From Vulcanimicrobiota bacterium (GTDB taxonomy: Bacteria > Vulcanimicrobiota > Vulcanimicrobiia > Vulcanimicrobiales > Vulcanimicrobiaceae): a DNA stretch of 64,000 bases. A program made the translations under genes and the position numbers. Positions within the stretch are counted from its first letter, which is position 1. Every line of letters begins with the position of its first letter. Where the stretch lies: the NCBI GenBank assembly GCA_027459645.1, contig DAIDHQ010000008.1, positions 62,001-126,000 of the forward strand. Direction: 5' to 3'. Below are positions 1 through 64,000 of this stretch, in pieces. Under the pieces are notes generated by a model. It was not told where the DNA came from. It saw only the letters and a list, made by a program, of their open reading frames with translations, and did no database searches.

Positions 1-288
1 TGGGAGGATCACGTTGCGGCGGCGCGTGCCGCCGGTCTGCCCGAGAATCTCATCGCCGCAATAGAAACGAGCGCGGCGGACCTGCCTGCCCCGTTCGACC
101 TGGTGCACGAGCTCATCGCCACCGCGTTTTCCTACCACGACATTGCGCAAGACGTGCAAGATCGCGCGATCGCGCAGTTCGGCGTCAAAGGGTTGATCGA
201 AATCGTCGTTCTCTGCGGGGAATACGTGCTGATGAGCATGATCAACGGATGCTTCGCCGTTACCGAACCCTCGAGCGGGAGCACGTAA
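1..288 (+). CDS. Carboxymuconolactone decarboxylase-like protein, C-terminal part
   Basis: The reading frame is open from the first base of the window and ends with TAA at 286-288, so only the last 95 residues are present and the start lies upstream. The segment is a helical AhpD/CMD-type fold. Its pattern of 'AIAQFGVKGLIEIVVLCGEY' followed by a short hydrophobic helix and 'NGCFAVTEP' matches the C-terminal half of 4-carboxymuconolactone decarboxylase-like proteins. No CxxC redox motif is visible in the part present, so an AhpD-type peroxidase helper is less likely than a CMD-like protein of unknown substrate. The gene ends 5 bases before the next start on the same strand, so the two may be co-transcribed. 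Family assignment is fairly good; the biochemical role is unknown. Confidence 0.7.
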   Translation, partial: WEDHVAAARAAGLPENLIAAIETSAADLPAPFDLVHELIATAFSYHDIAQDVQDRAIAQFGVKGLIEIVVLCGEYVLMSMINGCFAVTEPSSGST

Positions 289-293
289 AGCCG

Positions 294-773
294 ATGTTGC
301 TCCTCGAGATGTTCGTGGTGGGCGTCACCGGCAATCTCACGCTCGATCTCTGGCAGCAGATCTTCCGGCTGCTCTTCAACATGCCCATCACCAATTGGGC
401 GATGATCGCCCGTTGGATTGGGAACATGCGAAGCGGACGAATCGCGTGGCGCGACATCGCGCACGCGCCGCCGGTAGCGAACGAAACCGCGTGGGGTTGG
501 GTTGCGCACTACCTCATCGGCCCGGGCCTAGGCGCACTCTACGTGCTCGTCGTGCGCGACGTTTTCGCACAGCCTCTAACGTTCGTATCGGCGTTGCTCT
601 TCGGCGTTCTTTCGGTAAGCCTCACGTGGTTCGTCGTCGAACCGTTGCTCGGCGCGGGCATTGCCGCAAGCAAGACGCCGCATCCGACCGCCGTGCGTGC
701 GCAAGATTTCTCAAGCCACGTCGCCTTCGGCATCGGCCTCTATCTGGGCGCGCTGCTCGCCGCGATGCTTTAG
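294..773 (+). CDS. DUF2938-like integral membrane protein
   Basis: A 159-residue hydrophobic protein with about four membrane segments. The order of conserved pieces fits the DUF2938 family as I remember it: an N-terminal 'TLDLWQQ' helix, 'NWAMIARWIGNM', 'WGWVAHYLIGPGLGALY', a loop with 'EPLLGAGIAASKTP', and a final 'HVAFGIGLYLGALLAAML'. Its function is unknown. The ATG at 294 puts the first membrane helix right at the N terminus; an in-frame ATG at 249 would overlap the preceding gene and add a charged 15-residue tail. The TAG stop overlaps the stop codon of the convergent permease gene by four bases (TTAG at 770-773), so no separate terminator fits between them. Confidence 0.75.
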   Translation: MLLLEMFVVGVTGNLTLDLWQQIFRLLFNMPITNWAMIARWIGNMRSGRIAWRDIAHAPPVANETAWGWVAHYLIGPGLGALYVLVVRDVFAQPLTFVSALLFGVLSVSLTWFVVEPLLGAGIAASKTPHPTAVRAQDFSSHVAFGIGLYLGALLAAML

Positions 774-2017
774 CGCACGAGAAGAAGAGCAGCGATCAGA
801 GCCGGCGGTAGCACGGCGACGCCGTAGCGCAGGAAACGCCAGCCGCTCATCTCGACGCCTTCGCGGCGGAGCACGAGAAGCCACAGCAGGGTCGCAAGCG
901 ATCCCGTCACCGAAAGATTCGGTCCGACGTCGACGGCGACGAGCGCCGCGTGTGCGAGCGTCGGATTGAACGGCGCCGACGAAAGCGTGAAACCCGTCAC
1001 GAGGCCGATCGGCAAATTGTTGAAGAGGTTCGCCGCAACCGTGATCGAGGCGCCGGCGAGGAGATTCCCGGCGACCACACCGAGCGACTGCGCGTAGTGC
1101 AGCACGTCGCGTGCATAGGCGATCGCCCCCGCGCGGTCCAGCGCGCTGACGATGACGAAGAGTCCGGCGACGAGGAACACGATCGTCCATTCCAGATGCC
1201 GCAGGGCGTCGAGAACCGTAGCGCGGGAGCGCAGCGCCAGTACGGCAACCGTGATAGCCGCGCCGGCAAACGCGGTATACCCGACGTTGAGCCCCAACCA
1301 CGCGGCCGCCAGCAGCGCAATCGTCGATCCCGAAACCAGCCACGCAGCGATCGCCCCGGCGGGACCCGGCGAAACGTCATCGCGGTCCGCTTGGAATCGT
1401 CCGCGCAAGTCCTGCCAGCAGATCGCCCGTAGCGTAAGATACGTCAGGACGACCGCGGCAACTGCGGCCAGGCCGAACGCGCCCAGCCACGGACGTAGCG
1501 CCGGAAGCGCTCCGTCGAATACGACGAGATTCGCCGGGTTCGAGACCGGCAGCACGAACGACGCGGCGTTGGCTACAAACGCGCAGGCCAGCAGGTGCGG
1601 CAACGGCTTGACGTTCGTGCGCTTGCAGGCCGCCAAGACGGCCGGGGTCAGCACGACGATCGTCGTATCGTTCGAAAGCAGCGCCGTCACGCCGACCCCG
1701 GCAAGGTAGATCAGTCCGAAGAGCCGCGCCGTCGAACCGCCCGCGATGCGCAGCACCCGGCCCGCGAGCCAGTCGAACAGGTGCGCGGCCCGCGCAACCT
1801 CCGCTAGGGTCAAAATGCCGAGCAAAAACGCGTAGACGTCGGCGCCACGGCCGACCGCGGCAACCGCATTGCGAATCGGCAGCAATCCCGTTGCAGCAAC
1901 GACGATCGCCCCGGCGACGGCCCAGATCCATTCGGGCAGCCGAAACGGACGCACCAGCATAGCGATCACTGCAGCGGCGCTGATGCACCAGACCGCGATC
2001 GTGGCAACGGAAGACAT
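770..2017 (-). CDS. ArsB/NhaD-type ion permease (SLC13/ArsB superfamily)
   Basis: A 415-residue protein made almost entirely of hydrophobic helices (about 11-12). It carries the two pseudo-symmetric family signatures: 'LLSNDTTIVVLTPAVLAA' followed by 'VANAASFVLPVSNPANLVVF' in the first half, and 'NLFNNLPIGLVTG' in the second. Arsenite pumps (ArsB) and Na+/H+ or anion transporters share these. No arsR, arsC or arsA homologue is adjacent, so arsenite is only one possible substrate. The ATG at 2017 was chosen over an upstream start because it begins just before the first helix and has an AAGGGG-type ribosome site about 4 bases upstream. The 119 bases between this gene and the divergent GGDEF-EAL gene must hold both promoters; on this strand TTCACC-17-TATTAG is a weak candidate. 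Confidence 0.8.
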   Translation of the reverse strand: MSSVATIAVWCISAAAVIAMLVRPFRLPEWIWAVAGAIVVAATGLLPIRNAVAAVGRGADVYAFLLGILTLAEVARAAHLFDWLAGRVLRIAGGSTARLFGLIYLAGVGVTALLSNDTTIVVLTPAVLAACKRTNVKPLPHLLACAFVANAASFVLPVSNPANLVVFDGALPALRPWLGAFGLAAVAAVVLTYLTLRAICWQDLRGRFQADRDDVSPGPAGAIAAWLVSGSTIALLAAAWLGLNVGYTAFAGAAITVAVLALRSRATVLDALRHLEWTIVFLVAGLFVIVSALDRAGAIAYARDVLHYAQSLGVVAGNLLAGASITVAANLFNNLPIGLVTGFTLSSAPFNPTLAHAALVAVDVGPNLSVTGSLATLLWLLVLRREGVEMSGWRFLRYGVAVLPPALIAALLLVR

Positions 2018-2136
2018 CCGCCCCTTCGTACCCTGTGGAGAGCCCGGCCCCTTTCTCCACACCCGAGCTAATATCCACAAACAGTGATTTGGTGAAATAG
2101 CGGTGATTGTGGACGAATCGGGAGGCGGCCCTCCGA

Positions 2137-4467
2137 ATGGGACCGTTTTACACCGAAAATAGCATTAGCATGGGTCGAACCAGGTGGTACTGGCTCGCCG
2201 CGATCGTCGTACTCGCGGTCGCAGCGAGCGTCGTCGTCGTGCTTGCGGGCCGGTCGCGCAATACCGTAATGCGTTCGGAGTTTGTGGCGGCGCAACGCCT
2301 GCGGCTGCAACACGTCCAGCAGCGCCTCGACGCCTATTTTGCGGATGCCGTGCAACTGACGACTGCCGGTGCCATAACTTCGGCCTCGCTCAAGCACGAT
2401 CCGAAGCTGGAATGGCTCGTGATGGACTCGCTCTTTGCGGCCCGGCACGATCCCGCGGTCTATGGCCTTGGCGCGTTTTTCGCACCCTACGCCTACGATC
2501 GCCGGCTTCGGTATACCAGCTTTTACGTTCACGGCGGAACCAAGAGGCTCAGTCCCTACGATCACTTCACCGGCGGCGTGGACGAAGTCCGGTTCGCCAC
2601 CAACCACCCCTACCAGACGGCGGACAATTACCGCCGGTACGTTTGGTGGTCGGCCGCTCTCTCCACGCCCGACCGCATTAACTACGCCGGGCCCTACGTC
2701 GAGGACCATCGCAGCTTCATCAGCGTGGTGCGCGCGTTTACCCGGAACGGGAAGGTCGTGGGCGTCATGGCGGTCGACACGCTGACCTCCACGTTCAAAC
2801 AGATGCTGACCGGCGGCTTGCGCGAGGGCGACGTCGTGTGGGTGCAATCGACCAAGCCCGGCGCCGACGTCTTGATCTCGTCGCAGAGCGTGCCTCCGCC
2901 GCAGGATCGGATCATCGCGCGTGCGCCGCTCGCCTATAGCACGACGGAGCTCGTGCTTTCATCCGACGCCGCGCCGTTGATTGCAAGGGAGCGGCGCACC
3001 CTTCTCGGGGCGACGGTCATGATCGGGACGATCTGGATCTTCGCGCTGTTCATCGGCGTCGGCCTCGTCCAGCGTTGGCGCGACGAAGCAACGACAAAAC
3101 GTCTGGAGCGCGAGCAGACGCGCCTCGAAGGCGAAGTGGCGGTCGCCAGGCGCGTCGAGGCAGCGTTACGGCGAACCGCGTACACCGATGCGCTCACCGG
3201 TCTTCAGAACCGCGCGGCCGTCATGGAACGGCTTGGCGAGCTGCTGGCGACGCCGGCCGCTGCACCGCACGCGTTCTTCTTCGTCGATCTGGACCGCTTC
3301 AACATCATCAACGAAACGCTCGGGCACCCGGCGGGCGACGAATTGATCGTAAGCGTGGCCCGCAGGCTCGAAGCTTTCGCCGGCCCCGGCACGTACGTGG
3401 CACGCCTCGGAGGCGATGAATTCGCCGTCGTGGCGCCGGCGTTGCGCGATGAGATACCGTCGATCGCCGATGCGATTCGCGAGGTAATCGGTCAGCCCGC
3501 ACTGCTCTACGGACAGACGCTCTATCCCGAAGCGTCGATCGGCGCGGTCGCGCTCGATTCGAACTATGACCGAGCCGAGGACGTCCTGCGCGACGCGGAT
3601 ATTGCGGTTTACGAGGCAAAACATCAGGGCCGCGCGCGGGCGGCGATTTTCGACAACGAGATGCGCCGTCGCATCGAGATCGAATCGGAACTCGAAACCG
3701 AATTGCGACGCGCGCTCGATCGCGATGAGATCGTGCCGTATTATCAGCCCATCTACGAGCTGCGCGGCGGCGCCCTTCGGGGATTCGAAGCCCTGGCGCG
3801 TTGGCAACGCAACGACGGCGAGATTGCGGGTGGTTTCGTGCCGTTTGCAGAGACACGCGGACTCGCACGTCGGATCGACGTGGCCATCCTGCGTCAGGTG
3901 TTCCGGCATCTGGGGACCATCGTGGCACTCTTCCCGGGCTGCACCGTCTCGGCAAATATTTCCGTAGCCGAGCTCGCGACCCCCGGCTTCGCGACCACGC
4001 TAGAGGAGCTGCTGCGCGAGTATGCCGTCGACGTCGACCTGCTCAATCTCGAAATTACGGAAACCGCGATGATGACCGGCGGAGAGCAAGCCTTTGCATC
4101 GCTCGATGCTTTGCGTGCGCTCGGCCTACGGTTGGTACTCGACGATTTCGGCACAGGGTATTCGTCGCTAGGCTATCTCCAGCGCTTGCCGATTGCGGGC
4201 CTGAAGATCGATCGTGCCTTCGTCGAGCACTTGCCGCACGATCTACGCACGGTCGAAATCGTTCGCAGCATCGTGACGCTGGCAGAATCGTTCGGCCTTT
4301 CGACGACGGCCGAGGGCATCGAAACGGCAGAACAAGTGGCGATTTTGGGGCGGCTCGGCGTGCGCTACGGCCAAGGCTTCTTCTTTTCCGCCGCTAGAGA
4401 GATTTCGGCGCTGCGCGAGCTCATCTTACCGGACGCGGGTTCCACTTCGTCGAAGACCGTTTCATGA
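2137..4467 (+). CDS. Membrane-anchored GGDEF-EAL c-di-GMP enzyme
   Basis: A 776-residue protein predicted to make and/or degrade cyclic di-GMP at the inner membrane. It has a first membrane helix at about 17-37, a periplasmic sensor of about 250 residues of the Cache/CHASE type, a second helix at about 289-311, a short coiled coil, a GGDEF domain with an intact GGDEF at 425-429, and an EAL domain with intact EAL at 551-553. The EAL metal and catalytic signatures 'EITET', 'DDFGTGYSS', 'KIDRAF' and 'TTAEGIET' are present, so both activities look possible. The usual RxxD inhibitory site before GGDEF is absent. The ATG at 2137 is preceded by GGGAGG at 2120-2125; a later ATG at 2170 is a possible alternative. 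Its TGA overlaps the ATG of the next gene. Confidence 0.9.
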   Translation: MGPFYTENSISMGRTRWYWLAAIVVLAVAASVVVVLAGRSRNTVMRSEFVAAQRLRLQHVQQRLDAYFADAVQLTTAGAITSASLKHDPKLEWLVMDSLFAARHDPAVYGLGAFFAPYAYDRRLRYTSFYVHGGTKRLSPYDHFTGGVDEVRFATNHPYQTADNYRRYVWWSAALSTPDRINYAGPYVEDHRSFISVVRAFTRNGKVVGVMAVDTLTSTFKQMLTGGLREGDVVWVQSTKPGADVLISSQSVPPPQDRIIARAPLAYSTTELVLSSDAAPLIARERRTLLGATVMIGTIWIFALFIGVGLVQRWRDEATTKRLEREQTRLEGEVAVARRVEAALRRTAYTDALTGLQNRAAVMERLGELLATPAAAPHAFFFVDLDRFNIINETLGHPAGDELIVSVARRLEAFAGPGTYVARLGGDEFAVVAPALRDEIPSIADAIREVIGQPALLYGQTLYPEASIGAVALDSNYDRAEDVLRDADIAVYEAKHQGRARAAIFDNEMRRRIEIESELETELRRALDRDEIVPYYQPIYELRGGALRGFEALARWQRNDGEIAGGFVPFAETRGLARRIDVAILRQVFRHLGTIVALFPGCTVSANISVAELATPGFATTLEELLREYAVDVDLLNLEITETAMMTGGEQAFASLDALRALGLRLVLDDFGTGYSSLGYLQRLPIAGLKIDRAFVEHLPHDLRTVEIVRSIVTLAESFGLSTTAEGIETAEQVAILGRLGVRYGQGFFFSAAREISALRELILPDAGSTSSKTVS

Positions 4468-7214
4468 CCGGCGATCGAGGCGAGCGGGACCGCGCGCTTA
4501 TCGAGAAGTCCGCGGCTCTATTGGCGGCGGATTATCCGCTTGACGTCATCATCGAGCGCCTTTCGAATACGATCGCGAGCGAGCTCGATGCCACCGTCTT
4601 TATTGCGCTGCCCGGCGAAGACGGCACGATGCGCCTCTCGTATGTCACGCAACGCGGACAGCGTCAGGAAGCGCACGAGCAGTTAATGCCGGAAGGGTCG
4701 CGCGTCGCAACCGTCTTTCAGGCCGGCCGCGCGCTCTTGCTGCGAACGGCCGACGATTGGCGCGATCAGGCACCGTACGAGATTTCGTACGGAGATCTGC
4801 ATCAGCTCCCGATGCTCTCCGCGCTCTACGTCCCGGTCGTTTACGGCGGTTCGGTTCTCGCCGTGCTCTCGGTCGCGCGTCCTGAACCAGAGCAATTCGA
4901 TCAAGACGACCTCCGCCTCATCGAGTCGCTCGCGAGACATCTTGCCGTTGCTATCCGCAACCAGCGCAGTCTTCAGATGGGCTCGACGCCGGGTCGTTAC
5001 CCATGGATTACCGTGGTCGCGATCGGGGTGCTCACGCTTCTCGCTATTGCGGCCATATCGATCGTCACGAACCAGCGCTATCACGAAGTACTGCACCAAC
5101 GCCTCGCGCAACGCCGCGTGCATGCGGTGCGTACCGCCGCTACGATCGCGCGGGAGTTCCGGGAAGACATCCACCTTGCCGCTGTGGCCGTCGCCGTCGC
5201 CGGCCCCGTGCGAGGCGATCGTGCCCTTGCAAGCTCGCTGATCGCACGCTTGTTGCGCTCTCGGGAAGACGCGACGGTTTTCGGCATGGGCATCTTCTTC
5301 GAACCGAACGTCTTTGAACGAGGCACCTTCGCCGTCTTTGCGCAAGCGCAAACGGGAAAACTCCTCGCGTTTACGCGGGGATACGAGTATCCGTCGCAGA
5401 CGTGGTACCAGAATGCGATGGCCGCTCGGGGCGCGCCGCTGACGTACGGCCCGTTTAAACTCGGAAGCGCTTTCTATATCGCAACCTCGCGGGCGTTTTT
5501 CAGCAACGGACATCCGGCGGGGGTCGTGACCGTAGACAAGCGGAGCGACGCGGTGACGAATTCTTTGCGCTTGCTCCTGCGGCCCGGCGAAGGCGCGTAT
5601 CTTACCGGTTCCACCGGTCGCGCGATCTTGCGCGCGGGATCCCCCGCGGTCGCCGATCCCTCGGTTACGGTCGTGCCCGTCGGCATTGCCGGCTGGGCAC
5701 TGCATCTCGTCGATTCGAACGCAGCGCTCGACGCGCAGTTGCACGCGATCGTCCTCGGCGGCATCGGCTTGGGTCTCGCGCTCGCGATGATCGGGATCTT
5801 CTTCATCGTCACGGTGCACCGCGTCGCGTGCGAACACCGCCTGGCGGTCGGACTGAAGATGCAACGCGCCGAACTTCAGCAAGAGATCGCGACGCGCATC
5901 GATGCAGAGGAGCGCCTGCGCGCGGCCGCCTATCGCGACGCACTCACCGGACTTCCCAATCGCACCTTCTTCCTCGATCAGCTCGTCGACGTGACGTCGC
6001 AGCGTCAACGCGGCGGCGTCGAATATGCGGTGCTCTTCGTCAATCTCGATCGCTTCCACGTCATCAACGACAGCATGGGACACTCTGCCGGAGACGAGCT
6101 GCTTCGCGCGATCGCCGTTCGGTTGCATGAAACCGTGCCGCCGCACGCGCTCGCGGCCCGACTCGGAAGCGACGAATTCGTACTTCTTCTTCCCTCGCAA
6201 GGTCCGGTCGTTCGCGAAGCGGTCGCAATCGCGGAAGACCTCCTCGACGCGTTGCGCAACCCATTCGTCATTCGGGATCGCGAGATTTATTCGACCGCTT
6301 CGATCGGCATCGTGAAGATCGACGAAGGATATGCCGACGCCGAGGCCGTGTTGCGCGACGCCGACATCGCCCTGGAAAACGCCAAGCGTTCCGGTCGTTC
6401 CCGCTATGCGATCTTCGACCGGGCGATGCGCGAGCGCGTGACCGATCAGGTCATGCTCGAGGGCGAACTACGCGGAGCGGTGGAACGCGGAGAAATGCTC
6501 GCGTACTATCAACCGATCGTGCGCCTTTCCGACGACGTCCTCGTGGGCTTCGAGATGCTCGCGCGCTGGCATCGAGAGGGCCGCGACGTCGTCTCCGCCG
6601 CCGAGTTCGTGGAGATCGCCGAACAAACGGGGATGATGCGCACGATCGACGCCGAGCTCTTCGCGCAGGCATGCCGCGACGTGGTCGAACTCTCGCGCAT
6701 CGCACCGGGTATCACCGTGAGCGTGAACGTCTCCGCAAACGACCTTACCCGCGCAGCGCTGCTTGCGGACATCGATTCGACGATGGAGCTCTATGGGACG
6801 CGAGCCGATCAGCTGCGCGTCGAAATCACCGAGACGGCGGTTATGAGCGACGCCGAGCGCGCCTTGCGCATGCTGCACGATTTGCGCGCCCGCGGCCTCC
6901 AAATGATCGTGGACGATTTCGGAGCTGGATACTCGTCCCTGAGCTACCTGCAACGCTTGCCGATCGCGGGCGTCAAGATCGACCGTTCGTTCGTGAGCGC
7001 TCTTCCGGGCGACAAGCAATCGGTCGAGATCGTCCGGGCGATCGTCGCCCTCGCCAAAGCGCTCGAGATCACCACAACCGCCGAAGGCGTCGAACGGCCC
7101 GAACAAGCCGAATTGCTTCGGGCGCTCGGGGTGACGCACGCCCAAGGCTTCTATTATTCGCCGGCCCTGCCGTTCGAAGAAGCGAAATCCCTTTTCGCCG
7201 TTCGTGTAGAATGA
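4464..7214 (+). CDS. GAF/Cache GGDEF-EAL protein with altered GGDEF motif
   Basis: A 916-residue relative of the preceding gene, translationally coupled to it by an ATGA overlap. Domain order is unusual: an N-terminal GAF-like domain (about 25-165) in the cytoplasm, a membrane helix (181-201), a periplasmic Cache-like region (about 205-425), a second helix (429-451), then GGDEF and EAL. The cyclase signature reads GSDEF (568-572) rather than GGDEF, and no RxxD inhibitory site precedes it. The EAL triplet reads EML (697-699), a common functional variant, and the downstream residues in 'EITET', 'DDFGAGYSS', 'KIDRSF' and 'TTAEGVER' are kept. I infer mainly phosphodiesterase activity, perhaps with the GGDEF domain acting as a GTP sensor. 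A cytoplasmic and a periplasmic sensor in one chain suggests integration of two signals. Confidence 0.88.
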   Translation: MTGDRGERDRALIEKSAALLAADYPLDVIIERLSNTIASELDATVFIALPGEDGTMRLSYVTQRGQRQEAHEQLMPEGSRVATVFQAGRALLLRTADDWRDQAPYEISYGDLHQLPMLSALYVPVVYGGSVLAVLSVARPEPEQFDQDDLRLIESLARHLAVAIRNQRSLQMGSTPGRYPWITVVAIGVLTLLAIAAISIVTNQRYHEVLHQRLAQRRVHAVRTAATIAREFREDIHLAAVAVAVAGPVRGDRALASSLIARLLRSREDATVFGMGIFFEPNVFERGTFAVFAQAQTGKLLAFTRGYEYPSQTWYQNAMAARGAPLTYGPFKLGSAFYIATSRAFFSNGHPAGVVTVDKRSDAVTNSLRLLLRPGEGAYLTGSTGRAILRAGSPAVADPSVTVVPVGIAGWALHLVDSNAALDAQLHAIVLGGIGLGLALAMIGIFFIVTVHRVACEHRLAVGLKMQRAELQQEIATRIDAEERLRAAAYRDALTGLPNRTFFLDQLVDVTSQRQRGGVEYAVLFVNLDRFHVINDSMGHSAGDELLRAIAVRLHETVPPHALAARLGSDEFVLLLPSQGPVVREAVAIAEDLLDALRNPFVIRDREIYSTASIGIVKIDEGYADAEAVLRDADIALENAKRSGRSRYAIFDRAMRERVTDQVMLEGELRGAVERGEMLAYYQPIVRLSDDVLVGFEMLARWHREGRDVVSAAEFVEIAEQTGMMRTIDAELFAQACRDVVELSRIAPGITVSVNVSANDLTRAALLADIDSTMELYGTRADQLRVEITETAVMSDAERALRMLHDLRARGLQMIVDDFGAGYSSLSYLQRLPIAGVKIDRSFVSALPGDKQSVEIVRAIVALAKALEITTTAEGVERPEQAELLRALGVTHAQGFYYSPALPFEEAKSLFAVRVE

Positions 7215-7224
7215 CGGTAACGCT

Positions 7225-8151
7225 ATGAGTTCCTACATTCCGGCCGACGGCACCATCGCCGAATTCGCCGCATACCTGCGCCTCGAGCGCGGCCAGTCGC
7301 CGCGCACGTCGGAAGAGTATGCGCGCGACGTGGAACTCTTCGGTGAATTTCTCGAGCCGGGCCATCCCAAAGACGCGCCGTTCTTCAAGATCAAGGATGC
7401 CACGACGTCCGACGTGCGCCGCTTCGTCATGGAACTGATGGGCCCGCGAAAATACACGCCCGTATCGGTGCGCCGCAAGATCGCCGCGCTCCGCGCGTAT
7501 TATTCGCTGCAAAAACGCGAGGGGCGCCGCATCGACAATCCGGCTCAAGACGTCCCCCCGCCGAAAGCGCCGAAGCGCCTACCGCACGTGATGTCGGAAC
7601 CCGAAGTGACGAAACTTCTGCGCACGCGCATCGCCGGCAAGACCGATTTCCAGCGCCTGCGCGACATTGCGATGATGGAGTTGCTCTACGCGAGCGGCAT
7701 TCGCAGGGCCGAACTCGTCGGCCTGAATCTGAGCGATGTCGATCTGGAGCGGCGAATCATGCGGGTCATCGGCAAGGGGAACAAGCAGCGCACCGTCTTT
7801 ATCAACCAGGCGTCGGCAGATGCCATCTCGGCCTACCTGGGCGTGCGCCCGCGCACGCCGGACGAAGCGCTGTTCCTCTCAAAACGAAAGACCCGGCTCT
7901 CACATCGCCAGGCGTGGGTCGTCTTCCGTCAGTTCGCGGAGCTCTCCGGCTTGACCAAACACGTGACGCCGCACGTCATGCGCCACTCTTTTGCTACCCA
8001 TTTGCTCGAAAACGGCGCGGATCTGATGACGATCAAGGAATTGCTCGGCCACGAGAGCCTTTCGACCACCCAAATCTATACCAATGTCTCGTTGGAACAC
8101 ATGCGGCGCAGCTACGAGGAGGCCCATCCGCGCGATCGCACCGAAAGGTGA
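7225..8151 (+). CDS. xerD: Tyrosine recombinase, XerC/XerD type
   Basis: A 308-residue site-specific recombinase. The N-terminal SAM-like core-binding domain (about 10-95) is followed by the catalytic domain with all the expected residues: Arg in 'ASGIRRAEL', Lys in 'GKGNKQR', 'HVMRHSFATH' (HxxR), His in 'LLGHESLSTTQIY' and the nucleophilic Tyr in 'TQIYTNVS'. Length and motifs are those of chromosomal XerC/XerD, which resolve chromosome dimers at dif with FtsK. Nothing around it suggests a mobile element. A TAGAAT at 7207-7212, at the very end of the preceding gene, could be a -10 box, but no clear -35 accompanies it. I cannot tell XerC from XerD by eye, so the symbol is provisional. Confidence 0.88.
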   Translation: MSSYIPADGTIAEFAAYLRLERGQSPRTSEEYARDVELFGEFLEPGHPKDAPFFKIKDATTSDVRRFVMELMGPRKYTPVSVRRKIAALRAYYSLQKREGRRIDNPAQDVPPPKAPKRLPHVMSEPEVTKLLRTRIAGKTDFQRLRDIAMMELLYASGIRRAELVGLNLSDVDLERRIMRVIGKGNKQRTVFINQASADAISAYLGVRPRTPDEALFLSKRKTRLSHRQAWVVFRQFAELSGLTKHVTPHVMRHSFATHLLENGADLMTIKELLGHESLSTTQIYTNVSLEHMRRSYEEAHPRDRTER

Positions 8152-8155
8152 ACGC

Positions 8156-8875
8156 ATGAAACGAACCTTGGGAATTCTCGTGCTGGCTTCGGCTTTTGTC
8201 GCATGTTCGCACCACGAACCGTACTCGACGAGCATCGGCCTCTTAGGCCCGGGTTCGACGATGCTGGTCACCGCGCACGACGCGAACGTCAACGTTTATA
8301 AGCCCGCTCTCGGCGATCCGAAGGAGCGTTTCACCGTTTCGGCAATGGCCCTTCCCAACACGCAGCCGGCCCCACCGACGATTCGCATCAACGGCAAGAA
8401 CGCGGTGCGCGTCAACGCACCCGATCCGCTCTTCGGTTTGCTCGTCCGCGTACCCGATGGCGTGGCACTCACCGTGCGTTCCGACAAGGGCAACGTCAAT
8501 GTAACCGACGTCACTGGGACGATCGACGTTCACGCGACCGCCGGAAACGTGGACATCATGGTGCCGGGTATCGCGCAAGCCGAAACGAAGGACGGCGACA
8601 TTCAGGCAACGATGGGCGCAACCAAATGGACGGGCACGCTGCACTTCACCGCGGTCAACGGCGACGTGACCGTCTATATTCCGGCAACGGCGAGCTTCCA
8701 CGCGCGCTTACACACCGACGACGGCACGATCTTCACCGATTTTGGATTGCGCGGAACCTCGGTCGGATCGAATGAAACGATCGACGCGCCGGTTCACAAC
8801 GGCACCACCTTCGGGGTCGACATCGAAACGCATCACGGCACGGTGCGCCTGCTTCGCCTCACGCCGCAAGCCTAG
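8156..8875 (+). CDS. Putative lipoprotein with DUF4097-like beta repeats
   Basis: A 239-residue exported protein of unknown function. The N terminus is a lipoprotein signal: two basic residues, a hydrophobic stretch and 'SAFVAC', with the Cys at position 17 as the likely lipidation site. The rest is rich in short beta segments with a repeated pattern such as 'VRSDKGNVNVTDVTGTIDV', 'TAGNVDI' and 'AVNGDVTVYIP', typical of DUF4097-like right-handed beta-helix proteins. The ATG at 8156 lies 4 bases after the recombinase stop and has an AGGTGA ribosome site that overlaps that stop, so the genes are probably co-translated. The TAG ends exactly where the convergent dehydrogenase gene's stop begins. 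Confidence 0.75.
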   Translation: MKRTLGILVLASAFVACSHHEPYSTSIGLLGPGSTMLVTAHDANVNVYKPALGDPKERFTVSAMALPNTQPAPPTIRINGKNAVRVNAPDPLFGLLVRVPDGVALTVRSDKGNVNVTDVTGTIDVHATAGNVDIMVPGIAQAETKDGDIQATMGATKWTGTLHFTAVNGDVTVYIPATASFHARLHTDDGTIFTDFGLRGTSVGSNETIDAPVHNGTTFGVDIETHHGTVRLLRLTPQA

Positions 8876-10255
8876 TTACGAAAAAACGGCCCCGGGATTC
8901 ATGACGCCGCTCGGATCGAGCGCGCGTTTGACCGCGCGCATTAGCGCCATTTCGCCGGGGCTTCGCTGCGCGAGCAAATCTTCACGCCGATAACGTCCGA
9001 TGCCGTGTTCGGCCGTAATGCTTCCGCCGTATTGCCGCACCATCGCGTGCACGACGGCGGTGACGTCCTCGCGGGGGATCGAACCGTCTGCGGGCAGCAG
9101 CACGTTGAAGTGCACGTTACCGTCGCCGATATGACCGAACGCGAGCACCCGCGCGCCGGAGAACCGGGCTTCGACCGCGGCGGTTGCTTCGATCACGAAC
9201 GCCGGAACCTGTGAGATCGCCACGGAGACGTCGTGCTTGGCGCTCGGACCCGCGCGGCGCTCGTGCTCGGTGATCGATTCGCGCCACATCCACAGCTCGT
9301 GACGCCGGTTGCTATCCGTAGCCACGACGGCGTCGGCCGCACAACCGCCGTCGAGCGTTTCGGCGAGTGCCGTTTCAAACGCGTCGTCGAGCGCAAGGGC
9401 GGAAGATGCTTCGACCAACAGGTACCACGCGCGTTCCCCCATGGGCGGCGCCAACGCCGGCTCGTGGGCCAGGCGCAACGCCACCGCGCGCTGCGGGAAG
9501 AACTCGAACGCGGAGAGCGTCTCGCCCAGCATGTGCTGCAACACGCCGAACGCACGCACGGCGTCTTGCAGGCGGTCGATGCCGAGCAGCGCCGTAGCAA
9601 CGAACCGCGGCTTCGGAACCAGTTTTAACACCGCACCGGTGACAATTCCAAGCGTCCCTTCCGCGCCGATGAAGAGCTGCTTCCAATCGTAGCCTGCGTT
9701 GTCTTTTCGCAGCGCGCGCATGCCGTCAAGACGCGTGCCGTCCGCGAGCACGACTTCGAGCCCCAGCACCTGCGCGCGCATCGTTCCGTAACGCACTACC
9801 GACGTGCCTCCGGCATTGGTCGAGATCAGGCCGCCGATCTGCGCGCTGCCTTCCGCTGCGAGCGAAAGCGGAAAGAGCCGTCCCGCTTGCGAGGCGCGCT
9901 CGCGCACGTCGGCTAAAACGCATCCGGCGTCGACCGAAATGGTGAAGCCGTCCGCATCCAGATCGCGGATCCGGTTCAAGCGCACCAGGCTTAAAACGAC
10001 GGCATCCCCTGCATCCAGCGGCGTTGCGCCGACGGCAAGGCCGGTGTTTCCGCCCTGCGGCACGACGGCGACGCGGTTTTGCGCGCAAACGCGAACGATT
10101 TCCGCTACTTCATTCACGCTCGCAGGGCGGACGACTGCAAGCGCGCGGCCCGTAAACGTGCCGCGCCAATCGGTAACGTAGGGTGCGATCAGCGCGGGAT
10201 CTTGCAGCAGCGCTCCAGGTCCGCACGCTCGCGAGAGCTCTTCGAAAAACGTCAC
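8876..10255 (-). CDS. FAD-linked oxidase/dehydrogenase (GlcD/D2HGDH-like)
   Basis: A 459-residue flavoenzyme of the VAO/PCMH family that oxidises a 2-hydroxy acid. The N-terminal FAD-binding domain (about 35-215) shows 'PQGGNTGLAVGATPLDAGD' and 'GGLISTNAGGTSVVRYG'. The C-terminal FAD-oxidase domain has 'HIGDGNVHFNVLLP' and 'ITAEHGIGRYRREDL', whose histidines belong to the substrate/metal site. Candidate substrates are D-lactate, glycolate or D-2-hydroxyglutarate; the sequence alone does not decide. It is the second gene of a pair with ketopantoate reductase, overlapping it by the four bases ATGA. The gene abuts the stop of the convergent lipoprotein gene without an intervening base. Confidence 0.85.
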   Translation of the reverse strand: MTFFEELSRACGPGALLQDPALIAPYVTDWRGTFTGRALAVVRPASVNEVAEIVRVCAQNRVAVVPQGGNTGLAVGATPLDAGDAVVLSLVRLNRIRDLDADGFTISVDAGCVLADVRERASQAGRLFPLSLAAEGSAQIGGLISTNAGGTSVVRYGTMRAQVLGLEVVLADGTRLDGMRALRKDNAGYDWKQLFIGAEGTLGIVTGAVLKLVPKPRFVATALLGIDRLQDAVRAFGVLQHMLGETLSAFEFFPQRAVALRLAHEPALAPPMGERAWYLLVEASSALALDDAFETALAETLDGGCAADAVVATDSNRRHELWMWRESITEHERRAGPSAKHDVSVAISQVPAFVIEATAAVEARFSGARVLAFGHIGDGNVHFNVLLPADGSIPREDVTAVVHAMVRQYGGSITAEHGIGRYRREDLLAQRSPGEMALMRAVKRALDPSGVMNPGAVFS

Positions 10256-11184
10256 GCGCGCGGGCGTTCGCGCAACGCTTCCTTCGCTTTGATCAATCGA
10301 ACCATCGCGTCGTTGTATGGGGTCGGAACGCCGGTGCGCCGCCCAAAAGCGACGACCGCGCCGTTGATGTGATCGATCTCACTGGGATGCCCTGATTCGA
10401 GATCGAACGCCATCGAACTCTTCGAATCCGCGCCCAGCTCGATGACCTGCGTGACGTAACTCCACGGATTTGCAAAGGGAAGATTGATCTTGAGCGCTGC
10501 GGCGACGGCTGCCACCTCTTCAGCCAGCGACTCCGAGAGGTGCGCGGCGTTCGGATCGCGCGCGATCTCACCGGTGTTACAATCGAGCAACGCGGAGAGC
10601 GCGTTGATTGCAGCGTTTGCGACGAGCTTTCCCCACAGGTGCGGGCGGATGTCGTAGACGACCGAAGCACGCAGACCCGATTGCGTCAGCAAATCTGAGA
10701 CCATTCGCGACGTTGCGGGAGCGGCCGAGGTGGAGCCGATGATCGTCGCGCCCTCTTCGGAGCTGCGAACCCGCCCGGGCGCGAGCGTCAGCGACGACTC
10801 GGTCGTGATGCCGAGCACAACCGGAACCGCACCTCCGAGTGCAGTCTTGATCGCATCTTCGTTTCCGACCCCGTTCTGCAACGACACGATCGGCGTCGCA
10901 GGATTGAGTTCACCAGCAAACGGCCGGAGCGCGCGCAACGTGTCGACGGCTTTGACGAAAAGGAACAGCACCTGCGATGCGAAAAGCTCGCGCGCGGACG
11001 CGGCGATCGTCACCTTCCGCGGCTGGGCACCGTTGACGCTCAGACCGTCCTGTGAAATCTTTCGCAACGTTTCCGCGTTAGCGTCGTACATCGCGACGTC
11101 GCACGTGGCCGCCAAATGATACCCAAAGAGCGTGCCCATGGACCCGGCGCCGATAATCCCAATCTTCAATTTGGCCTCGCTCAT
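10252..11184 (-). CDS. panE: 2-dehydropantoate 2-reductase
   Basis: A 310-residue NADPH-dependent reductase that converts ketopantoate to pantoate on the way to coenzyme A. The N terminus has the Rossmann motif 'IGIIGAGSMGTLFGYHLA'. Further family marks are 'VSLQNGVGNEDAI', 'LWGKLVANAAINALSALLD' (with the catalytic Lys) and the C-terminal 'GHPSEIDHINGAVV', which contains the conserved Ser and Glu. The ATG starts just before the Rossmann strand. It is the first gene of a two-gene unit with the FAD-linked dehydrogenase and is divergent from the rsbU-like gene, with only 41 bases between the two starts. Confidence 0.93.
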   Translation of the reverse strand: MSEAKLKIGIIGAGSMGTLFGYHLAATCDVAMYDANAETLRKISQDGLSVNGAQPRKVTIAASARELFASQVLFLFVKAVDTLRALRPFAGELNPATPIVSLQNGVGNEDAIKTALGGAVPVVLGITTESSLTLAPGRVRSSEEGATIIGSTSAAPATSRMVSDLLTQSGLRASVVYDIRPHLWGKLVANAAINALSALLDCNTGEIARDPNAAHLSESLAEEVAAVAAALKINLPFANPWSYVTQVIELGADSKSSMAFDLESGHPSEIDHINGAVVAFGRRTGVPTPYNDAMVRLIKAKEALRERPRA

Positions 11185-11225
11185 CGCGGCGCGTTTTCGA
11201 GAGTACGGCTGATTGAACCTAGCGC

Positions 11226-12599
11226 GTGACGGGTAGGACGCGCAGCAAGGAGTTCCTCATCAGCTCGATCGTCAGTATCGCTGCGCTCGTGGTCGCGGCG
11301 ACCGCCGCCGCCCTGTTCCTTCTTCTCCGCCGGCGGGACGCGCATCGAGCGCACGCCTCCGGCGCGATTGCCCGCGGGGACCTCCTCGATAACATTCCCG
11401 CACTCGTGTGGACGATGAAGCCGGACGGCACGGCGGAATTCTTCAATGCCGCCTGGACCGCGTTCACGGGGCGTTCGACGGCCGAGTTGCTGCGTGCGGG
11501 CGTCACCGAGGTCATCCATCCGGACGACCGCGCCGCGTTCTTCGCCACGTGGGGCGACGCCCTGCGCGGTGGCGGCCCACGGGAGGTCGAGATCCGCTTG
11601 CGCGGTTCGAACGCAAGGGAGTACCGGTGGCACCTCGCCCGCGCGTACCCCTCCGGCGAATCCGGCGGCATCGACCGCTGGGTCGGGACAGCGACCGACA
11701 TTCACGATCGCCACATCGCATTCGAACGGACGCAACAGGTCGCCGAGCGTCTGCAAGAAGCGCTCGCGCCGGGAACCTTACCATCGACGCAAAACGTGAT
11801 TCTGGACGCGACTTTCGTCCCGGCGAGCGAACTCGCGAACGTCGGCGGCGACTGGTACGACGCGCTCCCGCTCGACGATCGCACCATCTTCTTTGCGCTG
11901 GGCGACGTTGCAGGGCACGGTTTGGATGCCGCGGTTACGATGAGCCGCGTACGACAGCTCATCGTCGGCGCTGCGATGGCGCAACGCGATCCGGCGACGG
12001 TTCTGAAGCTTGTGAACCGCGCGCTCGCACTTCAAGAGACGACGATCGTTACGGCCGTGGTCGGCTTCATCGACATTTACGCATTCACGTTGCGATATGC
12101 GACCGCCGGTCATCCCGCGCCGATTTTGGTGCAGCCGAACGGTCCGGCGTCGTCGCTCCAGCATTTCGGAACGCCTTTGAATCTGGAACCCGAACTCGAG
12201 ACGCGCACCTTCGAAGAACGATTGCGTCCTGGGTCGCTGCTGGTGCTCTACACCGACGGCCTGACCGAAGCGACGCGCGACATCTTCAACGGCGAGCGTC
12301 GCCTATTGCTCGCCGCCCGCGTGGCAAACGACGCCATGGTTGAAAGCCCTTCCGAAGCGATTCGACGCCAAATGTTCGGCAACGAACGCGGACACGACGA
12401 CGTAGCCATACTGACCGTGAAATGTGGGGGAACGCCCGTACTGCAAGCCGTAGATTCCGAAGATACGGCAATCGCGACAAGTGCTCTGCGCTCGCGCGTA
12501 CCCAAGACGCTCGAACCCGACGGCATTGCCGGACGCTATGGACATCATCTTGGAGGAGAACCGACCGTTGGAAAGCCCACCGTTCGCCGACGCGCCTGA
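11226..12599 (+). CDS. PAS-containing PP2C (SpoIIE/RsbU-type) phosphatase
   Basis: A 457-residue regulator likely to dephosphorylate an RsbV-type antagonist and so activate a stress sigma factor. It has one N-terminal membrane helix (about 11-34), a PAS domain (about 50-160, with 'FFNAAWTAFTGRS' and 'VIHPDDRAAFF'), and a SpoIIE phosphatase domain (about 180-400) with the metal-binding motifs 'GGDWYDA', 'GDVAGHGLDAA', 'LYTDGLTEA' and 'GHDDVAILTV'. The start is a GTG at 11226, the first start that includes the whole membrane helix; no strong ribosome site is seen. About 55 residues extend past the normal end of the phosphatase domain, and the last 62 bases overlap the next gene, which encodes the probable substrate. 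Confidence 0.88.
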   Translation: MTGRTRSKEFLISSIVSIAALVVAATAAALFLLLRRRDAHRAHASGAIARGDLLDNIPALVWTMKPDGTAEFFNAAWTAFTGRSTAELLRAGVTEVIHPDDRAAFFATWGDALRGGGPREVEIRLRGSNAREYRWHLARAYPSGESGGIDRWVGTATDIHDRHIAFERTQQVAERLQEALAPGTLPSTQNVILDATFVPASELANVGGDWYDALPLDDRTIFFALGDVAGHGLDAAVTMSRVRQLIVGAAMAQRDPATVLKLVNRALALQETTIVTAVVGFIDIYAFTLRYATAGHPAPILVQPNGPASSLQHFGTPLNLEPELETRTFEERLRPGSLLVLYTDGLTEATRDIFNGERRLLLAARVANDAMVESPSEAIRRQMFGNERGHDDVAILTVKCGGTPVLQAVDSEDTAIATSALRSRVPKTLEPDGIAGRYGHHLGGEPTVGKPTVRRRA

Positions 12600-12879
12600 C
12601 CGCACGATCGCTCTAAGCGGAGACTTGGATCTTGCGGTCAGAGAAGAATTACAGAAGCGCTTCGACGAGGCCGGACTCGCGGCGCATTACGTCACGCTCG
12701 ATCTGACCGACGTCAATTACATGGATTCGTCGGCGATCGGCGCGATGATCTTGTTGCACCGGCGTCTACGCGAAAAAGACGGCGAGCTTCGATTCCGGCT
12801 GCGAAAGAACGGCGCGTACCGGCTGCTGGAAATCGCCGGGCTAATCGCGGTCTTCCCGGTGGAAATCGTCGAGGACTAA
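12538..12879 (+). CDS. STAS anti-sigma factor antagonist (RsbV/SpoIIAA type)
   Basis: A 113-residue STAS-domain protein. The core 'TIALSGDLDLAV...YVTLDLTDVNYMDSSAIGAM' is that of RsbV/SpoIIAA; the second Ser in 'MDSSAIG' aligns with the residue phosphorylated by the anti-sigma kinase and dephosphorylated by the phosphatase encoded just upstream. An ATG at 12538 gives a normal-length protein but lies inside the phosphatase gene, so the two overlap by 62 bases in different frames; a start nearer the end of the upstream gene would truncate the first beta strand. Expected partners in the window are the RsbW-like kinase at 37.1-37.5 kb and the sigma factor at 49.7-50.4 kb. Its stop shares CTAA with the convergent mlaD-like gene. 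Confidence 0.85.
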   Translation: MDIILEENRPLESPPFADAPDRTIALSGDLDLAVREELQKRFDEAGLAAHYVTLDLTDVNYMDSSAIGAMILLHRRLREKDGELRFRLRKNGAYRLLEIAGLIAVFPVEIVED

Positions 12880-14480
12880 GGCAACTGCGCTTGAACGCCG
12901 TAGGTGAAGCGGCGTTCTGCATGATTGATCGCGCGCTCGCCGACGAAGATCTGCAAGCCGTGCGCGACGTTGAGATTTCCGTAGAGATCCAATTCGGGCC
13001 GCTGTAGGTCGAAGAGCCGGCCTTCCAAGCCAAAGACCTTCGCATTGTACTCGCCGAGCAATCCGAGTTGCGAATAGAGCACGCCCCCGCCAACGCGCAC
13101 GTGTTTGTTCATCGACTGGATGAGCGCGAGATTCGCGGTCGTTCCATGCCCGACGTCGTTCGCGCCCAGCAACAGGCTCGTCGACGAGCGCGGAAAGATC
13201 ACCGCATTCAAATCGCCCGAGGGACCTCGCGCATTCGTCAAGCGCGGATTGGGACAACAGACGGTCTGCGCGTTGAGCGCGCTCAGACGCAGCTGAATCG
13301 CGATGAGGTTGCGAGCGAGGCTCGCGAGACGGCGCTTGACCCGAATCTGAACCGGCGAAAGTCCGCCGTTTTTGTTCGTGGGGAACGGCGTGGCCACGCC
13401 TGCCGGGGGCGGGGTGACGTAGGGGTAAGGCGTGCCGTAGGCGCCGCTCGGTTGCGGAAACGGCGTCGCGCCTTCATCCACGCCGTAGACGCTGCTGGTG
13501 GCCCCAAAGGCGCCCAGGAGTGAATTTACGCGCTGCATCGCCGCGTCCGCATTGGCGATCGTGTTCTTCAACTGTGCTTGCGTCTGCGGATCGCCGGTAA
13601 CGTTGCGAAGATCTTTCGCGATACCACTCACGGTGTTCAAGGTGTCGGCGATGCTGTGCGCGCTCGAAATAATGTCTTGATGCAAGCCCTTATTGGTTAC
13701 GAGCGACTGCAGCGAAACGACGGACGCGTTGAGGGAGACGGTCGTCGTCTGCAGCTGCGTGAGGATTGCATTGACCTTGCGCGATGAAAGTTTCGTCGTA
13801 TCGTTGAGCGTGCCGGTGAGGGCGACGATGTTCGAGCTCGCCTGCGCGAGGCTAGACTGGAGCTGCGTCGACATCGTGGAGATCGCGTTCTTGGCCGTCA
13901 ACGTGAGATCGTTGGCGTTGTCGAGCGTCGTCTGCAGCGAGCTGATCAGTTGGGGTTCGCGGCGCTCGAGTTCGCCGAGCATCGCATCCAGCCGTTTGAT
14001 TTCGCCCTGGCCCTGCTGCAAGAGGTCGGCGATCGTCGCCGTGTTGGTTCCCTGCGGCTGTTCGTCGATCGGCAACACGCGGCGCTCCAGCGTCGCGACC
14101 GCGGGAGGCGCCGGCGTTGGACCGTAGACGCCGCGCGGACGCGGTTGCGGCACGGGAGGAACGATCAGCAGGTTCGGGTCGCCGGTCAGCGGAGCTTGAA
14201 TCAGAAAGCGCGACGCTTTTGGAATATCGACGTCGCGATTGATCGCGAGAATCACGTCGACCGTGTTGTCCGGCAACAGCGTGATCGAATCGACCGTGCC
14301 CACCGTGACGCCCGAGAAATAGACCATCGCGCCCGAATGCAAACCCGCCGCACTTTGGAAATGCACGCCGATCCGATACCCGGTGTGCCGCGTACCGAAA
14401 TCGGTGATCACGTAGAACACGCCGAATAGCAGCAAGAGCGCCAATAATGCAAATGCGCCAACCTGCGCCTGCTTACTCAT
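12876..14480 (-). CDS. MlaD-family MCE protein with long C-terminal extension
   Basis: A 534-residue periplasmic lipid-transport component. It has a membrane anchor (about 7-28), then one MCE domain (about 38-118, including 'GAMVYFSGVTVGTVDSI' and 'ILAINRDVDIPKASRF'). A Pro-rich stretch follows, then about 160 residues of amphipathic helix rich in Ser/Thr/Gln/Leu, as in proteins whose helices form a tunnel across the periplasm. A second Pro/Tyr/Thr-rich linker leads to about 150 residues of beta-rich sequence at the C terminus. E. coli MlaD ends soon after its MCE domain, so this form is closer to PqiB/Mce-like tethered proteins. It should act with the MlaE permease and MlaF ATPase encoded upstream, from which it is separated by a 196-base gap with a structured element. 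Confidence 0.85.
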   Translation of the reverse strand: MSKQAQVGAFALLALLLLFGVFYVITDFGTRHTGYRIGVHFQSAAGLHSGAMVYFSGVTVGTVDSITLLPDNTVDVILAINRDVDIPKASRFLIQAPLTGDPNLLIVPPVPQPRPRGVYGPTPAPPAVATLERRVLPIDEQPQGTNTATIADLLQQGQGEIKRLDAMLGELERREPQLISSLQTTLDNANDLTLTAKNAISTMSTQLQSSLAQASSNIVALTGTLNDTTKLSSRKVNAILTQLQTTTVSLNASVVSLQSLVTNKGLHQDIISSAHSIADTLNTVSGIAKDLRNVTGDPQTQAQLKNTIANADAAMQRVNSLLGAFGATSSVYGVDEGATPFPQPSGAYGTPYPYVTPPPAGVATPFPTNKNGGLSPVQIRVKRRLASLARNLIAIQLRLSALNAQTVCCPNPRLTNARGPSGDLNAVIFPRSSTSLLLGANDVGHGTTANLALIQSMNKHVRVGGGVLYSQLGLLGEYNAKVFGLEGRLFDLQRPELDLYGNLNVAHGLQIFVGERAINHAERRFTYGVQAQLP

Positions 14481-14533
14481 TGCTTAGACTCTTACGCAGC
14501 GCCACGAAATAAGCCTATCCCAACGCGCGCTTT

Positions 14534-14672
14534 GGACCACCGCCACCTTGCCGAGCAGGCGGCTCCGAACGAGCCGCGGAGCCAGGATGGCGGGAACCGC
14601 GACGAAGGCAGCAGGAGCTTTCCAGGAGGGAAAAGCGAGGAGCGTCGACGGCTCGGCAATGCGGCGTGGTCC
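14534..14672 (-). repeat. Imperfect-palindrome structured element between mlaF and mlaD
   Basis: Two arms at 14534-14556 and 14651-14672 can pair over about 21 base pairs. They contain a perfect GGACCAC/GTGGTCC outer helix and a perfect TTGCCGAGC/GCTCGGCAA inner helix, separated by a short stretch with one bulge, one wobble and one mismatch. Inside lie two overlapping, mutually exclusive hairpins (14559-14577, and 14561-14583) and a third at 14617-14636. It occupies most of the 196-base gap in an otherwise tightly packed operon. It could be a mobile palindromic repeat (REP/MITE-like), a structured RNA leader for mlaD, or a processing site. I can see the pairing; the role is unknown. Confidence 0.6.
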
Positions 14673-14676
14673 ATAG

Positions 14677-15432
14677 TTAAATAGGAATTGGTCCAACTTC
14701 GGAACCCTGAATGAATTGCTGGACGATGGGATTGCTGCTCTTGCGGATCTCGTCCACCGTGCCGTAGGCGATGATCGCACCCTCGAAGAGCATGGCGACG
14801 TAATCGGCCATCATGTAGATCGACTGCAGGTCGTGCGAGATGACGACGGCCGTTCCGTCCAGCTTCTGCCGCAGGCGCACGATGGTATCGGTAATGAGGT
14901 GCGTGACGATGGGGTCGAGGCCGGTCGTCGGTTCGTCGTAGAGGACCAGGTCGGGCTTGGTCACGATCGCGCGCGCAAACCCGGCGCGCTTGAGCATCCC
15001 GCCCGAAAGCTCGCTCGGCATGCTGTCGTAGGTGTGGGCCAGCCCCACCGAATCGAGCGCATCTTCAACCGTCTTGCGGATTTCGGCATCGGTCATCTGC
15101 GTGCGCTCGCGCAACGGCAACGCGACGTTATCGCCCACCGTCAGACTGTCGAGCAGCGCCGCAAACTGAAACGAGAGGCTGATATGGCGGCGCACGTCGT
15201 TCAGGTGCGCTTCGGGCATGTGGCAGATGTCCGCAGTGCCGATGTAGACGTGTCCGAAATCGGGCTTGCGCAGGCCGTCGAGCAAGCGGACGATCGTCGA
15301 CTTACCCGCGCCGGAAAGTCCGATGATGCAGGTGATCGCGCCCTTGACCACGTCCAAGCTGCAATTCTTCAAAATCACCCGATCGCCGTACATCAGCGTT
15401 ACGTCGTCGAGGCGCGCGTATACGTCGGCCAC
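14677..15432 (-). CDS. mlaF: ABC transporter ATP-binding protein, MlaF type
   Basis: A 251-residue ATPase that energises MlaE-type lipid transport at the inner membrane. It has Walker A 'IGLSGAGKSTIVRLLDG', a Q-loop in 'LSFQFAALLDSLTV', the signature 'ELSGGMLKRAGFARA', Walker B 'DLVLYDEPTTGLDP' and the switch His in 'VVISHDLQS'. The 'GGM.KR' form of the signature and the following spacing are typical of MlaF/Ttg2A. The start is GTG at 15432: the preceding mlaE stop and this start overlap as TAGTG, so the genes are translationally coupled. A longer reading of the same frame runs into mlaE and is not coding there. Confidence 0.93.
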   Translation of the reverse strand: MADVYARLDDVTLMYGDRVILKNCSLDVVKGAITCIIGLSGAGKSTIVRLLDGLRKPDFGHVYIGTADICHMPEAHLNDVRRHISLSFQFAALLDSLTVGDNVALPLRERTQMTDAEIRKTVEDALDSVGLAHTYDSMPSELSGGMLKRAGFARAIVTKPDLVLYDEPTTGLDPIVTHLITDTIVRLRQKLDGTAVVISHDLQSIYMMADYVAMLFEGAIIAYGTVDEIRKSSNPIVQQFIQGSEVGPIPI

Positions 15433-16208
15433 TAATGCGTTCCGAACAGGGCGAACGACATGATGAAATTGGATATGAAGATCATGATGATCGAAAGCAC
15501 GACGGCACCCGTCGTCGAATTCCCGACGCCCGCCGCGCCTCCGCGCGTGCGCAATCCTTGATAGGCTCCGACGAGCGCGATGATGCAGGCGAATACGACC
15601 GACTTGACGAGCCCCTTCAGGACGTCTTCGAAGCCCACGGCCTGACGCGCCGATGCCAGAAACGTGGCGGTCGAAATGTGCGCGTAGGTCTGCGCGATCC
15701 ACATTCCGCCCGCGATGGAGACGACGTCGGCAAAGACGGTGAGCAGCGGCAGCATGATCACGAGCGCGAGCAACCGCGGTAATACCAGAAAGCGCGGAAC
15801 CTCGAGGCCCATGGACGTAAGCGCCTCGATCTGTTCGGTGACGACCATCGATCCAATCTCGGCGGCAATGGCGGCGCCGACGCGGCCCGCAACGACGACG
15901 GCGGTGAGCATCGGTCCCAGTTCCCGAACCGACGCAAAGGTAACCGCTCCGCCCACGAGCGTGCCGACGCCGAATTGCACCGCCTGAACTGCCGATTCGA
16001 GCGAGATCACCATGCCCGTGAACAGCGACGTCAGGATGACGATCGAGATCGATTGCACCCCGAGGAAGTAGCATTGACTGATCGTCTCGACGAAGCGGAT
16101 GCGTAACCGCAGGAGGAAGCTTCCCGACGCACCGGCGAGGGTAACGATGCCGCCCGTGTATTCGAAGAAGTCGATCGTCGCGCGCCCGAAGCGGTCCAGC
16201 ATCTTCAT
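15432..16208 (-). CDS. mlaE: ABC transporter permease, MlaE family
   Basis: A 258-residue permease of the MlaE/TrnAD family, the membrane part of a phospholipid transporter that maintains outer-membrane asymmetry. It has an N-terminal amphipathic region, five to six membrane helices and the conserved 'RELGPMLTAVVVAGRVGAAIAAEIGSM' region with the following 'EQIEALTSMGLEVPRFLV' coupling segment that contacts MlaF. It starts four bases inside the end of the upstream coiled-coil gene (ATGA) and ends overlapping the mlaF start, so rph, the coiled-coil gene, mlaE and mlaF form one coupled run. No MlaA, MlaB or MlaC homologue is seen in the window. Confidence 0.92.
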   Translation of the reverse strand: MKMLDRFGRATIDFFEYTGGIVTLAGASGSFLLRLRIRFVETISQCYFLGVQSISIVILTSLFTGMVISLESAVQAVQFGVGTLVGGAVTFASVRELGPMLTAVVVAGRVGAAIAAEIGSMVVTEQIEALTSMGLEVPRFLVLPRLLALVIMLPLLTVFADVVSIAGGMWIAQTYAHISTATFLASARQAVGFEDVLKGLVKSVVFACIIALVGAYQGLRTRGGAAGVGNSTTGAVVLSIIMIFISNFIMSFALFGTH

Positions 16209-16543
16209 CGTTGAGCGCCCTCGATTCGAGCCGCTTCGGCGAGAACTCCTTGCGTCGCTTCGATGCGCTTCACCGCGACGCCGCGCTCGGCGGTGAGGTT
16301 GAAGACGACTTGATTCGCATTCTCCAAGCGTTTATCGACGTCGCGCAAGTGCGCGCGCGCTTCGCGCTCGAACGGCGTAAAATAGCGGCGCACCGCCTCG
16401 AGATACTCGCGACGCCGGCTTTCGTCGAAATCGCCTGCGGCGATTGCGGCGCGAGCGCGTTCCTGCGCGGCGCGCATCGCACGGTCCGTAATGTGGAACT
16501 CGCCGATGCGCGCGACCAGGGCTTCCAACTGCGGATCAGGCAT
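16205..16543 (-). CDS. Hypothetical coiled-coil protein between rph and mlaE
   Basis: I do not recognise this 112-residue protein. It is highly charged and almost entirely helical by composition; the second half, from '[20 protein letters not shown]' onward, has heptad-like spacing of Leu, Val and Ala that suggests a coiled coil. It has no signal peptide, membrane segment or cysteine. The ATG at 16543 overlaps the end of rph by eight bases and its TGA overlaps the mlaE ATG by four, which argues that it is a real, translated gene. Its position suggests a role tied either to RNase PH or to the Mla transporter, but nothing in the sequence decides. Confidence 0.65.
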
Positions 16544-17285
16544 GCGCGGCGACGGGCAGCGGCACGCCGGCGGCGTCGAGCACCGCGCGTTGCACGGCAA
16601 AGAGCTCGCGAAGGCCGCCTTCGGCGAGGCCGAGCATGCGGTCCAGTTCGCCGCGATCGAACGGTGCGGCTTCCGCTGTCCCTTGGATCTCGACGAACTT
16701 TCCAGCATCGGTCATAAACACGTTCATATCCGTGTGCGCCCGGCTGTCTTCGTCGTAAGCAAGGTCGAGCAGCGGCAGCGCGTCAACGACGCCGACGCTC
16801 ACGGCGGCCACCATGCCGGTCAGCGGCCAGTTCGCAGCGCGGAACGCACCGATTTTAGCCAGCGCGAGCGCGAGCGCGACATACGCGCCCGTTACCGACG
16901 CGGTGCGCGTCCCGCCGTCCGCCTGCAGCACGTCGCAATCCAGCCACACGGTTCGCTCACCGAGCTTCGCCGTGTTGGTGATCGCGCGGAGCGCGCGTCC
17001 GATGATGCGCTGAATCTCGTGCGTGCGGCCGCCCACGCGCCCTTTCGCGGATTCCCGTTGAGTCCGTTCCTGCGTCGCTCTGGGCAGCATGGAATACTCG
17101 GCCGTGACCCATCCGAGCCCCCGCCCCTTCATCCACTGCGGCACCTTCTCGTCGATGCTGGCGGCGCAGAGCACGCGCGTGTTCCCAAGCGAGATCAGCG
17201 CGCTGCCTTCCGCGTATTTCAAAAATCCCGGCTCGATCGTGACCGGGCGCAGTTGATCGGGTCGTCTTCCATCGGAGCGAATCAT
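16536..17285 (-). CDS. rph: Ribonuclease PH
   Basis: A 249-residue phosphorolytic 3'-5' exoribonuclease that trims tRNA precursors and degrades structured RNA. The start '[19 protein letters not shown]' is the classic N-terminal signature, followed by '[20 protein letters not shown]', '[15 protein letters not shown]' and '[16 protein letters not shown]'. The late '[20 protein letters not shown]' contains the catalytic Asp and phosphate-binding Arg. Length is normal. It is the first gene of the rph-coiled coil-mlaE-mlaF run. A small GGCCG-AAG-CGGCC hairpin lies in the 56 bases between it and the end of glmS. Confidence 0.95.
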
Positions 17286-17341
17286 CCGTGCTGGCGTTTG
17301 ACTCTTCCGGACGAGCGCCTTCCTCTAGCGGCCGAAGCGGC

Positions 17342-19183
<1,842 letters not shown>

Positions 19184-19189
19184 GCTTCT

Positions 19190-19219
19190 ATCCTACCCAA
19201 TTGCCTGAGGAGTTCCCAA
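19190..19219 (-). promoter_or_regulatory. Candidate promoter of glmS (leaderless arrangement)
   Basis: Read on the minus strand, TTGGGA (19219-19214), an 18-base spacer and TAGGAT (19195-19190) resemble a housekeeping promoter. Six bases separate the -10 from the ATG at 19183, which would put the transcript start at the A of the start codon. The same TAGGAT-6-start arrangement is seen before the methyltransferase gene at 43663. Confidence 0.5.
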
Positions 19220-19234
19220 GAGACCGAAGGCCGT

Positions 19235-19507
19235 TTACTTTATGCCCTCTTTGGTCCGATGGTATGCGATCAGCCCCTCGCCGATCTCGTCGAGCGCGAT
19301 GGAGACCGGTTTGTTCGGATTGATGTCGTCTTTGTCGACGAGCGGCTCGCTCGCGAAGTATTCGCGACGATCGGACGGCGCCAGCTGCTGGACACGAATC
19401 CAGTTGTTCAATTGACGGGCGCGCTTGGTCACGATATTGACGAGAGAAAACTTGGAGTCGGCGTGCTTGAGCAGCGCGTCGAGGTCTCCGAAAACGGACT
19501 TACTCAC
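19235..19507 (-). CDS. rpoZ: RNA polymerase omega subunit
   Basis: A 90-residue protein matching RpoZ in length and content: an N-terminal helix 'LDALLKHADSKFSLVNIVTK', the conserved 'RARQLNNW', and a tail with 'KPVSIALDEIGEGLIAYHR'. Omega helps assemble and stabilise the RNA polymerase beta' subunit. The start is GTG at 19507, with an AAAGGA ribosome site six to seven bases upstream. It follows gmk with a 16-base gap, the common gmk-rpoZ pairing, which supports both calls. Confidence 0.92.
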   Translation of the reverse strand: MSKSVFGDLDALLKHADSKFSLVNIVTKRARQLNNWIRVQQLAPSDRREYFASEPLVDKDDINPNKPVSIALDEIGEGLIAYHRTKEGIK

Positions 19508-19523
19508 GGTTGTTCCTTTGAAG

Positions 19524-20144
19524 TTAGGTTAGTTCGATGTTTTTCAGCGAATCGTCGCCGTAGCGGTGAATGCGGAATCGCTCCGCTTGCAGAATTGCCT
19601 GCAAATCTCGTATGGCGTCTTCCGAACGGCCCTGTTCGTTGACGACGATGTAGTCGAAGTTCCGAATGAACTTCATCTCCTGATGCGCGATCTCCAAACG
19701 GCTCGCGATCTCTTCGTTCGTCTCCGTACGCCGGGCGAGCAGTCGCTCGCGCAGGTTCGAGAAACGATCCGGAACCAGGAAGATCAGTACCGCACCGGGG
19801 TGCGCTTCCTTGATCCGCAAGGCGCCGTTGACTTCCGGCTTCATGATCAAGTCGTAGCCGTCGGCCAGCGTCCGTTCCACGTAATCGCGCGGCGTACCGT
19901 AAAGGTTGCCGTTGTACTCGCGCGACTCCAGGAAACCGTCCTCACCCATGCGCCGTTCGAATTCGGCGCGGGTGATGAAAAAATAGTGTTCTCCCTCCAT
20001 CTCGCCCGCCCGCGGTGCACGCGTCGTCGCCGAAACCGAGTACCGCAAGCGCGGCATACGCTCTCGCAACGCCTCTACCAGCGTATCTTTGCCGGCTCCG
20101 GAAGGACCAGAAACGACGAAAAGCAGTCCGGGCCCGGCCTTCAA
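19524..20144 (-). CDS. gmk: Guanylate kinase
   Basis: A 206-residue kinase converting GMP to GDP. It has the P-loop 'VVSGPSGAGKDTLVEAL', the GMP-binding 'SVSATTRAPRAGEMEGEHYFF' and the lid region with 'RTETNEEIASRLEIAHQEM'. I place the start at TTG 20144: it has a good AGGAG site four bases upstream and gives the usual length, ending the N-terminal tail just before 'GLLFVVSG'. An ATG at 20219 in the same frame would add 25 unrelated residues and would overlap the start of the divergent acyl-CoA ligase gene. The region 20145-20218 then serves as a divergent promoter region. It is followed by rpoZ. Confidence 0.93.
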   Translation of the reverse strand: MKAGPGLLFVVSGPSGAGKDTLVEALRERMPRLRYSVSATTRAPRAGEMEGEHYFFITRAEFERRMGEDGFLESREYNGNLYGTPRDYVERTLADGYDLIMKPEVNGALRIKEAHPGAVLIFLVPDRFSNLRERLLARRTETNEEIASRLEIAHQEMKFIRNFDYIVVNEQGRSEDAIRDLQAILQAERFRIHRYGDDSLKNIELT

Positions 20145-20218
20145 ACGATCTCCTGGAATGGCGGATGGTGAAAACGAAGCAGCATGATTTCCAACGCAAC
20201 GTGAAGGAAACCTGTGCA

Positions 20219-21709
20219 ATGTCCTTGTCGCTTGCTTCTCTCCTCGCGGAAGGCGCTCTCCGGCACCCCGGGCGGACGGCGGTCATCTTCGCCGACCGGC
20301 AGATATCCTACGCCGAGCTGTGGGAGCAAGCGCGTCGCTACGCGGCGATGCTGCGCGCCCGCGGCGTCCAGGCCGGCGATCGCGTCGCGCTGCTGCTGCT
20401 GAACACCCCGGCCTTCCCCGCGGCCTATTACGGGGCGCTCGCCCTGGGCGCGGTCATCGTGCCGGTCCATGCGCTTCTCACGGCCGAGGAGATCGCCTAC
20501 GTGCTGCGGGACTCGGGCGCCACAGTGCTGCTCTGCGATGCCCCCTTGCTCGCGGCAGGCTCCGCCGCAGCCGCCCTTGCCGGCATCGACGCCCTCGAGG
20601 CGGCCCTTCCGCCAGAGGCTCCGGTCGAGAGCTACGCGCAACGCGAGCCGCACGACGATGCCGTGATCCTCTACACGAGCGGGACGACGGGACGGCCCAA
20701 GGGCGCGGTACTCACCCAGAACAACCTGGTGCTCAACGCGACCACCGTCGCGCTCGACCTCTTCGATTTCTCCACTGGCGACGTGCTGCTCGGGGCGCTT
20801 CCGCTCTTCCATTCGTTCGGGCAGACGTGCGTGATGAATGCGGCATTTCGGGCGGGCGCAGCGATCGTACTGATGCCGCGCTTCGACGGCGCCGGCGCGC
20901 TTGATTTGATGAACCGGCACGGCGTCACGATCTTCGCAGGCGTGCCGACGATGTACGTCGCGTTGTTGGACGCCGCTGCGGCCAATCCGCAACGTCCGCC
21001 GCTGCGTCTCTGCGCCTCCGGCGGTGCCTCGATTCCCGTCGCGATCATCGAACGCTTTGAGGCGCTTTTCGGCGCGCCGATCTTCGAGGGATACGGACTC
21101 TCCGAAACCTCCCCGGTCGCGAGCTTCAACCAGCGTGAATTCGGCCGGAAACCCGGCACGGTCGGCTGCGGCATTTGGGGCGTGGACCTCGAAATCGCCG
21201 ACGCGGAGATCGACGATCGCATCGCCTTTCTCGAACGCGGTGCGCTCGGTGAGATCGTGATTCGCGGGCACTGCGTCTTCCGCGGATACCTGAACGATTC
21301 GGAAGCGACGCAAACCGCGATCGTCGACGGCTGGTTTCGCACCGGCGACCTGGGCACCAAAGATGCCGACGGGTTCATTTCGATCGTCGACCGGAAGAAA
21401 GATCTCATCATCCGCGGCGGCTTCAACGTCTATCCTCGTGAGGTCGAAGAGATCTTGATGCGTCATCCGGCGGTCAAACAGGTCGCGGTCATCGGCATTC
21501 CACACGAAACGCACGGCGAAGAGATCGTCGCGGTGATCGTGCGCGAAGAGGGCAGCGACGCCGACGCGCAAGCGCTGATTGCGTGGTCGCAAGAGCGCAT
21601 GGGGCGCTACAAGTATCCGCGCCACGTGCGGTTCGTGGAAGCGATGCCTCTAGGTCCGAGCGGCAAAGTGCTCAAGCGCGTTCTTCGCGAGCGCGTCCAT
21701 GCGCACTGA
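20219..21709 (+). CDS. Long-chain acyl-CoA ligase (AMP-binding)
   Basis: A 496-residue member of the ANL adenylating superfamily, probably a fatty acyl-CoA synthetase that activates medium or long-chain carboxylates with ATP and CoA. Core motifs are 'ILYTSGTTGRPKGA' (P-loop), 'GYGLSETSPVAS', 'GWFRTGDLGTKDADG' and 'IVDRKKDLIIRGGFNVYP', and the catalytic Lys lies in 'GPSGKVLKR'. The start at 20219 has AAGGAAA about eight bases upstream and removes an implausible Arg-rich extension. Its last 11 bases overlap the rqcH-like gene. The exact substrate cannot be read from the sequence. Confidence 0.88.
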   Translation: MSLSLASLLAEGALRHPGRTAVIFADRQISYAELWEQARRYAAMLRARGVQAGDRVALLLLNTPAFPAAYYGALALGAVIVPVHALLTAEEIAYVLRDSGATVLLCDAPLLAAGSAAAALAGIDALEAALPPEAPVESYAQREPHDDAVILYTSGTTGRPKGAVLTQNNLVLNATTVALDLFDFSTGDVLLGALPLFHSFGQTCVMNAAFRAGAAIVLMPRFDGAGALDLMNRHGVTIFAGVPTMYVALLDAAAANPQRPPLRLCASGGASIPVAIIERFEALFGAPIFEGYGLSETSPVASFNQREFGRKPGTVGCGIWGVDLEIADAEIDDRIAFLERGALGEIVIRGHCVFRGYLNDSEATQTAIVDGWFRTGDLGTKDADGFISIVDRKKDLIIRGGFNVYPREVEEILMRHPAVKQVAVIGIPHETHGEEIVAVIVREEGSDADAQALIAWSQERMGRYKYPRHVRFVEAMPLGPSGKVLKRVLRERVHAH

Positions 21710-23060
21710 CGCCAGCCTGATCCGCCGCGCCGCCCAAGAACTCCAAGCCCGCTATCGCGGCGCCAAGGTGCGCGATGTCGGGGTGCTCGCCGACGGGCGC
21801 ATCGCCGTGCAAATGTGGACGCGCGGATCGTCGACGCTGCTGTGCTTCGACGTGTTCGGCTCCCCGCCGCTCGTGACGATCGAAGACGGCGAGCTTCCCA
21901 TTGCGACGGAACCCGGCTTCGTCCGCGCGCTGGGCGCGGCGCTGCGCGGTACGAGCTTGATCGACGTGCAGTCGCGGACCGGCGATCGGCTCCTGCGCGT
22001 GCGTTTCGGCACGCGCTCGCGCTTCGGCGTGGGTGACGAGCTCTTCTTGGTCGCCGAACTCGTGCCGCGCTTCGGGAACCTGCTGCTGGTAAAACGCGAT
22101 GCCGTCGTCGCCGCGCTCAAAGAATTTTCGCCCGCCGACAACCCGTCGCGGGCGATCGCTTCGGGCCAGCCATACGTTCCGCCGCCGCTCGTCGAGCGTT
22201 CGCACTCCGGCGATCCGGTGCCTGAGGGAGCCTCGGTCCTCGATGCCTTTAAAGCCGCTCGCGACCAGCGCGCGGGCACGGGTGAACGCGCGCGCACCGC
22301 TGCGCGACGCGCGCAGTTGTTGAAGCGAGTAAACGCTCGGGAACGAAAACTCCGCGACGAACAGAGCAAACTCTTTCAAAAGCGCGCGCGAGCGGTCGAG
22401 CGCGAAGCATTACGCGACGAAGGCGAAGCGATCTTCGCGACCCTCCACGAACTTCCCGAATCGGAGCGAGACGAAGCAAAAGAGCGCGCCGCAACGCTCT
22501 TCGCACGCTACAAGAAACTCGCGGCGTCGCTGCCCCACGTCGAAACGCGTTTGGCGCACGTCGAACGAACGCTGCGCGCCATCGAGGAACTTCGATGGGA
22601 AGCCGAGCGCGCCGAAGACCGCGATCTCGAAGACGTCGAACGCGCGGTGGAAACGCTCGAAGGCCGTCCCGCGGAACGGCAATCGCAACGCAAATCGCGC
22701 AAGCGCGCGCCGCTCGAGGTGAGAACCCCGCACGGTTCGCGCATCCTCATCGGCCGTTCGCCCGTTGAAAACGCCGAACTTACGTTTCACGTCGCGCGAC
22801 CCAACGATCTGTGGTTTCACGCGCAGAACATTCCGGGCGCACACGTCATCCTGCAACGCGACGACCGCACCGCTCCCCCCGTGGACGACGTGGAACGTGC
22901 GGCTTCGCTCGCAGCATTTTATTCCAAAGCAAAGTCCAGCGCGAAGGTCGCAATCGATTACACGGAACGCAAGCACGTTCGCGCCCAACGCGATGCGCCG
23001 CCCGGCCTCGTGTGGTATACGAACCCTCGCACCCTCGTCGTGGAACCTGCCGAGGTCTAA
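21699..23060 (+). CDS. rqcH: NFACT/RqcH-family ribosome quality control protein
   Basis: A 453-residue homologue of RqcH/NEMF (older name fibronectin-binding protein A). RqcH binds stalled 50S subunits and recruits tRNA-Ala to add C-terminal alanine tails. The NFACT-N domain (about 1-190) retains the key Asp-Arg pair in 'RTGDRLLRVRFG'. A long charged coiled coil (about 190-335) follows, then the NFACT-R domain (about 345-453) with 'DLWFHAQNIPGAHVIL'. It is shorter than the roughly 570 residues of Bacillus RqcH; the helical middle looks reduced. It overlaps the ligase gene by 11 bases, so the ligase and rqcH are probably one transcript. It ends just before a strong hairpin. Confidence 0.87.
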   Translation: MRTDASLIRRAAQELQARYRGAKVRDVGVLADGRIAVQMWTRGSSTLLCFDVFGSPPLVTIEDGELPIATEPGFVRALGAALRGTSLIDVQSRTGDRLLRVRFGTRSRFGVGDELFLVAELVPRFGNLLLVKRDAVVAALKEFSPADNPSRAIASGQPYVPPPLVERSHSGDPVPEGASVLDAFKAARDQRAGTGERARTAARRAQLLKRVNARERKLRDEQSKLFQKRARAVEREALRDEGEAIFATLHELPESERDEAKERAATLFARYKKLAASLPHVETRLAHVERTLRAIEELRWEAERAEDRDLEDVERAVETLEGRPAERQSQRKSRKRAPLEVRTPHGSRILIGRSPVENAELTFHVARPNDLWFHAQNIPGAHVILQRDDRTAPPVDDVERAASLAAFYSKAKSSAKVAIDYTERKHVRAQRDAPPGLVWYTNPRTLVVEPAEV

Positions 23061-23067
23061 AGAATAG

Positions 23068-23098
23068 GCGAACGGGAGAGCTTAGCTCTCCCGTTCGC
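23068..23098. terminator. 14-bp perfect hairpin between convergent genes
   Basis: A perfect 14-base-pair stem (23068-23081 with 23085-23098) closes a three-base loop TTA. On the minus strand the loop is the TAA stop codon of the small gene at 23082-23279, so the last codons of that gene are part of the stem. The minus-strand continuation (CTATTCTTT) is T-rich; the plus-strand one is not. It probably terminates the sod transcript and may also protect or end the rqcH transcript. Confidence 0.6.
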
Positions 23099-23279
23099 GT
23101 GCCGTTTCGCTCTCCTGTTGCCCCGGCATCGACGACGGCGGGTCGCTCGCGGGGAACGAATCGGCGTCGGTCTTGTCGTAGCCGCGAAGGCGGTCGTCTC
23201 CGCGCCGAGCGCGCTCTTGCTGAAGCGCCAACTCGCGTTCCTTTGCTTCGAGCTCCCGGCGGACGTCATCATCGTGCAT
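23082..23279 (-). CDS. Small hydrophilic protein with SFPASDPPS motif
   Basis: A 65-residue, highly charged protein of unknown function. An N-terminal charged helix (about 1-35) is followed by 'DKTDADSFPASDPPSSMPG', a motif that recurs in many short uncharacterised bacterial proteins. It has no signal peptide or membrane segment. A GGGAAG ribosome site lies about nine bases before the ATG, and the gene begins 18 bases after the sod stop on the same strand, so co-transcription with sod is likely. Its stop codon lies in the loop of the hairpin at 23068-23098. Confidence 0.7.
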   Translation of the reverse strand: MHDDDVRRELEAKERELALQQERARRGDDRLRGYDKTDADSFPASDPPSSMPGQQESETARERES

Positions 23280-23297
23280 GATGACGTTCTTCCCGTT

Positions 23298-23903
23298 CTA
23301 GGACAGGCGCGACTCGCAGGCACTCCAGTTAATGTTCGCGATAAAGGCCTCGACGTATTTGCCCTTTTCGGCCGGCTTATAGTCGCGGAACCACGCGTGC
23401 TCCCACAGATCCATCACGACGATCGGTTCGCAGCCGGCGAGGTTGTTCACGTTATGGTCGCCGATCCACACGTTGAGGATCTGCTTCGCGGTCGGATCGT
23501 AGTAGGCAACCGCCCAGCCGATTCCGCGCATGCCGCCGACCGCAGCGAACTCCTTCTTCCACCCTTCGATCCCGCCGTACGGTTCCGCGAGCAGATCGTG
23601 CAGCCGTCCCGACTTGAGTTCCGTCGGATTCTTCGTCAGGTTATCGAAGTAATATTCGTGCAGGCGCATGCCGTCGAATTCCCAGCCCAAGCGCCGCACG
23701 AGCTCGGCAAACGCCGGATCCGCGCCGCTGACTTTGCCGGCTTTACGCAGTTCCGTGATGCGTTCGTTGAGCGTATTCGTGTTTTTCACGTAGCCTTCGT
23801 AGAGGCCGAAATGTATCTGCAGCGTCTCGTCGGAGATGCCTTGCAGTCCGGATAGATCCCATTTCTTCGGGGCGTACGTTTGAATCGTCGTATCAACACT
23901 CAT
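23298..23903 (-). CDS. Fe/Mn-family superoxide dismutase (divergent subgroup)
   Basis: A 201-residue protein with the SOD fold and probably superoxide-removing activity. Likely metal ligands are His31 ('QIHFGLYEGYV'), the His in 'RLHEYYFDNL', and Asp and His in 'DLWEHAWFRDY'. The first helix differs from classical enzymes: 'HFGLYEGYVKNTN' replaces 'HYGKHHQTYVTNLN', so the usual His-His pair is Tyr-Glu and the helix is one residue shorter. The gateway Tyr (Tyr38) is kept. I think this belongs to a recognised divergent subgroup rather than being broken. AAAGAGGTG stands seven bases before the ATG. There is no signal peptide, so it is cytoplasmic. Confidence 0.85.
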   Translation of the reverse strand: MSVDTTIQTYAPKKWDLSGLQGISDETLQIHFGLYEGYVKNTNTLNERITELRKAGKVSGADPAFAELVRRLGWEFDGMRLHEYYFDNLTKNPTELKSGRLHDLLAEPYGGIEGWKKEFAAVGGMRGIGWAVAYYDPTAKQILNVWIGDHNVNNLAGCEPIVVMDLWEHAWFRDYKPAEKGKYVEAFIANINWSACESRLS

Positions 23904-23962
23904 GAAGCACCTCTTTCTACCTGACGCACAACCACCTTCCTACGCGGAAGGCTGCACTCCCA

Positions 23963-24958
23963 CTACGCTGCCGGAGCGTCGGGAACCAGGACGATCTTCC
24001 CCACGTGCTCCGACGATTCCAAGCGTTCGTGCGCCTGGGGAGCCTGCGAAAAGGTGAAGAGCGAATCGACGAGCGGGCGAATCGGCTCCCGGGCAGGCAA
24101 CAGCGGCCAAATGTTCGTTCGCAAACCCATAGCAATCGCCGCTTTTTCGGCGTCGGTCCTCGGGCGCAAGCTCGAACCCAAGAGGGTCGCTCTGCGCTGC
24201 AGGAGATATCGCAGGTCGATGGTCGCGCTCTGCCCGCCGGCCGTTGCGATGCAAGCGATGCGCCCGTCCACCGCGAGCGCTTCTAAATCACGATTGACAT
24301 ACGCTCCGCCGACGATGTCGAGGATCGCGTCGACGCCGCGCCCGTGCGTGTACTCGCGGACGCGCGCGACAAAATCGTCGCGCTTATAGTTGATGCACTC
24401 TTGCGCACCGAACTCGACCGCCGCGCGGCATTTCTCGTCGCTTCCGGCCGTCGCGAAGGGATGCGCGCCGATGGCTCGTGCGAACGCAATCGCCGTCGTC
24501 CCGATCCCGCTCGTTCCCCCATGGACGAGCACCGTTTCACCCGCACGAAGCCGCGCGCGCACGAGCAGGTTGTCGTAGACGGTGAACGCATTCTCGGGCA
24601 GCGTCGCGCCTTCGATAAACGACCAGCCGTCCGGAAGCGGCAGCACTTGGCCGGCCGGTACGGCGACGAATTCGGCGTAGCCGCCGCCGTTGCACAGTGC
24701 GACGACCCGATCGCCGACTGCCACGCCCTCGACGCCGTTTCCGGCTGCGACGACGGTGCCCGCAACCTCGAGGCCCAGGATCGGCGATGCGGCCGCCGGC
24801 GGCGGATACGATCCGGCACGCTGCAGAGCGTCCGCGCGCGATACGCCCGCCGCTTCCACTTCGATCAAGACCTCACCGCGTGCGGGGAGCGGTTGCGGAG
24901 CTTGCGCGACGTGCATCACGTCCGGGGGGCCAGGTTCGCGCACCGCCACATACTTCAT
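23963..24958 (-). CDS. NAD(P)H quinone oxidoreductase, zeta-crystallin/PIG3 type
   Basis: A 331-residue medium-chain dehydrogenase/reductase without the zinc ligands of alcohol dehydrogenases. It has the GroES-like N-terminal domain ('VEAAGVSRADALQRAGSYPPP', read in two parts around position 40-60) and a Rossmann domain with 'HGGTSGIGTTAIAFARAIGA', the PIG3-type nucleotide motif. Such proteins reduce quinones or enones with NADPH. It is the last gene of the long minus-strand operon, starting within the end of queA (ATGA overlap). Confidence 0.87.
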   Translation of the reverse strand: MKYVAVREPGPPDVMHVAQAPQPLPARGEVLIEVEAAGVSRADALQRAGSYPPPAAASPILGLEVAGTVVAAGNGVEGVAVGDRVVALCNGGGYAEFVAVPAGQVLPLPDGWSFIEGATLPENAFTVYDNLLVRARLRAGETVLVHGGTSGIGTTAIAFARAIGAHPFATAGSDEKCRAAVEFGAQECINYKRDDFVARVREYTHGRGVDAILDIVGGAYVNRDLEALAVDGRIACIATAGGQSATIDLRYLLQRRATLLGSSLRPRTDAEKAAIAMGLRTNIWPLLPAREPIRPLVDSLFTFSQAPQAHERLESSEHVGKIVLVPDAPAA

Positions 24959-26055
24959 GAAGCATCCTTCGGGTGCGATCCCGCGCGTCCCGTCAAGAAC
25001 ATCGCGTCACCGAATGAAAAGAATCGATACGAATGCGTAACGGCTTCGCGGTATGCATGCAGAATGGTTTCGCGCCCGGCAAACGCGCTCACCAGAACCA
25101 GCAGCGTCGATTGCGGTAGATGAAAATTCGTAATCATCGCGTCGACGACGCGAAACGTAAAACCCGGCCGGATAAAGATGGACGTGCTACCTTCGCCGGC
25201 TACGATCTCTCCGTGTTCGGCGGCATTGCCCTCGAGCGCGCGCACCACCGTCGTTCCCGCCGCTATGACGCGGCGGCCGGATCGCTTTGCGCTACGGATC
25301 GCCTCCGCGGTCGATGCCGGGATGTCGTAGCTTTCCGCGTGCATCGCGTGCTCTTCGAGCCGTTCGCCCTTCATGGGCCGGAAAGTACCCAAACCAACGT
25401 CAAGTGTGAGGTGCACGCGCTCCACGCCCACCGCGTCGAGCGCCGCGAAGACCTCCGGCGTAAAGTGCAGCGACGCGGTCGGGGCCGCGACGCTTCCCGG
25501 CGTTCTGGCGAAGACGGTCTGATAGCGCCGCTGCGCCTCGTCGGAGTCGTTGCGGATATACGGGGGCAGCGGTAGCCGCCCCGCCTTCTCGAGGAAGCTC
25601 TCGAACGGCATGGCGATCTCAAACCGCAGCACGCGCACGCCGTCGGCTTGCACCTCTTCGACCACGGCGCAGCCCAGATCGCCGAAGCTCACGACGGCAC
25701 CTTCGCGCAGGCGGCGCGCCGGCCGCACGAGCGCCGTCCAGCGCGTCGAGTGCGCATCGTAGCGAAGTCCCGATGCGGGATGCAGCAACAAGATCTCCGC
25801 GGAGCCACCGGTCTGCACACGTTTGCCGAAGAGCCGGGCCGCGATGACGCGCGTTTCGTTGAGCACGAGAACGTCGCCGGCGCGCATGACGTTGGGCAGG
25901 TCGCGAAAGATCTTGTGCTCGATCGACGCGCCTCGCACCACCATCAGCCGGCTCGCGTCGCGGACGGGGGCCGGATGTTGCGCGATCAGTTCTTCCGGGA
26001 GCTCGAATGCGTACGCCGAGGTGAGCGAGGACGTTTCGCCGTCCGTCTGGTGCAT
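24955..26055 (-). CDS. queA: S-adenosylmethionine:tRNA ribosyltransferase-isomerase
   Basis: A 366-residue enzyme that transfers and isomerises the ribosyl group of SAM to 7-aminomethyl-7-deazaguanine in tRNA, making epoxyqueuosine. Clear marks are 'FELPEELIAQHP', 'GDVLVLNETRVIAARLFG', 'RYQTVFARTPGSVAAPTASL' and the C-terminal 'TNFHLPQSTLLVLVSAFAG'. The start at ATG 26055 fits the family N terminus; the frame continues upstream without homology. It lies 11 bases after the PilZ gene. No tgt, queF or queG homologue is present here. Confidence 0.96.
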   Translation of the reverse strand: MHQTDGETSSLTSAYAFELPEELIAQHPAPVRDASRLMVVRGASIEHKIFRDLPNVMRAGDVLVLNETRVIAARLFGKRVQTGGSAEILLLHPASGLRYDAHSTRWTALVRPARRLREGAVVSFGDLGCAVVEEVQADGVRVLRFEIAMPFESFLEKAGRLPLPPYIRNDSDEAQRRYQTVFARTPGSVAAPTASLHFTPEVFAALDAVGVERVHLTLDVGLGTFRPMKGERLEEHAMHAESYDIPASTAEAIRSAKRSGRRVIAAGTTVVRALEGNAAEHGEIVAGEGSTSIFIRPGFTFRVVDAMITNFHLPQSTLLVLVSAFAGRETILHAYREAVTHSYRFFSFGDAMFLTGRAGSHPKDAS

Positions 26056-26066
26056 GGCGCTGCTGG

Positions 26067-26456
26067 TCAGGACCCCAAACGGCGATGTTCGAGTTCGAGA
26101 AAGTTGACGAGCCGCTTTCGTTCGTCTTCGGTCGCATTCACGATGAGCACGCCGACTTGATACGTTTCGCCCTGAAACGCACGGATCCAACGCACTTCGC
26201 CGCGCAGGCTCAGAAACGGATTGCGCTTCATCGTGAATTTATATTTCGTTCCGACGGGCAGATATTGATCGGCGATGACGCGCATGCCGGTGGGGGAAAT
26301 GTCGGCTATGGCGCCGCGAAAGAGCATGGATGAAAGCGGATCCTCGACCACCACGTCGATGTACTTGCGCAAGCGAAGGGCAAAGCGTTTGTCGCTTCCG
26401 TTTTCCGCTTCGCCTTCGGGAGCCGGTTTGTTCGGTTCGCCCTCAGTCATTCGCAA
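26067..26456 (-). CDS. PilZ-domain c-di-GMP-binding protein
   Basis: A 129-residue single-domain PilZ protein, likely a soluble c-di-GMP receptor. Both binding motifs are intact: RxxxR at 24-28 (RFALR) and DxSxxG in 'IADISPTGMRVIA'. The first 22 residues are acidic and probably disordered. It overlaps the end of the SpoIID gene by 14 bases and is followed by queA after 11 bases, so it belongs to the same operon. With two GGDEF-EAL proteins near the start of the window, it is a candidate output of that signalling, although its target is not evident. Confidence 0.88.
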   Translation of the reverse strand: MRMTEGEPNKPAPEGEAENGSDKRFALRLRKYIDVVVEDPLSSMLFRGAIADISPTGMRVIADQYLPVGTKYKFTMKRNPFLSLRGEVRWIRAFQGETYQVGVLIVNATEDERKRLVNFLELEHRRLGS

Positions 26457-27435
26457 TCGTCGTTCCCGGAAGATAAAAATCGAGGATGTTGCTCGAGGAC
26501 GCGCCGCCGAGCGCCATTCCCCGCGCTCCCCATTGGCAAAGACCGACGCCGTGCCCTAGACCTCCCCCTTCGATGCGTATGTTACCGGGCGCCTCTGCCG
26601 GCTCGATCTTCGTCATCAGCAGGCTCGGGATGACGCGTGGACCGACCCGCATCCGAAATTGCGTGCCTTTCACGAACGCGCTTCCGCGATCGCAGCGTAA
26701 TTCGACCGTGCGCAGGCGTCCGCTGGGATCCGCCGCGCCGGGGTGAACCTCTCGCAGCGAACCGTAACCGGCGATCTCCGAGGAAAACGCCGCAGCGATC
26801 GACGCAAGCGCGACGTTACGCTGCCAGCGGTAATAGGGCGACGCGGTGCAATACGGACACACGACGCCGTTTAAGTACGAAATAGGGGCGCTGCCCCACG
26901 CGTCGCTCGACGCCTCGGTGTGCCCTCCGCAGCACGACGAATACTCGATCTGCGCGAATGCATCGCCGAAACGCAGCACTTGGCGCGCGGTGCCATCGAC
27001 GGCAGCTCTGCCGGCGGGCGATTCACTTAAGATGCCGCCATACACTTGATCGGCCTCGGAAGGAACGAGATCGTACGAGCGCCGTGGCGAACTGCGTTGC
27101 AAGACATACGTTCGCGCGCAGATCGCTTGCGCTTGCAATGCTGCGGCAGGCCAGGACGGCGGCATCTCCCGCGGCACGACGCTGTAGAGATATTGCTCGA
27201 GTGGAACCGTCGACACGACCGATCCGTCGGAGGAGACGATGAAGGTTCCGCGATAGGGACGGCCGTTAAACGTAAAGCCGCCTTCGGGCCTCGGCCGCGC
27301 CGTGCCGCGCCCGAGCAGCACGCGCAGCGACTCGACGTTCGTCGACATTTCCGGCGAAAATTCGTCCTGCGCGCGCGCAATCGCCGGCGAGAGCGCGGCC
27401 GCCGCTACACGTGTAATAAACGCCGAACGCCGCAT
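26443..27435 (-). CDS. Exported SpoIID/LytB-domain protein
   Basis: A 330-residue secreted protein. The N terminus 'MRRSAFITRVAAAALSPAIA' is a signal peptide with likely cleavage after 'ARA'. The SpoIID domain has 'LEQYLYSVVPREMPPSWPAA' with the catalytic Glu, 'AQAICARTYVL', and late 'GGGLGHGVGLCQWGARGMA'. SpoIID is a lytic transglycosylase acting on denuded glycan strands; outside sporulating bacteria, such proteins serve in wall remodelling or with amidases. Four cysteines lie in the middle region, including 'SCCGGHTEA' and 'VVCPYCTAS'. It starts one base inside the end of ruvB. Confidence 0.9.
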   Translation of the reverse strand: MRRSAFITRVAAAALSPAIARAQDEFSPEMSTNVESLRVLLGRGTARPRPEGGFTFNGRPYRGTFIVSSDGSVVSTVPLEQYLYSVVPREMPPSWPAAALQAQAICARTYVLQRSSPRRSYDLVPSEADQVYGGILSESPAGRAAVDGTARQVLRFGDAFAQIEYSSCCGGHTEASSDAWGSAPISYLNGVVCPYCTASPYYRWQRNVALASIAAAFSSEIAGYGSLREVHPGAADPSGRLRTVELRCDRGSAFVKGTQFRMRVGPRVIPSLLMTKIEPAEAPGNIRIEGGGLGHGVGLCQWGARGMALGGASSSNILDFYLPGTTIAND

Positions 27436-28499
27436 TAAAAGAGCCGCTCCTGACCGCTGCCCTTCGGCAACAAGCCCAAATGACGATACGCCCCCGGCGT
27501 CGCCTTGCGCCCGCTCGCGGTGCGAACGACGAAGCCGGCCTTCAACAGATACGGCTCCACGACGTCTTCGAGCGTCTCTGCATCTTCGGTGAGCGTCGCG
27601 GCAATCGCCGCGATGCCGGCCGGACCGCCGCCGTATTGTTCGACGATCGTTCGCAGAAACGCCCGATCGAGCCGATCGAGGCCGGCGAGATCGACGCCTT
27701 CCCGCTCCAACGCTTCCGATGCAACCTCGGCGGTGATTTTTCCACCGGCGCGCACTTCGGCAAAATCGCGAACGCGGCGCAGCAGCCGGTTGGCAATGCG
27801 CGGCGTACCGCGGCTACGCGCGGCAATGGTCGCCGCGCCCGGCCGTTCGATCGGAACGTTCAGAACCGATGCCGAGCGCATGACGATGCGTTCCAACTCC
27901 TCCGGAGCGTAATAATCGAGATGATGGACGATTCCGAAACGCTCGCGTAACGGTGCGGTCAACATTCCGGCACGCGTCGTAGCGCCGATGAGCGTGAAGC
28001 GTTTCAGCGGCAGTTTGATCGTCTTTGCATACGCACCGCGATCGACCACGAAATCGATTTGGAAGTCCTCCATCGCGGGATAGAGAAACTCTTCGACCAC
28101 GCGCCCCAAACGATGGATCTCGTCGATAAAGAGCACGTCGCCGGCTTCGAGCGAGGTCAAGATGCCCACAAGATCTTTCGGCTTTTCGAGCGTCGGGCCG
28201 CTGGTGGGGCGGAAATTCGCGCCCATCTCTCGCGAGATTAATCCGGCGAGCGTCGTCTTTCCAAGGCCCGGCGGCCCGTAGAAGAGCAAGTGATCGAGCG
28301 TTTCGCCGCGGCGCGACGCCGCATCGATGGCGATGCGCAGATTTTCCACGACGCGCTCTTGACCGACATAGTCGTCGAACGTGCGCGGACGCAGGCTCGC
28401 ACCGTAGACCTCGTCTTCGAGGGTATCGTCGGGCGAAACGAGACGTTCGGCCGCGTCTTCCACGCCCAGCAGCTTGCGCCGCGCGCCCTCGTCGCTCAC
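27435..28499 (-). CDS. ruvB: Holliday junction branch migration ATPase RuvB
   Basis: A 354-residue AAA+ motor that drives branch migration with RuvA. It has Walker A 'FYGPPGLGKTTLAGLIS', Walker B 'DVLFIDEIHRLGRVVEE', sensor 1 'LIGATTRAGMLTAPLRERFG', and the C-terminal winged helix ending 'TPGAYRHLGL'. The N terminus 'LRPRTFDDYVGQERVVENL' is standard. It is preceded by ruvA with an ATGA overlap and followed by the SpoIID gene with a one-base overlap. Confidence 0.98.
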   Translation of the reverse strand: MSDEGARRKLLGVEDAAERLVSPDDTLEDEVYGASLRPRTFDDYVGQERVVENLRIAIDAASRRGETLDHLLFYGPPGLGKTTLAGLISREMGANFRPTSGPTLEKPKDLVGILTSLEAGDVLFIDEIHRLGRVVEEFLYPAMEDFQIDFVVDRGAYAKTIKLPLKRFTLIGATTRAGMLTAPLRERFGIVHHLDYYAPEELERIVMRSASVLNVPIERPGAATIAARSRGTPRIANRLLRRVRDFAEVRAGGKITAEVASEALEREGVDLAGLDRLDRAFLRTIVEQYGGGPAGIAAIAATLTEDAETLEDVVEPYLLKAGFVVRTASGRKATPGAYRHLGLLPKGSGQERLF

Positions 28500-29116
28500 G
28501 TTGCCGCCGCCTTACGCCGGTAGATTTGCGCGAGCAGCATCTCCGCATCGCGTATCGACGGCTCGGCGTCCAACGTCTCGCGTACCATCGTTTCGGCTTC
28601 TCCGCGTTTGTATTCCAATTGCAGCAGTACCGCGAGCGCTTCGTCGGCAAAGTCCGGCATCGGCACGGCCGCCGCCGGTTGCGCGTCCTGAATCAGCAAG
28701 AACTTCGCGACCTTGCCCTGCAGCTTTGCGACGATGTCGCGCGCCTTCTGCTGGCCTATTCCCGGAAGCGTCTTCAAATAGGCGTGATCGCCGCGATCGA
28801 TGGCGCTCGCAATCGAGGACATGGGCTGCGAAAACGCGCGTGCGGCCGACCGCGGCCCGATCGATGCGACGCTCAGCAACGATTCGAAGAACTCGCGCTC
28901 GATCGCGTTGGTAAAGCCGTAGTACGTAAAGTGACCGCTGTTCCCGTCCATGTTCAAGACCGCGTGCACTTCGAGCGTCACCCGCTCACCCGGCGATGCC
29001 GCGATCTTTTCCGCAACGCAGGGCGGAAGCACGATGTCGTAACCGAGGCCGTTGACGTCGAGCACGACGCTTTCGCCATGCCGCTCGACGAGCGCGCCGC
29101 TAATACGCGAGAACAC
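28496..29116 (-). CDS. ruvA: Holliday junction DNA-binding protein RuvA
   Basis: A 206-residue protein that tetramerises on four-way junctions and loads RuvB. The N-terminal OB fold starts 'MFSRISGALVERHGESVVLD'. The helix-hairpin-helix motifs follow, including 'LKTLPGIGQQKARDIVAKL', and the C-terminal domain that binds RuvB is separated by a flexible linker around 145-160. It overlaps ruvC by 17 bases and ruvB by four. Confidence 0.96.
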   Translation of the reverse strand: MFSRISGALVERHGESVVLDVNGLGYDIVLPPCVAEKIAASPGERVTLEVHAVLNMDGNSGHFTYYGFTNAIEREFFESLLSVASIGPRSAARAFSQPMSSIASAIDRGDHAYLKTLPGIGQQKARDIVAKLQGKVAKFLLIQDAQPAAAVPMPDFADEALAVLLQLEYKRGEAETMVRETLDAEPSIRDAEMLLAQIYRRKAAAT

Positions 29117-29612
29117 GGCTCGTCAAATTCACGTAGGCGAGGGCGATCGCAAGCGCGTCGGAGACGTCGTTGGGCTTCGGCGCGCTGCGGAGTTTCAGGA
29201 GGCGTACGACCATGGCGTTGACTTGCTCTTTCGACGCCGACCCCGATCCCACCAGCGCCCGTTTGACGTGCGCGTGTCCGAGCGTCTCGACCGGCACCTT
29301 CGCCTGCGCGCTCGCTAAGCAAAGCACGCCGCGGGCGTGTCCCATCAGGATTGCCGTCGACGGGTTTTTGTAGCTCGTATAGAGTTCTTCGATGACGACG
29401 ACGTCGGGCCGGGTCTCGCTCAAGATCGCGCTCAAACCGGCGTGCAGTTCCGCCAAACGTTCCTCAAGCGGCCGGTCGACCCGTGGCGCGACGACGCCCG
29501 CCTCCACGAGCGCGACGTGGCCCCCGCGCCGCTCGACGACGCCGTAACCCGTCACGCGAAGCGCCGGATCGATGCCGAGGATTCGCGTCACGCCCTCAGT
29601 GCGCGACGCCAT
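29100..29612 (-). CDS. ruvC: Holliday junction resolvase RuvC
   Basis: A 170-residue RNase H-fold endonuclease. Catalytic acidic residues are in 'LGIDPALRVTGYG', 'VVVIEELYTSYKNP' and the closing 'DVSDALAIALAYV'. The order ruvC-ruvA-ruvB is conserved in many phyla. The gene starts 17 bases before the end of the kinase gene, so translation of the recombination genes is coupled to the wall-sensing kinase. The first eight residues are a small extension; an internal start nearer 'RILGID' is possible. Confidence 0.95.
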   Translation of the reverse strand: MASRTEGVTRILGIDPALRVTGYGVVERRGGHVALVEAGVVAPRVDRPLEERLAELHAGLSAILSETRPDVVVIEELYTSYKNPSTAILMGHARGVLCLASAQAKVPVETLGHAHVKRALVGSGSASKEQVNAMVVRLLKLRSAPKPNDVSDALAIALAYVNLTSRVLAY

Positions 29613-31671
29613 TGACGATCAACGTAACTTGCGATCCGGGTTGCAGGTTGGTACCCGCCGAAGGATCCGTTCCGACGACTTTGCCGTCGGCGCCGGCGCT
29701 CGACGTGTACTTGATTTGCGAGACACGGTAGCCGTACTGCTGCAAGATCGCCTGCGCGTCCTGAATCGTCATCCCTTCGGTGTCGGGAACCTCGCCGTTG
29801 ACCGACTGCGTGAGGGTGATGACCGAATTCACGGGCACGCTCGTTCCTGGTGCCGGATCTTGTCCGACCACGTACCCGTTGCGATCGACCTGCACGCTGT
29901 ACCTTACCGCAGGCGTCAGACCTGCCGACGTTATGGCATCGACCGCGCTTTGATACGGTTGATTCACGACATTGGGAACGTTTGCCGTTTGTGCCGCGTT
30001 CGTGACGCCGGCTCCGCTGCTCACGATCGCGTGCACGGTCGTGCTCTTGTCGATCTTCGTACCCGGCGCGATGTCCTGCGTGGCGATCACGTTTGCGTCG
30101 ACACCCGGATAAGCGGCGGTCTGGGAATCGTCGAGCGTAACGCCGTCTTTTTTGGCCAGCGCTTCGGCATCGCTCGCCTTCAGACCGATGAACGACGGCA
30201 CCGTGATGGGCTGCGGCCCCTCGGAAACGACGAGCGTAACGGTCGACCCCTTGCGAATCCGCGCGCGCGGATTGGGATGCTGGTCGACGACGGTGTCGAC
30301 GCCCGCGTTATCGTAGCGTTTCGTGATCTTGACTTTAAAACCGTCGTCTTGCAGCGTTCGTGCGGCATCGGAACCGTTATAGCCGCGTACGTCACGCAAA
30401 CCGATTACGGGAAGGCCGTTGCTGACGATCAACTCGACCAGCGCGTTCTTTTCGACCTTCGTTCCCGCCGGCGGATTCTGGCGAATCACGTGGTTCGCGG
30501 GAACCGTGTCGCTCGAGGTTTTGATGAACCGGACGACGAGACCCGCATTAACGACCGCCGCCTGGGCTTGCGTGTCGGTCATGTTCGTGTAATCTCCGAC
30601 GGCGATCGACGGTCCCAACGGCAATGAGATGGGACGTCCGAAAATCCAATACCCCGCCGCAGTTGCAAGAGCGGCGAGCACGACGAGGGTGACGATGAAC
30701 CCACCGCCTAAACGCGAGCGCCGTTCTTCGTCCTGACCGAGCGACGTATAGCTGCTATCCGGCATCGGCGAACGCCGCGGCGGCGGCATGTTGTGCAGCA
30801 TCTGTGTCGGCGCGTCGTCGGCGATCGAATACGCCGCGACCGACGGCCGTTCGCGTGCTTCCCGCAAGGCGGTCGCGACCTCGCTCGCGGAGCGAAAGCG
30901 GTTTTCCGGCTTCTTCTGCAACAACTTGTTCACGATCGATGCAAGCGCGGGCGAGACGCCCAGCCGTTTCGTGTCGATCGTGGGAACCGGATCGTTGATG
31001 TGTTTGAGCGCGACGGTGACGGGCGACTCACCGTTGTAAGGGAGATTGCCGGTGAGCATCTGGTAGAGCACGACGCCGACGGAATAGAGATCCGACGCCT
31101 CGTGCAATTCCTGCGCAAGCGCCTGCTCGGGCGACATATAAAAGACGCTGCCCATCACGAGGCCCGGCTTCGTGAGTGCCATCGTCTGTTGCGATACGGC
31201 GCGCGCGATACCGAAATCGGAGAGCTTGACGACGTCGTCTTTGGTGACGAGCACGTTTGCCGGCTTGATATCGCGATGCAGCAACCCCGAGCGATGCGCG
31301 TAGGCGAGCCCGTTACAGATCTGCGCGGCGTAATCGATCGCCACGGGCTCGGGAAGCTTCTTGTCGTGCGCGAGGATCTCGGCGAGCGACGGGCCGTCGA
31401 CCAGCTCCATCACGATGTAGTACGTGTCGTCCTGGCGGCCGACGTCGTACGTGTTCACGATGTTCGGGTGCGAGAGCTTGGCAGCCGATTCGGCCTCCTG
31501 GTAGAAGCGTCGCACGAACTCGTCGTCGGCAGCATACTGGGGACGCAGAACCTTGACGGCGACGCGCCGACGCAGCAGCGTATCGGTCCCGGAGTAGACC
31601 GTCGCCATCCCGCCCTCACCCAATTTTCGATCGAGCCTGTAGCGGTTGTTAAACGTTTGTTCCTCGATCAC
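29596..31671 (-). CDS. Ser/Thr protein kinase with PASTA repeats (PknB/PrkC/StkP type)
   Basis: A 691-residue membrane kinase. The cytoplasmic kinase domain (about 10-270) has 'GEGGMATVY', the invariant Lys in 'VAVKVLRPQ', 'HRDIKPANVLV', 'KLSDFGIARA' and 'MSPEQAL'. A single membrane helix near 350 ('TLVVLAALATAAGYWIF') leads to four to five extracellular PASTA repeats, which sense muropeptides or lipid II. The start is GTG at 31671, preceded by AGGAG about 13 bases upstream in the space after the PBP gene; the longer frame upstream overlaps the PBP gene and is not coding. The PBP-kinase pairing resembles pbpA-pknB of Actinobacteria. Confidence 0.94.
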   Translation of the reverse strand: MIEEQTFNNRYRLDRKLGEGGMATVYSGTDTLLRRRVAVKVLRPQYAADDEFVRRFYQEAESAAKLSHPNIVNTYDVGRQDDTYYIVMELVDGPSLAEILAHDKKLPEPVAIDYAAQICNGLAYAHRSGLLHRDIKPANVLVTKDDVVKLSDFGIARAVSQQTMALTKPGLVMGSVFYMSPEQALAQELHEASDLYSVGVVLYQMLTGNLPYNGESPVTVALKHINDPVPTIDTKRLGVSPALASIVNKLLQKKPENRFRSASEVATALREARERPSVAAYSIADDAPTQMLHNMPPPRRSPMPDSSYTSLGQDEERRSRLGGGFIVTLVVLAALATAAGYWIFGRPISLPLGPSIAVGDYTNMTDTQAQAAVVNAGLVVRFIKTSSDTVPANHVIRQNPPAGTKVEKNALVELIVSNGLPVIGLRDVRGYNGSDAARTLQDDGFKVKITKRYDNAGVDTVVDQHPNPRARIRKGSTVTLVVSEGPQPITVPSFIGLKASDAEALAKKDGVTLDDSQTAAYPGVDANVIATQDIAPGTKIDKSTTVHAIVSSGAGVTNAAQTANVPNVVNQPYQSAVDAITSAGLTPAVRYSVQVDRNGYVVGQDPAPGTSVPVNSVITLTQSVNGEVPDTEGMTIQDAQAILQQYGYRVSQIKYTSSAGADGKVVGTDPSAGTNLQPGSQVTLIVNGVAH

Positions 31672-31688
31672 GAGCCCCCGGCGTTCTC

Positions 31689-33092
31689 CTACTTTACGGC
31701 CTTCAGCGCCACGCGCAACACGTCGCGTGCAATCGGCGCGGCAACCGTTGCACCATACCCCGCATTCTCGACGACCACCGCAACCACGACGCGCGGATGA
31801 TCGGCCGGTGCAAAGCAGACGAACCACGAGTGCGCCGCTCCGTGGGGATTGGTCGCGGTGCCCGTCTTGCCGGCAACTTGTACGTTCGGCAACTGCGCGG
31901 TCGTTCCGGTCCCCCGCTGGACGACTGCGATCATCATCTTCTTCACGTTTGCCGCCGTGTCCGCCGAAATCGGCGTGGACAAGCTCCCCGAAGGCGTCAC
32001 CGTCGCCGCCACGCCGTCACGCACGATCTGTCGCACGATGTACGGGCGCGGTTCGTTCCCATTGTCCGCGATGGTCGCGGCGATGAGCGCCATCTGCATC
32101 GGGGTGACGAGCAGCGCGCCCTGCCCGAAACCCATCTGCGCGAGCTCGCCCGGCGTCAGAGAGTCTTTGGGCGGCACGCGAGCGGTCTCGGTCGGAAGCT
32201 GGAAATCGAGCGAGGCCCCGATGCCCCACTTCGAAAGGTAGTCATAAAAGGTGTCCACGCCCATCTTCAGCGTTATACCGGCGAAATCGACGTTGCTCGA
32301 GAGCGCAAAGGCGCCCGTCAGGTCCTGCAGGCCGGTCGCTTCGCCTTCGTTGTCGTGCAGCGTGAAGTTCCCGATCTGGACGTGCCCGGGATCCTCGAAG
32401 GTCGAATGCATCGTCACCGTGCCCGATTCGAGCGCGGCCCCGGCGGTGACGATCTTGAACGTCGATCCGGGTGGATAGAGTCCGTCGAGGGAGCGATCGA
32501 GCAGCGGGCTCTGCGAGTCGTGAATGAGCGAGGGAAACACGCTGTCGATCCTATTCGGATCGAAGCTCGGTACGCTCGCTAATGCCAGCACGGCACCCGA
32601 GCGCGGATCGAGCGCAACGACGGCGCCGCGCGCATGTTGCGAGAGCAGCGACCATGCCTCGTTTTGAACGCTCGGGACGATCGTCGTTACGACGTCTGCA
32701 CCCTTAGGCCGGTGGAGGTCGCCCTTGAACGCGGAGAGGAGCTCGGCCCACTGCGCGGCGGGATCGCCCGTCGTATCGGCGGGGGTGAGCGCGCGGTCGT
32801 ACGCAGCTTCGATGCCGCTCGTGCCATAGCGGGCGGAGAGATAGCCGAGCGTCTGCGCCAGCGACTCGCCCAGTGGATACACGCGTTTCGAGCCGACGCT
32901 CTCGGCGAGCACCGTGCCGTCGGTTGCGAGAATCCGCCCGCGTCGCTGGTCGAGTAGCGCGTGGCGTGGGTTGTACGGCATCGCGGCGATGCTCGGACCT
33001 TGAATCACCATGACGTATGCGGCGCGGGCAGCGAGAATGAGAAACAGCGCGACGAACAAGGTCGCGAGTCCCGCAATCGCGCGATTGGTCAC
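31689..33092 (-). CDS. Class B penicillin-binding protein (transpeptidase)
   Basis: A 467-residue peptidoglycan transpeptidase with one N-terminal membrane anchor (about 6-28). The three active-site motifs are present: SxxK as 'PPGSTFKIVTA', SxN as 'ALSSNVDFAG', and KTG as 'AGKTGTATNPHG'. The domain before the transpeptidase is short, as in actinobacterial PbpA and SpoVD/FtsI-like elongation or division enzymes. It overlaps the upstream Cys-rich gene by four bases and precedes the PASTA kinase, a likely regulator. No SEDS (FtsW/RodA) partner is visible in the window. Confidence 0.93.
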   Translation of the reverse strand: MTNRAIAGLATLFVALFLILAARAAYVMVIQGPSIAAMPYNPRHALLDQRRGRILATDGTVLAESVGSKRVYPLGESLAQTLGYLSARYGTSGIEAAYDRALTPADTTGDPAAQWAELLSAFKGDLHRPKGADVVTTIVPSVQNEAWSLLSQHARGAVVALDPRSGAVLALASVPSFDPNRIDSVFPSLIHDSQSPLLDRSLDGLYPPGSTFKIVTAGAALESGTVTMHSTFEDPGHVQIGNFTLHDNEGEATGLQDLTGAFALSSNVDFAGITLKMGVDTFYDYLSKWGIGASLDFQLPTETARVPPKDSLTPGELAQMGFGQGALLVTPMQMALIAATIADNGNEPRPYIVRQIVRDGVAATVTPSGSLSTPISADTAANVKKMMIAVVQRGTGTTAQLPNVQVAGKTGTATNPHGAAHSWFVCFAPADHPRVVVAVVVENAGYGATVAAPIARDVLRVALKAVK

Positions 33093-33886
33093 AGTTCGCG
33101 CAGGACGGTGAAGCCGTCACCCGTGCGTACGGCAAGGTGCGGGCGCTGCGGTTCGGACTCGAGCAGCATGTTCACCAAACGCTGCGAGGTCGTTTCCTGC
33201 AGCGCGTTCGTTGCGAGCACGACGTCGACGTTCATGTCGGCGAGCAGCTGCGGTGCGACGTACGCGCACGACGGCAGGGTTTCGAAATGCCGCTCTTCAT
33301 ACGGGCCGTCTCGCCAAGGACCGCGCTTTCCGAAGACCTGGGTGTGATAATCCCACGCACAGAGCTGCTTTTCTTTCCAGACGAAATCGTTTTTGACGCA
33401 CAAGCGCCGGCACGCGGCGCACTGCACGATGCTCATCGGCGCATGCATCAAGCCTTCGGCGATATCTTCGGGCACGTCTTCGATGTTCAGTACCGATTCA
33501 TCGGTCAACGCTTCCGGCAACTCGGCGTGCCACTGCACGCGCGCCAGCAGTTCGACGTCGCGCATCGGCGCGACGAACGCGCGCTCGTCCTCGGGCGGAA
33601 ACGAACGGTCGACCCAATCCAGCAAATTCGAAAGCGCGATTCCGACGTTCTGCCAGGTATCGCCGATGATGACGCCCAGCGGCGTCCACGCGATCGGAAC
33701 CAGACGCGCCGTGATAACGCCGTTTTCGGTGCGAAAGCTATTGATGAAGCCCAGATTGTTGCCCGAGCCGCCCAACACGAAGACCCGCGGCGCATCTTTG
33801 AGGTCGAGCGTGCGTTCGCCGATGGATGCCGTCTTTCGCGCCGCCTCGCGGCTTGCGGGAGCCTTGCTCCCCCCGTTTTCAAACAC
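33089..33886 (-). CDS. Unknown cysteine-rich protein heading the PBP/kinase operon
   Basis: I do not recognise this 265-residue protein. There is no signal peptide or membrane helix. The N-terminal half has small-residue stretches ('RVFVLGGSGNNLGFINS') and aromatic-rich 'VIIGDTWQNVGIALSNLLDW'. The C-terminal part has Cys156, Cys159, Cys163, Cys176 and Cys207 around 'CAACRRLC', 'QLCAWDYH' and 'PSCAYVAP', a spacing that could bind zinc or a metal cluster. The start is GTG at 33886; the gene overlaps the PBP gene by ATGA. A bulged 11-bp hairpin at 33891-33925 lies 4 bases upstream of the start. Confidence 0.7.
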   Translation of the reverse strand: MFENGGSKAPASREAARKTASIGERTLDLKDAPRVFVLGGSGNNLGFINSFRTENGVITARLVPIAWTPLGVIIGDTWQNVGIALSNLLDWVDRSFPPEDERAFVAPMRDVELLARVQWHAELPEALTDESVLNIEDVPEDIAEGLMHAPMSIVQCAACRRLCVKNDFVWKEKQLCAWDYHTQVFGKRGPWRDGPYEERHFETLPSCAYVAPQLLADMNVDVVLATNALQETTSQRLVNMLLESEPQRPHLAVRTGDGFTVLREL

Positions 33887-33890
33887 TATG

Positions 33891-33925
33891 GCGCGGGTTC
33901 GCGCGGGGCAGCCCGAATCCCGCGC
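33891..33925 (-). other. Hairpin just upstream of the Cys-rich gene start
   Basis: The arms 33891-33901 and 33914-33925 pair over 11 base pairs with one bulged base and a 12-base GC-rich loop. On the minus strand this follows the carB stop and ends four bases before a GTG start. It has no T tract. It may end carB transcription or fold over the ribosome-binding region of the next operon. Confidence 0.5.
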
Positions 33926-33950
33926 GCACGCCCGGCCCGAAGGCTCAGCG

Positions 33951-36900
33951 TTACCCTACGCTCTGGACGCGTGCGAGGTCGCGATATTCGTGCAGCGAGC
34001 GCGGCGGCCCCGGAACGTTTTCGAGCGCTGTCACGAGCGCCTTCGCCGTATCGAGCGAGGTCAAGCAGGCGATCCCGCTTTCGACCGCGGCGCGGCGGAT
34101 GCGATAGCCGTCGGAGAGTTCGCGCGGCCCTTTTGCGTCGTTGATGACGAGATCGACTTTGCGCGCGTGAATCACGTCGAGCACGTGCGGTGAACCGTCC
34201 GAAATTTTATTGATCGCTTCGCACGCGATGCCGGCATCTTCCAAGATCGCGCGCGTTCCCGCCGTTGCCACGAGCGTGTGGCCCAGGTCGGCATAGCGGC
34301 GCAGGATGGGCAGCGACTCCGACTTTTCTTCATCGGCGATCGAAACCAAGATTCGGCCGCCGCTTCCCGGTAAGCGAACGCCGGCGCCTACGAACCCTTT
34401 GCGCAGCGCGCCCTCGAAGGTCTCGTCGATGCCGAGCACCTCGCCCGTCGATTTCATCTCCGGGCCCAGGATCGTCTCGACGCCGCGCATTTTCGAGAAC
34501 GAAAAGACCGGCACTTTCACGACGACGTAGGGCGTGCGCGGATGCAATCCCGTGCCGTATTCCATGTCACGCAGTTTTTCGCCGAGCGCGATGCGCGTCG
34601 CCGCAGCAACCATGTTCACGCCGGTTGCCTTCTGAATGATCGGCACCGTGCGGCTGGCGCGCGGGTTGGCTTCGATGATATACAGATCGCCTTCGTGCAC
34701 GACGAATTGAATGTTGATCAGACCGCGGATCCGCAGTTCCGAAGCGATCGACTTAGTCACCTCGACGATGCGATCGGTCATCGCCTGATCGATCGTTTGC
34801 GTCGGATAGACGCTGATCGAATCGCCGGAGTGAATGCCGGCGCGCTCGATGTGCTCGAAGATGCCGGGAATCAAGATGTCGTCGCCGTCGAAGACCGCGT
34901 CGACTTCGACTTCGAGGCCGCGAAGGTACTTATCGACCAGCAGCGGCGCGCCGGGAAGAATCGGCGGCGCGGACTCCGCGTACGATGCGAGTTGCCCTTC
35001 GTTGTAAATGATTTCCATCGCGCGCCCGCCCAGCACGAAGCTCGGGCGCACGAGCACGGGGAAACCGAGTTCGCGTGCAAAGACGCGCGCTTCGCGGAAA
35101 CTCGTCGCCGCTTTACCTTCCGGCCGCGCGACGCCCAAGCGCTGCAGCGCGGCGTCGAATTGCGCGCGGTCTTCGGCCATATCGAGGCTCGCCCGATCGC
35201 TGCCGATGATGCGCACGTTACGCCGGCTGAGTTCGCTCGCGAGATTGATCGCGGTCTGTCCGCCGAAGGCGAGCATGACGCCGCTTGCGTTCGTGCCGCG
35301 GTACGTTGCTTCGACTTCGTCGGGGCCCGGCGGTTCAAAGACCAGCGCATCGGAGATGTCGAAATCCGTCGACACCGTTTCGGGATTGTTGTTGATGACG
35401 ACCGGCGACTTGCCTGCCGCGCGCAACGCCCACGCGGCGTGCACGCAACTGTAATCGAACTCGATGCCCTGCCCGATGCGAATCGGGCCGCTTCCGACGA
35501 CGACGACCGCGTCGTGGGGCGTCGGGCGAATCTCGTCGAGTTCGCCGTGCGAGAGGTAATAATACGGCGACTTCGCCGGAAACTCGGCGGCGGCGGTATC
35601 GACCATGCGGAACGACGGCGCTCCCGGTTCCAGCGGTTCGCCGGCTTCTTCCGCAGCCACGATCGCTTCGATCTCGTAGAGCCAAAAGCGATCGATCGCC
35701 GAAATTGCGTGGATGCGTTCGATCGCCGCATCGCGCCCTTCGCCGTGCGCGCGGCGCAAGAGTTCCGCGACCGCGAAAAGGCGCTCGTGCGTAGGCTTGA
35801 CGACGATCGCTTCGAGTTCGGCCGTCGACCACTCGCTATACGGAGCGCCGAGCAGCTTCTCGCGCTTGAGATCGAGCCCGCGCACCGCTTTCATCAAGGC
35901 GGAACGAAAGGTACGGCCGATGCCCATCGCTTCGCCCGTCGACTTCATCTGGGTGCCGAGCGACGTGTCGGCGAGGGGGAACTTGTCGAACGGCCAGCGC
36001 GGAATCTTGACGACGACGTAATCGAGCGTCGGTTCGTAGGCGGCCTTCGTCACGCCCGTGACGGGATTGGGGATCTCGTCGAGCGTCTGCCCGAGCGCGA
36101 TGCGCGTCGAGATCTTAGCGATCGGGTAGCCCGTCGCTTTGGAAGCGAGAGCAGAACTGCGCGACACGCGCGGGTTGACTTCGATGATGGCGTATTCGTT
36201 GCTCGTCGGATGGAGCGCAAACTGAATGTTGCACCCGCCTTGAACGTCGAGAGCGCGAATGACGTTGAGCGACGAGGTCCGCAGCATCTGGTATTCACGA
36301 TCGGTGAGCGTCTGCGAGGGCGCGACGACGATCGAATCGCCGGTGTGAACGCCGACCGGATCGATGTTCTCCATGTTGCAGACGATGATGCAGTTGTCCG
36401 CACCGTCGCGCAGCACTTCGTACTCGATCTCTTTCCAGCCGAGCAACGACGTTTCCAGCAGCACCTGATGGATCAGCGACGCGTTGAGACCGGCGTCCAG
36501 GCGCTCGCGCAATTCCGCTTCGTCGTACACGACGCCGCCGCCGGTACCGCCGAGCGTGTAGGCCGGGCGAACGACGAGCGGATAGCCCGAACGCCGTGCG
36601 AAGTCGACGCCCTGTTCGACCGTGGTGACGATCTCCGATTCGGCAACGGGTTCGCCGATCTCGATCATCTTTTCTTTGAAGCGTTCGCGGTCTTCAGCGA
36701 GTTTGATCGTGTCGACCGGCGTACCCAAGAGCTCGACGCCGTAACGCTGTAAAATGCCGGCTTCATCGAGTTCGACCGCAAGATTGAGGCCGGTCTGCCC
36801 TCCGAGCGTCGGCAAGAGCGCGTCGGGACGTTCGCGCGCGATGATCTGCTCGACGGAAGGGACCGTCAGCGGCTCCAAATAGACGGCGTCGGCGATCTCC

Positions 36901-37061
36901 GGGTCCGTCATAATGGTCGCTGGGTTTGAATTGACGAGGACGACGCGGTGGCCTTCCTCGCGTAATGCCCGGCACGCTTGCACTCCGGCATAATCGAACT
37001 CGGCGGCCTGGCCGATGATGATCGGTCCGGAGCCGATGACCATAATATTGCGGCGGGGCAT
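33951..37061 (-). CDS. carB: Carbamoyl phosphate synthase large subunit
   Basis: A 1036-residue enzyme with two homologous ATP-grasp halves, making carbamoyl phosphate for pyrimidines and arginine. The first half begins 'MVIGSGPIIIGQAAEFDYAG', the second repeats it as 'VVVGSGPIRIGQGIEFDYS'. Each contains its own ATP-binding segments ('RPAYTLGGTGGGVVYD' and 'RPSFVLGGRAMEIIYN'). The last about 130 residues are the MGS-like allosteric domain. The small subunit gene carA is on the same strand but about 4.8 kb upstream, separated by seven other genes. A GGAG-type ribosome site is distant, and a 9-bp hairpin with one mismatch (37094-37114) lies between rsbW and this gene. Confidence 0.98.
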   Translation of the reverse strand: MPRRNIMVIGSGPIIIGQAAEFDYAGVQACRALREEGHRVVLVNSNPATIMTDPEIADAVYLEPLTVPSVEQIIARERPDALLPTLGGQTGLNLAVELDEAGILQRYGVELLGTPVDTIKLAEDRERFKEKMIEIGEPVAESEIVTTVEQGVDFARRSGYPLVVRPAYTLGGTGGGVVYDEAELRERLDAGLNASLIHQVLLETSLLGWKEIEYEVLRDGADNCIIVCNMENIDPVGVHTGDSIVVAPSQTLTDREYQMLRTSSLNVIRALDVQGGCNIQFALHPTSNEYAIIEVNPRVSRSSALASKATGYPIAKISTRIALGQTLDEIPNPVTGVTKAAYEPTLDYVVVKIPRWPFDKFPLADTSLGTQMKSTGEAMGIGRTFRSALMKAVRGLDLKREKLLGAPYSEWSTAELEAIVVKPTHERLFAVAELLRRAHGEGRDAAIERIHAISAIDRFWLYEIEAIVAAEEAGEPLEPGAPSFRMVDTAAAEFPAKSPYYYLSHGELDEIRPTPHDAVVVVGSGPIRIGQGIEFDYSCVHAAWALRAAGKSPVVINNNPETVSTDFDISDALVFEPPGPDEVEATYRGTNASGVMLAFGGQTAINLASELSRRNVRIIGSDRASLDMAEDRAQFDAALQRLGVARPEGKAATSFREARVFARELGFPVLVRPSFVLGGRAMEIIYNEGQLASYAESAPPILPGAPLLVDKYLRGLEVEVDAVFDGDDILIPGIFEHIERAGIHSGDSISVYPTQTIDQAMTDRIVEVTKSIASELRIRGLINIQFVVHEGDLYIIEANPRASRTVPIIQKATGVNMVAAATRIALGEKLRDMEYGTGLHPRTPYVVVKVPVFSFSKMRGVETILGPEMKSTGEVLGIDETFEGALRKGFVGAGVRLPGSGGRILVSIADEEKSESLPILRRYADLGHTLVATAGTRAILEDAGIACEAINKISDGSPHVLDVIHARKVDLVINDAKGPRELSDGYRIRRAAVESGIACLTSLDTAKALVTALENVPGPPRSLHEYRDLARVQSVG

Positions 37062-37116
37062 GTCGGAGTCGCTCCATTAGCGTGAATTGCGCCGGAGTCC
37101 TCGCGGGAGGCTCCTC

Positions 37117-37497
37117 TCAGGTGGCGAGCGAGAAAACCGCGCTCACGCAGGTACCGCATCCTTCCAGCGAGTGCACGCGGACCTTCTCCGCAAACTCCTG
37201 CACCAGAAAGAGGCCCCGCCCCCCTTCCGCCATCGGCGACTCCGGCAACGACGGGGTGAGCGCAAAGCCGGTTCCACGGTCGAAAACGTGCAACAGCGCC
37301 TTATCGTCGACGCAGCGTAACTGCAGATCGACGGGCCCTTGCGCGTGGCGCACCGCGTTGCCCACCAGTTCCGTGAAAATCAGCTTCGCACGGAATTGAT
37401 CGAACGGCCGTCCGCCGTGTTCGACGAGCAGCGCATCGAGAAAGGAGCCGCGAGCGCGCAACGCATCTTCCGGCCGTTCGGCGTGGAAACTCCACAT
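37117..37497 (-). CDS. RsbW-like anti-sigma factor serine kinase (HATPase)
   Basis: A 126-residue GHKL ATPase-fold protein. The N box 'FTELVGNAVRHAQG', the G1 box 'VFDRGTGFAL' and the G2 box 'EGGRGLFLVQEFAE' are those of RsbW/SpoIIAB. Such proteins bind a SigB/F-type sigma factor and phosphorylate its antagonist. The matching phosphatase and antagonist are at 11.2-12.9 kb and a fitting sigma factor is at 49.7-50.4 kb. Here it lies between a small acidic gene and carB, 55 bases upstream of the latter. Because these kinases have many paralogues, pairing with those partners is an inference. Confidence 0.83.
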   Translation of the reverse strand: MWSFHAERPEDALRARGSFLDALLVEHGGRPFDQFRAKLIFTELVGNAVRHAQGPVDLQLRCVDDKALLHVFDRGTGFALTPSLPESPMAEGGRGLFLVQEFAEKVRVHSLEGCGTCVSAVFSLAT

Positions 37498-37501
37498 CGC
37501 G

Positions 37502-37702
37502 CTAATGTCCTGAAGCGTGTCCAGATCGCTTTAATTCTTCCGCGAACTCAGGATTACGCTCGTCCGCTTCTTGCGAATCGATGTCCGGATCGGGATGCAG
37601 GTGATGCTGCGCCTGCTCTCTTGCCGGCGGATGTGCCGCGGTATCGTTCGTCAGGTCGTTTTCGAAGATCTCACCGTCGCGGTCGCGTTCGTGCGGATTC
37701 AT
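37502..37702 (-). CDS. Small acidic/His-rich protein of unknown function
   Basis: A 66-residue, very hydrophilic reading frame ('MNPHERDRDGEIFENDLTND', then a His-rich 'REQAQHHLHPDPDIDSQEAD'), probably disordered. It has no recognised domain. Support for it as a gene is its position: it fits neatly between pdxH (37 bases upstream) and the rsbW-like gene (4 bases downstream) on the same strand, and no other frame there looks coding. It could be a stress-related small protein given its neighbour, but nothing in the sequence shows this. Confidence 0.5.
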   Translation of the reverse strand: MNPHERDRDGEIFENDLTNDTAAHPPAREQAQHHLHPDPDIDSQEADERNPEFAEELKRSGHASGH

Positions 37703-37739
37703 GTTAACGAGCGTTCCCGAAGGTTCGCCGTCTTACGCG

Positions 37740-38378
37740 CTATGGTTGAAGGCGACGCCGCGTCCATCCGCGCTCGTTGCGCCGATATTCGATGCGATCG
37801 TGCATCCGGTTTGGGCGCCCTTGCCAGAATTCCACGCGCTGCGGCGCAATGACGTATCCGCCCCACGAGTGAGGCCGGGGCACCTCTTCATCTTCGAAGC
37901 GAGCGCCGAAATGCTCGAGGCGCTCGTCGAGAACCGCTCGCTCGTCGATCGGTTCGCCCTGTTCTGAAGCCCAGGCCGAGAGTTGATGTCCGCGAGGGCG
38001 CGACGCAAAGTACGCGTCCGATTCATCCTCGGGGAGTTGCGTGACCGTCCCTTCAACGCGCACTTGGCGATGCATCGCACGCCAATGAAAGACCACCGCC
38101 GCCCGCGGATTTTCCGAAAGCTCGCGTCCCTTTCGGCTAAGATACGACGTAAAGAACACCAGCCCGCGTGCGTCGAGGCCCCGCAATAACACCATGCGCG
38201 CCGACGGCGCGCCTTCTGCGCCGGCGGTCGCCAAGCACATGGCGTTCGGCTCGTCGATCTCGCGATGTTCGTAAGCCGCTTCCAGCCACGTCCGCAACGC
38301 CTCGACCGGATCCTCGGTGAGGCTTGATTCGAGCAGTTCACCTGCATCGTAGGTCGTGCGGCTGCTCTCGATGTTCAC
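37740..38378 (-). CDS. pdxH: Pyridoxamine 5'-phosphate oxidase
   Basis: A 212-residue FMN enzyme that makes pyridoxal 5'-phosphate. It has 'PNAMCLATAGAEGAPSARMV' followed by 'LLRGLDARGLVFFTSYLSRK' and 'NPRAAVVFHW', and the closing 'VEFWQGRPNRMHDRIEYRR' with the PNPOx C-terminal dimerisation signature 'RLQP' at the very end. Length is normal. It overlaps the VWA gene by four bases (ATGA), placing it at the tail of the carA-BatD-MoxR-DUF58-VWA run. Confidence 0.96.
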   Translation of the reverse strand: MNIESSRTTYDAGELLESSLTEDPVEALRTWLEAAYEHREIDEPNAMCLATAGAEGAPSARMVLLRGLDARGLVFFTSYLSRKGRELSENPRAAVVFHWRAMHRQVRVEGTVTQLPEDESDAYFASRPRGHQLSAWASEQGEPIDERAVLDERLEHFGARFEDEEVPRPHSWGGYVIAPQRVEFWQGRPNRMHDRIEYRRNERGWTRRRLQP

Positions 38379-39289
38379 GGAATCCTCCCGGTCATAAGAC
38401 CGACCAACATGGTTGCGGCAAAGCCGGCGGCAGCGGCGATCGCGAAGGCAAAACTCGCGGCGACGTCGCGCATGCGAATCGAGGTCGCGCGGCCTAGCCG
38501 CGCCAGCGCATCGCGCAACTGCACGGCGTTTTCCGCGCGCGAGTACGCGCCCCCGCTAACCGCCGCATACTGCTGCAACGCGCCTTCGTCGATCGTGGAC
38601 TGCGCGCCCCCGATGATATCGCCATTGGGCGTTCCGATGCCGATCGTGTAGACGGGCACGTGATGCGCGCCGAGGTCCTCTGCGACCGCAAGCGGATCGA
38701 CTCCGGTATTGTTCACGCCGTCCGTGATAAGCACGATCGCACGATGACCGCCCGGCGGCAGCTCGGTTTCGGCGAGCTGCAGCGCGTCCCCGATCGCGGT
38801 CGCGCCGTTCGGCGGCGGAATGCTCTCGAGCGCGGCCTTCACCTGGGCGTGATTCGCGGTAAGCGGCGATACGATCACCGCGTTGCCGGCAAACGCAATT
38901 ACGCCGATGCGAGTGCCGCTTGCCGACTCATCGATAAACGCCGCGGCGGCGGCTCTTGCGGCCGCGGCACGCGTCGGCGACACATCGGTCGACGCCATAG
39001 ATCCCGACGTATCGATGCAAATAAAGACGACGCCGTCTCCCGAGGGCAGCGGTAAGCGCACGTGCGGGCCGCCCACGGCAATCGCCGCCAGAACGAGCGC
39101 AGCGATGAACGTGCCACGCAGCAGGCGCGAAATCCACGCTCGTTCGCCGATGGCCGAAGCGAGAAACTGCACGTTCGAATAGAGCAGGTCGCGCTCGGTG
39201 ACGCGACGTTCCGCAGCGACGTACGCCCATGCAAGGACGCCCGCGATCGCGAGCCCGACGAGCAGCAACCACGGATGATCGAACCTCAT
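38375..39289 (-). CDS. VWA-domain membrane protein (BatA-like)
   Basis: A 304-residue protein with two N-terminal membrane helices (about 7-26 and 55-75), a von Willebrand A domain and a C-terminal helix. The metal-ion site is intact: 'ICIDTSGSMASTDVSPTR' (DxSxS), the Thr in 'PPPNGATAIGDALQ' and 'IVLITDGVNNTG'. Such proteins occur with MoxR ATPases and DUF58 proteins as a chaperone-like or metal/enzyme activation set. The ATG at 39289 is four bases inside the DUF58 gene's end; the same frame further upstream has no coding character. Confidence 0.9.
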   Translation of the reverse strand: MRFDHPWLLLVGLAIAGVLAWAYVAAERRVTERDLLYSNVQFLASAIGERAWISRLLRGTFIAALVLAAIAVGGPHVRLPLPSGDGVVFICIDTSGSMASTDVSPTRAAAARAAAAAFIDESASGTRIGVIAFAGNAVIVSPLTANHAQVKAALESIPPPNGATAIGDALQLAETELPPGGHRAIVLITDGVNNTGVDPLAVAEDLGAHHVPVYTIGIGTPNGDIIGGAQSTIDEGALQQYAAVSGGAYSRAENAVQLRDALARLGRATSIRMRDVAASFAFAIAAAAGFAATMLVGLMTGRIP

Positions 39290-40041
39290 CGGTGCTCCGC
39301 ATGCTCCAGGCCGAATGCGCGTAACAGACTCCGTGCACCGTCTCGCTCTTGCAACGGTCCGCACCGCCAACCCAGCGCCTCGAGCGACGCCGTGACGTCG
39401 CGCTCGCGCGTGCGCACCGCGCGCGCGAATGCGTCGCGTTCGCCCCGTCCGATATACGCGCGCAGGCTCCCGCCTTCGGCACCCCGCATTCGCACGAAGC
39501 CGGCTAGCGGGAGCCCGTCGTACCACGGATCGCGCGCGACGAGCGCCGTGCAGTCGCAACGCGACGCGAGGCGCGCCAACAGATCGAAGTGGCGCTCCTC
39601 GAGTTCGTACCAATCGCTAATTACGAGCAACGCCGCTCCGCGTGGCAGCACGGCCGTCGCGGCGAGTAAGACCGCGTCGAGCGAAAACGCGCCGTCGAAG
39701 GGAATCGTCAACCGGCGGTCACCGCCGCGCGCGGCTGCGAACCATTCCGTTTCCGCCGCACGTGCCGCGTCGAGTAACGTCTCCATGCGCCCGACGCGCA
39801 TCGAGGGTGAGTCATCGACGACCGCCGCGAGCGTGAGCGCCACGTCTTCCAGCACCACGCGCGTCTGCATCGCCCCGGCACGCGCCGTTGCGGCCCAATC
39901 GATGCGGCGAACGTCGTCACCGGGCACGTATTCGCGCAGTTCGACGAACTCGTATCCGTCGCCGCGATACGTCGTGGGCGATCCCGCACCGAACCGCCGG
40001 GGGCGCCGCTTTCCGCGAAGGAGCGCGTCGCGCAGCGTCAT
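39286..40041 (-). CDS. DUF58-domain protein
   Basis: A 251-residue cytoplasmic protein with the DUF58 signature 'FVELREYVPGDDVRRIDWAA' followed by a divergent VWA-like fold ('LAAVVDDSPSMRVG'). DUF58 proteins are almost always encoded next to MoxR ATPases, and this gene sits between MoxR and the VWA protein with ATGA overlaps on both sides. Their biochemical role is not settled; a part in assembling or activating other proteins is proposed for the family. Confidence 0.9.
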   Translation of the reverse strand: MTLRDALLRGKRRPRRFGAGSPTTYRGDGYEFVELREYVPGDDVRRIDWAATARAGAMQTRVVLEDVALTLAAVVDDSPSMRVGRMETLLDAARAAETEWFAAARGGDRRLTIPFDGAFSLDAVLLAATAVLPRGAALLVISDWYELEERHFDLLARLASRCDCTALVARDPWYDGLPLAGFVRMRGAEGGSLRAYIGRGERDAFARAVRTRERDVTASLEALGWRCGPLQERDGARSLLRAFGLEHAEHR

Positions 40042-40964
40042 GGCGTCGGGACGGCGGCGATCAACCGGTCGAGAATCGCGGCCGGGCCGACGTTCTCGGT
40101 CGTCACACGAAAGTTAAAACCGATGCGATGGCGCAGTGCGAGCGGAGCGACCGCGCGCACGTCGTCGGGAAGCGCGAAATCGCGTTCGGCCAAGAGCGCC
40201 TTGGCCCGCGCGAGGTTGGCGATCGCGAGCGTTGCGCGAGGGCTTGCGCCATAGTCGATATAGTGGCTCTCGCGTTCGCGCGTCACGGCGACCAATTCGA
40301 CGATGTAGTGTTTCAATTTCTCGTCGATGTGGATCGCGTGCGCTTCCTCACGCCACCGGCGTACGTCGTCGAGCGTCGCCACGGCGTGAACCGGCAGCGT
40401 TTCGTTCATGGCGAAACGTTCGAGAATTTCAAATTCTTCGGCGCGACTGGGATACGACACGTCGACTTTGGCAAGAAAGCGGTCCAGCTGCGCGGCCGGA
40501 AGCGCATACGTCCCCTCGGCATCCAACGGATTCATCGTCGCCATGACGACGAAGGGATCGGGCAGCGGATGCGTCTGGGGGCCGATCGTGACTTGGCGCT
40601 CTTGCATGGCCTCCAGAAGCGCCGACTGAACCTTCGCGGGCGCGCGGTTGATCTCGTCCGCGAGGACGACGTTGGCGAAAATCGGTCCGAGCACCGTCGT
40701 GAAGCGGCTCTCGTGCTGATCGAAGATCCGCGTGCCGACGATATCGCTCGGCAACAGGTCGGGCGTGAATTGAATGCGCTTGAAATCGCCGTCCAGCGCC
40801 GCCGCGAGGGCACGGCATGCAAGCGTCTTGGCGAGGCCCGGCGGCCCTTCCAACAGCACGTGACCGTTGGCGAGGAGCGCCAAGACGAGCGCCTCGACCG
40901 CCGCATCCTGACCGACGATCGTGCGGTGCAATGCATCGGCGAGGGCCCGCGGATGAACGCTCAC
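40038..40964 (-). CDS. MoxR-family AAA+ ATPase
   Basis: A 308-residue AAA+ ATPase with Walker A 'LEGPPGLAKTLACRAL', Walker B 'NVVLADEINRAPAKVQ', sensor 1 'VVMATMNPLDAEGTYALPAA' and the MoxR phrase 'QFTPDLLPSDIVGT'. It most likely works with the DUF58 and VWA proteins encoded downstream and the BatD-like protein encoded upstream, all in one coupled run. No signal peptide is present, so it is cytoplasmic. Confidence 0.93.
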   Translation of the reverse strand: MSVHPRALADALHRTIVGQDAAVEALVLALLANGHVLLEGPPGLAKTLACRALAAALDGDFKRIQFTPDLLPSDIVGTRIFDQHESRFTTVLGPIFANVVLADEINRAPAKVQSALLEAMQERQVTIGPQTHPLPDPFVVMATMNPLDAEGTYALPAAQLDRFLAKVDVSYPSRAEEFEILERFAMNETLPVHAVATLDDVRRWREEAHAIHIDEKLKHYIVELVAVTRERESHYIDYGASPRATLAIANLARAKALLAERDFALPDDVRAVAPLALRHRIGFNFRVTTENVGPAAILDRLIAAVPTP

Positions 40965-41836
40965 GTCATCTCCTCCAACCGCCGTATGACGTCGGCGGCC
41001 GCGGTTCGGAAATCGTCGTCGTGCGTGAATGCCGCGCGTTCGAGCGCGCGCAGCAGCGATCGCATGCGGACGTCGTGTGGCGGAATGCGGCGCAGCACAT
41101 CGTCGAGCGTTTCGGCATCGTTCGCGCCGACCATCTCGCGCACCACGGTGCGCACGTGCAGCACGTTCGTTCGGGTGGGCGACGCTTGCAAGAGTTCTCG
41201 CGCGCGGCTCAAGCGCTCTTCGATCGTGGGCGGCGCTTCGACCGGTTGCGCGGGAACGGGTTCCGGCGGCGCGACCGGTGCTGGCGCCACCGCGCGGCGA
41301 CGCCGAACGAAGATTATGGCCACCACAAAAACGACGAGCGCGATGGCAAAGAGCCAGCGTAGCGCCGCGACGAGCAGTGCGAAGAGATCGATCGGCGCGG
41401 AGCCCGGCCCGGCGAGGCCCGCCGCTTGGACGTTTAGCGTTAGCGCGTTGGAAGAATAGCGTTTGGCTTTTCCGTCGCGCGCATCGATCGCATCGAGCGT
41501 CACGGGATCGATCGTGATCGTGCCGCTGTGATGCGCGACGACGCGAATGCGTTCGGTGTAGGTGCTGCCGCCGGGCCCCGCCACGATCGAATTCTCGTCA
41601 CCCAGCAGTTCGACTTCCGCCAAGACCGGCAGGTCGAGATTTTCCAGGTGCGTGACCTGCTGCTTCACGTGCGCTTCGATCACGAGATCGAACGGCACCT
41701 CGACCTGCGGCGTCAACGTCGAGGCTGAAAGCGTCAGGCGCGTAACCGTCAGGCGCTGCAGACCTTGCGCCGCCGCCGGCAGCAACGCGCAAGCCGCGAG
41801 CGTGACGGCGAGAGCTAACGAACGGTAGCGAGCCAC
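40961..41836 (-). CDS. BatD-like exported membrane protein
   Basis: A 291-residue protein with a signal peptide at the start ('LALAVTLAACALLPAAAQG'), a beta-rich periplasmic domain of about 130 residues resembling the BatD/oxygen-tolerance domain, one membrane helix (about 165-185, ending in 'RRRR') and a helical cytoplasmic tail. BatD-type proteins accompany MoxR, DUF58 and VWA (BatA) proteins, as here. The start is GTG at 41836, inside the end of carA with a 22-base overlap; it was chosen because it yields a complete signal peptide. Confidence 0.72.
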   Translation of the reverse strand: MARYRSLALAVTLAACALLPAAAQGLQRLTVTRLTLSASTLTPQVEVPFDLVIEAHVKQQVTHLENLDLPVLAEVELLGDENSIVAGPGGSTYTERIRVVAHHSGTITIDPVTLDAIDARDGKAKRYSSNALTLNVQAAGLAGPGSAPIDLFALLVAALRWLFAIALVVFVVAIIFVRRRRAVAPAPVAPPEPVPAQPVEAPPTIEERLSRARELLQASPTRTNVLHVRTVVREMVGANDAETLDDVLRRIPPHDVRMRSLLRALERAAFTHDDDFRTAAADVIRRLEEMT

Positions 41837-42891
41837 TCGGCGAAGAGCCGGCGGGCGTCGAACGGCCCCGGCGAGGCCTCCGGGTGGAACTGCACGGCCG
41901 CGATCGGCAGCTTGCGATGCCGGAAGCCCTCGTTGGTGCCGTCGTTCAGGTTCGTCATCGTTTCTTCTAGATCGCTCGGCAGCGAATGCGTGTCGACCGC
42001 ATACCCATGGTTGTGCGCGGTGATCAGCACGTGATCGTTCACGCGATCTTTCACCGGCTGGTTTCCGCCGCGATGACCGTAGGGAAGTTTGTAGGTCTTC
42101 GCGCCGCACGCAAGTGCGAGCAGTTGATGCCCGAGGCAGACGCCGAAGAGCGGCTTGCGCCCCATCAATTTGCGCAGCGTATCGATCGTTTCTGGAAGAT
42201 CGGTCGGGTCGCCGGGGCCGGGCGAAATAAAGATTGCGTCGGGATCGCCTTCCAGCAATTCCGCTTCGGTCGCATTATACGGCACGACGGTAACTTCGCT
42301 GCCGAGCGCCGTCAATTCGCGCAGGATCGCCTTCTTCACGCCGCAATCGATCAAGGTCACGCGCGGGCCGCCGGTCGTGCCTTCGACGTGACGTTCTCGC
42401 GTCGCGACGCTCGGCACGAGCGCTTTCGTCGTTGCGGTGCGTACGAACGCCGTCAGCTCGCGCTCGGCGCGTTCGAGCTCTTCTTCGCCGACCGCAAGCG
42501 CGGCCCAAATCGTGCCGTGTTCCCGTAGCGCGATCGTGATGGCGCGCGTGTCCGCGCCGATCAACGCCGGAATCGACTGTTCGTCGAGCCACGACGGCAG
42601 ATCGGTCTTGGCCAGATAGTGCGAGGGCCGGTGCGCGATCTGCTTGATCACCGTCCCGGCGACGCACGCCCGCGGATACTGCGCGGCCGTGCCGGAGATA
42701 CCGTAATTGCCGATGAGCGGATAGGTGAAGGTGAGAATCTGCCCGGCGTACGACGGGTCGGTCAACGCTTCTTCGTAACCGGTCATTCCGGTGTAAAAAA
42801 CGGCTTCGCCGAAGGCGACGCCGCGATAGTCGAGACCGTGGCCGTCGAACCGCGATCCGTCGGCGAGCAAGAGGGCTGCTGGCGTGGACAT
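41815..42891 (-). CDS. carA: Carbamoyl phosphate synthase small (glutaminase) subunit
   Basis: A 358-residue glutamine amidotransferase subunit. The N-terminal domain starts 'STPAALLLADGSRFDGHGLD' and has 'FYTGMTGYEEALTDPSYAGQ'. The class I GATase domain has the nucleophilic Cys in 'PLFGVCLGHQLLALACG' and the His-Glu pair in 'AAVQFHPEASPGP'. The start at ATG 42891 fits the family and has a G-rich ribosome site. It heads the run that ends with rsbW and carB, so both CPS subunits may still be on one long transcript. It is divergent from marC with a 58-base gap. Confidence 0.97.
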   Translation of the reverse strand: MSTPAALLLADGSRFDGHGLDYRGVAFGEAVFYTGMTGYEEALTDPSYAGQILTFTYPLIGNYGISGTAAQYPRACVAGTVIKQIAHRPSHYLAKTDLPSWLDEQSIPALIGADTRAITIALREHGTIWAALAVGEEELERAERELTAFVRTATTKALVPSVATRERHVEGTTGGPRVTLIDCGVKKAILRELTALGSEVTVVPYNATEAELLEGDPDAIFISPGPGDPTDLPETIDTLRKLMGRKPLFGVCLGHQLLALACGAKTYKLPYGHRGGNQPVKDRVNDHVLITAHNHGYAVDTHSLPSDLEETMTNLNDGTNEGFRHRKLPIAAVQFHPEASPGPFDARRLFAEWLATVR

Positions 42892-42949
42892 TCCGGCCCC
42901 CAGGGTTAGCCGAAGGGACCGCCCGTACCTGGAAGCAAACGCGTCGCCC

Positions 42950-43582
42950 ATGGATTGGCACTTTGCGGCCACGGCGTTTGCGACGGCGGTCACCATCATC
43001 GATCCCATCGGCATGATTCCGCTCACCGTCACGTCCACGACGCAGTGTGTGCCCGAAAAGCGCTCCCGCATCGTCGATCAGGCGGTCTTTGTCGCGGCCG
43101 TCGTCATGCTCGTGATGGGCATCGTCGGGCCGGCCGTCCTGCGTTACCTCGGCATCACGCTGCCGGCGTTCGGCATCGCGGGCGGCATCTTGCTCTTCCT
43201 CATCTCGATCGACATGCTCTTCGCGCGGCCCGTCGGCGCGCGCGCGACGAGCGACGAAGAACGCGAAGCGCAAGCGGGCGAGAATCCGGCGGTATTCCCG
43301 CTCGCGATTCCGATGATCGCCGGCCCCGGAACGCTCGCGACCGTCATGCTGCTCGTGAACGAAGCCGGCGGAAAACCGTCGCGTTATCTGGTCGTGTTCC
43401 TGGCCTATGTGGTGACGCTTGCGATCACGTGGCTCTTCATGCGCGGCGCAACGCGCTACATGCACCGGCTCGGCACGACCGGCATCCACGTCGTCACCCG
43501 CGTGCTAGGCATTATCTTGGCCGCGCTCGCGGTGCAATTCGTGCTCAACGGTCTCGCGCAAACACCGCTCTTCGCGCGTTGA
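42950..43582 (+). CDS. MarC/NAAT-family membrane protein
   Basis: A 210-residue protein with six membrane helices, fitting the MarC family in length and motifs ('TIIDPIGMIPLTVT' near the N terminus, 'FGIAGGILLFLISIDMLFAR' in the middle, 'PLAIPMIAGPGTLATVM' after it). Some members transport neutral amino acids, while E. coli MarC has no clear role. The ATG at 42950 starts just before the first helix. It is flanked by carA (divergent) and the methyltransferase gene, whose own promoter lies in the 80-base gap after this gene. Confidence 0.88.
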   Translation: MDWHFAATAFATAVTIIDPIGMIPLTVTSTTQCVPEKRSRIVDQAVFVAAVVMLVMGIVGPAVLRYLGITLPAFGIAGGILLFLISIDMLFARPVGARATSDEEREAQAGENPAVFPLAIPMIAGPGTLATVMLLVNEAGGKPSRYLVVFLAYVVTLAITWLFMRGATRYMHRLGTTGIHVVTRVLGIILAALAVQFVLNGLAQTPLFAR

Positions 43583-43628
43583 CGCCTTAGATTTTCGCCC
43601 CTCCCTGGGTTAGACGTAGAAGCAAGCG

Positions 43629-43656
43629 TTGAGGTTCGCTTGAGAACGGGTAGGAT
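43629..43656 (+). promoter_or_regulatory. Candidate promoter of the methyltransferase gene (leaderless arrangement)
   Basis: TTGAGG (43629-43634), a 16-base spacer and TAGGAT (43651-43656) form a housekeeping-like promoter. Six bases separate the -10 from the GTG start at 43663, so transcription would start at the start codon. The arrangement matches the one upstream of glmS. Confidence 0.5.
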
Positions 43657-43662
43657 GCGAAC

Positions 43663-44346
43663 GTGAGCTTGATGGCAGCCGACGTTCTCGCGTGGGACGC
43701 CGGAAATTGGTCCGTAGCGTTGGAGTTTTGGGAGCGTCACGGCGCGCTCGAGGGCGGCCCTCTCGAATGCTTGGAGATCGGCGCGAATCGCGGCGGCCTT
43801 TCCGCGTGGCTCGCGTCGATGGGGCACAACGTCATCTGTTCGGATCTTCGCGACTGTGAAAGTCGCGCGCGTCCGCTGATCGAGCGCGCGGGTATTTTAT
43901 CGCGCGTACGCTTTCAAGACATCGACGCTACGGCGATTCCTTACGACAACGAGTTCGACGTGATCGTCTTTAAATCGGTACTCGGCGGCGTGGGCCACGG
44001 CGGCGCGATCGATCGCCAGCGCGCGGCGGTAGCGTCAATGCATCGCGCGCTGCGTCCGGGCGGCCGCCTGCTCTTCGCCGAGAATCTCACCGGCAGCCCG
44101 CTCCATCGCTTCTTCCGGCGCAACTTCGTCAAGTGGGGCAACGGATGGCGGTACGTTACGATCGACGAGATGCGCGACTTCTTGCGCCCGTTTTCGCAGG
44201 TGCGCTTCGATACGTCGGGGGTGCTCGGAACCTTCGGCCGGTCCGAAGCGCAGAGGCAGCTGCTCGCCAACGTCGACCGGGCGGCGCTCAACGCGGCGTT
44301 TCCGCCGCATTGGCGTTACATCATGTACGGCGTCGCTACGAAGTAG
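43663..44346 (+). CDS. Class I SAM-dependent methyltransferase
   Basis: A 227-residue methyltransferase of unknown substrate. Motif I is 'LECLEIGANRGGLSAWLA', the acidic ribose-binding residue is in 'VICSDLRDC', motif II/post-I is 'EFDVIVFKSVLGGVG', and motif III is 'RALRPGGRLLFAENL'. The overall form is that of Methyltransf_11/25 enzymes acting on small molecules or lipids. The GTG at 43663 sits 6 bases after a TAGGAT box; an ATG at 43672 is an alternative start. It converges with pyrC, the two coding regions overlapping by 11 bases. Confidence 0.83.
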   Translation: MSLMAADVLAWDAGNWSVALEFWERHGALEGGPLECLEIGANRGGLSAWLASMGHNVICSDLRDCESRARPLIERAGILSRVRFQDIDATAIPYDNEFDVIVFKSVLGGVGHGGAIDRQRAAVASMHRALRPGGRLLFAENLTGSPLHRFFRRNFVKWGNGWRYVTIDEMRDFLRPFSQVRFDTSGVLGTFGRSEAQRQLLANVDRAALNAAFPPHWRYIMYGVATK

Positions 44347-45595
44347 CGACGAGGTTTCCCGCTACGATCGTCGCGATCGCGCGACGCGGAAACTCCCAGC
44401 CGGCAAACGGCGTCGCTTTACCCTTCGACGCGAACTGCGACGGATCGGCGCGCCACGTGCGCTCGGCGAAGACCGTGAGGTCGCCGCGCGAACCGACGGC
44501 CAGCGTTCCGCCTTCTATTCCCAACACGCGCGCCGGGTTGGTCGAGAGCAACTCGACGAAACGCGCCAAAGGCAGGTCGGGTAACGCCCTTGCATAGGCA
44601 CCGACGGCAATTTCTAAACCGGTGAATCCGACCGCGGCCGAACGAAGGTCGCCCGATTTCTCCGCCGCCGTGTGCGGCGCGTGATCGGTTGCAAACACCT
44701 CGATGCGTCCGTCGCGGACCGCGTCCCGCAGCGCGCGCGCGTCGTCCTCGGTGCGCAACGGCGGATTGACCTTGCCATCCGCGCCGCGTTCGCGGACCGT
44801 TTCGTCCGTGAGCAAAAGATGGTGCGGCGTCACTTCGGCCGTCGCCCGCGCGCCTCGTTCCCGGCCATATGCGAGCGCTTCGAGCGCGCCACGCGTCGAG
44901 AGATGCGCGACGTGCCAATTCTTCTGCGTGTCGGCGGCGATCAGCAAATCTCGGGCCACGATGACGTCTTCCGCGACGGCCGGGCTGCCCGCAACGCCGA
45001 GCGCCCGGGATACGACACCTTCGTTCATTACCGCATCGGCTTTGAGGTCTTCGTCCTCGGCGTGCGAGATGAACGCGCCCGGCACGCCGCGCGCCGCCAG
45101 CGCCGCGTCACGCAGCACCTTTGCATTCATGACGGTGTTGCCGTCGTCCGAGAACGCCACGGCGCCGGCCTGGGTCAGCGCGCCGAAATCCGCCGGTGTT
45201 TCACCGTTGCGTCCAAGCGTGATCGCGGCAACCGGAACGACGCGCACCACCGCGTCGCGCGCGGCACGTTCGCGCAAATCATGCAGCACGTCGCTGCTAT
45301 CGAGCGCGGGATTGGTGTTCGGCATACATGCAACCGCGGTAAAACCGCCGCGCGCCGCCGCGATCGTTCCGGTCGCGATCGTCTCCTTTTCCGGAAAGCC
45401 GGGCTCGCGCAAGTGCACGTGCATGTCGATAAAGCCCGGAGCCACGCACGCGCCGGTCGCATCGAAGATGTCCTCGCCTTCGTACCGCTGCAAGTCTTGA
45501 CCGATCTCGACGACGACCCCGGCGGTAATGCGCACGTCGCGAAGCGCGTCGATCCCCTGCGACGGATCGATCAGTCTGCCGCCTCGTACGAGCAC
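44336..45595 (-). CDS. pyrC: Dihydroorotase
   Basis: A 419-residue zinc amidohydrolase of the class I (Bacillus-like) type that cyclises carbamoyl aspartate. Metal ligands appear in 'GFIDMHVHLREPG', and the catalytic Asp in 'FATDHAPHTAAEK'; 'GGFTAVACMPNTNPALDS' is the flexible family segment. The start is GTG at 45595, which overlaps the TAG stop of pyrB (TAGTG), giving tight coupling and the normal N terminus 'VLVRGGRLIDPSQGID'. A longer reading of this frame enters pyrB and is rejected. Confidence 0.95.
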   Translation of the reverse strand: MLVRGGRLIDPSQGIDALRDVRITAGVVVEIGQDLQRYEGEDIFDATGACVAPGFIDMHVHLREPGFPEKETIATGTIAAARGGFTAVACMPNTNPALDSSDVLHDLRERAARDAVVRVVPVAAITLGRNGETPADFGALTQAGAVAFSDDGNTVMNAKVLRDAALAARGVPGAFISHAEDEDLKADAVMNEGVVSRALGVAGSPAVAEDVIVARDLLIAADTQKNWHVAHLSTRGALEALAYGRERGARATAEVTPHHLLLTDETVRERGADGKVNPPLRTEDDARALRDAVRDGRIEVFATDHAPHTAAEKSGDLRSAAVGFTGLEIAVGAYARALPDLPLARFVELLSTNPARVLGIEGGTLAVGSRGDLTVFAERTWRADPSQFASKGKATPFAGWEFPRRAIATIVAGNLVATS

Positions 45596-46539
45596 TATGC
45601 GGAAACCGTGGAACCGTTGACGAGAAAGTCCAGCACCGCCATGCGGATATAGACGCCGTGATGGACCTGCATTGCGTAGCGCCATCCCGCAAACGTCAGC
45701 ACGCTGTCGTCGAGCTCCATTCCCCGATTGTACGGACCTGGATGCATCACGATCGTGCGCTCCGGCAGGCGCCTAAGCCGCTCGCCGTTGAGTTGATAGC
45801 GCGCGACGTATTCGTCGTCGGTCATCGGCATCGCGGCAAAACGCTCGCGCTGAATGCGCAGCAACACGATCGCGTCGGCGTGAGGCAGCACCGCATCGAA
45901 GTCTCGCTCGATCGAGATGCCTTCGCGCGCATAGTCGCCCGGCAAAAAGAACTCGGGACCGACCAGCGTCACGTTGGCGCCGAGGTGCCGCAGACCGTTG
46001 ATCGTCGAATGCGCCACGCGCGAGTGCAGGATGTCGCCGACGATCGCGACGTTGAGGCCGCGGACCTGGCCGAACTCCTCGCGCATCGTGTAGAGATCGA
46101 GCAGCGCTTGCGTGGGATGCGCGTGCGCACCGTCGCCCGCGTTCACCACGTGGCCGTCGAACGCCGACGCGACCCGCGCCGGAAAGCCGGCTTCCGAGTG
46201 ACGCACGACGAGCAGGTTCACGCCCATTGCCGCAAGCGTGATGACCGTATCTTCGATCGTCTCGCCCTTCCCGGCAAGGCTTAGATCTTTCGGCGAAAGA
46301 TTTACGACGATCGCTCCCAAGCGCAACTGCGCGAGATTAAACGACGTGAACGTCCGCGTGCTCTGTTCGAAGAACAGATTGACGACCGGCACGTTGTGGA
46401 GCAGCGGTCCAGGGTCGTGCGTTTCGAACGCACGCGTGCGATCGAAGATCGCTCGCAGCTCGTCGCCGGTGAGGTCGTCGAGATCGATGAGGCTACGGCG
46501 CAGCCGCAAGTACTGCGACCTCGTCGCTTTGCGATGCAT
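45595..46539 (-). CDS. pyrB: Aspartate carbamoyltransferase, catalytic subunit
   Basis: An enzyme of up to 314 residues that condenses carbamoyl phosphate with aspartate. It has the carbamoyl phosphate loop 'FFEQSTRTFTSFNLAQ' (STRT kept; the next Arg of many family members is Ser/Phe here), 'KGETIEDTV', 'HPTQALLDLY' and 'IVMHPGPYNRGMELDD'. From ATG 46539 the gene overlaps pyrR by 47 bases and has an extra basic N terminus of about 15 residues. A TTG at 46509 with GAGG nine bases upstream would give a more usual N terminus and may be the true start. No pyrI is visible. Confidence 0.93.
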   Translation of the reverse strand: MHRKATRSQYLRLRRSLIDLDDLTGDELRAIFDRTRAFETHDPGPLLHNVPVVNLFFEQSTRTFTSFNLAQLRLGAIVVNLSPKDLSLAGKGETIEDTVITLAAMGVNLLVVRHSEAGFPARVASAFDGHVVNAGDGAHAHPTQALLDLYTMREEFGQVRGLNVAIVGDILHSRVAHSTINGLRHLGANVTLVGPEFFLPGDYAREGISIERDFDAVLPHADAIVLLRIQRERFAAMPMTDDEYVARYQLNGERLRRLPERTIVMHPGPYNRGMELDDSVLTFAGWRYAMQVHHGVYIRMAVLDFLVNGSTVSA

Positions 46540-47035
46540 CGGCCGAAAGCGAAACGTTGATGCGCTCGCGCCGGCTCGTCGGGATCTCGCGTCCTACGTA
46601 ATCGGCTTGTACGGGAAGTTCGCGCAGGCCGCGGTCGACGAGCACGCACAAGCGAATCGCCGAGGGGCGTCCCAGATCGGTCACCGCATCGAGTGCCGCG
46701 CGCACCGTGCGTCCGGTGAAGAGCACGTCGTCGACGATCACGACCAGACGCCCGTTGATGTCCACCGGGATCTGCGATTCGGGCATCTCGTGCGTCACGC
46801 GATCGTCGCGATACAGGTTGATGTTCAGGAAACCGAGCGACGCGGCTTTTCCGCTAATGCGCTCGATCTCGGCCGCAAGACGTTTGGCAAGCGCTTCGCC
46901 GCCGCGGCGCACCCCAATCAGCACGACGCCCTCTTGCGCATCGTCGGGTTCGAGAATCTGATGCGCGAGACGCGCGATCACGCGGCCGATCTCGGCGCTC
47001 GCGATTAATACCCGCCCGTCTTGGGCCGTCGTCAT
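46493..47035 (-). CDS. pyrR: PyrR bifunctional regulator/uracil phosphoribosyltransferase
   Basis: A 180-residue PRTase-fold protein. The PRPP loop 'VVIVDDVLFTGRTVRAALD' and 'GVVLIGVRRGGEALAKRL' are the family hallmarks, as is 'NLYRDDRV' between them. PyrR binds pyr mRNA leaders and, in many bacteria, also has UPRTase activity. Here it starts four bases inside the end of valS and overlaps pyrB, so there is no leader ahead of pyrB in which the classic anti-terminator loop could form. Regulation must act elsewhere, or the protein works mainly as an enzyme. Confidence 0.94.
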   Translation of the reverse strand: MTTAQDGRVLIASAEIGRVIARLAHQILEPDDAQEGVVLIGVRRGGEALAKRLAAEIERISGKAASLGFLNINLYRDDRVTHEMPESQIPVDINGRLVVIVDDVLFTGRTVRAALDAVTDLGRPSAIRLCVLVDRGLRELPVQADYVGREIPTSRRERINVSLSADASQSDEVAVLAAAP

Positions 47036-49650
47036 GCCTGTTCTCCCAACGCGGCAAGCGCCGCTTCAACACGTACGAGCTCGCTCCGATATCCTTCGAG
47101 CTTCTCTCGTTCCTTCGCAACGACATCCGGAGCGGCCTTGGCGGTGAACGCTTCGTTACCGAGCTTCTTTTCGCCGCGTTCCACCTCGCTGCGCAGGCGC
47201 GCGAGCTCCTTGCGATAGCGCTCGATCAGCACGCCTTTGGGCGCCTGCCCTTCGACCGCGGCAAGGGCTTCTTCCAAACCGCCGCCTGCTGCCGGCACGC
47301 GCCGGATCTCGCCCGCGGTGAGCAGCGACAAGAGCGACGCAGCATCGGCGTCGACGTTTTCCGGCACGAGCAACGCGAGCGGGGCGCGCGGGGCGAGCCC
47401 CATCTCGGAGCGCAGGTTGCGGATGCGCTCGACGGCGACTTGAAGCGCGTCGAACCGGCGCGCCGCATCGGCATCGACCGGCACTTCGAACTTATCGGGC
47501 CAACTTGCGGTCATGATGCTCGCGCCGTCGTGCGGAAGCGCGAGCCAGACTTCCTCGCTGATGAAAGGCGCGATCGGGTGCAGCAGCCGCATCGCGTTGT
47601 TCCACACGAACGACAGCACGCTCGCGCGGGTCTCGCGGTTCTCTTCGGCCTTCGTCGCCTCGAGGTACCAGTCGCAGAATTCGTACCATACGAAACGCCA
47701 GATCGTTTCGGCAGCGCCTCCCATGTCGAATCGATCGAAGGCTTCGGTCATCGCGACGATCGTCTGGTGCAGGCGCGTGAGAATCCATCGATCCGCGAGC
47801 GTCAACTGCGCGGCCTTGGGCAACGTCATGGCGCGCGGCAGCCCTTCGGGCAGCGAGAGAACGTAGCGCGTCGCATTCCAGACCTTGTTGTTGAAGTTGC
47901 GCGCTTCTTCACAACGCGACTCGTGGAAGCGAATCTCTTGACCTTCCAGCCGCATCTGCCGCATGATGCCCATGCGAAATGCGTCGGCGCCGTACTTGGC
48001 GACCAAATCCATCGGATCGATCGCGTTGCCGAGGGACTTCGACATCTTTCGCCCTTGTGCGTCAAAGACGAGCGGCGCGATAAAGACCGTCGGGAACGGG
48101 ATGTCGCCCATGAAGTGGATGCCGAGCATCACCATTCGCGCGACCCATAGGAAGATGATCTCCCATCCGGTCACTAAGACTTGCGCCGGATACCAGGTTT
48201 CCAGTTCGATCGTCTTTTCGGGCCAGCCGAGGATCGAGAACGGCCACAGACCGCTGGAAAACCACGTGTCGAGCGTATCGGGATCGCGCGTCAGCGCGGC
48301 GCCGCCGAATCGAGCGGCCGCAATCTGCACCGCTTCTTCTTCGGTTTCGGCGACGACGACGTCGCCGCCGGGCGTGTACCAAACCGGAAGCTGATGTCCC
48401 CACCACAACTGCCGCGAGATGTTCCAATCGCGGATGTTTTCCAGCCACTGTTCGTACGTGCGGCCGTACCGCTCGGGAACGAATTTCAAGCGTCCGTCGC
48501 GATAGGCTTTGAGCGCCGGCTCCGCGAGCGGCTTCATTTTGACGAACCACTGCAGCGAAAGCAGCGGTTCGATCACGTCGCCGGAGCGTTCGCTCACCGA
48601 AACCGCGTGGCGATACGCTTCCTCTTTGATCAGCAGGCCGCTCGTTCGAAGGGATTCGACGATCTGCTTGCGCGCCTCGTAACGGTCGAGCCCGGCGTAT
48701 GCGCCGACGTCGAGATCTTCGCCGGTCACCTTCGCATCGAGATCGAGAATCGAAGGCATCGGCAAATCGTGACGCAAGCCGATCTCGTAGTCGGTGGCGT
48801 CGTGCGCCGGCGTCACCTTGACGGCGCCGGTTCCAAAACTCATATCGACGGCATCGTCGGCGATGATCGGAATCTCGCGCTGCATGAGCGGCGGCGCGAG
48901 CACGGTCTTGCCGACGATGGCTTTATAGCGCTCGTCGTCAGGATGCACGGCGATCGCCACGTCGCCCAGCATCGTTTCGGGCCGCGTCGTCGCGATTTCG
49001 ATCGCATACGAACCATCACGCGAGGGATAGCGTACGTGCCACAGGTGCGCGTCGCGTTCGACGTGATCGACCTCGGCATCCGAAACGGTCGTTTGACCTT
49101 TGGGATCCCAGTTGATCAGCCGCTTGCCGCGATAAATCAAGCCCTCGCGATAGAGCGCGACGAAAACCTTGCGGACCGCGGCGGAGAGCCCTTCGTCCAT
49201 CGTGAAGCGGCCGCGCTGCCAATCGGGCCCGAAGCCGAGCTTGCGGAACTGATCGTTGATGGTGCCGCCGTATTCGCGCGACCACTCCCACGCGCGTTCG
49301 ACGAAGCGCTCGCGGCCCAGGTCGTCGCGCGCGATACCTTCCTTTTGTAGCTCGCGGACGAGCACGGCTTCGGTCGCAATGGCCGCATGATCGAGCCCCG
49401 GCAGCCAGTCGGCGTTGTCGCCCAGCATCCGATGGTAGCGCGTGAGCACGTCCTGCGGCGTATACGTCGATCCATGGCCCAAATGCGCGCGACCGGTAAC
49501 GTTGGGCGGCGGCATCGGAATGATGAAGCGCGGGCGCGCAGGATCGGGGTCTTCATGGAAGAGACCGCTGCGTTCCCAGAAGTCGTAGAGGCGCGGTTCG
49601 ACGCTCGAGGGATCGTAGGTTTTCGGCAGTTCGGTGGCGGGGGAGCTCAT
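47032..49650 (-). CDS. valS: Valyl-tRNA synthetase
   Basis: An 872-residue class I synthetase charging tRNA-Val. It has the HIGH-type motif 'GRAHLGHGSTYTPQDVL', the editing (CP1) domain with 'EIATTRPETMLGDVAIAV' and 'VKVTPAHDATDYEIG', 'WPFSILGWPEKT', the KMSKS motif in 'DAQGRKMSKSLGNAIDPMD', an anticodon-binding domain, and a C-terminal coiled coil ending the protein ('RSEVERGEKKLGNEAFTAKA'). Length is normal. It follows the sigma factor gene after 50 GC-rich bases and is coupled to pyrR by ATGA. Confidence 0.98.
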   Translation of the reverse strand: MSSPATELPKTYDPSSVEPRLYDFWERSGLFHEDPDPARPRFIIPMPPPNVTGRAHLGHGSTYTPQDVLTRYHRMLGDNADWLPGLDHAAIATEAVLVRELQKEGIARDDLGRERFVERAWEWSREYGGTINDQFRKLGFGPDWQRGRFTMDEGLSAAVRKVFVALYREGLIYRGKRLINWDPKGQTTVSDAEVDHVERDAHLWHVRYPSRDGSYAIEIATTRPETMLGDVAIAVHPDDERYKAIVGKTVLAPPLMQREIPIIADDAVDMSFGTGAVKVTPAHDATDYEIGLRHDLPMPSILDLDAKVTGEDLDVGAYAGLDRYEARKQIVESLRTSGLLIKEEAYRHAVSVSERSGDVIEPLLSLQWFVKMKPLAEPALKAYRDGRLKFVPERYGRTYEQWLENIRDWNISRQLWWGHQLPVWYTPGGDVVVAETEEEAVQIAAARFGGAALTRDPDTLDTWFSSGLWPFSILGWPEKTIELETWYPAQVLVTGWEIIFLWVARMVMLGIHFMGDIPFPTVFIAPLVFDAQGRKMSKSLGNAIDPMDLVAKYGADAFRMGIMRQMRLEGQEIRFHESRCEEARNFNNKVWNATRYVLSLPEGLPRAMTLPKAAQLTLADRWILTRLHQTIVAMTEAFDRFDMGGAAETIWRFVWYEFCDWYLEATKAEENRETRASVLSFVWNNAMRLLHPIAPFISEEVWLALPHDGASIMTASWPDKFEVPVDADAARRFDALQVAVERIRNLRSEMGLAPRAPLALLVPENVDADAASLLSLLTAGEIRRVPAAGGGLEEALAAVEGQAPKGVLIERYRKELARLRSEVERGEKKLGNEAFTAKAAPDVVAKEREKLEGYRSELVRVEAALAALGEQA

Positions 49651-49700
49651 GCGAACGCGAGGCTTTCCCCGCCCGGCTCCCGCCGCCCTCGCGAGCCGCG

Positions 49701-50366
49701 CTAGGCGCCGATCGGGATGCGCAGCTTATCCAGCGCGGCGCGATGGATGCGGGTGACGTGCCGGCGGGAGTAACCGAGCGTTGCCGCAAGCGTGACGATC
49801 GGTACGTCGTGATCGTAGATCGCCGTAAGAATTTGGCGCTCCAGCGGCGTGAGCAGCTCCATCGCGGATTCGAGCATCCAGCGGTCCACTTGCGCGTCGA
49901 TCGTGTACGACATCGACCCTTCGTCCCGCAGCTGCAGTTGCTCGACGGAAGCGATGCCGCAGGATTCGCGCACGCGAAGCACTTCCTGATGTTCCTCGAT
50001 TCCCACGTCGAGAGCGCGGGCAACCTCTTGCGCCGAAGCGTGTCGCCCGAGCGTCCCAACGAGCTCGCGTTCGGCCGCGCTCCACCGGCGTTCGAGATCG
50101 CGCATGCGGCGCGGTATCCGCAGAGCGCGCTCGCAATCGCGCACGTAGTGCATCAGTTCGCCGAGAATGAAGACCCACGCGAAGGCCTCGAACGGCGTAC
50201 CCTGGGATTCGTCGAAACGATCGACCGCTTTAATGAGTCCGATCGCCGCAACTTGCTCGAGATCGCATCGCTCCGACGATTCGCGAACGAATTTGCGAGC
50301 GGCGCGCGTGCAAAGATACCGGTGGTTTTCTATCGCGGCTTCCCGATCGGAACGTGGTCCTTTCAC
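49701..50366 (-). CDS. Sigma-70 family factor, SigB/SigF-like (group 3)
   Basis: A 221-residue alternative sigma factor. Region 2 runs from 'ENHRYLCTRAARKF' through 'DLEQVAAIGLIKAVDRFDES' to 'FAWVFILGELMHYVRDCERA', with the 'RIPRRMRDLER' start of region 3 typical of SigB/F/G types. Region 4 is the helix-turn-helix 'IVTLAATLGYSRRHVTRIHR'. It starts with GTG at 50366, overlapping the pilC stop as GTGA, so it is translationally coupled to the pilus motor genes. It is the natural partner of the RsbU/V/W-type proteins in the window. Confidence 0.9.
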   Translation of the reverse strand: MKGPRSDREAAIENHRYLCTRAARKFVRESSERCDLEQVAAIGLIKAVDRFDESQGTPFEAFAWVFILGELMHYVRDCERALRIPRRMRDLERRWSAAERELVGTLGRHASAQEVARALDVGIEEHQEVLRVRESCGIASVEQLQLRDEGSMSYTIDAQVDRWMLESAMELLTPLERQILTAIYDHDVPIVTLAATLGYSRRHVTRIHRAALDKLRIPIGA

Positions 50367-51583
50367 TTGATGCTCCCTATGACGGAATAGAGTGGGATCA
50401 ACACGGACGCGACGATCGTGCCGACCACCGCACCCAGGAAAACCAAAAGTACCGGCTCCACGACGCTTCCGAGCGCCATGATGCCCGTCTCGACGTCGAC
50501 GTCGAGATACTCGGCGATATGCACGAGCATCGCATCGAGTGTCCCCGTCTCCTCGCCGACGCGAACCAGTTGCAGAAAAAGCGCGTCGAAGAGACCGCTG
50601 GCATCGAACATCGACGTGAGTGAGTGTCCCTCTTGAAGGCCCGACGCGACCTGCGGCAACATGCGGCGGTACGGAGCGCTCACCGCAATCTCTTCACATG
50701 CAGCCAGCGACGTCAACATCGGAACGCCCGATCGTAGAAGCGTTCCGAGCGTTCGGGCGATCCGCGCGATCAACGCCTTGCGAAGCAGCGTTCCCAAGAT
50801 CGGAAGCGTGAATGCAGCCCAGTCCAACTGCGCCGACGTTTCCTCGTGCCGGCGCGCGAGGGAGATGCCGCCGGCAAGCAGCAGCGGCACGCTCGCGAGC
50901 AACGCGATCGCCGGCGGCCGACGCATCGCTTCGCCCGCTGCGATCATGATTTTCGTCGAGAGCGGCAGCGTGACGTGCATCTCTTGGAAGAGGCCCGCAA
51001 ACGACGGCGCGATGCTTGCGACCAAAAAGAACACCAAGGCGATCGCGGCAAAGGCTACGATTGCCGGATAGGCAAGAGCTGCCGCAAGCCGCTTGCGAAC
51101 GGTACGATCCCGTTCCAGCATGAAAGAGAGCCGCTCGAGAACCTCATCGAGCACGCCTCCCGTTTCGCCGGCCCGGATCATCGCCACGAATAGCGGCGAA
51201 AATTCGTTGGGACGGCGTGCCATCGACGCAGAGAGCAACGAGCCGCTCTCGATGTCGGCCGCAACCGATCGCAACGCCTCCCGCAGACGCCAATCCGAGC
51301 ACTGTGCGATCGTCACCTCGAGCGCACGCCGAAGCGGCACACCCGCTCGCACCAACGTCGCGAGCGACCGAAAAAACGCAAGACGCGCGGAGCCCGCGGC
51401 GGGAAAGGCTGCGAGCGCACCGGGCAAAAATGCGCGCGCCGAACTCTGCGGCGCAAGCGAGGTTACCACCAGCGCACGCGTGCGCAAGTGCGCGAAGGCC
51501 TGATCGAGCGTTTCGGCTTGCAGCGATCCCGCCACGAACGCTCCGTCACCGGAGCGCGCCGTGTAAGCGAACAACGTGCTCAT
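50363..51583 (-). CDS. pilC: Type II secretion/type IV pilus inner-membrane protein (GspF/PilC)
   Basis: A 406-residue platform protein with two repeated T2SSF domains, each followed by membrane helices. Family phrases include 'FFRSLATLVRAGVPLRRALE' in the first domain and 'IARTLGTLLRSGVPMLTSLA' in the second, with 'RAGETGGVLDEVLERLS' and 'RVGEETGTLDAMLVHIAEY' as the matching helices. The ATG at 51583 fits the usual N terminus 'STLFAYTARSGDG' and overlaps pilT by four bases. It links the PilB/PilT motors to pilus or pseudopilus assembly. Confidence 0.92.
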   Translation of the reverse strand: MSTLFAYTARSGDGAFVAGSLQAETLDQAFAHLRTRALVVTSLAPQSSARAFLPGALAAFPAAGSARLAFFRSLATLVRAGVPLRRALEVTIAQCSDWRLREALRSVAADIESGSLLSASMARRPNEFSPLFVAMIRAGETGGVLDEVLERLSFMLERDRTVRKRLAAALAYPAIVAFAAIALVFFLVASIAPSFAGLFQEMHVTLPLSTKIMIAAGEAMRRPPAIALLASVPLLLAGGISLARRHEETSAQLDWAAFTLPILGTLLRKALIARIARTLGTLLRSGVPMLTSLAACEEIAVSAPYRRMLPQVASGLQEGHSLTSMFDASGLFDALFLQLVRVGEETGTLDAMLVHIAEYLDVDVETGIMALGSVVEPVLLVFLGAVVGTIVASVLIPLYSVIGSIK

Positions 51584-52656
51584 ACCGGGACCGCCTGCGG
51601 CAATTCCGACCGCCGCTCGGAGAGCGCTTCGGCATCGCCTCGACGGATGATGCCTTCGCAGAGCAGCGCGCTCAGGTGCGCCTCCAGCGTCTGCATGCCC
51701 GCTGCACGTCCCGTCATCATCAGGTTGCGTAATTGATGCGTGCGCGATTCGCGAATCATCGTCCGCACCGCATCCGTGGCGACGAGAACCTCGGCGGCAA
51801 CGCGACGCCCGCTGCCGTTCGCCGTCGGCACCAAACGCTGACACACCACCGCGACGAGCGAAGCCGCGAGCTGCGCGCGGACCTGCGCTTGCTGCGCACC
51901 GTCGAAGGCGTCGACGATGCGGTCGATCGTTTGTATCGCGTCTCCGGTATGCAGCGTCGTCAAGACGAGATGGCCCGTTTCCGCGGCGGTAACGGCAGAA
52001 CGCATCGTGGCGCTGTCACGCATTTCGCCGATCATGATGACGTCGGGGTCCGATCGGAGCGCGCCGGTAACGGCTTGTGAGAACGACGGGACGTCGCGGC
52101 CGACCTCACGCTGGACGACGGCCCCACGTCCGTTGGCGTGCCGATATTCGATCGGATCTTCGATCGTGATGACACGGCGGGCGCAATCGCGGTTGATGCG
52201 TCCGACGAGCGAGGCGAGCGAGGTCGATTTTCCGCTGCCGGTCGGACCTGAGAAAATGACGAGACCCCGCGGTTTTGCAGCCAGCGCCGTGACGACGCTC
52301 GGAAGATGCAACTGCTCGATCTCCGGAACGGCGCGATTCAACAGCCGCAACGCAACGTGCGTTTCTGCGCTTGCGGTAAAGGCGTGAACCCGAATCAGCG
52401 CGTCTTTGTATCCGTCCCACGCGGCCGAAACGTCGCCGTCCCGCACGAGCCGCTCAAACGCGCCCTCGTTCAGGAGATGGCGTGCGATCGATTGCGTCTC
52501 CGGAGCGATCAATGCGGAACCAGGAAGCGGTTCTAGGGAACCGTTGACGCGCACCACCGGCGGCAGCGACGGCGCGAAATGCACGTCCGATGCACCGCGC
52601 GAACTCGCAACGCGGATTGCGTCATTCACGCGGATCGCAATGATGTCGTTCGTCAC
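51580..52656 (-). CDS. pilT: Twitching motility/retraction ATPase PilT
   Basis: A 358-residue hexameric ATPase powering pilus retraction. It has the N-terminal PAS-like domain with 'RGASDVHFAPSLPPVVRVNG', Walker A 'FSGPTGSGKSTSLASL', the Asp box 'VITIEDPIEYRH', Walker B 'DPDVIMIGEMRDSATM', the His box 'GHLVLTTLHTGDAI', and 'AVRTMIRESRTHQLRNLM', the counterpart of the PilT AIRNLIRE motif. The start is GTG at 52656, overlapping the pilB-like stop (GTGA); the longer frame upstream is not coding. Confidence 0.92.
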   Translation of the reverse strand: MTNDIIAIRVNDAIRVASSRGASDVHFAPSLPPVVRVNGSLEPLPGSALIAPETQSIARHLLNEGAFERLVRDGDVSAAWDGYKDALIRVHAFTASAETHVALRLLNRAVPEIEQLHLPSVVTALAAKPRGLVIFSGPTGSGKSTSLASLVGRINRDCARRVITIEDPIEYRHANGRGAVVQREVGRDVPSFSQAVTGALRSDPDVIMIGEMRDSATMRSAVTAAETGHLVLTTLHTGDAIQTIDRIVDAFDGAQQAQVRAQLAASLVAVVCQRLVPTANGSGRRVAAEVLVATDAVRTMIRESRTHQLRNLMMTGRAAGMQTLEAHLSALLCEGIIRRGDAEALSERRSELPQAVPV

Positions 52657-53792
52657 GTGCGCTCCGCGGAAAGAACGCGGCGAACCTCGTCGAGGCTCGT
52701 AACCGACGCACCGACGCGCCGTAGCGCGTCTTCGAGCATCGGCCGGTAGCCTCGCACCGATGCGAGGGCGGCGATCGCGTCGGACGATGCATCCGACGCT
52801 ATCGCTTCCCGGATCGATCCATCGATCGAAAGCATCTCGAACACGCCGGTTCTGCCGCGAAATCCGGTACCTTCGCATCGCGCGCATCCCGTCGTGCAAG
52901 CATCGCAGCGCCGTCGAATGAGTCGCTGGGCTAATACGCCGGAAAGGCCGGCGGCCACCGCTTTACGCGAAAGCCCCAATTCGGCAAGCCGATCGATCGC
53001 TCTCGGCGCGTCCGCGGCATGCAGCGTGGTCAGAACGAGTTGCCCGGAAAGCGCCGCGGACATAGCCACCTTCGCGGTTTCGGCGTCCCGCATCTCGCCG
53101 ACCATGAGCACGTTTGGATCTTGCCGCAAAAATGCGCGCAGGGCTCCGGCAAAAGTTACGCCGGCACGTTCGTTGATCTGAACTTGAGCGATCCCGGGAA
53201 GCCGAACTTCAACGGGATCCTCGACGCTGCATATCTGTTCGACGTCGGCGTTCCGTTCGGCGAGTGAGGCATAGAGGGTCGTCGTCTTTCCGCTACCCGT
53301 CGGCCCACAGACGACCAAGAACCCGCACGGCGCGTGCGCGATCGCACGATAGCGTTCGAGGATCTCGTCGCCCATGCCGAGGTCTTCGAGCGTCGGCACG
53401 TTGGTGCGCAGATCGAGCAGCCGCACGACCAACTTTTCGCCCGCCACGGTCGGCATCGAGGACACGCGCGCATCGATCGAGCGCTCGCGGGTCTCGAGCG
53501 GATATCTGCCGTCTTGCGGTTGACGCCGCTCGGCGATATCCATGCAAGCCAGGAGCTTGATCCTCGACACGACCTGGGCCAACAAGACGTCGGAAAAGCG
53601 AGAACCCTCGCGGAGAATACCATCCACGCGGTACCGCACGCGGCCGCCGGCGCCGCTCGGTTCGATGTGAATATCGGACGCACCGATTCTAAGAGCGGTC
53701 GCGTGAAAGTCGTCGACCGCGCGGATTGCGGGCGGCGTATCGCCCAATTCAAACTCAGCAACTGGATTCACCGACACCACCCTACCAGCCAC
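52653..53792 (-). CDS. PilB/GspE-type assembly ATPase, short form
   Basis: A 379-residue secretion ATPase with 'ALRIGASDIHIEPSGAGGRV', Walker A 'VCGPTGSGKTTTLYASL', Walker B 'DPNVLMVGEMRDAETAKV', the His box 'GQLVLTTLHAADAPRAIDRL' and a zinc-binding tetracysteine 'CDACTTGCARC'. The usual N-terminal N1E-type domain (about 150-200 residues) of PilB/GspE is missing, so the protein begins almost at the N2E domain. The start is GTG at 53792. The upstream gap (53793-53861) is relatively AT-rich and may hold a promoter; TTGCAG-17-GATAAC is a weak candidate. pilT and pilC follow directly. Confidence 0.88.
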   Translation of the reverse strand: MAGRVVSVNPVAEFELGDTPPAIRAVDDFHATALRIGASDIHIEPSGAGGRVRYRVDGILREGSRFSDVLLAQVVSRIKLLACMDIAERRQPQDGRYPLETRERSIDARVSSMPTVAGEKLVVRLLDLRTNVPTLEDLGMGDEILERYRAIAHAPCGFLVVCGPTGSGKTTTLYASLAERNADVEQICSVEDPVEVRLPGIAQVQINERAGVTFAGALRAFLRQDPNVLMVGEMRDAETAKVAMSAALSGQLVLTTLHAADAPRAIDRLAELGLSRKAVAAGLSGVLAQRLIRRRCDACTTGCARCEGTGFRGRTGVFEMLSIDGSIREAIASDASSDAIAALASVRGYRPMLEDALRRVGASVTSLDEVRRVLSAERT

Positions 53793-53853
53793 GGTGTTGC
53801 TTGTTTATTGTCCAGAGTTATCGCATACGGAACATAAAACTGCAACATGCCCG

Positions 53854-53884
53854 ACACAAAAAACGCCTTAATGTCTCAGGCGTT
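53854..53884 (-). terminator. Rho-independent terminator after thyX
   Basis: On the minus strand AACGCCT and AGGCGTT (53884-53878 and 53868-53862) form a 7-bp stem with a 9-base loop, followed by a run of six Ts ending TTTTTTGTG. It lies 36 bases after the thyX stop and separates the ftsA-ftsZ-thyX transcript from the pil genes. Confidence 0.8.
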
Positions 53885-53920
53885 CTTCTCGAGGGCACCC
53901 GGGCGCAACGGACGCGCCGT

Positions 53921-54742
53921 CTAGCTGTGGACCGCCTCTATCTGCATTTCGATAGCAGCGCGCATCTGAATCCAGCCGCGAAAGTTCGCGTGAAATGCGG
54001 CGTCCTCACTCGGCGTCGCGACGTGTTCGAAGGGGCTCAAGTGGCGATCGCTCATCAGCCGCTCGCACAGCTCGACGTCCTTTTCGATATCGCGCTTCCC
54101 GTCGTGCGTTAGATACGAAACGCGCGCACACCGCGCGGCGCTGATCTTCTTGAGCAGATCGATCGGAAGATGGCGTTCGTCTTCTTGGACCAGCGGCAGG
54201 TGCCACTCGTCGTACCCGACTCGCGACGGTACCGACGCGTTCATCGCGTCGCGTATGCGTTCGGCGGCGACCCGAATTTCCGGTTGAGCGTTCGCGGAGA
54301 TACGCAGGTTGAAAAAATTGTCCCATTCCGTCCCGCTGAGAATAACCGTGTGCCAGAGGAACGGTTCCAGGAGCCGGTTGACCACTTGCTTGTGAACGTT
54401 GAACTTTTGCAGATTGCGAACGTGTTCGACGGCGCTGTCACGCGCGCGCAACCATTGCGCGCGCGCCTCATCGGCTTGCTCTTGCGTGAGCGCTTCGCTT
54501 GCCGACATGCCGGGCTTGTTCAAACCCCATTCGACGGGCATCGCCGGATTCTCCAACACGCGTTCGATCATTTTATTGGTCGGTATGGCCCGGCTGCTCG
54601 CGCTATTTTTCGACAGCACCCGGTGCGTGTTGAGTTCGCTGAGGATAAAACGCGGGAAGCGCACTTCCAGCGTCGTTAGACGAATACCGGCGGGGCTGAC
54701 CGAATCGGTCAGCACCCGCGCGTTGAAACCGGCGTCAGTCAT
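53921..54742 (-). CDS. thyX: Flavin-dependent thymidylate synthase (ThyX)
   Basis: A 273-residue enzyme making dTMP from dUMP with FAD and methylenetetrahydrofolate. The ThyX motif RHRxxSxNxxSxR is present as 'THRVLSKNSASSR' (residues 39-51), with Thr in place of the first Arg. Further family marks are 'SGTEWDNFFNLRI', 'RCARVSYLTHDG' and 'SPFEHVATPSED'. The FPRFILSELNTHR context suggests the branch of ThyX found in some phages and actinobacteria. No thyA is seen. It starts 55 bases after the ftsZ stop and is followed by a terminator. Confidence 0.9.
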   Translation of the reverse strand: MTDAGFNARVLTDSVSPAGIRLTTLEVRFPRFILSELNTHRVLSKNSASSRAIPTNKMIERVLENPAMPVEWGLNKPGMSASEALTQEQADEARAQWLRARDSAVEHVRNLQKFNVHKQVVNRLLEPFLWHTVILSGTEWDNFFNLRISANAQPEIRVAAERIRDAMNASVPSRVGYDEWHLPLVQEDERHLPIDLLKKISAARCARVSYLTHDGKRDIEKDVELCERLMSDRHLSPFEHVATPSEDAAFHANFRGWIQMRAAIEMQIEAVHS

Positions 54743-54754
54743 CTCTCAGAGACG

Positions 54755-54786
54755 ATCCTTCGACTACGCTTCGCTCCGCTCAGGAT
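54755..54786 (-). repeat. REP-like palindromic repeat unit between ftsZ and thyX
   Basis: The 32 bases begin ATCCTTCGAC and end CTCAGGAT, so the ends can pair (ATCCT/AGGAT) around a middle rich in 'CGCTTCGCTCCGCT'. I recognise this wording as a short interspersed intergenic repeat seen in many GC-rich genomes, but cannot verify its copy number here; only this copy was noticed in the window. Confidence 0.5.
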
Positions 54787-54797
54787 GGCAGTCGGCA

Positions 54798-55871
54798 TCA
54801 GCCACGATAACGAAGAAAGGCGGGGACTTCGATATCGTCCATGTTGACCGGCGAGACCGCGTCGATCTTGCTCGGTTCGAACGCGTGGCCCGTTACCGAC
54901 GGACGATAGGTGCGCGCCGCACCGAAGCCCGCTGCAAGCACCGTCACGCGAACTTTGCCCGTCATGTTCGGATCGATCGACGCGCCGAAGATAATCTGCG
55001 CGTCGGAATCGACGCTGCGGGCGATCATTTCGGCCGCTTCGTTCACTTCGTACATCGCCATGTCGCTGCCGCCGGTGATGTTGAAGATCACGCCGCGCGC
55101 GCCTTCGATCGTCGTCTCGAGCAGGGGCGAAGCGATGGCCTTTTGCGCGGCGTCGGCCGCGCGATGCTCGCCCGTGCCTTCGCCGATGCCCATCATCGCC
55201 GAGCCGGCGTCGGTCATGATCGTCTTGACGTCGGCGAAATCCAGATTGATCAAACCGGGCTGCGTGATCAGATCGCTGATGCCTTGAATGCCTTGACGCA
55301 GCACGTCGTCGGCGTACGAGAAGGCTTCGTTCAGCGGGGTGCGCTTTTCGATCACTTGCAGGATGCGCTCGTTCGGAATCGTGATGAGCGTGTCGACCTT
55401 CGATTCGAGTTCGGCGATCGAATGTTCCGCCGTCTGCATGCGCTTGCGCCCTTCGAACGCAAAGGGCTTGGTGACGACGGCAATCGTCAGCGCGCCGGAT
55501 TCGCGCGCGAGCTCCGCGATCACGGGCGCCGCGCCGCTGCCGGTGCCGCCGCCCATACCGGCGGTGATAAAGACGAGATCCGCGCCGTCGAGGATCATGC
55601 CGAGATCTTCCCGCGACTCTTCGGCGGCTTCGCGTCCGAGCGTCGGATTCGCCCCCGCACCGAGGCCGCGGGTCATTCCGCCGCCGATGTGCACGGTATT
55701 TTCGGTCAGCGAATTGCGCAACGCTTGCACGTCGGAATTCACGGCGAAGAAATCGACGCCGGAGAGGCCGGCTTCGATCATGCGATTGACGGCATTGCAG
55801 CCGCCGCCGCCGACACCGATCACCTTGATCGCGGCGGAGTGTTCGGGTTGAAAGCGTCGTGCGTCAGCCAT
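54798..55871 (-). CDS. ftsZ: Cell division GTPase FtsZ
   Basis: A 357-residue tubulin homologue that forms the division ring. It has 'IKVIGVGGGGCNAVNRMI', the GTP loop 'AGMGGGTGSGAAPVIAELA', the T7 synergy loop 'GLINLDFADVKTIM' and the C-terminal peptide 'DDIEVPAFLRYRG' that binds FtsA. The intrinsically disordered linker is very short. The start at ATG 55871 has an AAGGAG ribosome site nine bases upstream; upstream ATGs in the frame (55910, 55952) lack one. The 71-base gap after ftsA holds a perfect 9-bp hairpin. Confidence 0.98.
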   Translation of the reverse strand: MADARRFQPEHSAAIKVIGVGGGGCNAVNRMIEAGLSGVDFFAVNSDVQALRNSLTENTVHIGGGMTRGLGAGANPTLGREAAEESREDLGMILDGADLVFITAGMGGGTGSGAAPVIAELARESGALTIAVVTKPFAFEGRKRMQTAEHSIAELESKVDTLITIPNERILQVIEKRTPLNEAFSYADDVLRQGIQGISDLITQPGLINLDFADVKTIMTDAGSAMMGIGEGTGEHRAADAAQKAIASPLLETTIEGARGVIFNITGGSDMAMYEVNEAAEMIARSVDSDAQIIFGASIDPNMTGKVRVTVLAAGFGAARTYRPSVTGHAFEPSKIDAVSPVNMDDIEVPAFLRYRG

Positions 55872-55919
55872 CTGCGTTTGCTCCTTAAAGAATGACAATT
55901 GGTTGTCCATCGCCGTGGC

Positions 55920-55940
55920 GGATTCAGCGCAGCTGAATCC
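55920..55940. other. Perfect 9-bp hairpin in the ftsA-ftsZ gap
   Basis: GGATTCAGC and GCTGAATCC pair perfectly around a three-base loop. It begins two bases after the ftsA stop codon on the minus strand and has no T tract, so it looks more like an mRNA stability or processing element, or a protein-binding palindrome, than a terminator. Confidence 0.55.
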
Positions 55941-55942
55941 TC

Positions 55943-57163
55943 TTAATTCCATAGGTCCGCGAACCAGTTACGGACCCGCGTCAGGATCGCGCCACCGCCG
56001 CCGCGACGGTGACCGTTGCTCGTTTCCATCTCGCCGTTGGCTCCAAAGAGCACGAGACCGATGGCGGTCGCATACTGCGGCTGCGACATCGCATCGGTGA
56101 GTCCGCTGATCGTCGACGGAACGCCGACGCGTGCCGGCAATCCGAAGACTTCTTCCGAGATCGGCGTGAGGCCGCGCAAGAGCGAACCTCCGCCGGTCAA
56201 AACGATTTCGCCGAGCACCAAATCACGCGGAACGTTTTCGACGATCTTCTGCTTGGCCATGCGCAGCGTTTCCAACACGCGCGGCAGCACGATGGAACGC
56301 AGTTGCTGCGTCGTCACCTCTTTGGTGCTGCGTCCGTCCAATCCGCGCACGGTGAAGCTCTGCTCGCCGTCTTCGGATTCGCCGGCGCCGTACTGTTTCT
56401 TGATCTCTTCCGCTTCGCCGAGCGACGTCTTTAAACCGAGCGAAATATCGTTCGTGAGGATGTTGCCGCCCACGGGAATCGTCGCCGTATAAATGGCGCT
56501 GCCGAGCGAATACACGGCGATGTCGGTCGTGCCGCCGCCGATGTCGAGCAAGACGACGCCGACCTGTTTTTCTTCGGCCATCAGCGTTGCAGCGGAACTC
56601 GCGAGCGGTTCGAAAATCAATCCCGCCGCTTCCAGCCCGGCGCGGTGCACGCACTTGAGCACGTTGGTGATGAACGTGCTGCCGCCGGTGACGATGTGCG
56701 TGTCGACTTCCAATCGTCCGCCGGCCATGCCGACCGGATCTTCGACGCCTTCTTGGCCGTCAACCGTAAAGAACCGCGGCAGCGCGTGAATGATCTGCCG
56801 ATCGGCGGGAAGGTTGATGATCTTGCTCGCATCGACGACGCGGCGCACGTCGACGTGCGTAACTTCGCGATCTTCGTTCGACGTAGCAACGACGGCGCGA
56901 TTGTTGGTGCTGCGAATGTGATCGCCCGTGATTCCGACGTACACGTCGCCCACGTGCAATCCGGCCATCCGTTCGGCTTTTTCCGTAGCCGCCTCGATCG
57001 ATTTGATCGTCTCTTCCAGGTCGACCACGACGCCTTTGCGCATGCCGAGGGACGGAGCTTCCCCGACGCCGACGATTTCGAGCCCGTGCGGGCCTTCGAC
57101 CGCGACGACGGCGCACGTCTTGGTTGTGCCGATATCGAGCCCGCAAACCGCCTCGTGCTTCAT
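55943..57163 (-). CDS. ftsA: Cell division actin-like protein FtsA
   Basis: A 406-residue protein that tethers FtsZ to the membrane. It has the actin-fold signatures 'CGLDIGTTKTCAVVAVEG', 'VLLDIGGGTTDIAVY' and 'IVLTGGGSLLRG', the SHS2 (1C) domain in 'HVDVRRVVDASKIINLP' and onward, and a C-terminal amphipathic helix 'ILTRVRNWFADLW' for membrane binding. The ATG at 57163 has a GGAAGG ribosome site about ten bases upstream; an in-frame ATG at 57217 would add 18 residues without homology. It is upstream of ftsZ; ftsQ is 2.7 kb away behind plus-strand genes. Confidence 0.96.
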   Translation of the reverse strand: MKHEAVCGLDIGTTKTCAVVAVEGPHGLEIVGVGEAPSLGMRKGVVVDLEETIKSIEAATEKAERMAGLHVGDVYVGITGDHIRSTNNRAVVATSNEDREVTHVDVRRVVDASKIINLPADRQIIHALPRFFTVDGQEGVEDPVGMAGGRLEVDTHIVTGGSTFITNVLKCVHRAGLEAAGLIFEPLASSAATLMAEEKQVGVVLLDIGGGTTDIAVYSLGSAIYTATIPVGGNILTNDISLGLKTSLGEAEEIKKQYGAGESEDGEQSFTVRGLDGRSTKEVTTQQLRSIVLPRVLETLRMAKQKIVENVPRDLVLGEIVLTGGGSLLRGLTPISEEVFGLPARVGVPSTISGLTDAMSQPQYATAIGLVLFGANGEMETSNGHRRGGGGAILTRVRNWFADLWN

Positions 57164-57338
57164 CCGTTGGTTACCTTCCGCGTCGCGCGCCTCATTAACC
57201 GCTATATATTGGGGCATTAACGGGCAAACCCTACAACATACGGGACCTTTGGAGGGCGTTCGTGTGGGCTTGGCGCCGCAGCGCCCCGTTCCTTGCGGAT
57301 AGAATGTGGATATCGGGAAGCGGCCAGGCAAGTGATTG

Positions 57339-57352
57339 TTAAGCGCGCTTAA
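57339..57352. promoter_or_regulatory. 14-base perfect palindrome TTAAGCGCGCTTAA
   Basis: A perfect inverted repeat in the 224-base divergent region between ftsA and the chemoreceptor gene, 36 bases before the chemoreceptor ATG. Its symmetry and position suggest an operator, but no second copy was noticed. The rest of the region (57164-57387) has a TAGAAT at 57300-57305 without a convincing -35. Confidence 0.4.
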
Positions 57353-57387
57353 ACCCGCATCGTCGGACGGCCGATGAACCCATTGAT

Positions 57388-59493
57388 ATGGAACGACGCA
57401 CGAGCCTCGAGCGCGCGCTCACGATTGCTTTTAGCCTCGTGATCGTGGTCATGCTATTAATGGTGCCGGTCATGTACTGGGCAATGAGCGGCATCTCAAG
57501 CCAAGCCGACGTGCTCAACAAACGGGTCATCGCGGGACAATTGGCCTACGCCAAGGTCGCAAGCGACGCCGACAGCCTTCGCGCTGCGACCCTCGAAGCG
57601 GCGACCAGCACCGATCCCGCCAGCGGCGCGCAGCAGCTCGCCCTCGCCAAGACGCTCGTGAAGCAGTTCCCCGAAGACGAGCGCAAGATGACCGACATCT
57701 TCTGCCCGGTCGACAAGGCAAAGCTGCAGGCAAATCTGAGCGCGACGCAATGCTCGCTCGCAACCGACCCGATCGCCAAGCAGATCGGGCCGCTCGTCGA
57801 TACCTTCGGCACCAGCGCCAGCGTCTATGACTTCCAGGCCCTCTCCGCCGTCAGTTTGCTTTCATCCGGAAAAAATAAGGATGCGCTCAAGCAAATCAAC
57901 GGTGCTTCCGGCGCGGCGTATCAGAAGCAGAGCGCCGACGGCCAGGCGATGCTCAACGCCCTCACCAAGCTCGCCGCCGACCGCTATAACAGCCTGATCC
58001 AGGCCAAGAACCTCGCCCTCATTACGCTCGTCGCCGGTATCGGCATCGCCGTCGTGGTGGTCTTTATCTCGATGGGCTGGTTGCGCGGGCTTGTGCTGCG
58101 CAGCATCGGCCGCTGCGTCGCAATCTTCGAAGCGATGGGCACCGGCGATCTCTCCCAACGCATCAATTGGCACGGCACCGATCTGTTGGGGCGCCTGGGC
58201 AACTCGATCGACGAGTTCGCAGAACGAATCTCGGGCATGATGGCGCGCATCCAGCGCGCGGCCCTTACCGTGCAGACCGCGTCGGATAACAGCAACCGAA
58301 TCGCCGTCGAAGTCGACAACCGCGTCAAAGAAGAACTCAACGCGCTCTCGCAAGCGCTGAATTATTCGAGCGACCTCTCGACGCAAGCCGGCACCGTTGC
58401 CGACAACGCGGAAGCCGTCGCCCGCCGGGTCTCCGACATCTCGAGCGCGGTCGCGGAAATGACCGCCTCGATCCAAGAGATGGATCAAAACCTGTTGAAC
58501 CTGGCGACCGTCGTCGAACAGGCCGTAGCCAACACGCAGGAGATGTCCGCGTCGATCGTCCAGGTGGCCGGCAATGCCGATCGCGTGCGCGCGGAATCTA
58601 ACGTGACGGACCAGCAGGTCCGCGAAGGGCGCAACGAAGTGCTCGCGCTTTCGAAGGGCATGGGTTCGATCAGCGATACGGTCAAAGACGTCGTGGTCGA
58701 AATGCAAAGCCTCGACGGCGCCTCGCGGCAAATCGGCGAGATCCTCGGACTCATCGAAGAAATCGCCGACCAAACGAACCTGCTCGCGCTCAACGCCGCC
58801 ATCGAGGCCGCGCGCGCCGGCGAACACGGACGCGGGTTCGCGGTCGTCGCCGACGAGGTCCGCAAGCTTGCCGAAAATTCCGCTAGTTCGACCAAGCAGA
58901 TCGGCCAGCTCGTCGCCGACATCCAGCGTCGCACCTCGGCCGTGCTCGAACGTGCCGCACGCGCAAATTCGCTGGTCCAGAACAACGCCGAGTCGGCGAA
59001 TAACGTTACGCAGATGATTGAGGCCATCAGCACCCGCGTGACGGAGGTCGCTCAGCTTGTTTCCGAAATCAGTATCGCCACCACCGAGCAGGCCCGCTCC
59101 TCGGAAGAGCTTGCCAAGGCAAGCGAACAGATGGGCGCGATGACGCACGAGGCGGCCGCCACGATGCGCGAACAGGCCATCACGTCGAACCAGATCCTTG
59201 AAGGCGTCTCCGAGATCGAAAACCGCACGGCCCAAGTCGCGCGAGCCTCGATGGAGCAACAAGCCTCTATTCAAGGCCTGGGAACGCGCGTCTCGCAGAG
59301 CAGCGAGCTCGGCAACAAGAATTCCGAGGCGATCGGCGCCCTCGCTTCGAGCGCCGACGAGGTCCACTCGGAGGCCACGCAGCTCCACGAACTCGTCGGC
59401 CAGTTCCAGACCGGTAAGTCTTCCCTGGAAGACGGGAAAACTGGTAGTCAGAAAGCCCTGGAAGACCCGGGGGCCCTTGCGCTATCATCGTAA
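57388..59493 (+). CDS. Methyl-accepting chemotaxis protein
   Basis: A 701-residue transducer. It has a first membrane helix (about 12-33), a helical extracytoplasmic sensor of the four-helix-bundle type (34-205) with two cysteines (106, 122), a second helix (208-230), a HAMP domain and a long signalling coiled coil. The kinase-control tip is intact: '[20 protein letters not shown]' followed by '[19 protein letters not shown]'. No CheA, CheW, CheY or flagellar gene is in the window. In this genome context it could feed a type IV pilus-linked Chp pathway as well as flagellar chemotaxis. No ribosome site is evident before the ATG. Confidence 0.93.
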
Positions 59494-59516
59494 AATCATC
59501 ACGCTTTGGAGCACAC

Positions 59517-59807
59517 GTGCATAACAAACTAATCAAGTTGGCCCTAGCTGGGCTGGTGGTAATGCCCGTCGTCGCATCCGCGGCGACGATCGACGCGAGC
59601 CTGATTCCGGACGGCACCTACACGGTGAAAGTCCAGAAGGTCATCGACAGCAAGCATATGCAAGTGGCGATGGACAACGGTTCGCAGACGACCCTTCAAG
59701 CCGGACGCCCTACGGTAGATTTTAGTAAAGTGAAGCCCGGCGACCAGGTGAAGTTGTCGCTCGGCAAGGGAGAGGTCTTGGTCTACCTCGACCTATCGAA
59801 CCACTAA
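59517..59807 (+). CDS. Small exported protein of unknown function
   Basis: A 96-residue protein with a clear signal peptide ('IKLALAGLVVMPVVASAA', cleavage after ASA) and a mature part of about 72 residues rich in beta strands, including 'GTYTVKVQKVIDSKHMQVAM' and 'VDFSKVKPGDQVKLSLGKGE'. The layout resembles a small OB- or SH3-like periplasmic domain; I do not recognise the family. The start is GTG with GGAG five bases upstream. It follows the chemoreceptor gene by 23 bases and is probably co-transcribed. It ends seven bases before the convergent ftsQ stop. Confidence 0.75.
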   Translation: MHNKLIKLALAGLVVMPVVASAATIDASLIPDGTYTVKVQKVIDSKHMQVAMDNGSQTTLQAGRPTVDFSKVKPGDQVKLSLGKGEVLVYLDLSNH

Positions 59808-59814
59808 AGCCGGC

Positions 59815-60570
59815 TCACTTTTTATAGACCACTACGGGCGTGCGAAGCGCCCGAAGATCGATTGCGGCTATGGGGCGCCGGCTGCGCCCCACTTGCTGCA
59901 AGATGGGATCGATCAGCGCGATCTTCTTTCCTAAATCGAGCCGGTCTCCCAACATCACGCGCACGCCGTCGCGCAAAACGACGTCCAGATCGCCGAAGCG
60001 ATCCTGCGAAACCTGCGTCACATCGACGTGCGCTTCTTGCAAGCGTGCGAGATCGGCGGTCATGGCAACGACGTGCGGCTCCGACAGAAAGCTTCCTGGA
60101 TGCGCGGCCACCTGCAGATCGTGCGCCTCGACGAGCGGTAGCAAGGCGAATTGCGGCGTGGCCTGCTGCAAGACACGCAACTGACGATCGATGACCAGAC
60201 GAGACGACGCCGTTGCGACGACGGCGAACGGCGTGCGTTCGGTCACGTCGATCCGCACCGAGGCGGGAAGCGTGCGATGCACCCTCGCCGTGTCGATATA
60301 GGGAATAGCAACGATTCGCCGCTCGATCGAGCGCACGTTCTGAAGCCAAAGATTTCGTTTCACGTCGATGCGCGCGGCCGTCAGAATGGCGTCCTTCGAT
60401 ACGACGCGGTTACCCGACACGTCGACGGCGTGCGGGTCGAGCGCGGGCCACGTCGCAAGCCAATACCCGCCAAACGCCGTCAGCGCGACCAGAATCGCGA
60501 TTAAAAACCAAAACGGGCGCAGACGCGCGGCGGCGCCGGCTTTACGGCGCCGGTTTCGTTTGCGGCTCAC
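59815..60570 (-). CDS. ftsQ: Cell division protein FtsQ/DivIB
   Basis: A 251-residue bitopic protein. A basic N-terminal tail ('VSRKRNRRRKAG') precedes one membrane helix (about 19-40), then a POTRA domain ('HAVDVSGNRVVSKDAILTAA' onward) and the FtsQ beta domain. FtsQ links FtsB/FtsL to the divisome. The start is GTG at 60570, overlapping the HAD gene's TGA (GTGA). Its usual partner genes ftsA and ftsZ are on the same strand but beyond the inserted chemoreceptor and small exported gene. Confidence 0.88.
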   Translation of the reverse strand: MSRKRNRRRKAGAAARLRPFWFLIAILVALTAFGGYWLATWPALDPHAVDVSGNRVVSKDAILTAARIDVKRNLWLQNVRSIERRIVAIPYIDTARVHRTLPASVRIDVTERTPFAVVATASSRLVIDRQLRVLQQATPQFALLPLVEAHDLQVAAHPGSFLSEPHVVAMTADLARLQEAHVDVTQVSQDRFGDLDVVLRDGVRVMLGDRLDLGKKIALIDPILQQVGRSRRPIAAIDLRALRTPVVVYKK

Positions 60571-61385
60571 GCGAGCACGTACCGTTCGAGCGCTTCGGCG
60601 ACGCCGTCTGCGGCTACGTCCGCAACGACGGCGCTCGCGACCTCGCGCAACTCTGGGGGAGCCGACCCCATCGCGATGCCGAGCGACGACGCCCGAAGCA
60701 ACGCAACGTCGTTCCACGAATCGCCGATCGCCGCCACCTGCGACATGTCGATGCGCAGATGCGCGGCGACGAAGCGCAAGGCGTCGCCCTTATCCACCAA
60801 GGGGTTGAGGATTTCGACGAACTCCGGATAGCTTCGCGTGACGTTCGCTCGCTGGCCGAGCGCTTCTCGCAGACGCGGCACGTATGCCGCCGAACGCTCG
60901 GGGTCGTCGATTACGACGGCTTTGGTGGCCGGACTGTACGCGAACGTTTCACGCAACGACTCGACGACGACCGGCTGCGCGCCCGAAAGTGCGGCGTAGA
61001 GATCCGAAAAACGATTCCGTTGCTCGCAAAAGTACTCATCGTTGCGGTAGAGCTGCAAATGCATCCCGTCGCGCTCGACGACGTCGACGATCGCAGCGAC
61101 CGTCTCCACGTCTATGGGCAGATCGCGCAACACCGCGTCGGAGCGCGGATCGATAACCGCGGCACCCTGATAACAGACCACGGGCGCGTCGAACCCCAGC
61201 TCCCGCGCAAAGGTCACCGCCGCGCGATACATGCGGCCCGTCACGATGCACCCCTGAACGCCGGCGTCGCGCATGCGCGCGACCGCGTCGCGCACGCGAG
61301 GGCGAAGGACTAAATCGCGGCCGATCAGCGTACCGTCCAGATCAAAGGCGACCAGACGATACTTCGATGGCACCGAGTCGATCAT
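60567..61385 (-). CDS. HAD-superfamily hydrolase, Cof/YidA type
   Basis: A 272-residue phosphatase. It has motif I 'VAFDLDGTLIGRD' with the nucleophilic Asp, motif II 'CIVTGRMYRAAVTFA', the conserved Lys in 'NPLVDKGDALRFVA', and motifs III/IV in 'AIGDSWNDVALLRASSLGIA'. The large cap (type C2B) is that of Cof-like sugar-phosphate or flavin phosphatases. It is coupled by ATGA to the hisD-like gene and by GTGA to ftsQ. Its substrate is unknown. Confidence 0.9.
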   Translation of the reverse strand: MIDSVPSKYRLVAFDLDGTLIGRDLVLRPRVRDAVARMRDAGVQGCIVTGRMYRAAVTFARELGFDAPVVCYQGAAVIDPRSDAVLRDLPIDVETVAAIVDVVERDGMHLQLYRNDEYFCEQRNRFSDLYAALSGAQPVVVESLRETFAYSPATKAVVIDDPERSAAYVPRLREALGQRANVTRSYPEFVEILNPLVDKGDALRFVAAHLRIDMSQVAAIGDSWNDVALLRASSLGIAMGSAPPELREVASAVVADVAADGVAEALERYVLA

Positions 61386-62665
61386 GCGCCGCTGCGCATC
61401 CGGGCGGTCTGTGCGTGTTGCGGGAGGCCTTCGAATTCGGCAAGCGCCGCGAGCGGTTGCGCGTCCCCGAGCATCCGCTCGCGCGAATTTTCGACTACGC
61501 TGAAGCTTCGCATGAATGCTCCGAGGGTCAGGCCCGATTCGAAGCGAGCTGCCCCGCAAGCCGGCTGCAGCGCGTTGATGCCGGCGAGCGCGTCCCCTTC
61601 GACGACCGGCGTCGCGTCGCCGACGAAAACCGCGCCGACGTGGCGCAGTTGCGCAAGATACGGTTCCGCATCGCGCAGGTGCAGAGCGACGCGTTCGGGC
61701 GCAAAAGAGTTGGCGACGGAGAGGACCTGATCGCGGTTTTGCGCGTGGATCAGGAAGCACGAGTTTTCGATCACTTCGGCGATGATCTCGCCGCGTGCGA
61801 GGGTCCGCACCTCCAGCGTATCCACCAGTTGCGCTACCGCTTCCAGCAACGGTCGCGATTCGGAAACGACGCCGACCCTTGCGCACACGTCGCGCTCGGC
61901 TTGCGTCAATAATTCGCCGGTGACGAGTTCGCTGTTCGCGCCGTCGTCTGCGATGACAAGCACCTCGGAGGGTCCCGCAAGACCGTCGATCGCGCACGTG
62001 CCGAAGACCTGGCGTTTCGCCTCCGTCACCAAACTGCCGCTTCCGCCGAAGATCTTGCAGACGGGTGCGATCGACTCGGTTCCAAATGCCGCCGCAGCAA
62101 TGGCCTCGGGACCTCCGACGGCGTAGAGTTCGTCGACCTCGCAAAGACTGCACGCGAAGAGCACGCCCGGATGAATGCGTCCGGCGGCATCCGGTTGTGC
62201 TAGTACGACGACGCGACCCACGCCCGCAATGCGGGCGGGCAACGCGGTCATCATCACGATCGACGCCGCGGAACCGGCACCTGCATAGGCGGCGATCGAC
62301 TCCAGCGGCCGATACCGCACGCCGTAGCGCGAACCGTCTTGATCGACGAAGTTCGAATCGGCATGGCGTTGGCGTTCGTGAAACCGCGTGATACGCGTCT
62401 TTGCAAGACGAAGCGCGTCGGCGATCTCCGGCGGCACGAGCGAACGCGCGCCTTCGTCCATCGGAATCGGCACGCGCAGATGCCCGAGATCGAAGCGCCC
62501 TTCGGTCACCGAACGCATTGCGTCGACGAGTGCGGCGTCCCCGCGCGTTCGCACCCCGGCGAGCGCGGCAGCTACTAGTTCGGCCTGCTCGCGCGAAGGC
62601 GACCATCCCGAACGGTACATGACGGCTAGCCGCCGGCTGTCGGAGGCGTCGATGACGCTAAGCAT
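61382..62665 (-). CDS. Histidinol dehydrogenase-like protein lacking catalytic histidines
   Basis: A 427-residue protein with the full HisD fold ('SIAAYAGAGSAASIVMM', 'IFGGSGSLVTEAKRQVFG', 'AIDGLAGPSEVLVIADD', C-terminal 'EGLPQHA'). Mapped on E. coli HisD, zinc ligand Gln259 is kept (Gln255), but zinc ligand His262 is Arg258. Catalytic Glu326 is kept (Glu324), but catalytic His327 is Arg325. Zinc ligands Asp360 and His419 are kept (Asp358, His417), while the usual 'NHVLPT' reads 'NALQPA'. So histidinol oxidation as known is unlikely. It is not in a his operon: it starts eight bases inside dnaE and overlaps the HAD gene. I infer a neofunctionalised paralogue. Confidence 0.85.
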   Translation of the reverse strand: MLSVIDASDSRRLAVMYRSGWSPSREQAELVAAALAGVRTRGDAALVDAMRSVTEGRFDLGHLRVPIPMDEGARSLVPPEIADALRLAKTRITRFHERQRHADSNFVDQDGSRYGVRYRPLESIAAYAGAGSAASIVMMTALPARIAGVGRVVVLAQPDAAGRIHPGVLFACSLCEVDELYAVGGPEAIAAAAFGTESIAPVCKIFGGSGSLVTEAKRQVFGTCAIDGLAGPSEVLVIADDGANSELVTGELLTQAERDVCARVGVVSESRPLLEAVAQLVDTLEVRTLARGEIIAEVIENSCFLIHAQNRDQVLSVANSFAPERVALHLRDAEPYLAQLRHVGAVFVGDATPVVEGDALAGINALQPACGAARFESGLTLGAFMRSFSVVENSRERMLGDAQPLAALAEFEGLPQHAQTARMRSGA

Positions 62666-64000
62666 CGCGCAGTTCCCCTACGTTTCCGCGTCCGAAGATG
62701 CGTTCGAGTTCGTCGCGCAGGCGATGATCGGAAGCGACGGTGCGCGAGAGCCGCTGGCTGCGGCCACGCGCGTGCAGCATGATCGGCACCTCACCGGGCC
62801 ATTCGTCGACGAGTGCAGCAAGCCGGTCGATCTGATCGCGCGACTGCACGTCGACGCGCCACCCGAGCACGGAACGCGCTGTCGCGGCGCGCGCGCTCGG
62901 AACGAACGGCGTTACCTCGTTCGCGCTCACCGAGAGTTCGATCGGCGGTTCTTCTCCGGGAGCCGCACCGGGGCGTTCCCGCAGACGCAGCCGTCCTTTG
63001 ACGATCAGGATCGCGTCGTCGACGAAGTACTGTTGCACGGCGGCATAGAGCTTCGCGAAAACCACGACGTCGGTCGTACCGGTCGTATCTTCGAGCGTCG
63101 CGATCAGAATCTGCTGCCCCGCTTTGGTGAGCGTGCGCCGCACGCTCGTCACCATCCCGGCCACGGTGACCGATGCGTCGTCCTCGGCCTCGCGCAGATC
63201 TTTTACCGGCGTCGCACCGGTCCGCGCCAGCTGCTCTGCAACGTCGGAGAGCGGATGGCCCGAAACGAAGATGCCGAGCGTCTCCTTCTCCCACGCCAAC
63301 GCCTCGCGATTGCTCGGGGGAGGGACGTTCGGCAGCGTGGGAACCAGCGACGGCGCATGTTCGGCCATATCGCCGAAGAGCGAGAATTGGCCCATTTCCG
63401 CCTCGCGCGAGGCATGCGCCGCGAGATCCATCGCAACGTCGACCGCGGCGAGCTTCTGCGCGCGATTTCCGGGCAACGTGTCCAGGGCGCCGCATTTAAT
63501 GAGCGCTTCGAAGACGCGCCGGTTTACCTGCTTGCCGTCGACGCGCTTGGCGAGATCGAAAAGATCAACGAACTTGCCGCCGTCTTCTCGCGCCGCGATG
63601 ATACTCTGCACGGCTCCTTCGCCGACGCCCTTGATGGCGGCCAAGCCAAAGCGAATGCGATCGCCGACGACCGCGAAGTCCACGAGCGATTCGTTGATGT
63701 CGGGCGGCAGCACTTCGATGCCGATCTTCTTCGCCTCGTCGAGATACTCGACGAGTTTGTCGGTCTTGTCCTTTACCGACGTCATGAGCGCGCTCAAGTA
63801 CGGCAGCGGATGATTGGCCTTGAGATAGGCGGTTTGATAGGCGATCCAGCCGTATGCGGCGGCGTGCGCCTTATTGAATCCGTATCCGGCGAAGGGTTCG
63901 ATGAACGCGAAGATCTGCTCGGCGAGATCGCGGTCGATGCCCGACGTCGCTTTCGCGCCTTCGACGAACTTCTCGCGATAGACGGGGATCTTATCCTTCT
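62658..64000 (-). CDS. dnaE: DNA polymerase III alpha subunit, C-terminal part
   Basis: The frame is open to the end of the window, so the first part of the gene lies beyond base 64000. The visible roughly 447 residues contain the end of the palm/fingers region ('GFNKAHAAAYGWIAYQTAYL'), the helix-hairpin-helix part ('IKGVGEGAVQSIIAARE'), a segment with 'KETLGIFVSGHPLSDVAEQL', the OB fold ('VAGMVTSVRRTLTKAGQQIL') and a C-terminal tau-binding domain. This is the replicative polymerase in the DnaE1 class by layout. It overlaps the hisD-like gene by eight bases. Confidence 0.96.
   Translation of the reverse strand, partial: KDKIPVYREKFVEGAKATSGIDRDLAEQIFAFIEPFAGYGFNKAHAAAYGWIAYQTAYLKANHPLPYLSALMTSVKDKTDKLVEYLDEAKKIGIEVLPPDINESLVDFAVVGDRIRFGLAAIKGVGEGAVQSIIAAREDGGKFVDLFDLAKRVDGKQVNRRVFEALIKCGALDTLPGNRAQKLAAVDVAMDLAAHASREAEMGQFSLFGDMAEHAPSLVPTLPNVPPPSNREALAWEKETLGIFVSGHPLSDVAEQLARTGATPVKDLREAEDDASVTVAGMVTSVRRTLTKAGQQILIATLEDTTGTTDVVVFAKLYAAVQQYFVDDAILIVKGRLRLRERPGAAPGEEPPIELSVSANEVTPFVPSARAATARSVLGWRVDVQSRDQIDRLAALVDEWPGEVPIMLHARGRSQRLSRTVASDHRLRDELERIFGRGNVGELRDA

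Follow-up and report, generated by a model that had tools for sequence, protein, structure and literature searches.

The palindromic element at positions 14534-14672 of the window, by which is meant the whole 64,000-nucleotide stretch of DNA analysed here, is one of about 25 to 30 copies dispersed through its own genome. It probably belongs to a family of short mobile palindromic repeats, non-autonomous and class-wide in spread, one copy of which was inserted between mlaF and mlaD in this lineage. This reading is supported by the dispersed copies, from the lineage-specific presence of the element at mla, and from copies that lie in frame inside other genes. The initial annotation had listed a mobile palindromic repeat beside a cis-regulatory RNA and an RNase III processing site; it is the first of these that gained support, the mla gap of the relatives examined being without the element. 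A poorly studied bacterial phylum gains with it a dispersed structured repeat family without an Rfam entry: no Rfam family matched the element at the gathering score, and the only matches were tRNAs, elsewhere in two loci. Nor was the family found described in the literature searched on palindromic repeats and structured RNA of Eremiobacterota (Candidatus Eremiobacterota is a name listed by NCBI under Vulcanimicrobiota) or in that on dispersed structured repeats.

Copies, core and distribution of the family

A covariance model, R1, was built from 14 own-genome copies, the mla copy among them. Many dispersed copies in such a search had been named at the outset as the mark of a repeat family, and the own genome returned 25 places at E <= 4.3e-8, with five weaker ones reaching E 0.0016. 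In the window R1 matches once, at 14552-14655 (+), with 87.2 bits and E 1.1e-22; the next matches have E values of 0.75 and 0.85. Independently of the model, blastn with the mla copy as query recovers other own-genome copies, many of them partial, and it is the interior that is common to them, not the arms. A plain pattern for the hairpin 1 core, allowing up to two mismatches, occurs at 21 places in the own genome, compared to none for the reversed control.

The aligned core reads CUCUGAACGAG-N5-GGAGCCAGGAUGGCGAGA-N5'-GAGGA..GCAGCAGGAGC-[stem]-CANGGAUG-type loop-[stem']-GCGAGGAGC. The segments N5 and N5' co-vary across the aligned copies, as does the second stem. The family layout is a conserved core, with two hairpins bearing (A)NGGAN loops, set inside arms of 20-40 bp. 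Both sides have changed in 24 of 32 pairs among the 14 own copies, and the covariation score was reached by none of 500 shuffles, the copies not being phylogenetically independent and the shuffles and p values ignoring kinship. Among 89 copies of relatives both sides have changed in 29 of 32 pairs, in an alignment that was fitted to R1 and so leans towards the model. Compensatory changes had been proposed as the sign of an operon-specific RNA. The covariation is strong, but it belongs to the repeat family, and it cautions that strong covariation at a palindrome may be the property of a mobile repeat rather than of a local riboregulator.

The two inner hairpins are nearly identical in genome G021. 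One possible reading of the core is therefore a REP-like hairpin of roughly 30 nt, dimerised head to tail and enclosed in variable arms. Copies with a single hairpin exist (L017/L083, L312). At L069 (C28:248207-248356), L077, L078, L079 and L081 one inner hairpin is replaced or extended by another hairpin. The f3 form is longer: the copies L154-L166 (G045) also resemble one another over an additional 75-145 bp on the left side of the arm.

At E <= 0.001 the model finds the element in 78 of 148 relatives, all of them among the 109 genomes of the host's class, and in none of the 39 relatives outside it. A genome of the same genus (G001, 83% complete) carries one copy. Copy numbers in draft genomes are lower bounds, since assembly contigs end inside copies (G037 C76, C6 and C50; G007 C90; G064 C284). 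The strict core pattern had no match in GTDB r220 contigs, a set from which own or near records may be left out, and a looser 19-mer gave 40 stretches, 25 of which were run through the model. The same architecture was seen in MAGs labelled Candidatus Kuenenia (L302, E 7.6e-8; L299 and L308 weaker) and Planctomycetota (L279, E 4.5e-7; L306 weaker), labels that may reflect contamination or mislabelling. Several of the 25 are chance matches, and the stretches from Rhodospirillaceae (L281), Pseudohongiella (L283), Acetobacteraceae (L286) and Latescibacterota (L300) had no model match at E 0.01. Viral contigs held no match to the exact core pattern, and plasmids none to a Planctomycetota-type copy at an E limit of 1e-5.

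The folding strand and the apical loops

Tests on arms, gene context and gene ends used 28 own copies and 105 copies of relatives. Places fetched twice (L128, L142, L148, L174, L182, L186), copies truncated where a contig stops (L116, L117, L118, L147:1342) and two weak ones (L086:1279, L149:12580) were left out. The arms were aligned with Watson-Crick scoring only, so that G-U and A-C pairs cost the same. A symmetric DNA palindrome predicts equal numbers of the two. The ratio of G-U to A-C was 32:7 in the own copies and 115:24 in those of relatives, or 26:3 and 89:9 at strict settings; G-U pairs outnumbered A-C pairs in 71 copies, the reverse held in six, and 51 were even. The asymmetry indicates that the fold of one strand is favoured. 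Judged by these pairs, the favoured strand is the one with GCCAGGAUGGC; at mla this is the + strand, and the operon is encoded on the opposite one.

The excess of G-U is equally strong, 50:10, in 46 copies for which both neighbouring genes are antisense to the folded strand; read-through transcription of the host operon is therefore not what maintains the fold. The excess may instead stem from recent insertion, from transcription started at another promoter, or from a mobility intermediate of ssDNA or RNA. A replication-strand bias, with ssDNA of the lagging template as the folding molecule, was considered and dropped: 18 of 24 own copies have the folded strand on the G-rich strand (p 0.02), compared to 10 of 21 in four other genomes.

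Of 138 unique copies, 117 have a loop 1 of the form C(A)NGGANG, and 133 have GGA in that loop. Where a 7-nt loop 1 departs from this form, the changes fall at the free positions 2 and 6 (17 and 13 cases) and are rare at GGA (4, 0 and 1). Loop 2 conforms in 86 of the 138 copies and has GGA in 96, while 37 have CACGANG, which lacks GGA. The second stem of family f3 departs strongly from the others, yet its loop is still (C)TGGATG.

Hairpin pairs of this kind recall the ligands of CsrA. In the excerpted text of one source, CANGGANG apical hexaloops are high-affinity targets of CsrA/RsmE (PMC4894983), and csrA is present in the own genome and in 96 of the 148 relatives. The family might thus consist of CsrA-binding RNAs, each copy presenting two CsrA/RsmE-type apical loops and the transcribed copies titrating or localising CsrA. 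The convergence of both loops on C(A)NGGANG, with variation mostly before and after GGA, argues for this. So does the co-occurrence of element and csrA in the host's class, where 67 genomes have both, 11 the element only, 19 csrA only and 12 neither (Fisher p 0.008, ignoring phylogeny). Against it are the loop 2 variants without GGA, the 19 csrA genomes of the class without the element, and the 11 of 78 element-bearing genomes in which csrA was not matched, including the congeners G010 (97% complete) and G066 (90%). The strand bias is moreover undiminished where the two flanking genes are antisense, a setting in which read-through would yield no GGA strand, and the orientation of the element flips in place, as described below. 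CsrA binding by these loops is a lead rather than a demonstrated property, and as an account of the family it is considered unlikely.

The CsrB/RsmZ-type and flaA-type ligands, as far as the excerpt of PMC4894983 extends, resemble the element in having two or more apical loops of the (A)NGGAN type in each molecule. They differ from it in that no dedicated sRNA gene is evident here, many loop 2 variants lack GGA, and orientation is independent of transcription. A broader proposal, likewise doubtful, is that mobile palindromes carry a CsrA-type hairpin pair on a defined strand and act as a distributed CsrA sink, or that CsrA or another GGA-binding protein maintains or moves them; the arms would be rewritten by inter-arm conversion, the loops alone being inherited by sequence. 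If this were true, every insertion would plant a potential CsrA site at a gene end. The own csrA gene (G000:C12:23054-23209) lies about 1.6 kb from one rearranged copy (24852-24971).

Sites, mobility and the outer arms

The gene-context test lost five of the 133 copies, whose flanks were too short. Eight of the remaining 128 lie in frame inside genes, within open frames. Pfam, applied to one copy for each of three host genes, matched these to DNA_pol3_alpha (L065, DNA polymerase III alpha), S-methyl_trans/Pterin_bind (L068, a MetH-like homocysteine methyltransferase/pterin-binding protein) and IMS (L172, a protein with this domain of Y-family polymerases). The hosts of L093, L135 and L107 were assigned to the DNA polymerase III alpha gene by flank similarity and sequence. 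Both neighbours were called for 120 intergenic copies, and in 98 of these the gene lying on the 3' side has its end towards the element. The neighbour classes are L+R- in 52, L-R- in 46, L+R+ in 19 and divergent, L-R+, in three. The habit is REP-like: dispersed, downstream of genes (98 of 120 by a stop codon) and avoiding divergent gaps. Some copies lie within essential operons, such as infB-rbfA and nusG-rplK (NusG, IF-2 and RbfA by Pfam, rplK by eye). No gene family recurs beside the copies, except where the locus itself is the same.

One site could be followed across 18 genomes of a genus. The element is present in five readable loci, the site is empty (32-105 nt) in four, and other loci hold other inserts. 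At this site the cores of G109 and G097 are 99% identical, lie in opposite orientation and have different arms. The copies of G092 and G082 also face opposite ways and have matching arms, the outcome expected of recombination between arms. The comparison shows that a copy can be inverted in place within a genus. Cores at the same site are more alike within a genus (0.83-0.99), and across genera no more alike than cores at different sites, a pattern consistent with repeated insertion at favoured sites or with concerted evolution. A 139-bp tandem unit occurs in two copies in G021 and in a single copy at the corresponding place in G078, while the array is missing from a G070 allele.

Some observations do not favour the mobile-repeat reading. 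No excess of target-site duplications, no TA motif and no conserved terminus were found among the copies, and some sites are occupied in several genera, which could be retention for function, though the cores there are not more alike. Mobilisation by a RAYT was rejected for the own genome, which has no match to the Y1 transposase PF01797; the domain is present in 31 of the 148 genomes, only four of them in the own family f1 (G021, G028, G094, G107).

The arms extend beyond the model by a median of 22 Watson-Crick pairs in the 105 copies of relatives and 17.5 in the 28 own copies. They are specific to each copy, yet complementary. In pairs of own copies with cores more than 0.90 identical, the 5' arms are 0.62 identical, compared to 0.55 for unrelated flank. 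Six within-genus ortholog pairs showed 34 changed arm pairs, of which 18 were compensated to Watson-Crick pairs, nine became G-U, four A-C, two other, and one was broken. Between L176 and L188 there are 2-nt indels, seen by eye, that are matched in both arms. At L063 (own genome, C40:43671-43776) the 5' arm runs into the beginning of a gene that by eye is HAD-like. The 3' arm nearly copies this 5' arm in inverted orientation, a hint that flanking sequence can give rise to arms.

Quasi-palindrome correction by template switching could homogenise arms in this way with no selection, and the covariation would then be a DNA effect. The arms turn over far faster than the core, the indels are matched between arms, and the in-place inversions show that arms interact, all of which speaks for this reading. 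Such correction, however, predicts equal numbers of G-U and A-C pairs, at odds with the ratios given above, and the internal loops have remained unpaired and conserved; as the whole explanation it is quite improbable. For the mobile repeat, a mechanism can be proposed in which a trans-acting protein would bind one folded strand, as RNA or as ssDNA, reading its purine-rich internal loops and its pair of (A)NGGAN hairpins. Since the sequence of the outer arms would not be read, these arms would drift, and would be re-matched by selection for pairing, by inter-arm conversion, or by both. The family separates the parts conserved in sequence, the two NGGAN loops and the purine internal loops, from arms conserved in pairing only, and with this separation the reading protein and the matching of the arms become directly testable questions.

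Several known repeats resemble the family in part. REP elements and the CGTC- and GTAG-tagged palindromes, including RPE-4 and RPE-6, are described in the available part of PMC3733652 as dispersed, mostly in convergent or co-directional gaps and downstream of coding regions, with G-T pairs in their stems, intragenic copies that include DnaE2 genes, and some copies within longer palindromes. The present family shares the habit of lying at gene ends, in convergent or co-directional gaps, the G-T pairs, and the copies in DnaE2 (PMC3733652, same part). It differs in being a three-way-junction composite, with two hairpins in copy-unique arms of 20-40 bp. The REP/RAYT palindromes are single, of 20-40 bp, and carry their tag, GTAG or CGTC, outside the stem. 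The element is about 140 nt long, and many copies have GCAG or GTAG at the foot of hairpin 2, in paired columns. A further difference is that the own genome is without a Y1/RAYT, and few genomes of its family have one.

Rickettsia palindromic elements, in the accessible text of PMC2229807, are long stem-loops of 105-146 bp, intergenic or in frame inside conserved protein genes; they are alike in size and in having in-frame copies (PMC2229807). The terminal inverted repeats of RPEs, on the same partial account, are common in sequence, whereas here the core is common and the arms are not. Bacterial MITEs such as Correia/NEMIS, ERIC and RUP are, in that text, also shorter than 200 bp, non-autonomous and folded like RNA (PMC2229807), but conserved terminal repeats, TA ends and target-site duplications were not found among the present copies. 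Membership in the MITEs was rejected, since the arms are near background identity even in own copies with cores above 0.90, and there is no excess of target-site duplications. The pneumococcal BOX elements are dispersed, modular and structured, and some are transcribed (PMC3049150, as excerpted). BOX varies in the number of modules, according to that excerpt, whereas here arm sequence and hairpin insertions vary.

Two other repeats were encountered at these loci. A separate 167-bp repeat with terminal inverted repeats (L149:8926-9092) is a MITE candidate: it occurs about 30 times in G021, and G078 and G070 show exact empty sites. A repeat of the type CTTCGACAAGCTCAGG(G/A)TGACA, absent from the window, flanks the element array (L149:12470-12500 and 12965-12996) and abuts an element arm (3' flank of L063); a related sequence lies inside the element of G082 (L230).

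The copy between mlaF and mlaD

The palindromic structure at mla is real. Folding and the R1 match confirm that arms at 14534-14556 and 14651-14672 pair and enclose hairpins, and blastn agrees on the element as a whole. The 5' arm has a locus-specific sequence, not common to other copies. By the family's G-U/A-C asymmetry, the folded (core) strand is the +, whereas mlaE-mlaF-mlaD are encoded on the -. The folding energy of this strand is -73.6 kcal/mol (z -2.45; as good in four of 200 dinucleotide shuffles) and that of the - strand -74.4 kcal/mol (z -3.95; none of 200). Inner hairpins were described correctly in the initial annotation; its count of three, two of them mutually exclusive, is amended to the two of the family form, with apical loops at 14581-14591 and 14622-14630. 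Hairpin 1 has the apex GCC-AGGAT-GGC (14581-14591, +; loop type CNGGANG), and hairpin 2 (14617-14636, +) the loop CAGGAGG at 14623-14629. The alternative hairpin arises because helix P2b, the family pairing N5/N5', is broken in this copy, where CCGCG faces ACCGC and pairing is incomplete.

The gene names given earlier hold: by gene calling and Pfam, mlaF (14677-15432, -) matches ABC_tran PF00005 and mlaD, the downstream operon gene (12876-14480, -), MlaD PF02470, while the product of mlaE, also on the - strand, matches MlaE PF02405. The gap of 196 nt within the operon, from the mlaF stop at 14677 to the mlaD start at 14480, also stands. The 98-residue frame at 14484-14780 was rightly judged non-coding, as a codon-based caller trained on the window calls no gene there. 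Only 4 nt separate the 3' arm from the stop codon of mlaF (14677-14679 on the - strand); the median arm-to-stop distance in the family is 17 nt. A promoter/terminator scan found no promoter-like site. Its single terminator-like site, at 14706-14690 (-), is weak and does not exceed what shuffles yield.

In a relative of the same genus the mlaF-mlaD gap is 46 nt, compared to 196 nt here. Among 29 mla loci of relatives the gap could be measured in 28 (L196 has no mlaD match and hence no gap value), and is 6-119 nt in 27. The R1 search found the element in no mlaF-mlaD gap of the 29, and gave two weak matches (E 0.04 and 0.09) in these loci, outside the gap. On this comparison the mla copy is a lineage-specific insertion. 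P2b no longer pairs fully, the copy runs antisense to the operon, and the mla gaps of relatives lack it; it is most likely a tolerated passenger, and its only likely effect would be to place a long hairpin in the mlaF-mlaD mRNA.

An effect of the copy on mRNA stability or processing is possible. A long hairpin between two operon genes could serve as a site for RNase III or another processing enzyme, by analogy with the NEMIS repeats, for which such a role is proposed in the part of PMC2229807 at hand. The transcribed (-) strand, however, is the one not under pairing selection, and a processing site is a rather improbable account of the element. A cis-regulatory RNA specific to mla, tuning MlaD relative to MlaE/F, was suggested by the place of the element within the operon and the 196-nt gap, but is extremely improbable given its absence from all 29 mla gaps of relatives, its antisense orientation, its degenerate P2b helix and the about 25 other copies that adjoin unrelated genes. 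One relative, at L199 (G031), has a gap of 195 nt, which is without the element, yet holds palindromic stretches of its own.

Follow-up and report, generated by a model that had tools for sequence, protein, structure and literature searches.

Histidinol dehydrogenase (HisD; PF00815, TIGR00069) is represented by structures from E. coli (1kae/1k75) and Brucella (4g07). The acid-base pair of the E. coli enzyme consists of His327 and Glu326 (PMC11382572). In the Medicago enzyme (HDH), zinc is bound by Gln299, His302, Asp401 and, from the other subunit, His460*; Asn251 binds NAD (PMC5585171). One protein of the HisD family, the DHPS-3-dehydrogenase HpsN, has left histidine synthesis and retains zinc, NAD use and a Glu318/His319/Asp352 set that corresponds to Glu326, His327 and Asp360 of E. 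coli HisD. The E318A and H319A changes lower its kcat/KM 580- and 240-fold, respectively, and the D352A variant is dead (PMC11382572).

Pseudoenzymes that arose from metabolic metalloenzymes are already known. The carbonic anhydrase-related proteins VIII, X and XI of vertebrates are strongly conserved and acatalytic, having lost zinc-binding histidines (PMC2873310). Their fold is unrelated to that of HisD and the parallel is an analogy only. The same applies to HisZ, a HisRS paralogue of unrelated fold that no longer does the original job of the enzyme; its gene adjoins hisG-hisD in relatives with an intact HisD and is absent where HisD has degenerated. HisZ regulates HisG. A pseudoenzyme derived from HisD would be a new case: no paper naming both histidinol dehydrogenase and pseudoenzyme was found in the open-access literature, and the titles and opening lines of open-access abstracts held no matching description of HisD moonlighting or of histidine synthesis or auxotrophy in Eremiobacterota. 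Here we analyse a HisD homologue encoded in a 64,000-nucleotide stretch of bacterial DNA (the window).

The locus and the fold of its product

The hisD homologue starts with an ATG at 62665, sharing its first 8 nt with the end of dnaE, and ends with a TGA (61384-61382) that shares an ATGA with the ATG (61385) of a HAD hydrolase gene (Table 1). An earlier reading, made from the letters of the window alone (the sequence-only reading), had described the ORF, its strand and its overlaps with both neighbours, and our coordinates agree.

Table 1. Features of the hisD region in window coordinates.
Feature	Position	Strand	Basis or remark
Degenerate HisD (HisD pseudoenzyme candidate), 427 aa	61382..62665	-	ORF call, Pfam, AlphaFold, Foldseek
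dnaE, C-terminal part	62658..63998	-	Putative; name from the sequence-only reading; 8 nt overlap with hisD start
HAD hydrolase (PF08282, Cof type)	60567..61385	-	ATGA overlap with hisD stop
ftsQ-like ORF, next in cluster	59815..60717	-	Putative; name from the sequence-only reading and position before ftsA; true start may give a shorter ORF
R258 codon, aligned with zinc ligand His262	61892..61894	-	Alignment
R325 codon, aligned with catalytic base His327	61691..61693	-	Alignment
A365 codon, aligned with His367 of NHVLPT	61571..61573	-	Alignment
G210 codon, aligned with NAD-site Asn211	62036..62038	-	Alignment

The Pfam Histidinol_dh profile (PF00815) matches the window protein over its full length (346.9 bits against a cut-off of 27, E 2e-103), and the score with TIGR00069, the NCBI hisD model, is 338.6 bits against a cut-off of 243.8. 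The nearest solved structures by sequence are histidinol dehydrogenases, followed by HpsN. An AlphaFold (AF2) model has a mean pLDDT of 93.3, and Foldseek matches it to HisD structures, with a TM of 0.90 to E. coli HisD (1kae). By profile and by predicted tertiary fold the protein belongs to the HisD family, with which it also shares conserved core residues; the view that the overall fold is kept is borne out.

Replacement of active-site residues

Residue equivalences were taken from MAFFT alignments with intact relatives, in E. coli HisD numbering. The window copy carries the changes H262R, H327R, H367A, Q188E (E187) and N211G (G210). Kept residues are Y130, S237 (S233), Q259 (Q255), E326 (E324), D360 (D358), E414 (E412) and H419 (H417). 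The sequence-only reading had placed Arg at the equivalents of both His262 and His327, had seen the His of the NHVLPT motif replaced and had listed Gln259, Glu326, Asp360 and His419 as conserved, and every one of these assignments held (R258, R325 and A365; Q255, E324, D358 and H417). It had also allowed that a proper alignment might restore the histidines. They were not restored, and alignments with many relatives gave identical residues, ruling out an alignment artefact. The losses of the NAD-site residues Gln188 and Asn211 had gone unmentioned.

Measured against the described enzymes, the zinc-ligand set (Gln259, His262, Asp360, His419*) is incomplete, with His262 replaced by Arg258 and the other three kept, and the Glu326-His327 pair is broken, the Glu being kept and His327 replaced by Arg325. 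The NAD-binding Asn211, equivalent to Asn251 of the Medicago enzyme, is Gly210; this Asn is lost in every degenerate copy whose site is readable. The Glu318/His319/Asp352 set of HpsN is also incomplete, the His319 equivalent being Arg325, and an HpsN-type enzyme is ruled out on these residues.

The window protein could in principle have remained a histidinol dehydrogenase despite its altered site, as it keeps Q259, D360, H419, E414 and E326 and scores above the TIGR00069 cut-off. Against this stand the loss of H262, H327, H367 and N211 and the pathway context described below.

Origin of the degenerate copies

In Eremiobacterota relatives with an intact HisD the usual gene order is dnaE-hisZ-hisG-hisD-HAD-ftsQ-(MCP)-ftsA. 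At this locus the window and its kin lack hisZ and hisG, and hisD abuts dnaE. The sequence-only reading had set the gene apart from the his genes; this is correct for the window but not for its origin, since relatives carry hisZ-hisG-hisD at the exact position. A protein tree was built from 80 sequences, including 18 degenerate copies and 43 intact copies, the latter nearly all from the same locus. The degenerate copies all group in a single clade (SH-aLRT 96) that lies within the intact ones, the nearest intact relatives being G058/G097 (SH-aLRT 92), and the HisDs of his operons form a distant, separate clade (SH-aLRT 99). On this phylogeny the window copy descends directly from an intact HisD encoded at this very locus. 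In a tree of dnaE+HAD the degenerate copies fall into two supported groups, g1/g24/g16 and g4/g23, which may or may not share an origin, so that active-site decay may have set in once or twice.

The degenerate copies come from five genera and have diverged widely. At position 327 they carry R, L, Y or C, and at 262 they carry R, H, Q, V, L or I; one copy (L139) still carries H262, D360 and H367. The Arg/Arg/Ala pattern had been put forward as a possible mark of a clade, a role ruled out by the variation at 327 and 262. The most altered members of the clade are those of genus g16 (L027, L071 and L125), in which a deletion affects the region of the lid that bears D360 and H367.

Histidine pathway genes across the phylum

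Among 148 sampled genomes of the phylum (Eremiobacterota), 73 encode some HisD and 19 a degenerate one. Seven of these 19, including the genome of the window, carry a separate his operon. The other 12 have no other HisD, and HisB, HisG and HisI are missing from 12/12. From this gene content these 12 look like histidine auxotrophs, an appearance drawn from draft genomes of which 5 are 95-97% complete.

The sequence-only reading had raised the question of another, canonical hisD. The same genome has one at C40:184481-185641 (contig 40), inside a his operon. It retains 11/11 functional columns and lies downstream of hisG, an aminotransferase gene, hisB, a glutamine amidotransferase ORF, hisA and a fused His_biosynth-PRA-CH-PRA-PH gene. 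This last gene (L147:4657-5916) is one ORF with His_biosynth (HisA/HisF), PRA-CH (HisI) and PRA-PH (HisE) domains, and an apparent three-domain fusion of this kind was seen in 6/6 his operons checked (L147, L133, L134, L135, L136 and L137). Given that the HisDs of the separate operon form their own clade and that its presence is patchy, the operon may have been acquired horizontally. If histidine is made at all in the genome of the window, it would be made through this operon. With a canonical HisD in the same genome and the upstream pathway missing from the degenerate-only genomes, a residual histidinol dehydrogenase function for the window protein seems scarcely credible.

In 14 genomes without HisD at the locus and with a readable junction (L153-L164, L168 and L169), dnaE is followed directly by the HAD gene. 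Thus, hisD can be deleted cleanly, with no debris left, and the dnaE+HAD tree suggests several such deletions within genus g4.

Selection on the degenerate copies

Maximum-likelihood codon models, in which high synonymous divergence lowers the precision of omega, gave values of 0.06-0.18 for the degenerate copies: 0.124 over 12 full-length copies, 0.131 for the window copy and its two nearest, 0.101 for degenerate g4 copies, 0.089 for g23 copies with one g4 copy and 0.183 for the g16 copies with the lid deletion. The value for intact HisD copies was 0.107, and those for neighbouring genes were 0.09-0.11 (HAD), 0.06-0.09 (dnaE) and 0.17-0.27 (ftsQ). The degenerate copies are therefore under strong purifying selection, comparable to that on intact HisD and on the neighbouring genes.

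At columns conserved in intact relatives, retention in the degenerate clade is 38% for the 11 functional columns versus 80% for the 167 others, and 7/11 functional columns are mostly lost versus 26/167 of the others (Fisher p 8e-4). The far more distant HisDs of his operons keep 11/11 functional columns and only about 60% of the other columns. In the degenerate HisDs catalytic residues have been lost and the remainder is conserved under purifying selection, as is characteristic of a pseudoenzyme; the retention pattern marks a pseudoenzyme and not a gene in decay.

Decay was nonetheless considered, in the form of a relic awaiting deletion after its pathway had gone or been replaced. Such a course would suit the clean deletions in several sister lineages, the varied ways in which active-site residues were lost and the somewhat faster change of the window copy relative to its sister (49/285 versus 31/267 residues changed), which could also reflect relaxing constraint. 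However, the degenerate copies persist over five genera and a large divergence, and no verifiably disrupted one was found among those examined. About 2.3% of random single-base changes in the degenerate ORFs would create a stop. Two candidate frameshifts (L127 and L129) both lie at assembly N runs, and a frameshifted pseudogene was ruled out. Moreover, the g4 copies share degenerate states, which places the g4 branches after active-site decay, and omega on these branches is comparable to that of intact HisD. These observations make a relic quite improbable.

The ORF might instead be kept only because its translation supplies ribosomes to the overlapping HAD gene, as could be imagined from the overlaps at both ends and from an ATGA junction without a clear Shine-Dalgarno sequence. 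Although any reading frame would serve this purpose, omega stands at about 0.1, and some 80% of the conserved columns outside the active site are kept; in relatives without hisD the HAD gene follows dnaE directly, so that coupling works without it. The selection data and the clean deletions speak against this explanation, which we regard as very improbable, as they do against the relic.

A candidate HisD pseudoenzyme

The main rival to a pseudoenzyme is a changed enzyme, in which the HisD fold would catalyse another reaction without the HisD zinc site or the usual use of NAD, the Arg residues binding an anionic substrate. In its favour, purifying selection is strong, several pocket residues are fixed by lineage (A326, Y327, E360 and L356, each in 10/11 g4/g23 copies) and HisD relatives can switch substrate, as did HpsN (PMC11382572). 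HpsN, however, preserved its catalytic set through the change of substrate. In the degenerate copies, Asn211 is gone throughout, pocket positions are not uniform between sub-clades, nor within g24 itself (R versus L at 327), and the g16 copies lack part of the lid bearing D360 and H367. On balance, we consider a changed enzyme unlikely.

We favour as the probable explanation a HisD pseudoenzyme, kept after loss of the pathway for a role other than dehydrogenation, likely in binding or as a scaffold. The kept fold and the purifying selection point to a role with no need for histidinol dehydrogenation, as do the loss of NAD and zinc residues and the fact that HisD outlived hisZ, hisG, hisB and hisI. 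Reconstructed from the direct results (residue losses, ancestry, absence of pathway genes from degenerate-only genomes, selection and predicted fold), events may have run in the following order. An ancestor in this Eremiobacterota family would have carried a functional hisD within a dnaE-hisZ-hisG-hisD-HAD-ftsQ cluster. Loss of the histidine pathway presumably followed, with removal of hisZ and hisG and disappearance of hisB and hisI. The HisD protein would have been retained as replacements came in at its zinc, acid-base and NAD residues and, we infer, its activity was lost. The product would be a HisD-type dimer that acts through the fold and a remodelled pocket, which in the window copy would present Arg in place of the zinc ligand and of the base, beside the remaining Glu326, Asp360, Glu414 and His419. 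Its role may have been a second function of the ancestral HisD.

Counting against a needed role, the gene has been cleanly deleted in several close relatives, including some within genus g4; the role would thus be dispensable in some of them. The sequence-only reading had proposed a new substrate or a non-enzymatic role. A non-enzymatic, or at least changed, role is made likely by the second hisD, the fold and the selection, whereas a new substrate for an NAD-dependent dehydrogenase fares poorly, as metal, acid-base and NAD residues are all hit and relatives lose still more. A more specific scheme, possible but doubtful, is that a non-catalytic function of ancestral HisD predated pathway loss and alone survived in the auxotrophs, giving rise to a HisD-derived pseudoenzyme family that is co-translated with DnaE and the HAD phosphatase in a division-gene cluster and perhaps serves as a ligand sensor or scaffold.

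Intact, broken and deleted copies, and broken copies accompanied by a separate operon, occur together in this lineage and form a natural series for the passage from enzyme to pseudoenzyme. They also carry a warning for annotation: since a degenerate protein passes the curated TIGR00069 cut-off, likely auxotrophs could be scored as hisD-positive.

Other features of the gene cluster

The Cof-type HAD gene keeps its place next to dnaE irrespective of the state of hisD (intact, degenerate or absent), and its product is therefore probably not merely a phosphatase of the histidine pathway. Between ftsQ and ftsA, on the opposite strand, lies a gene resembling those of methyl-accepting chemotaxis proteins (57388-59493 in the window; also in L014, L113, L139 and L149); an MCP-like gene is present at this place in many relatives.
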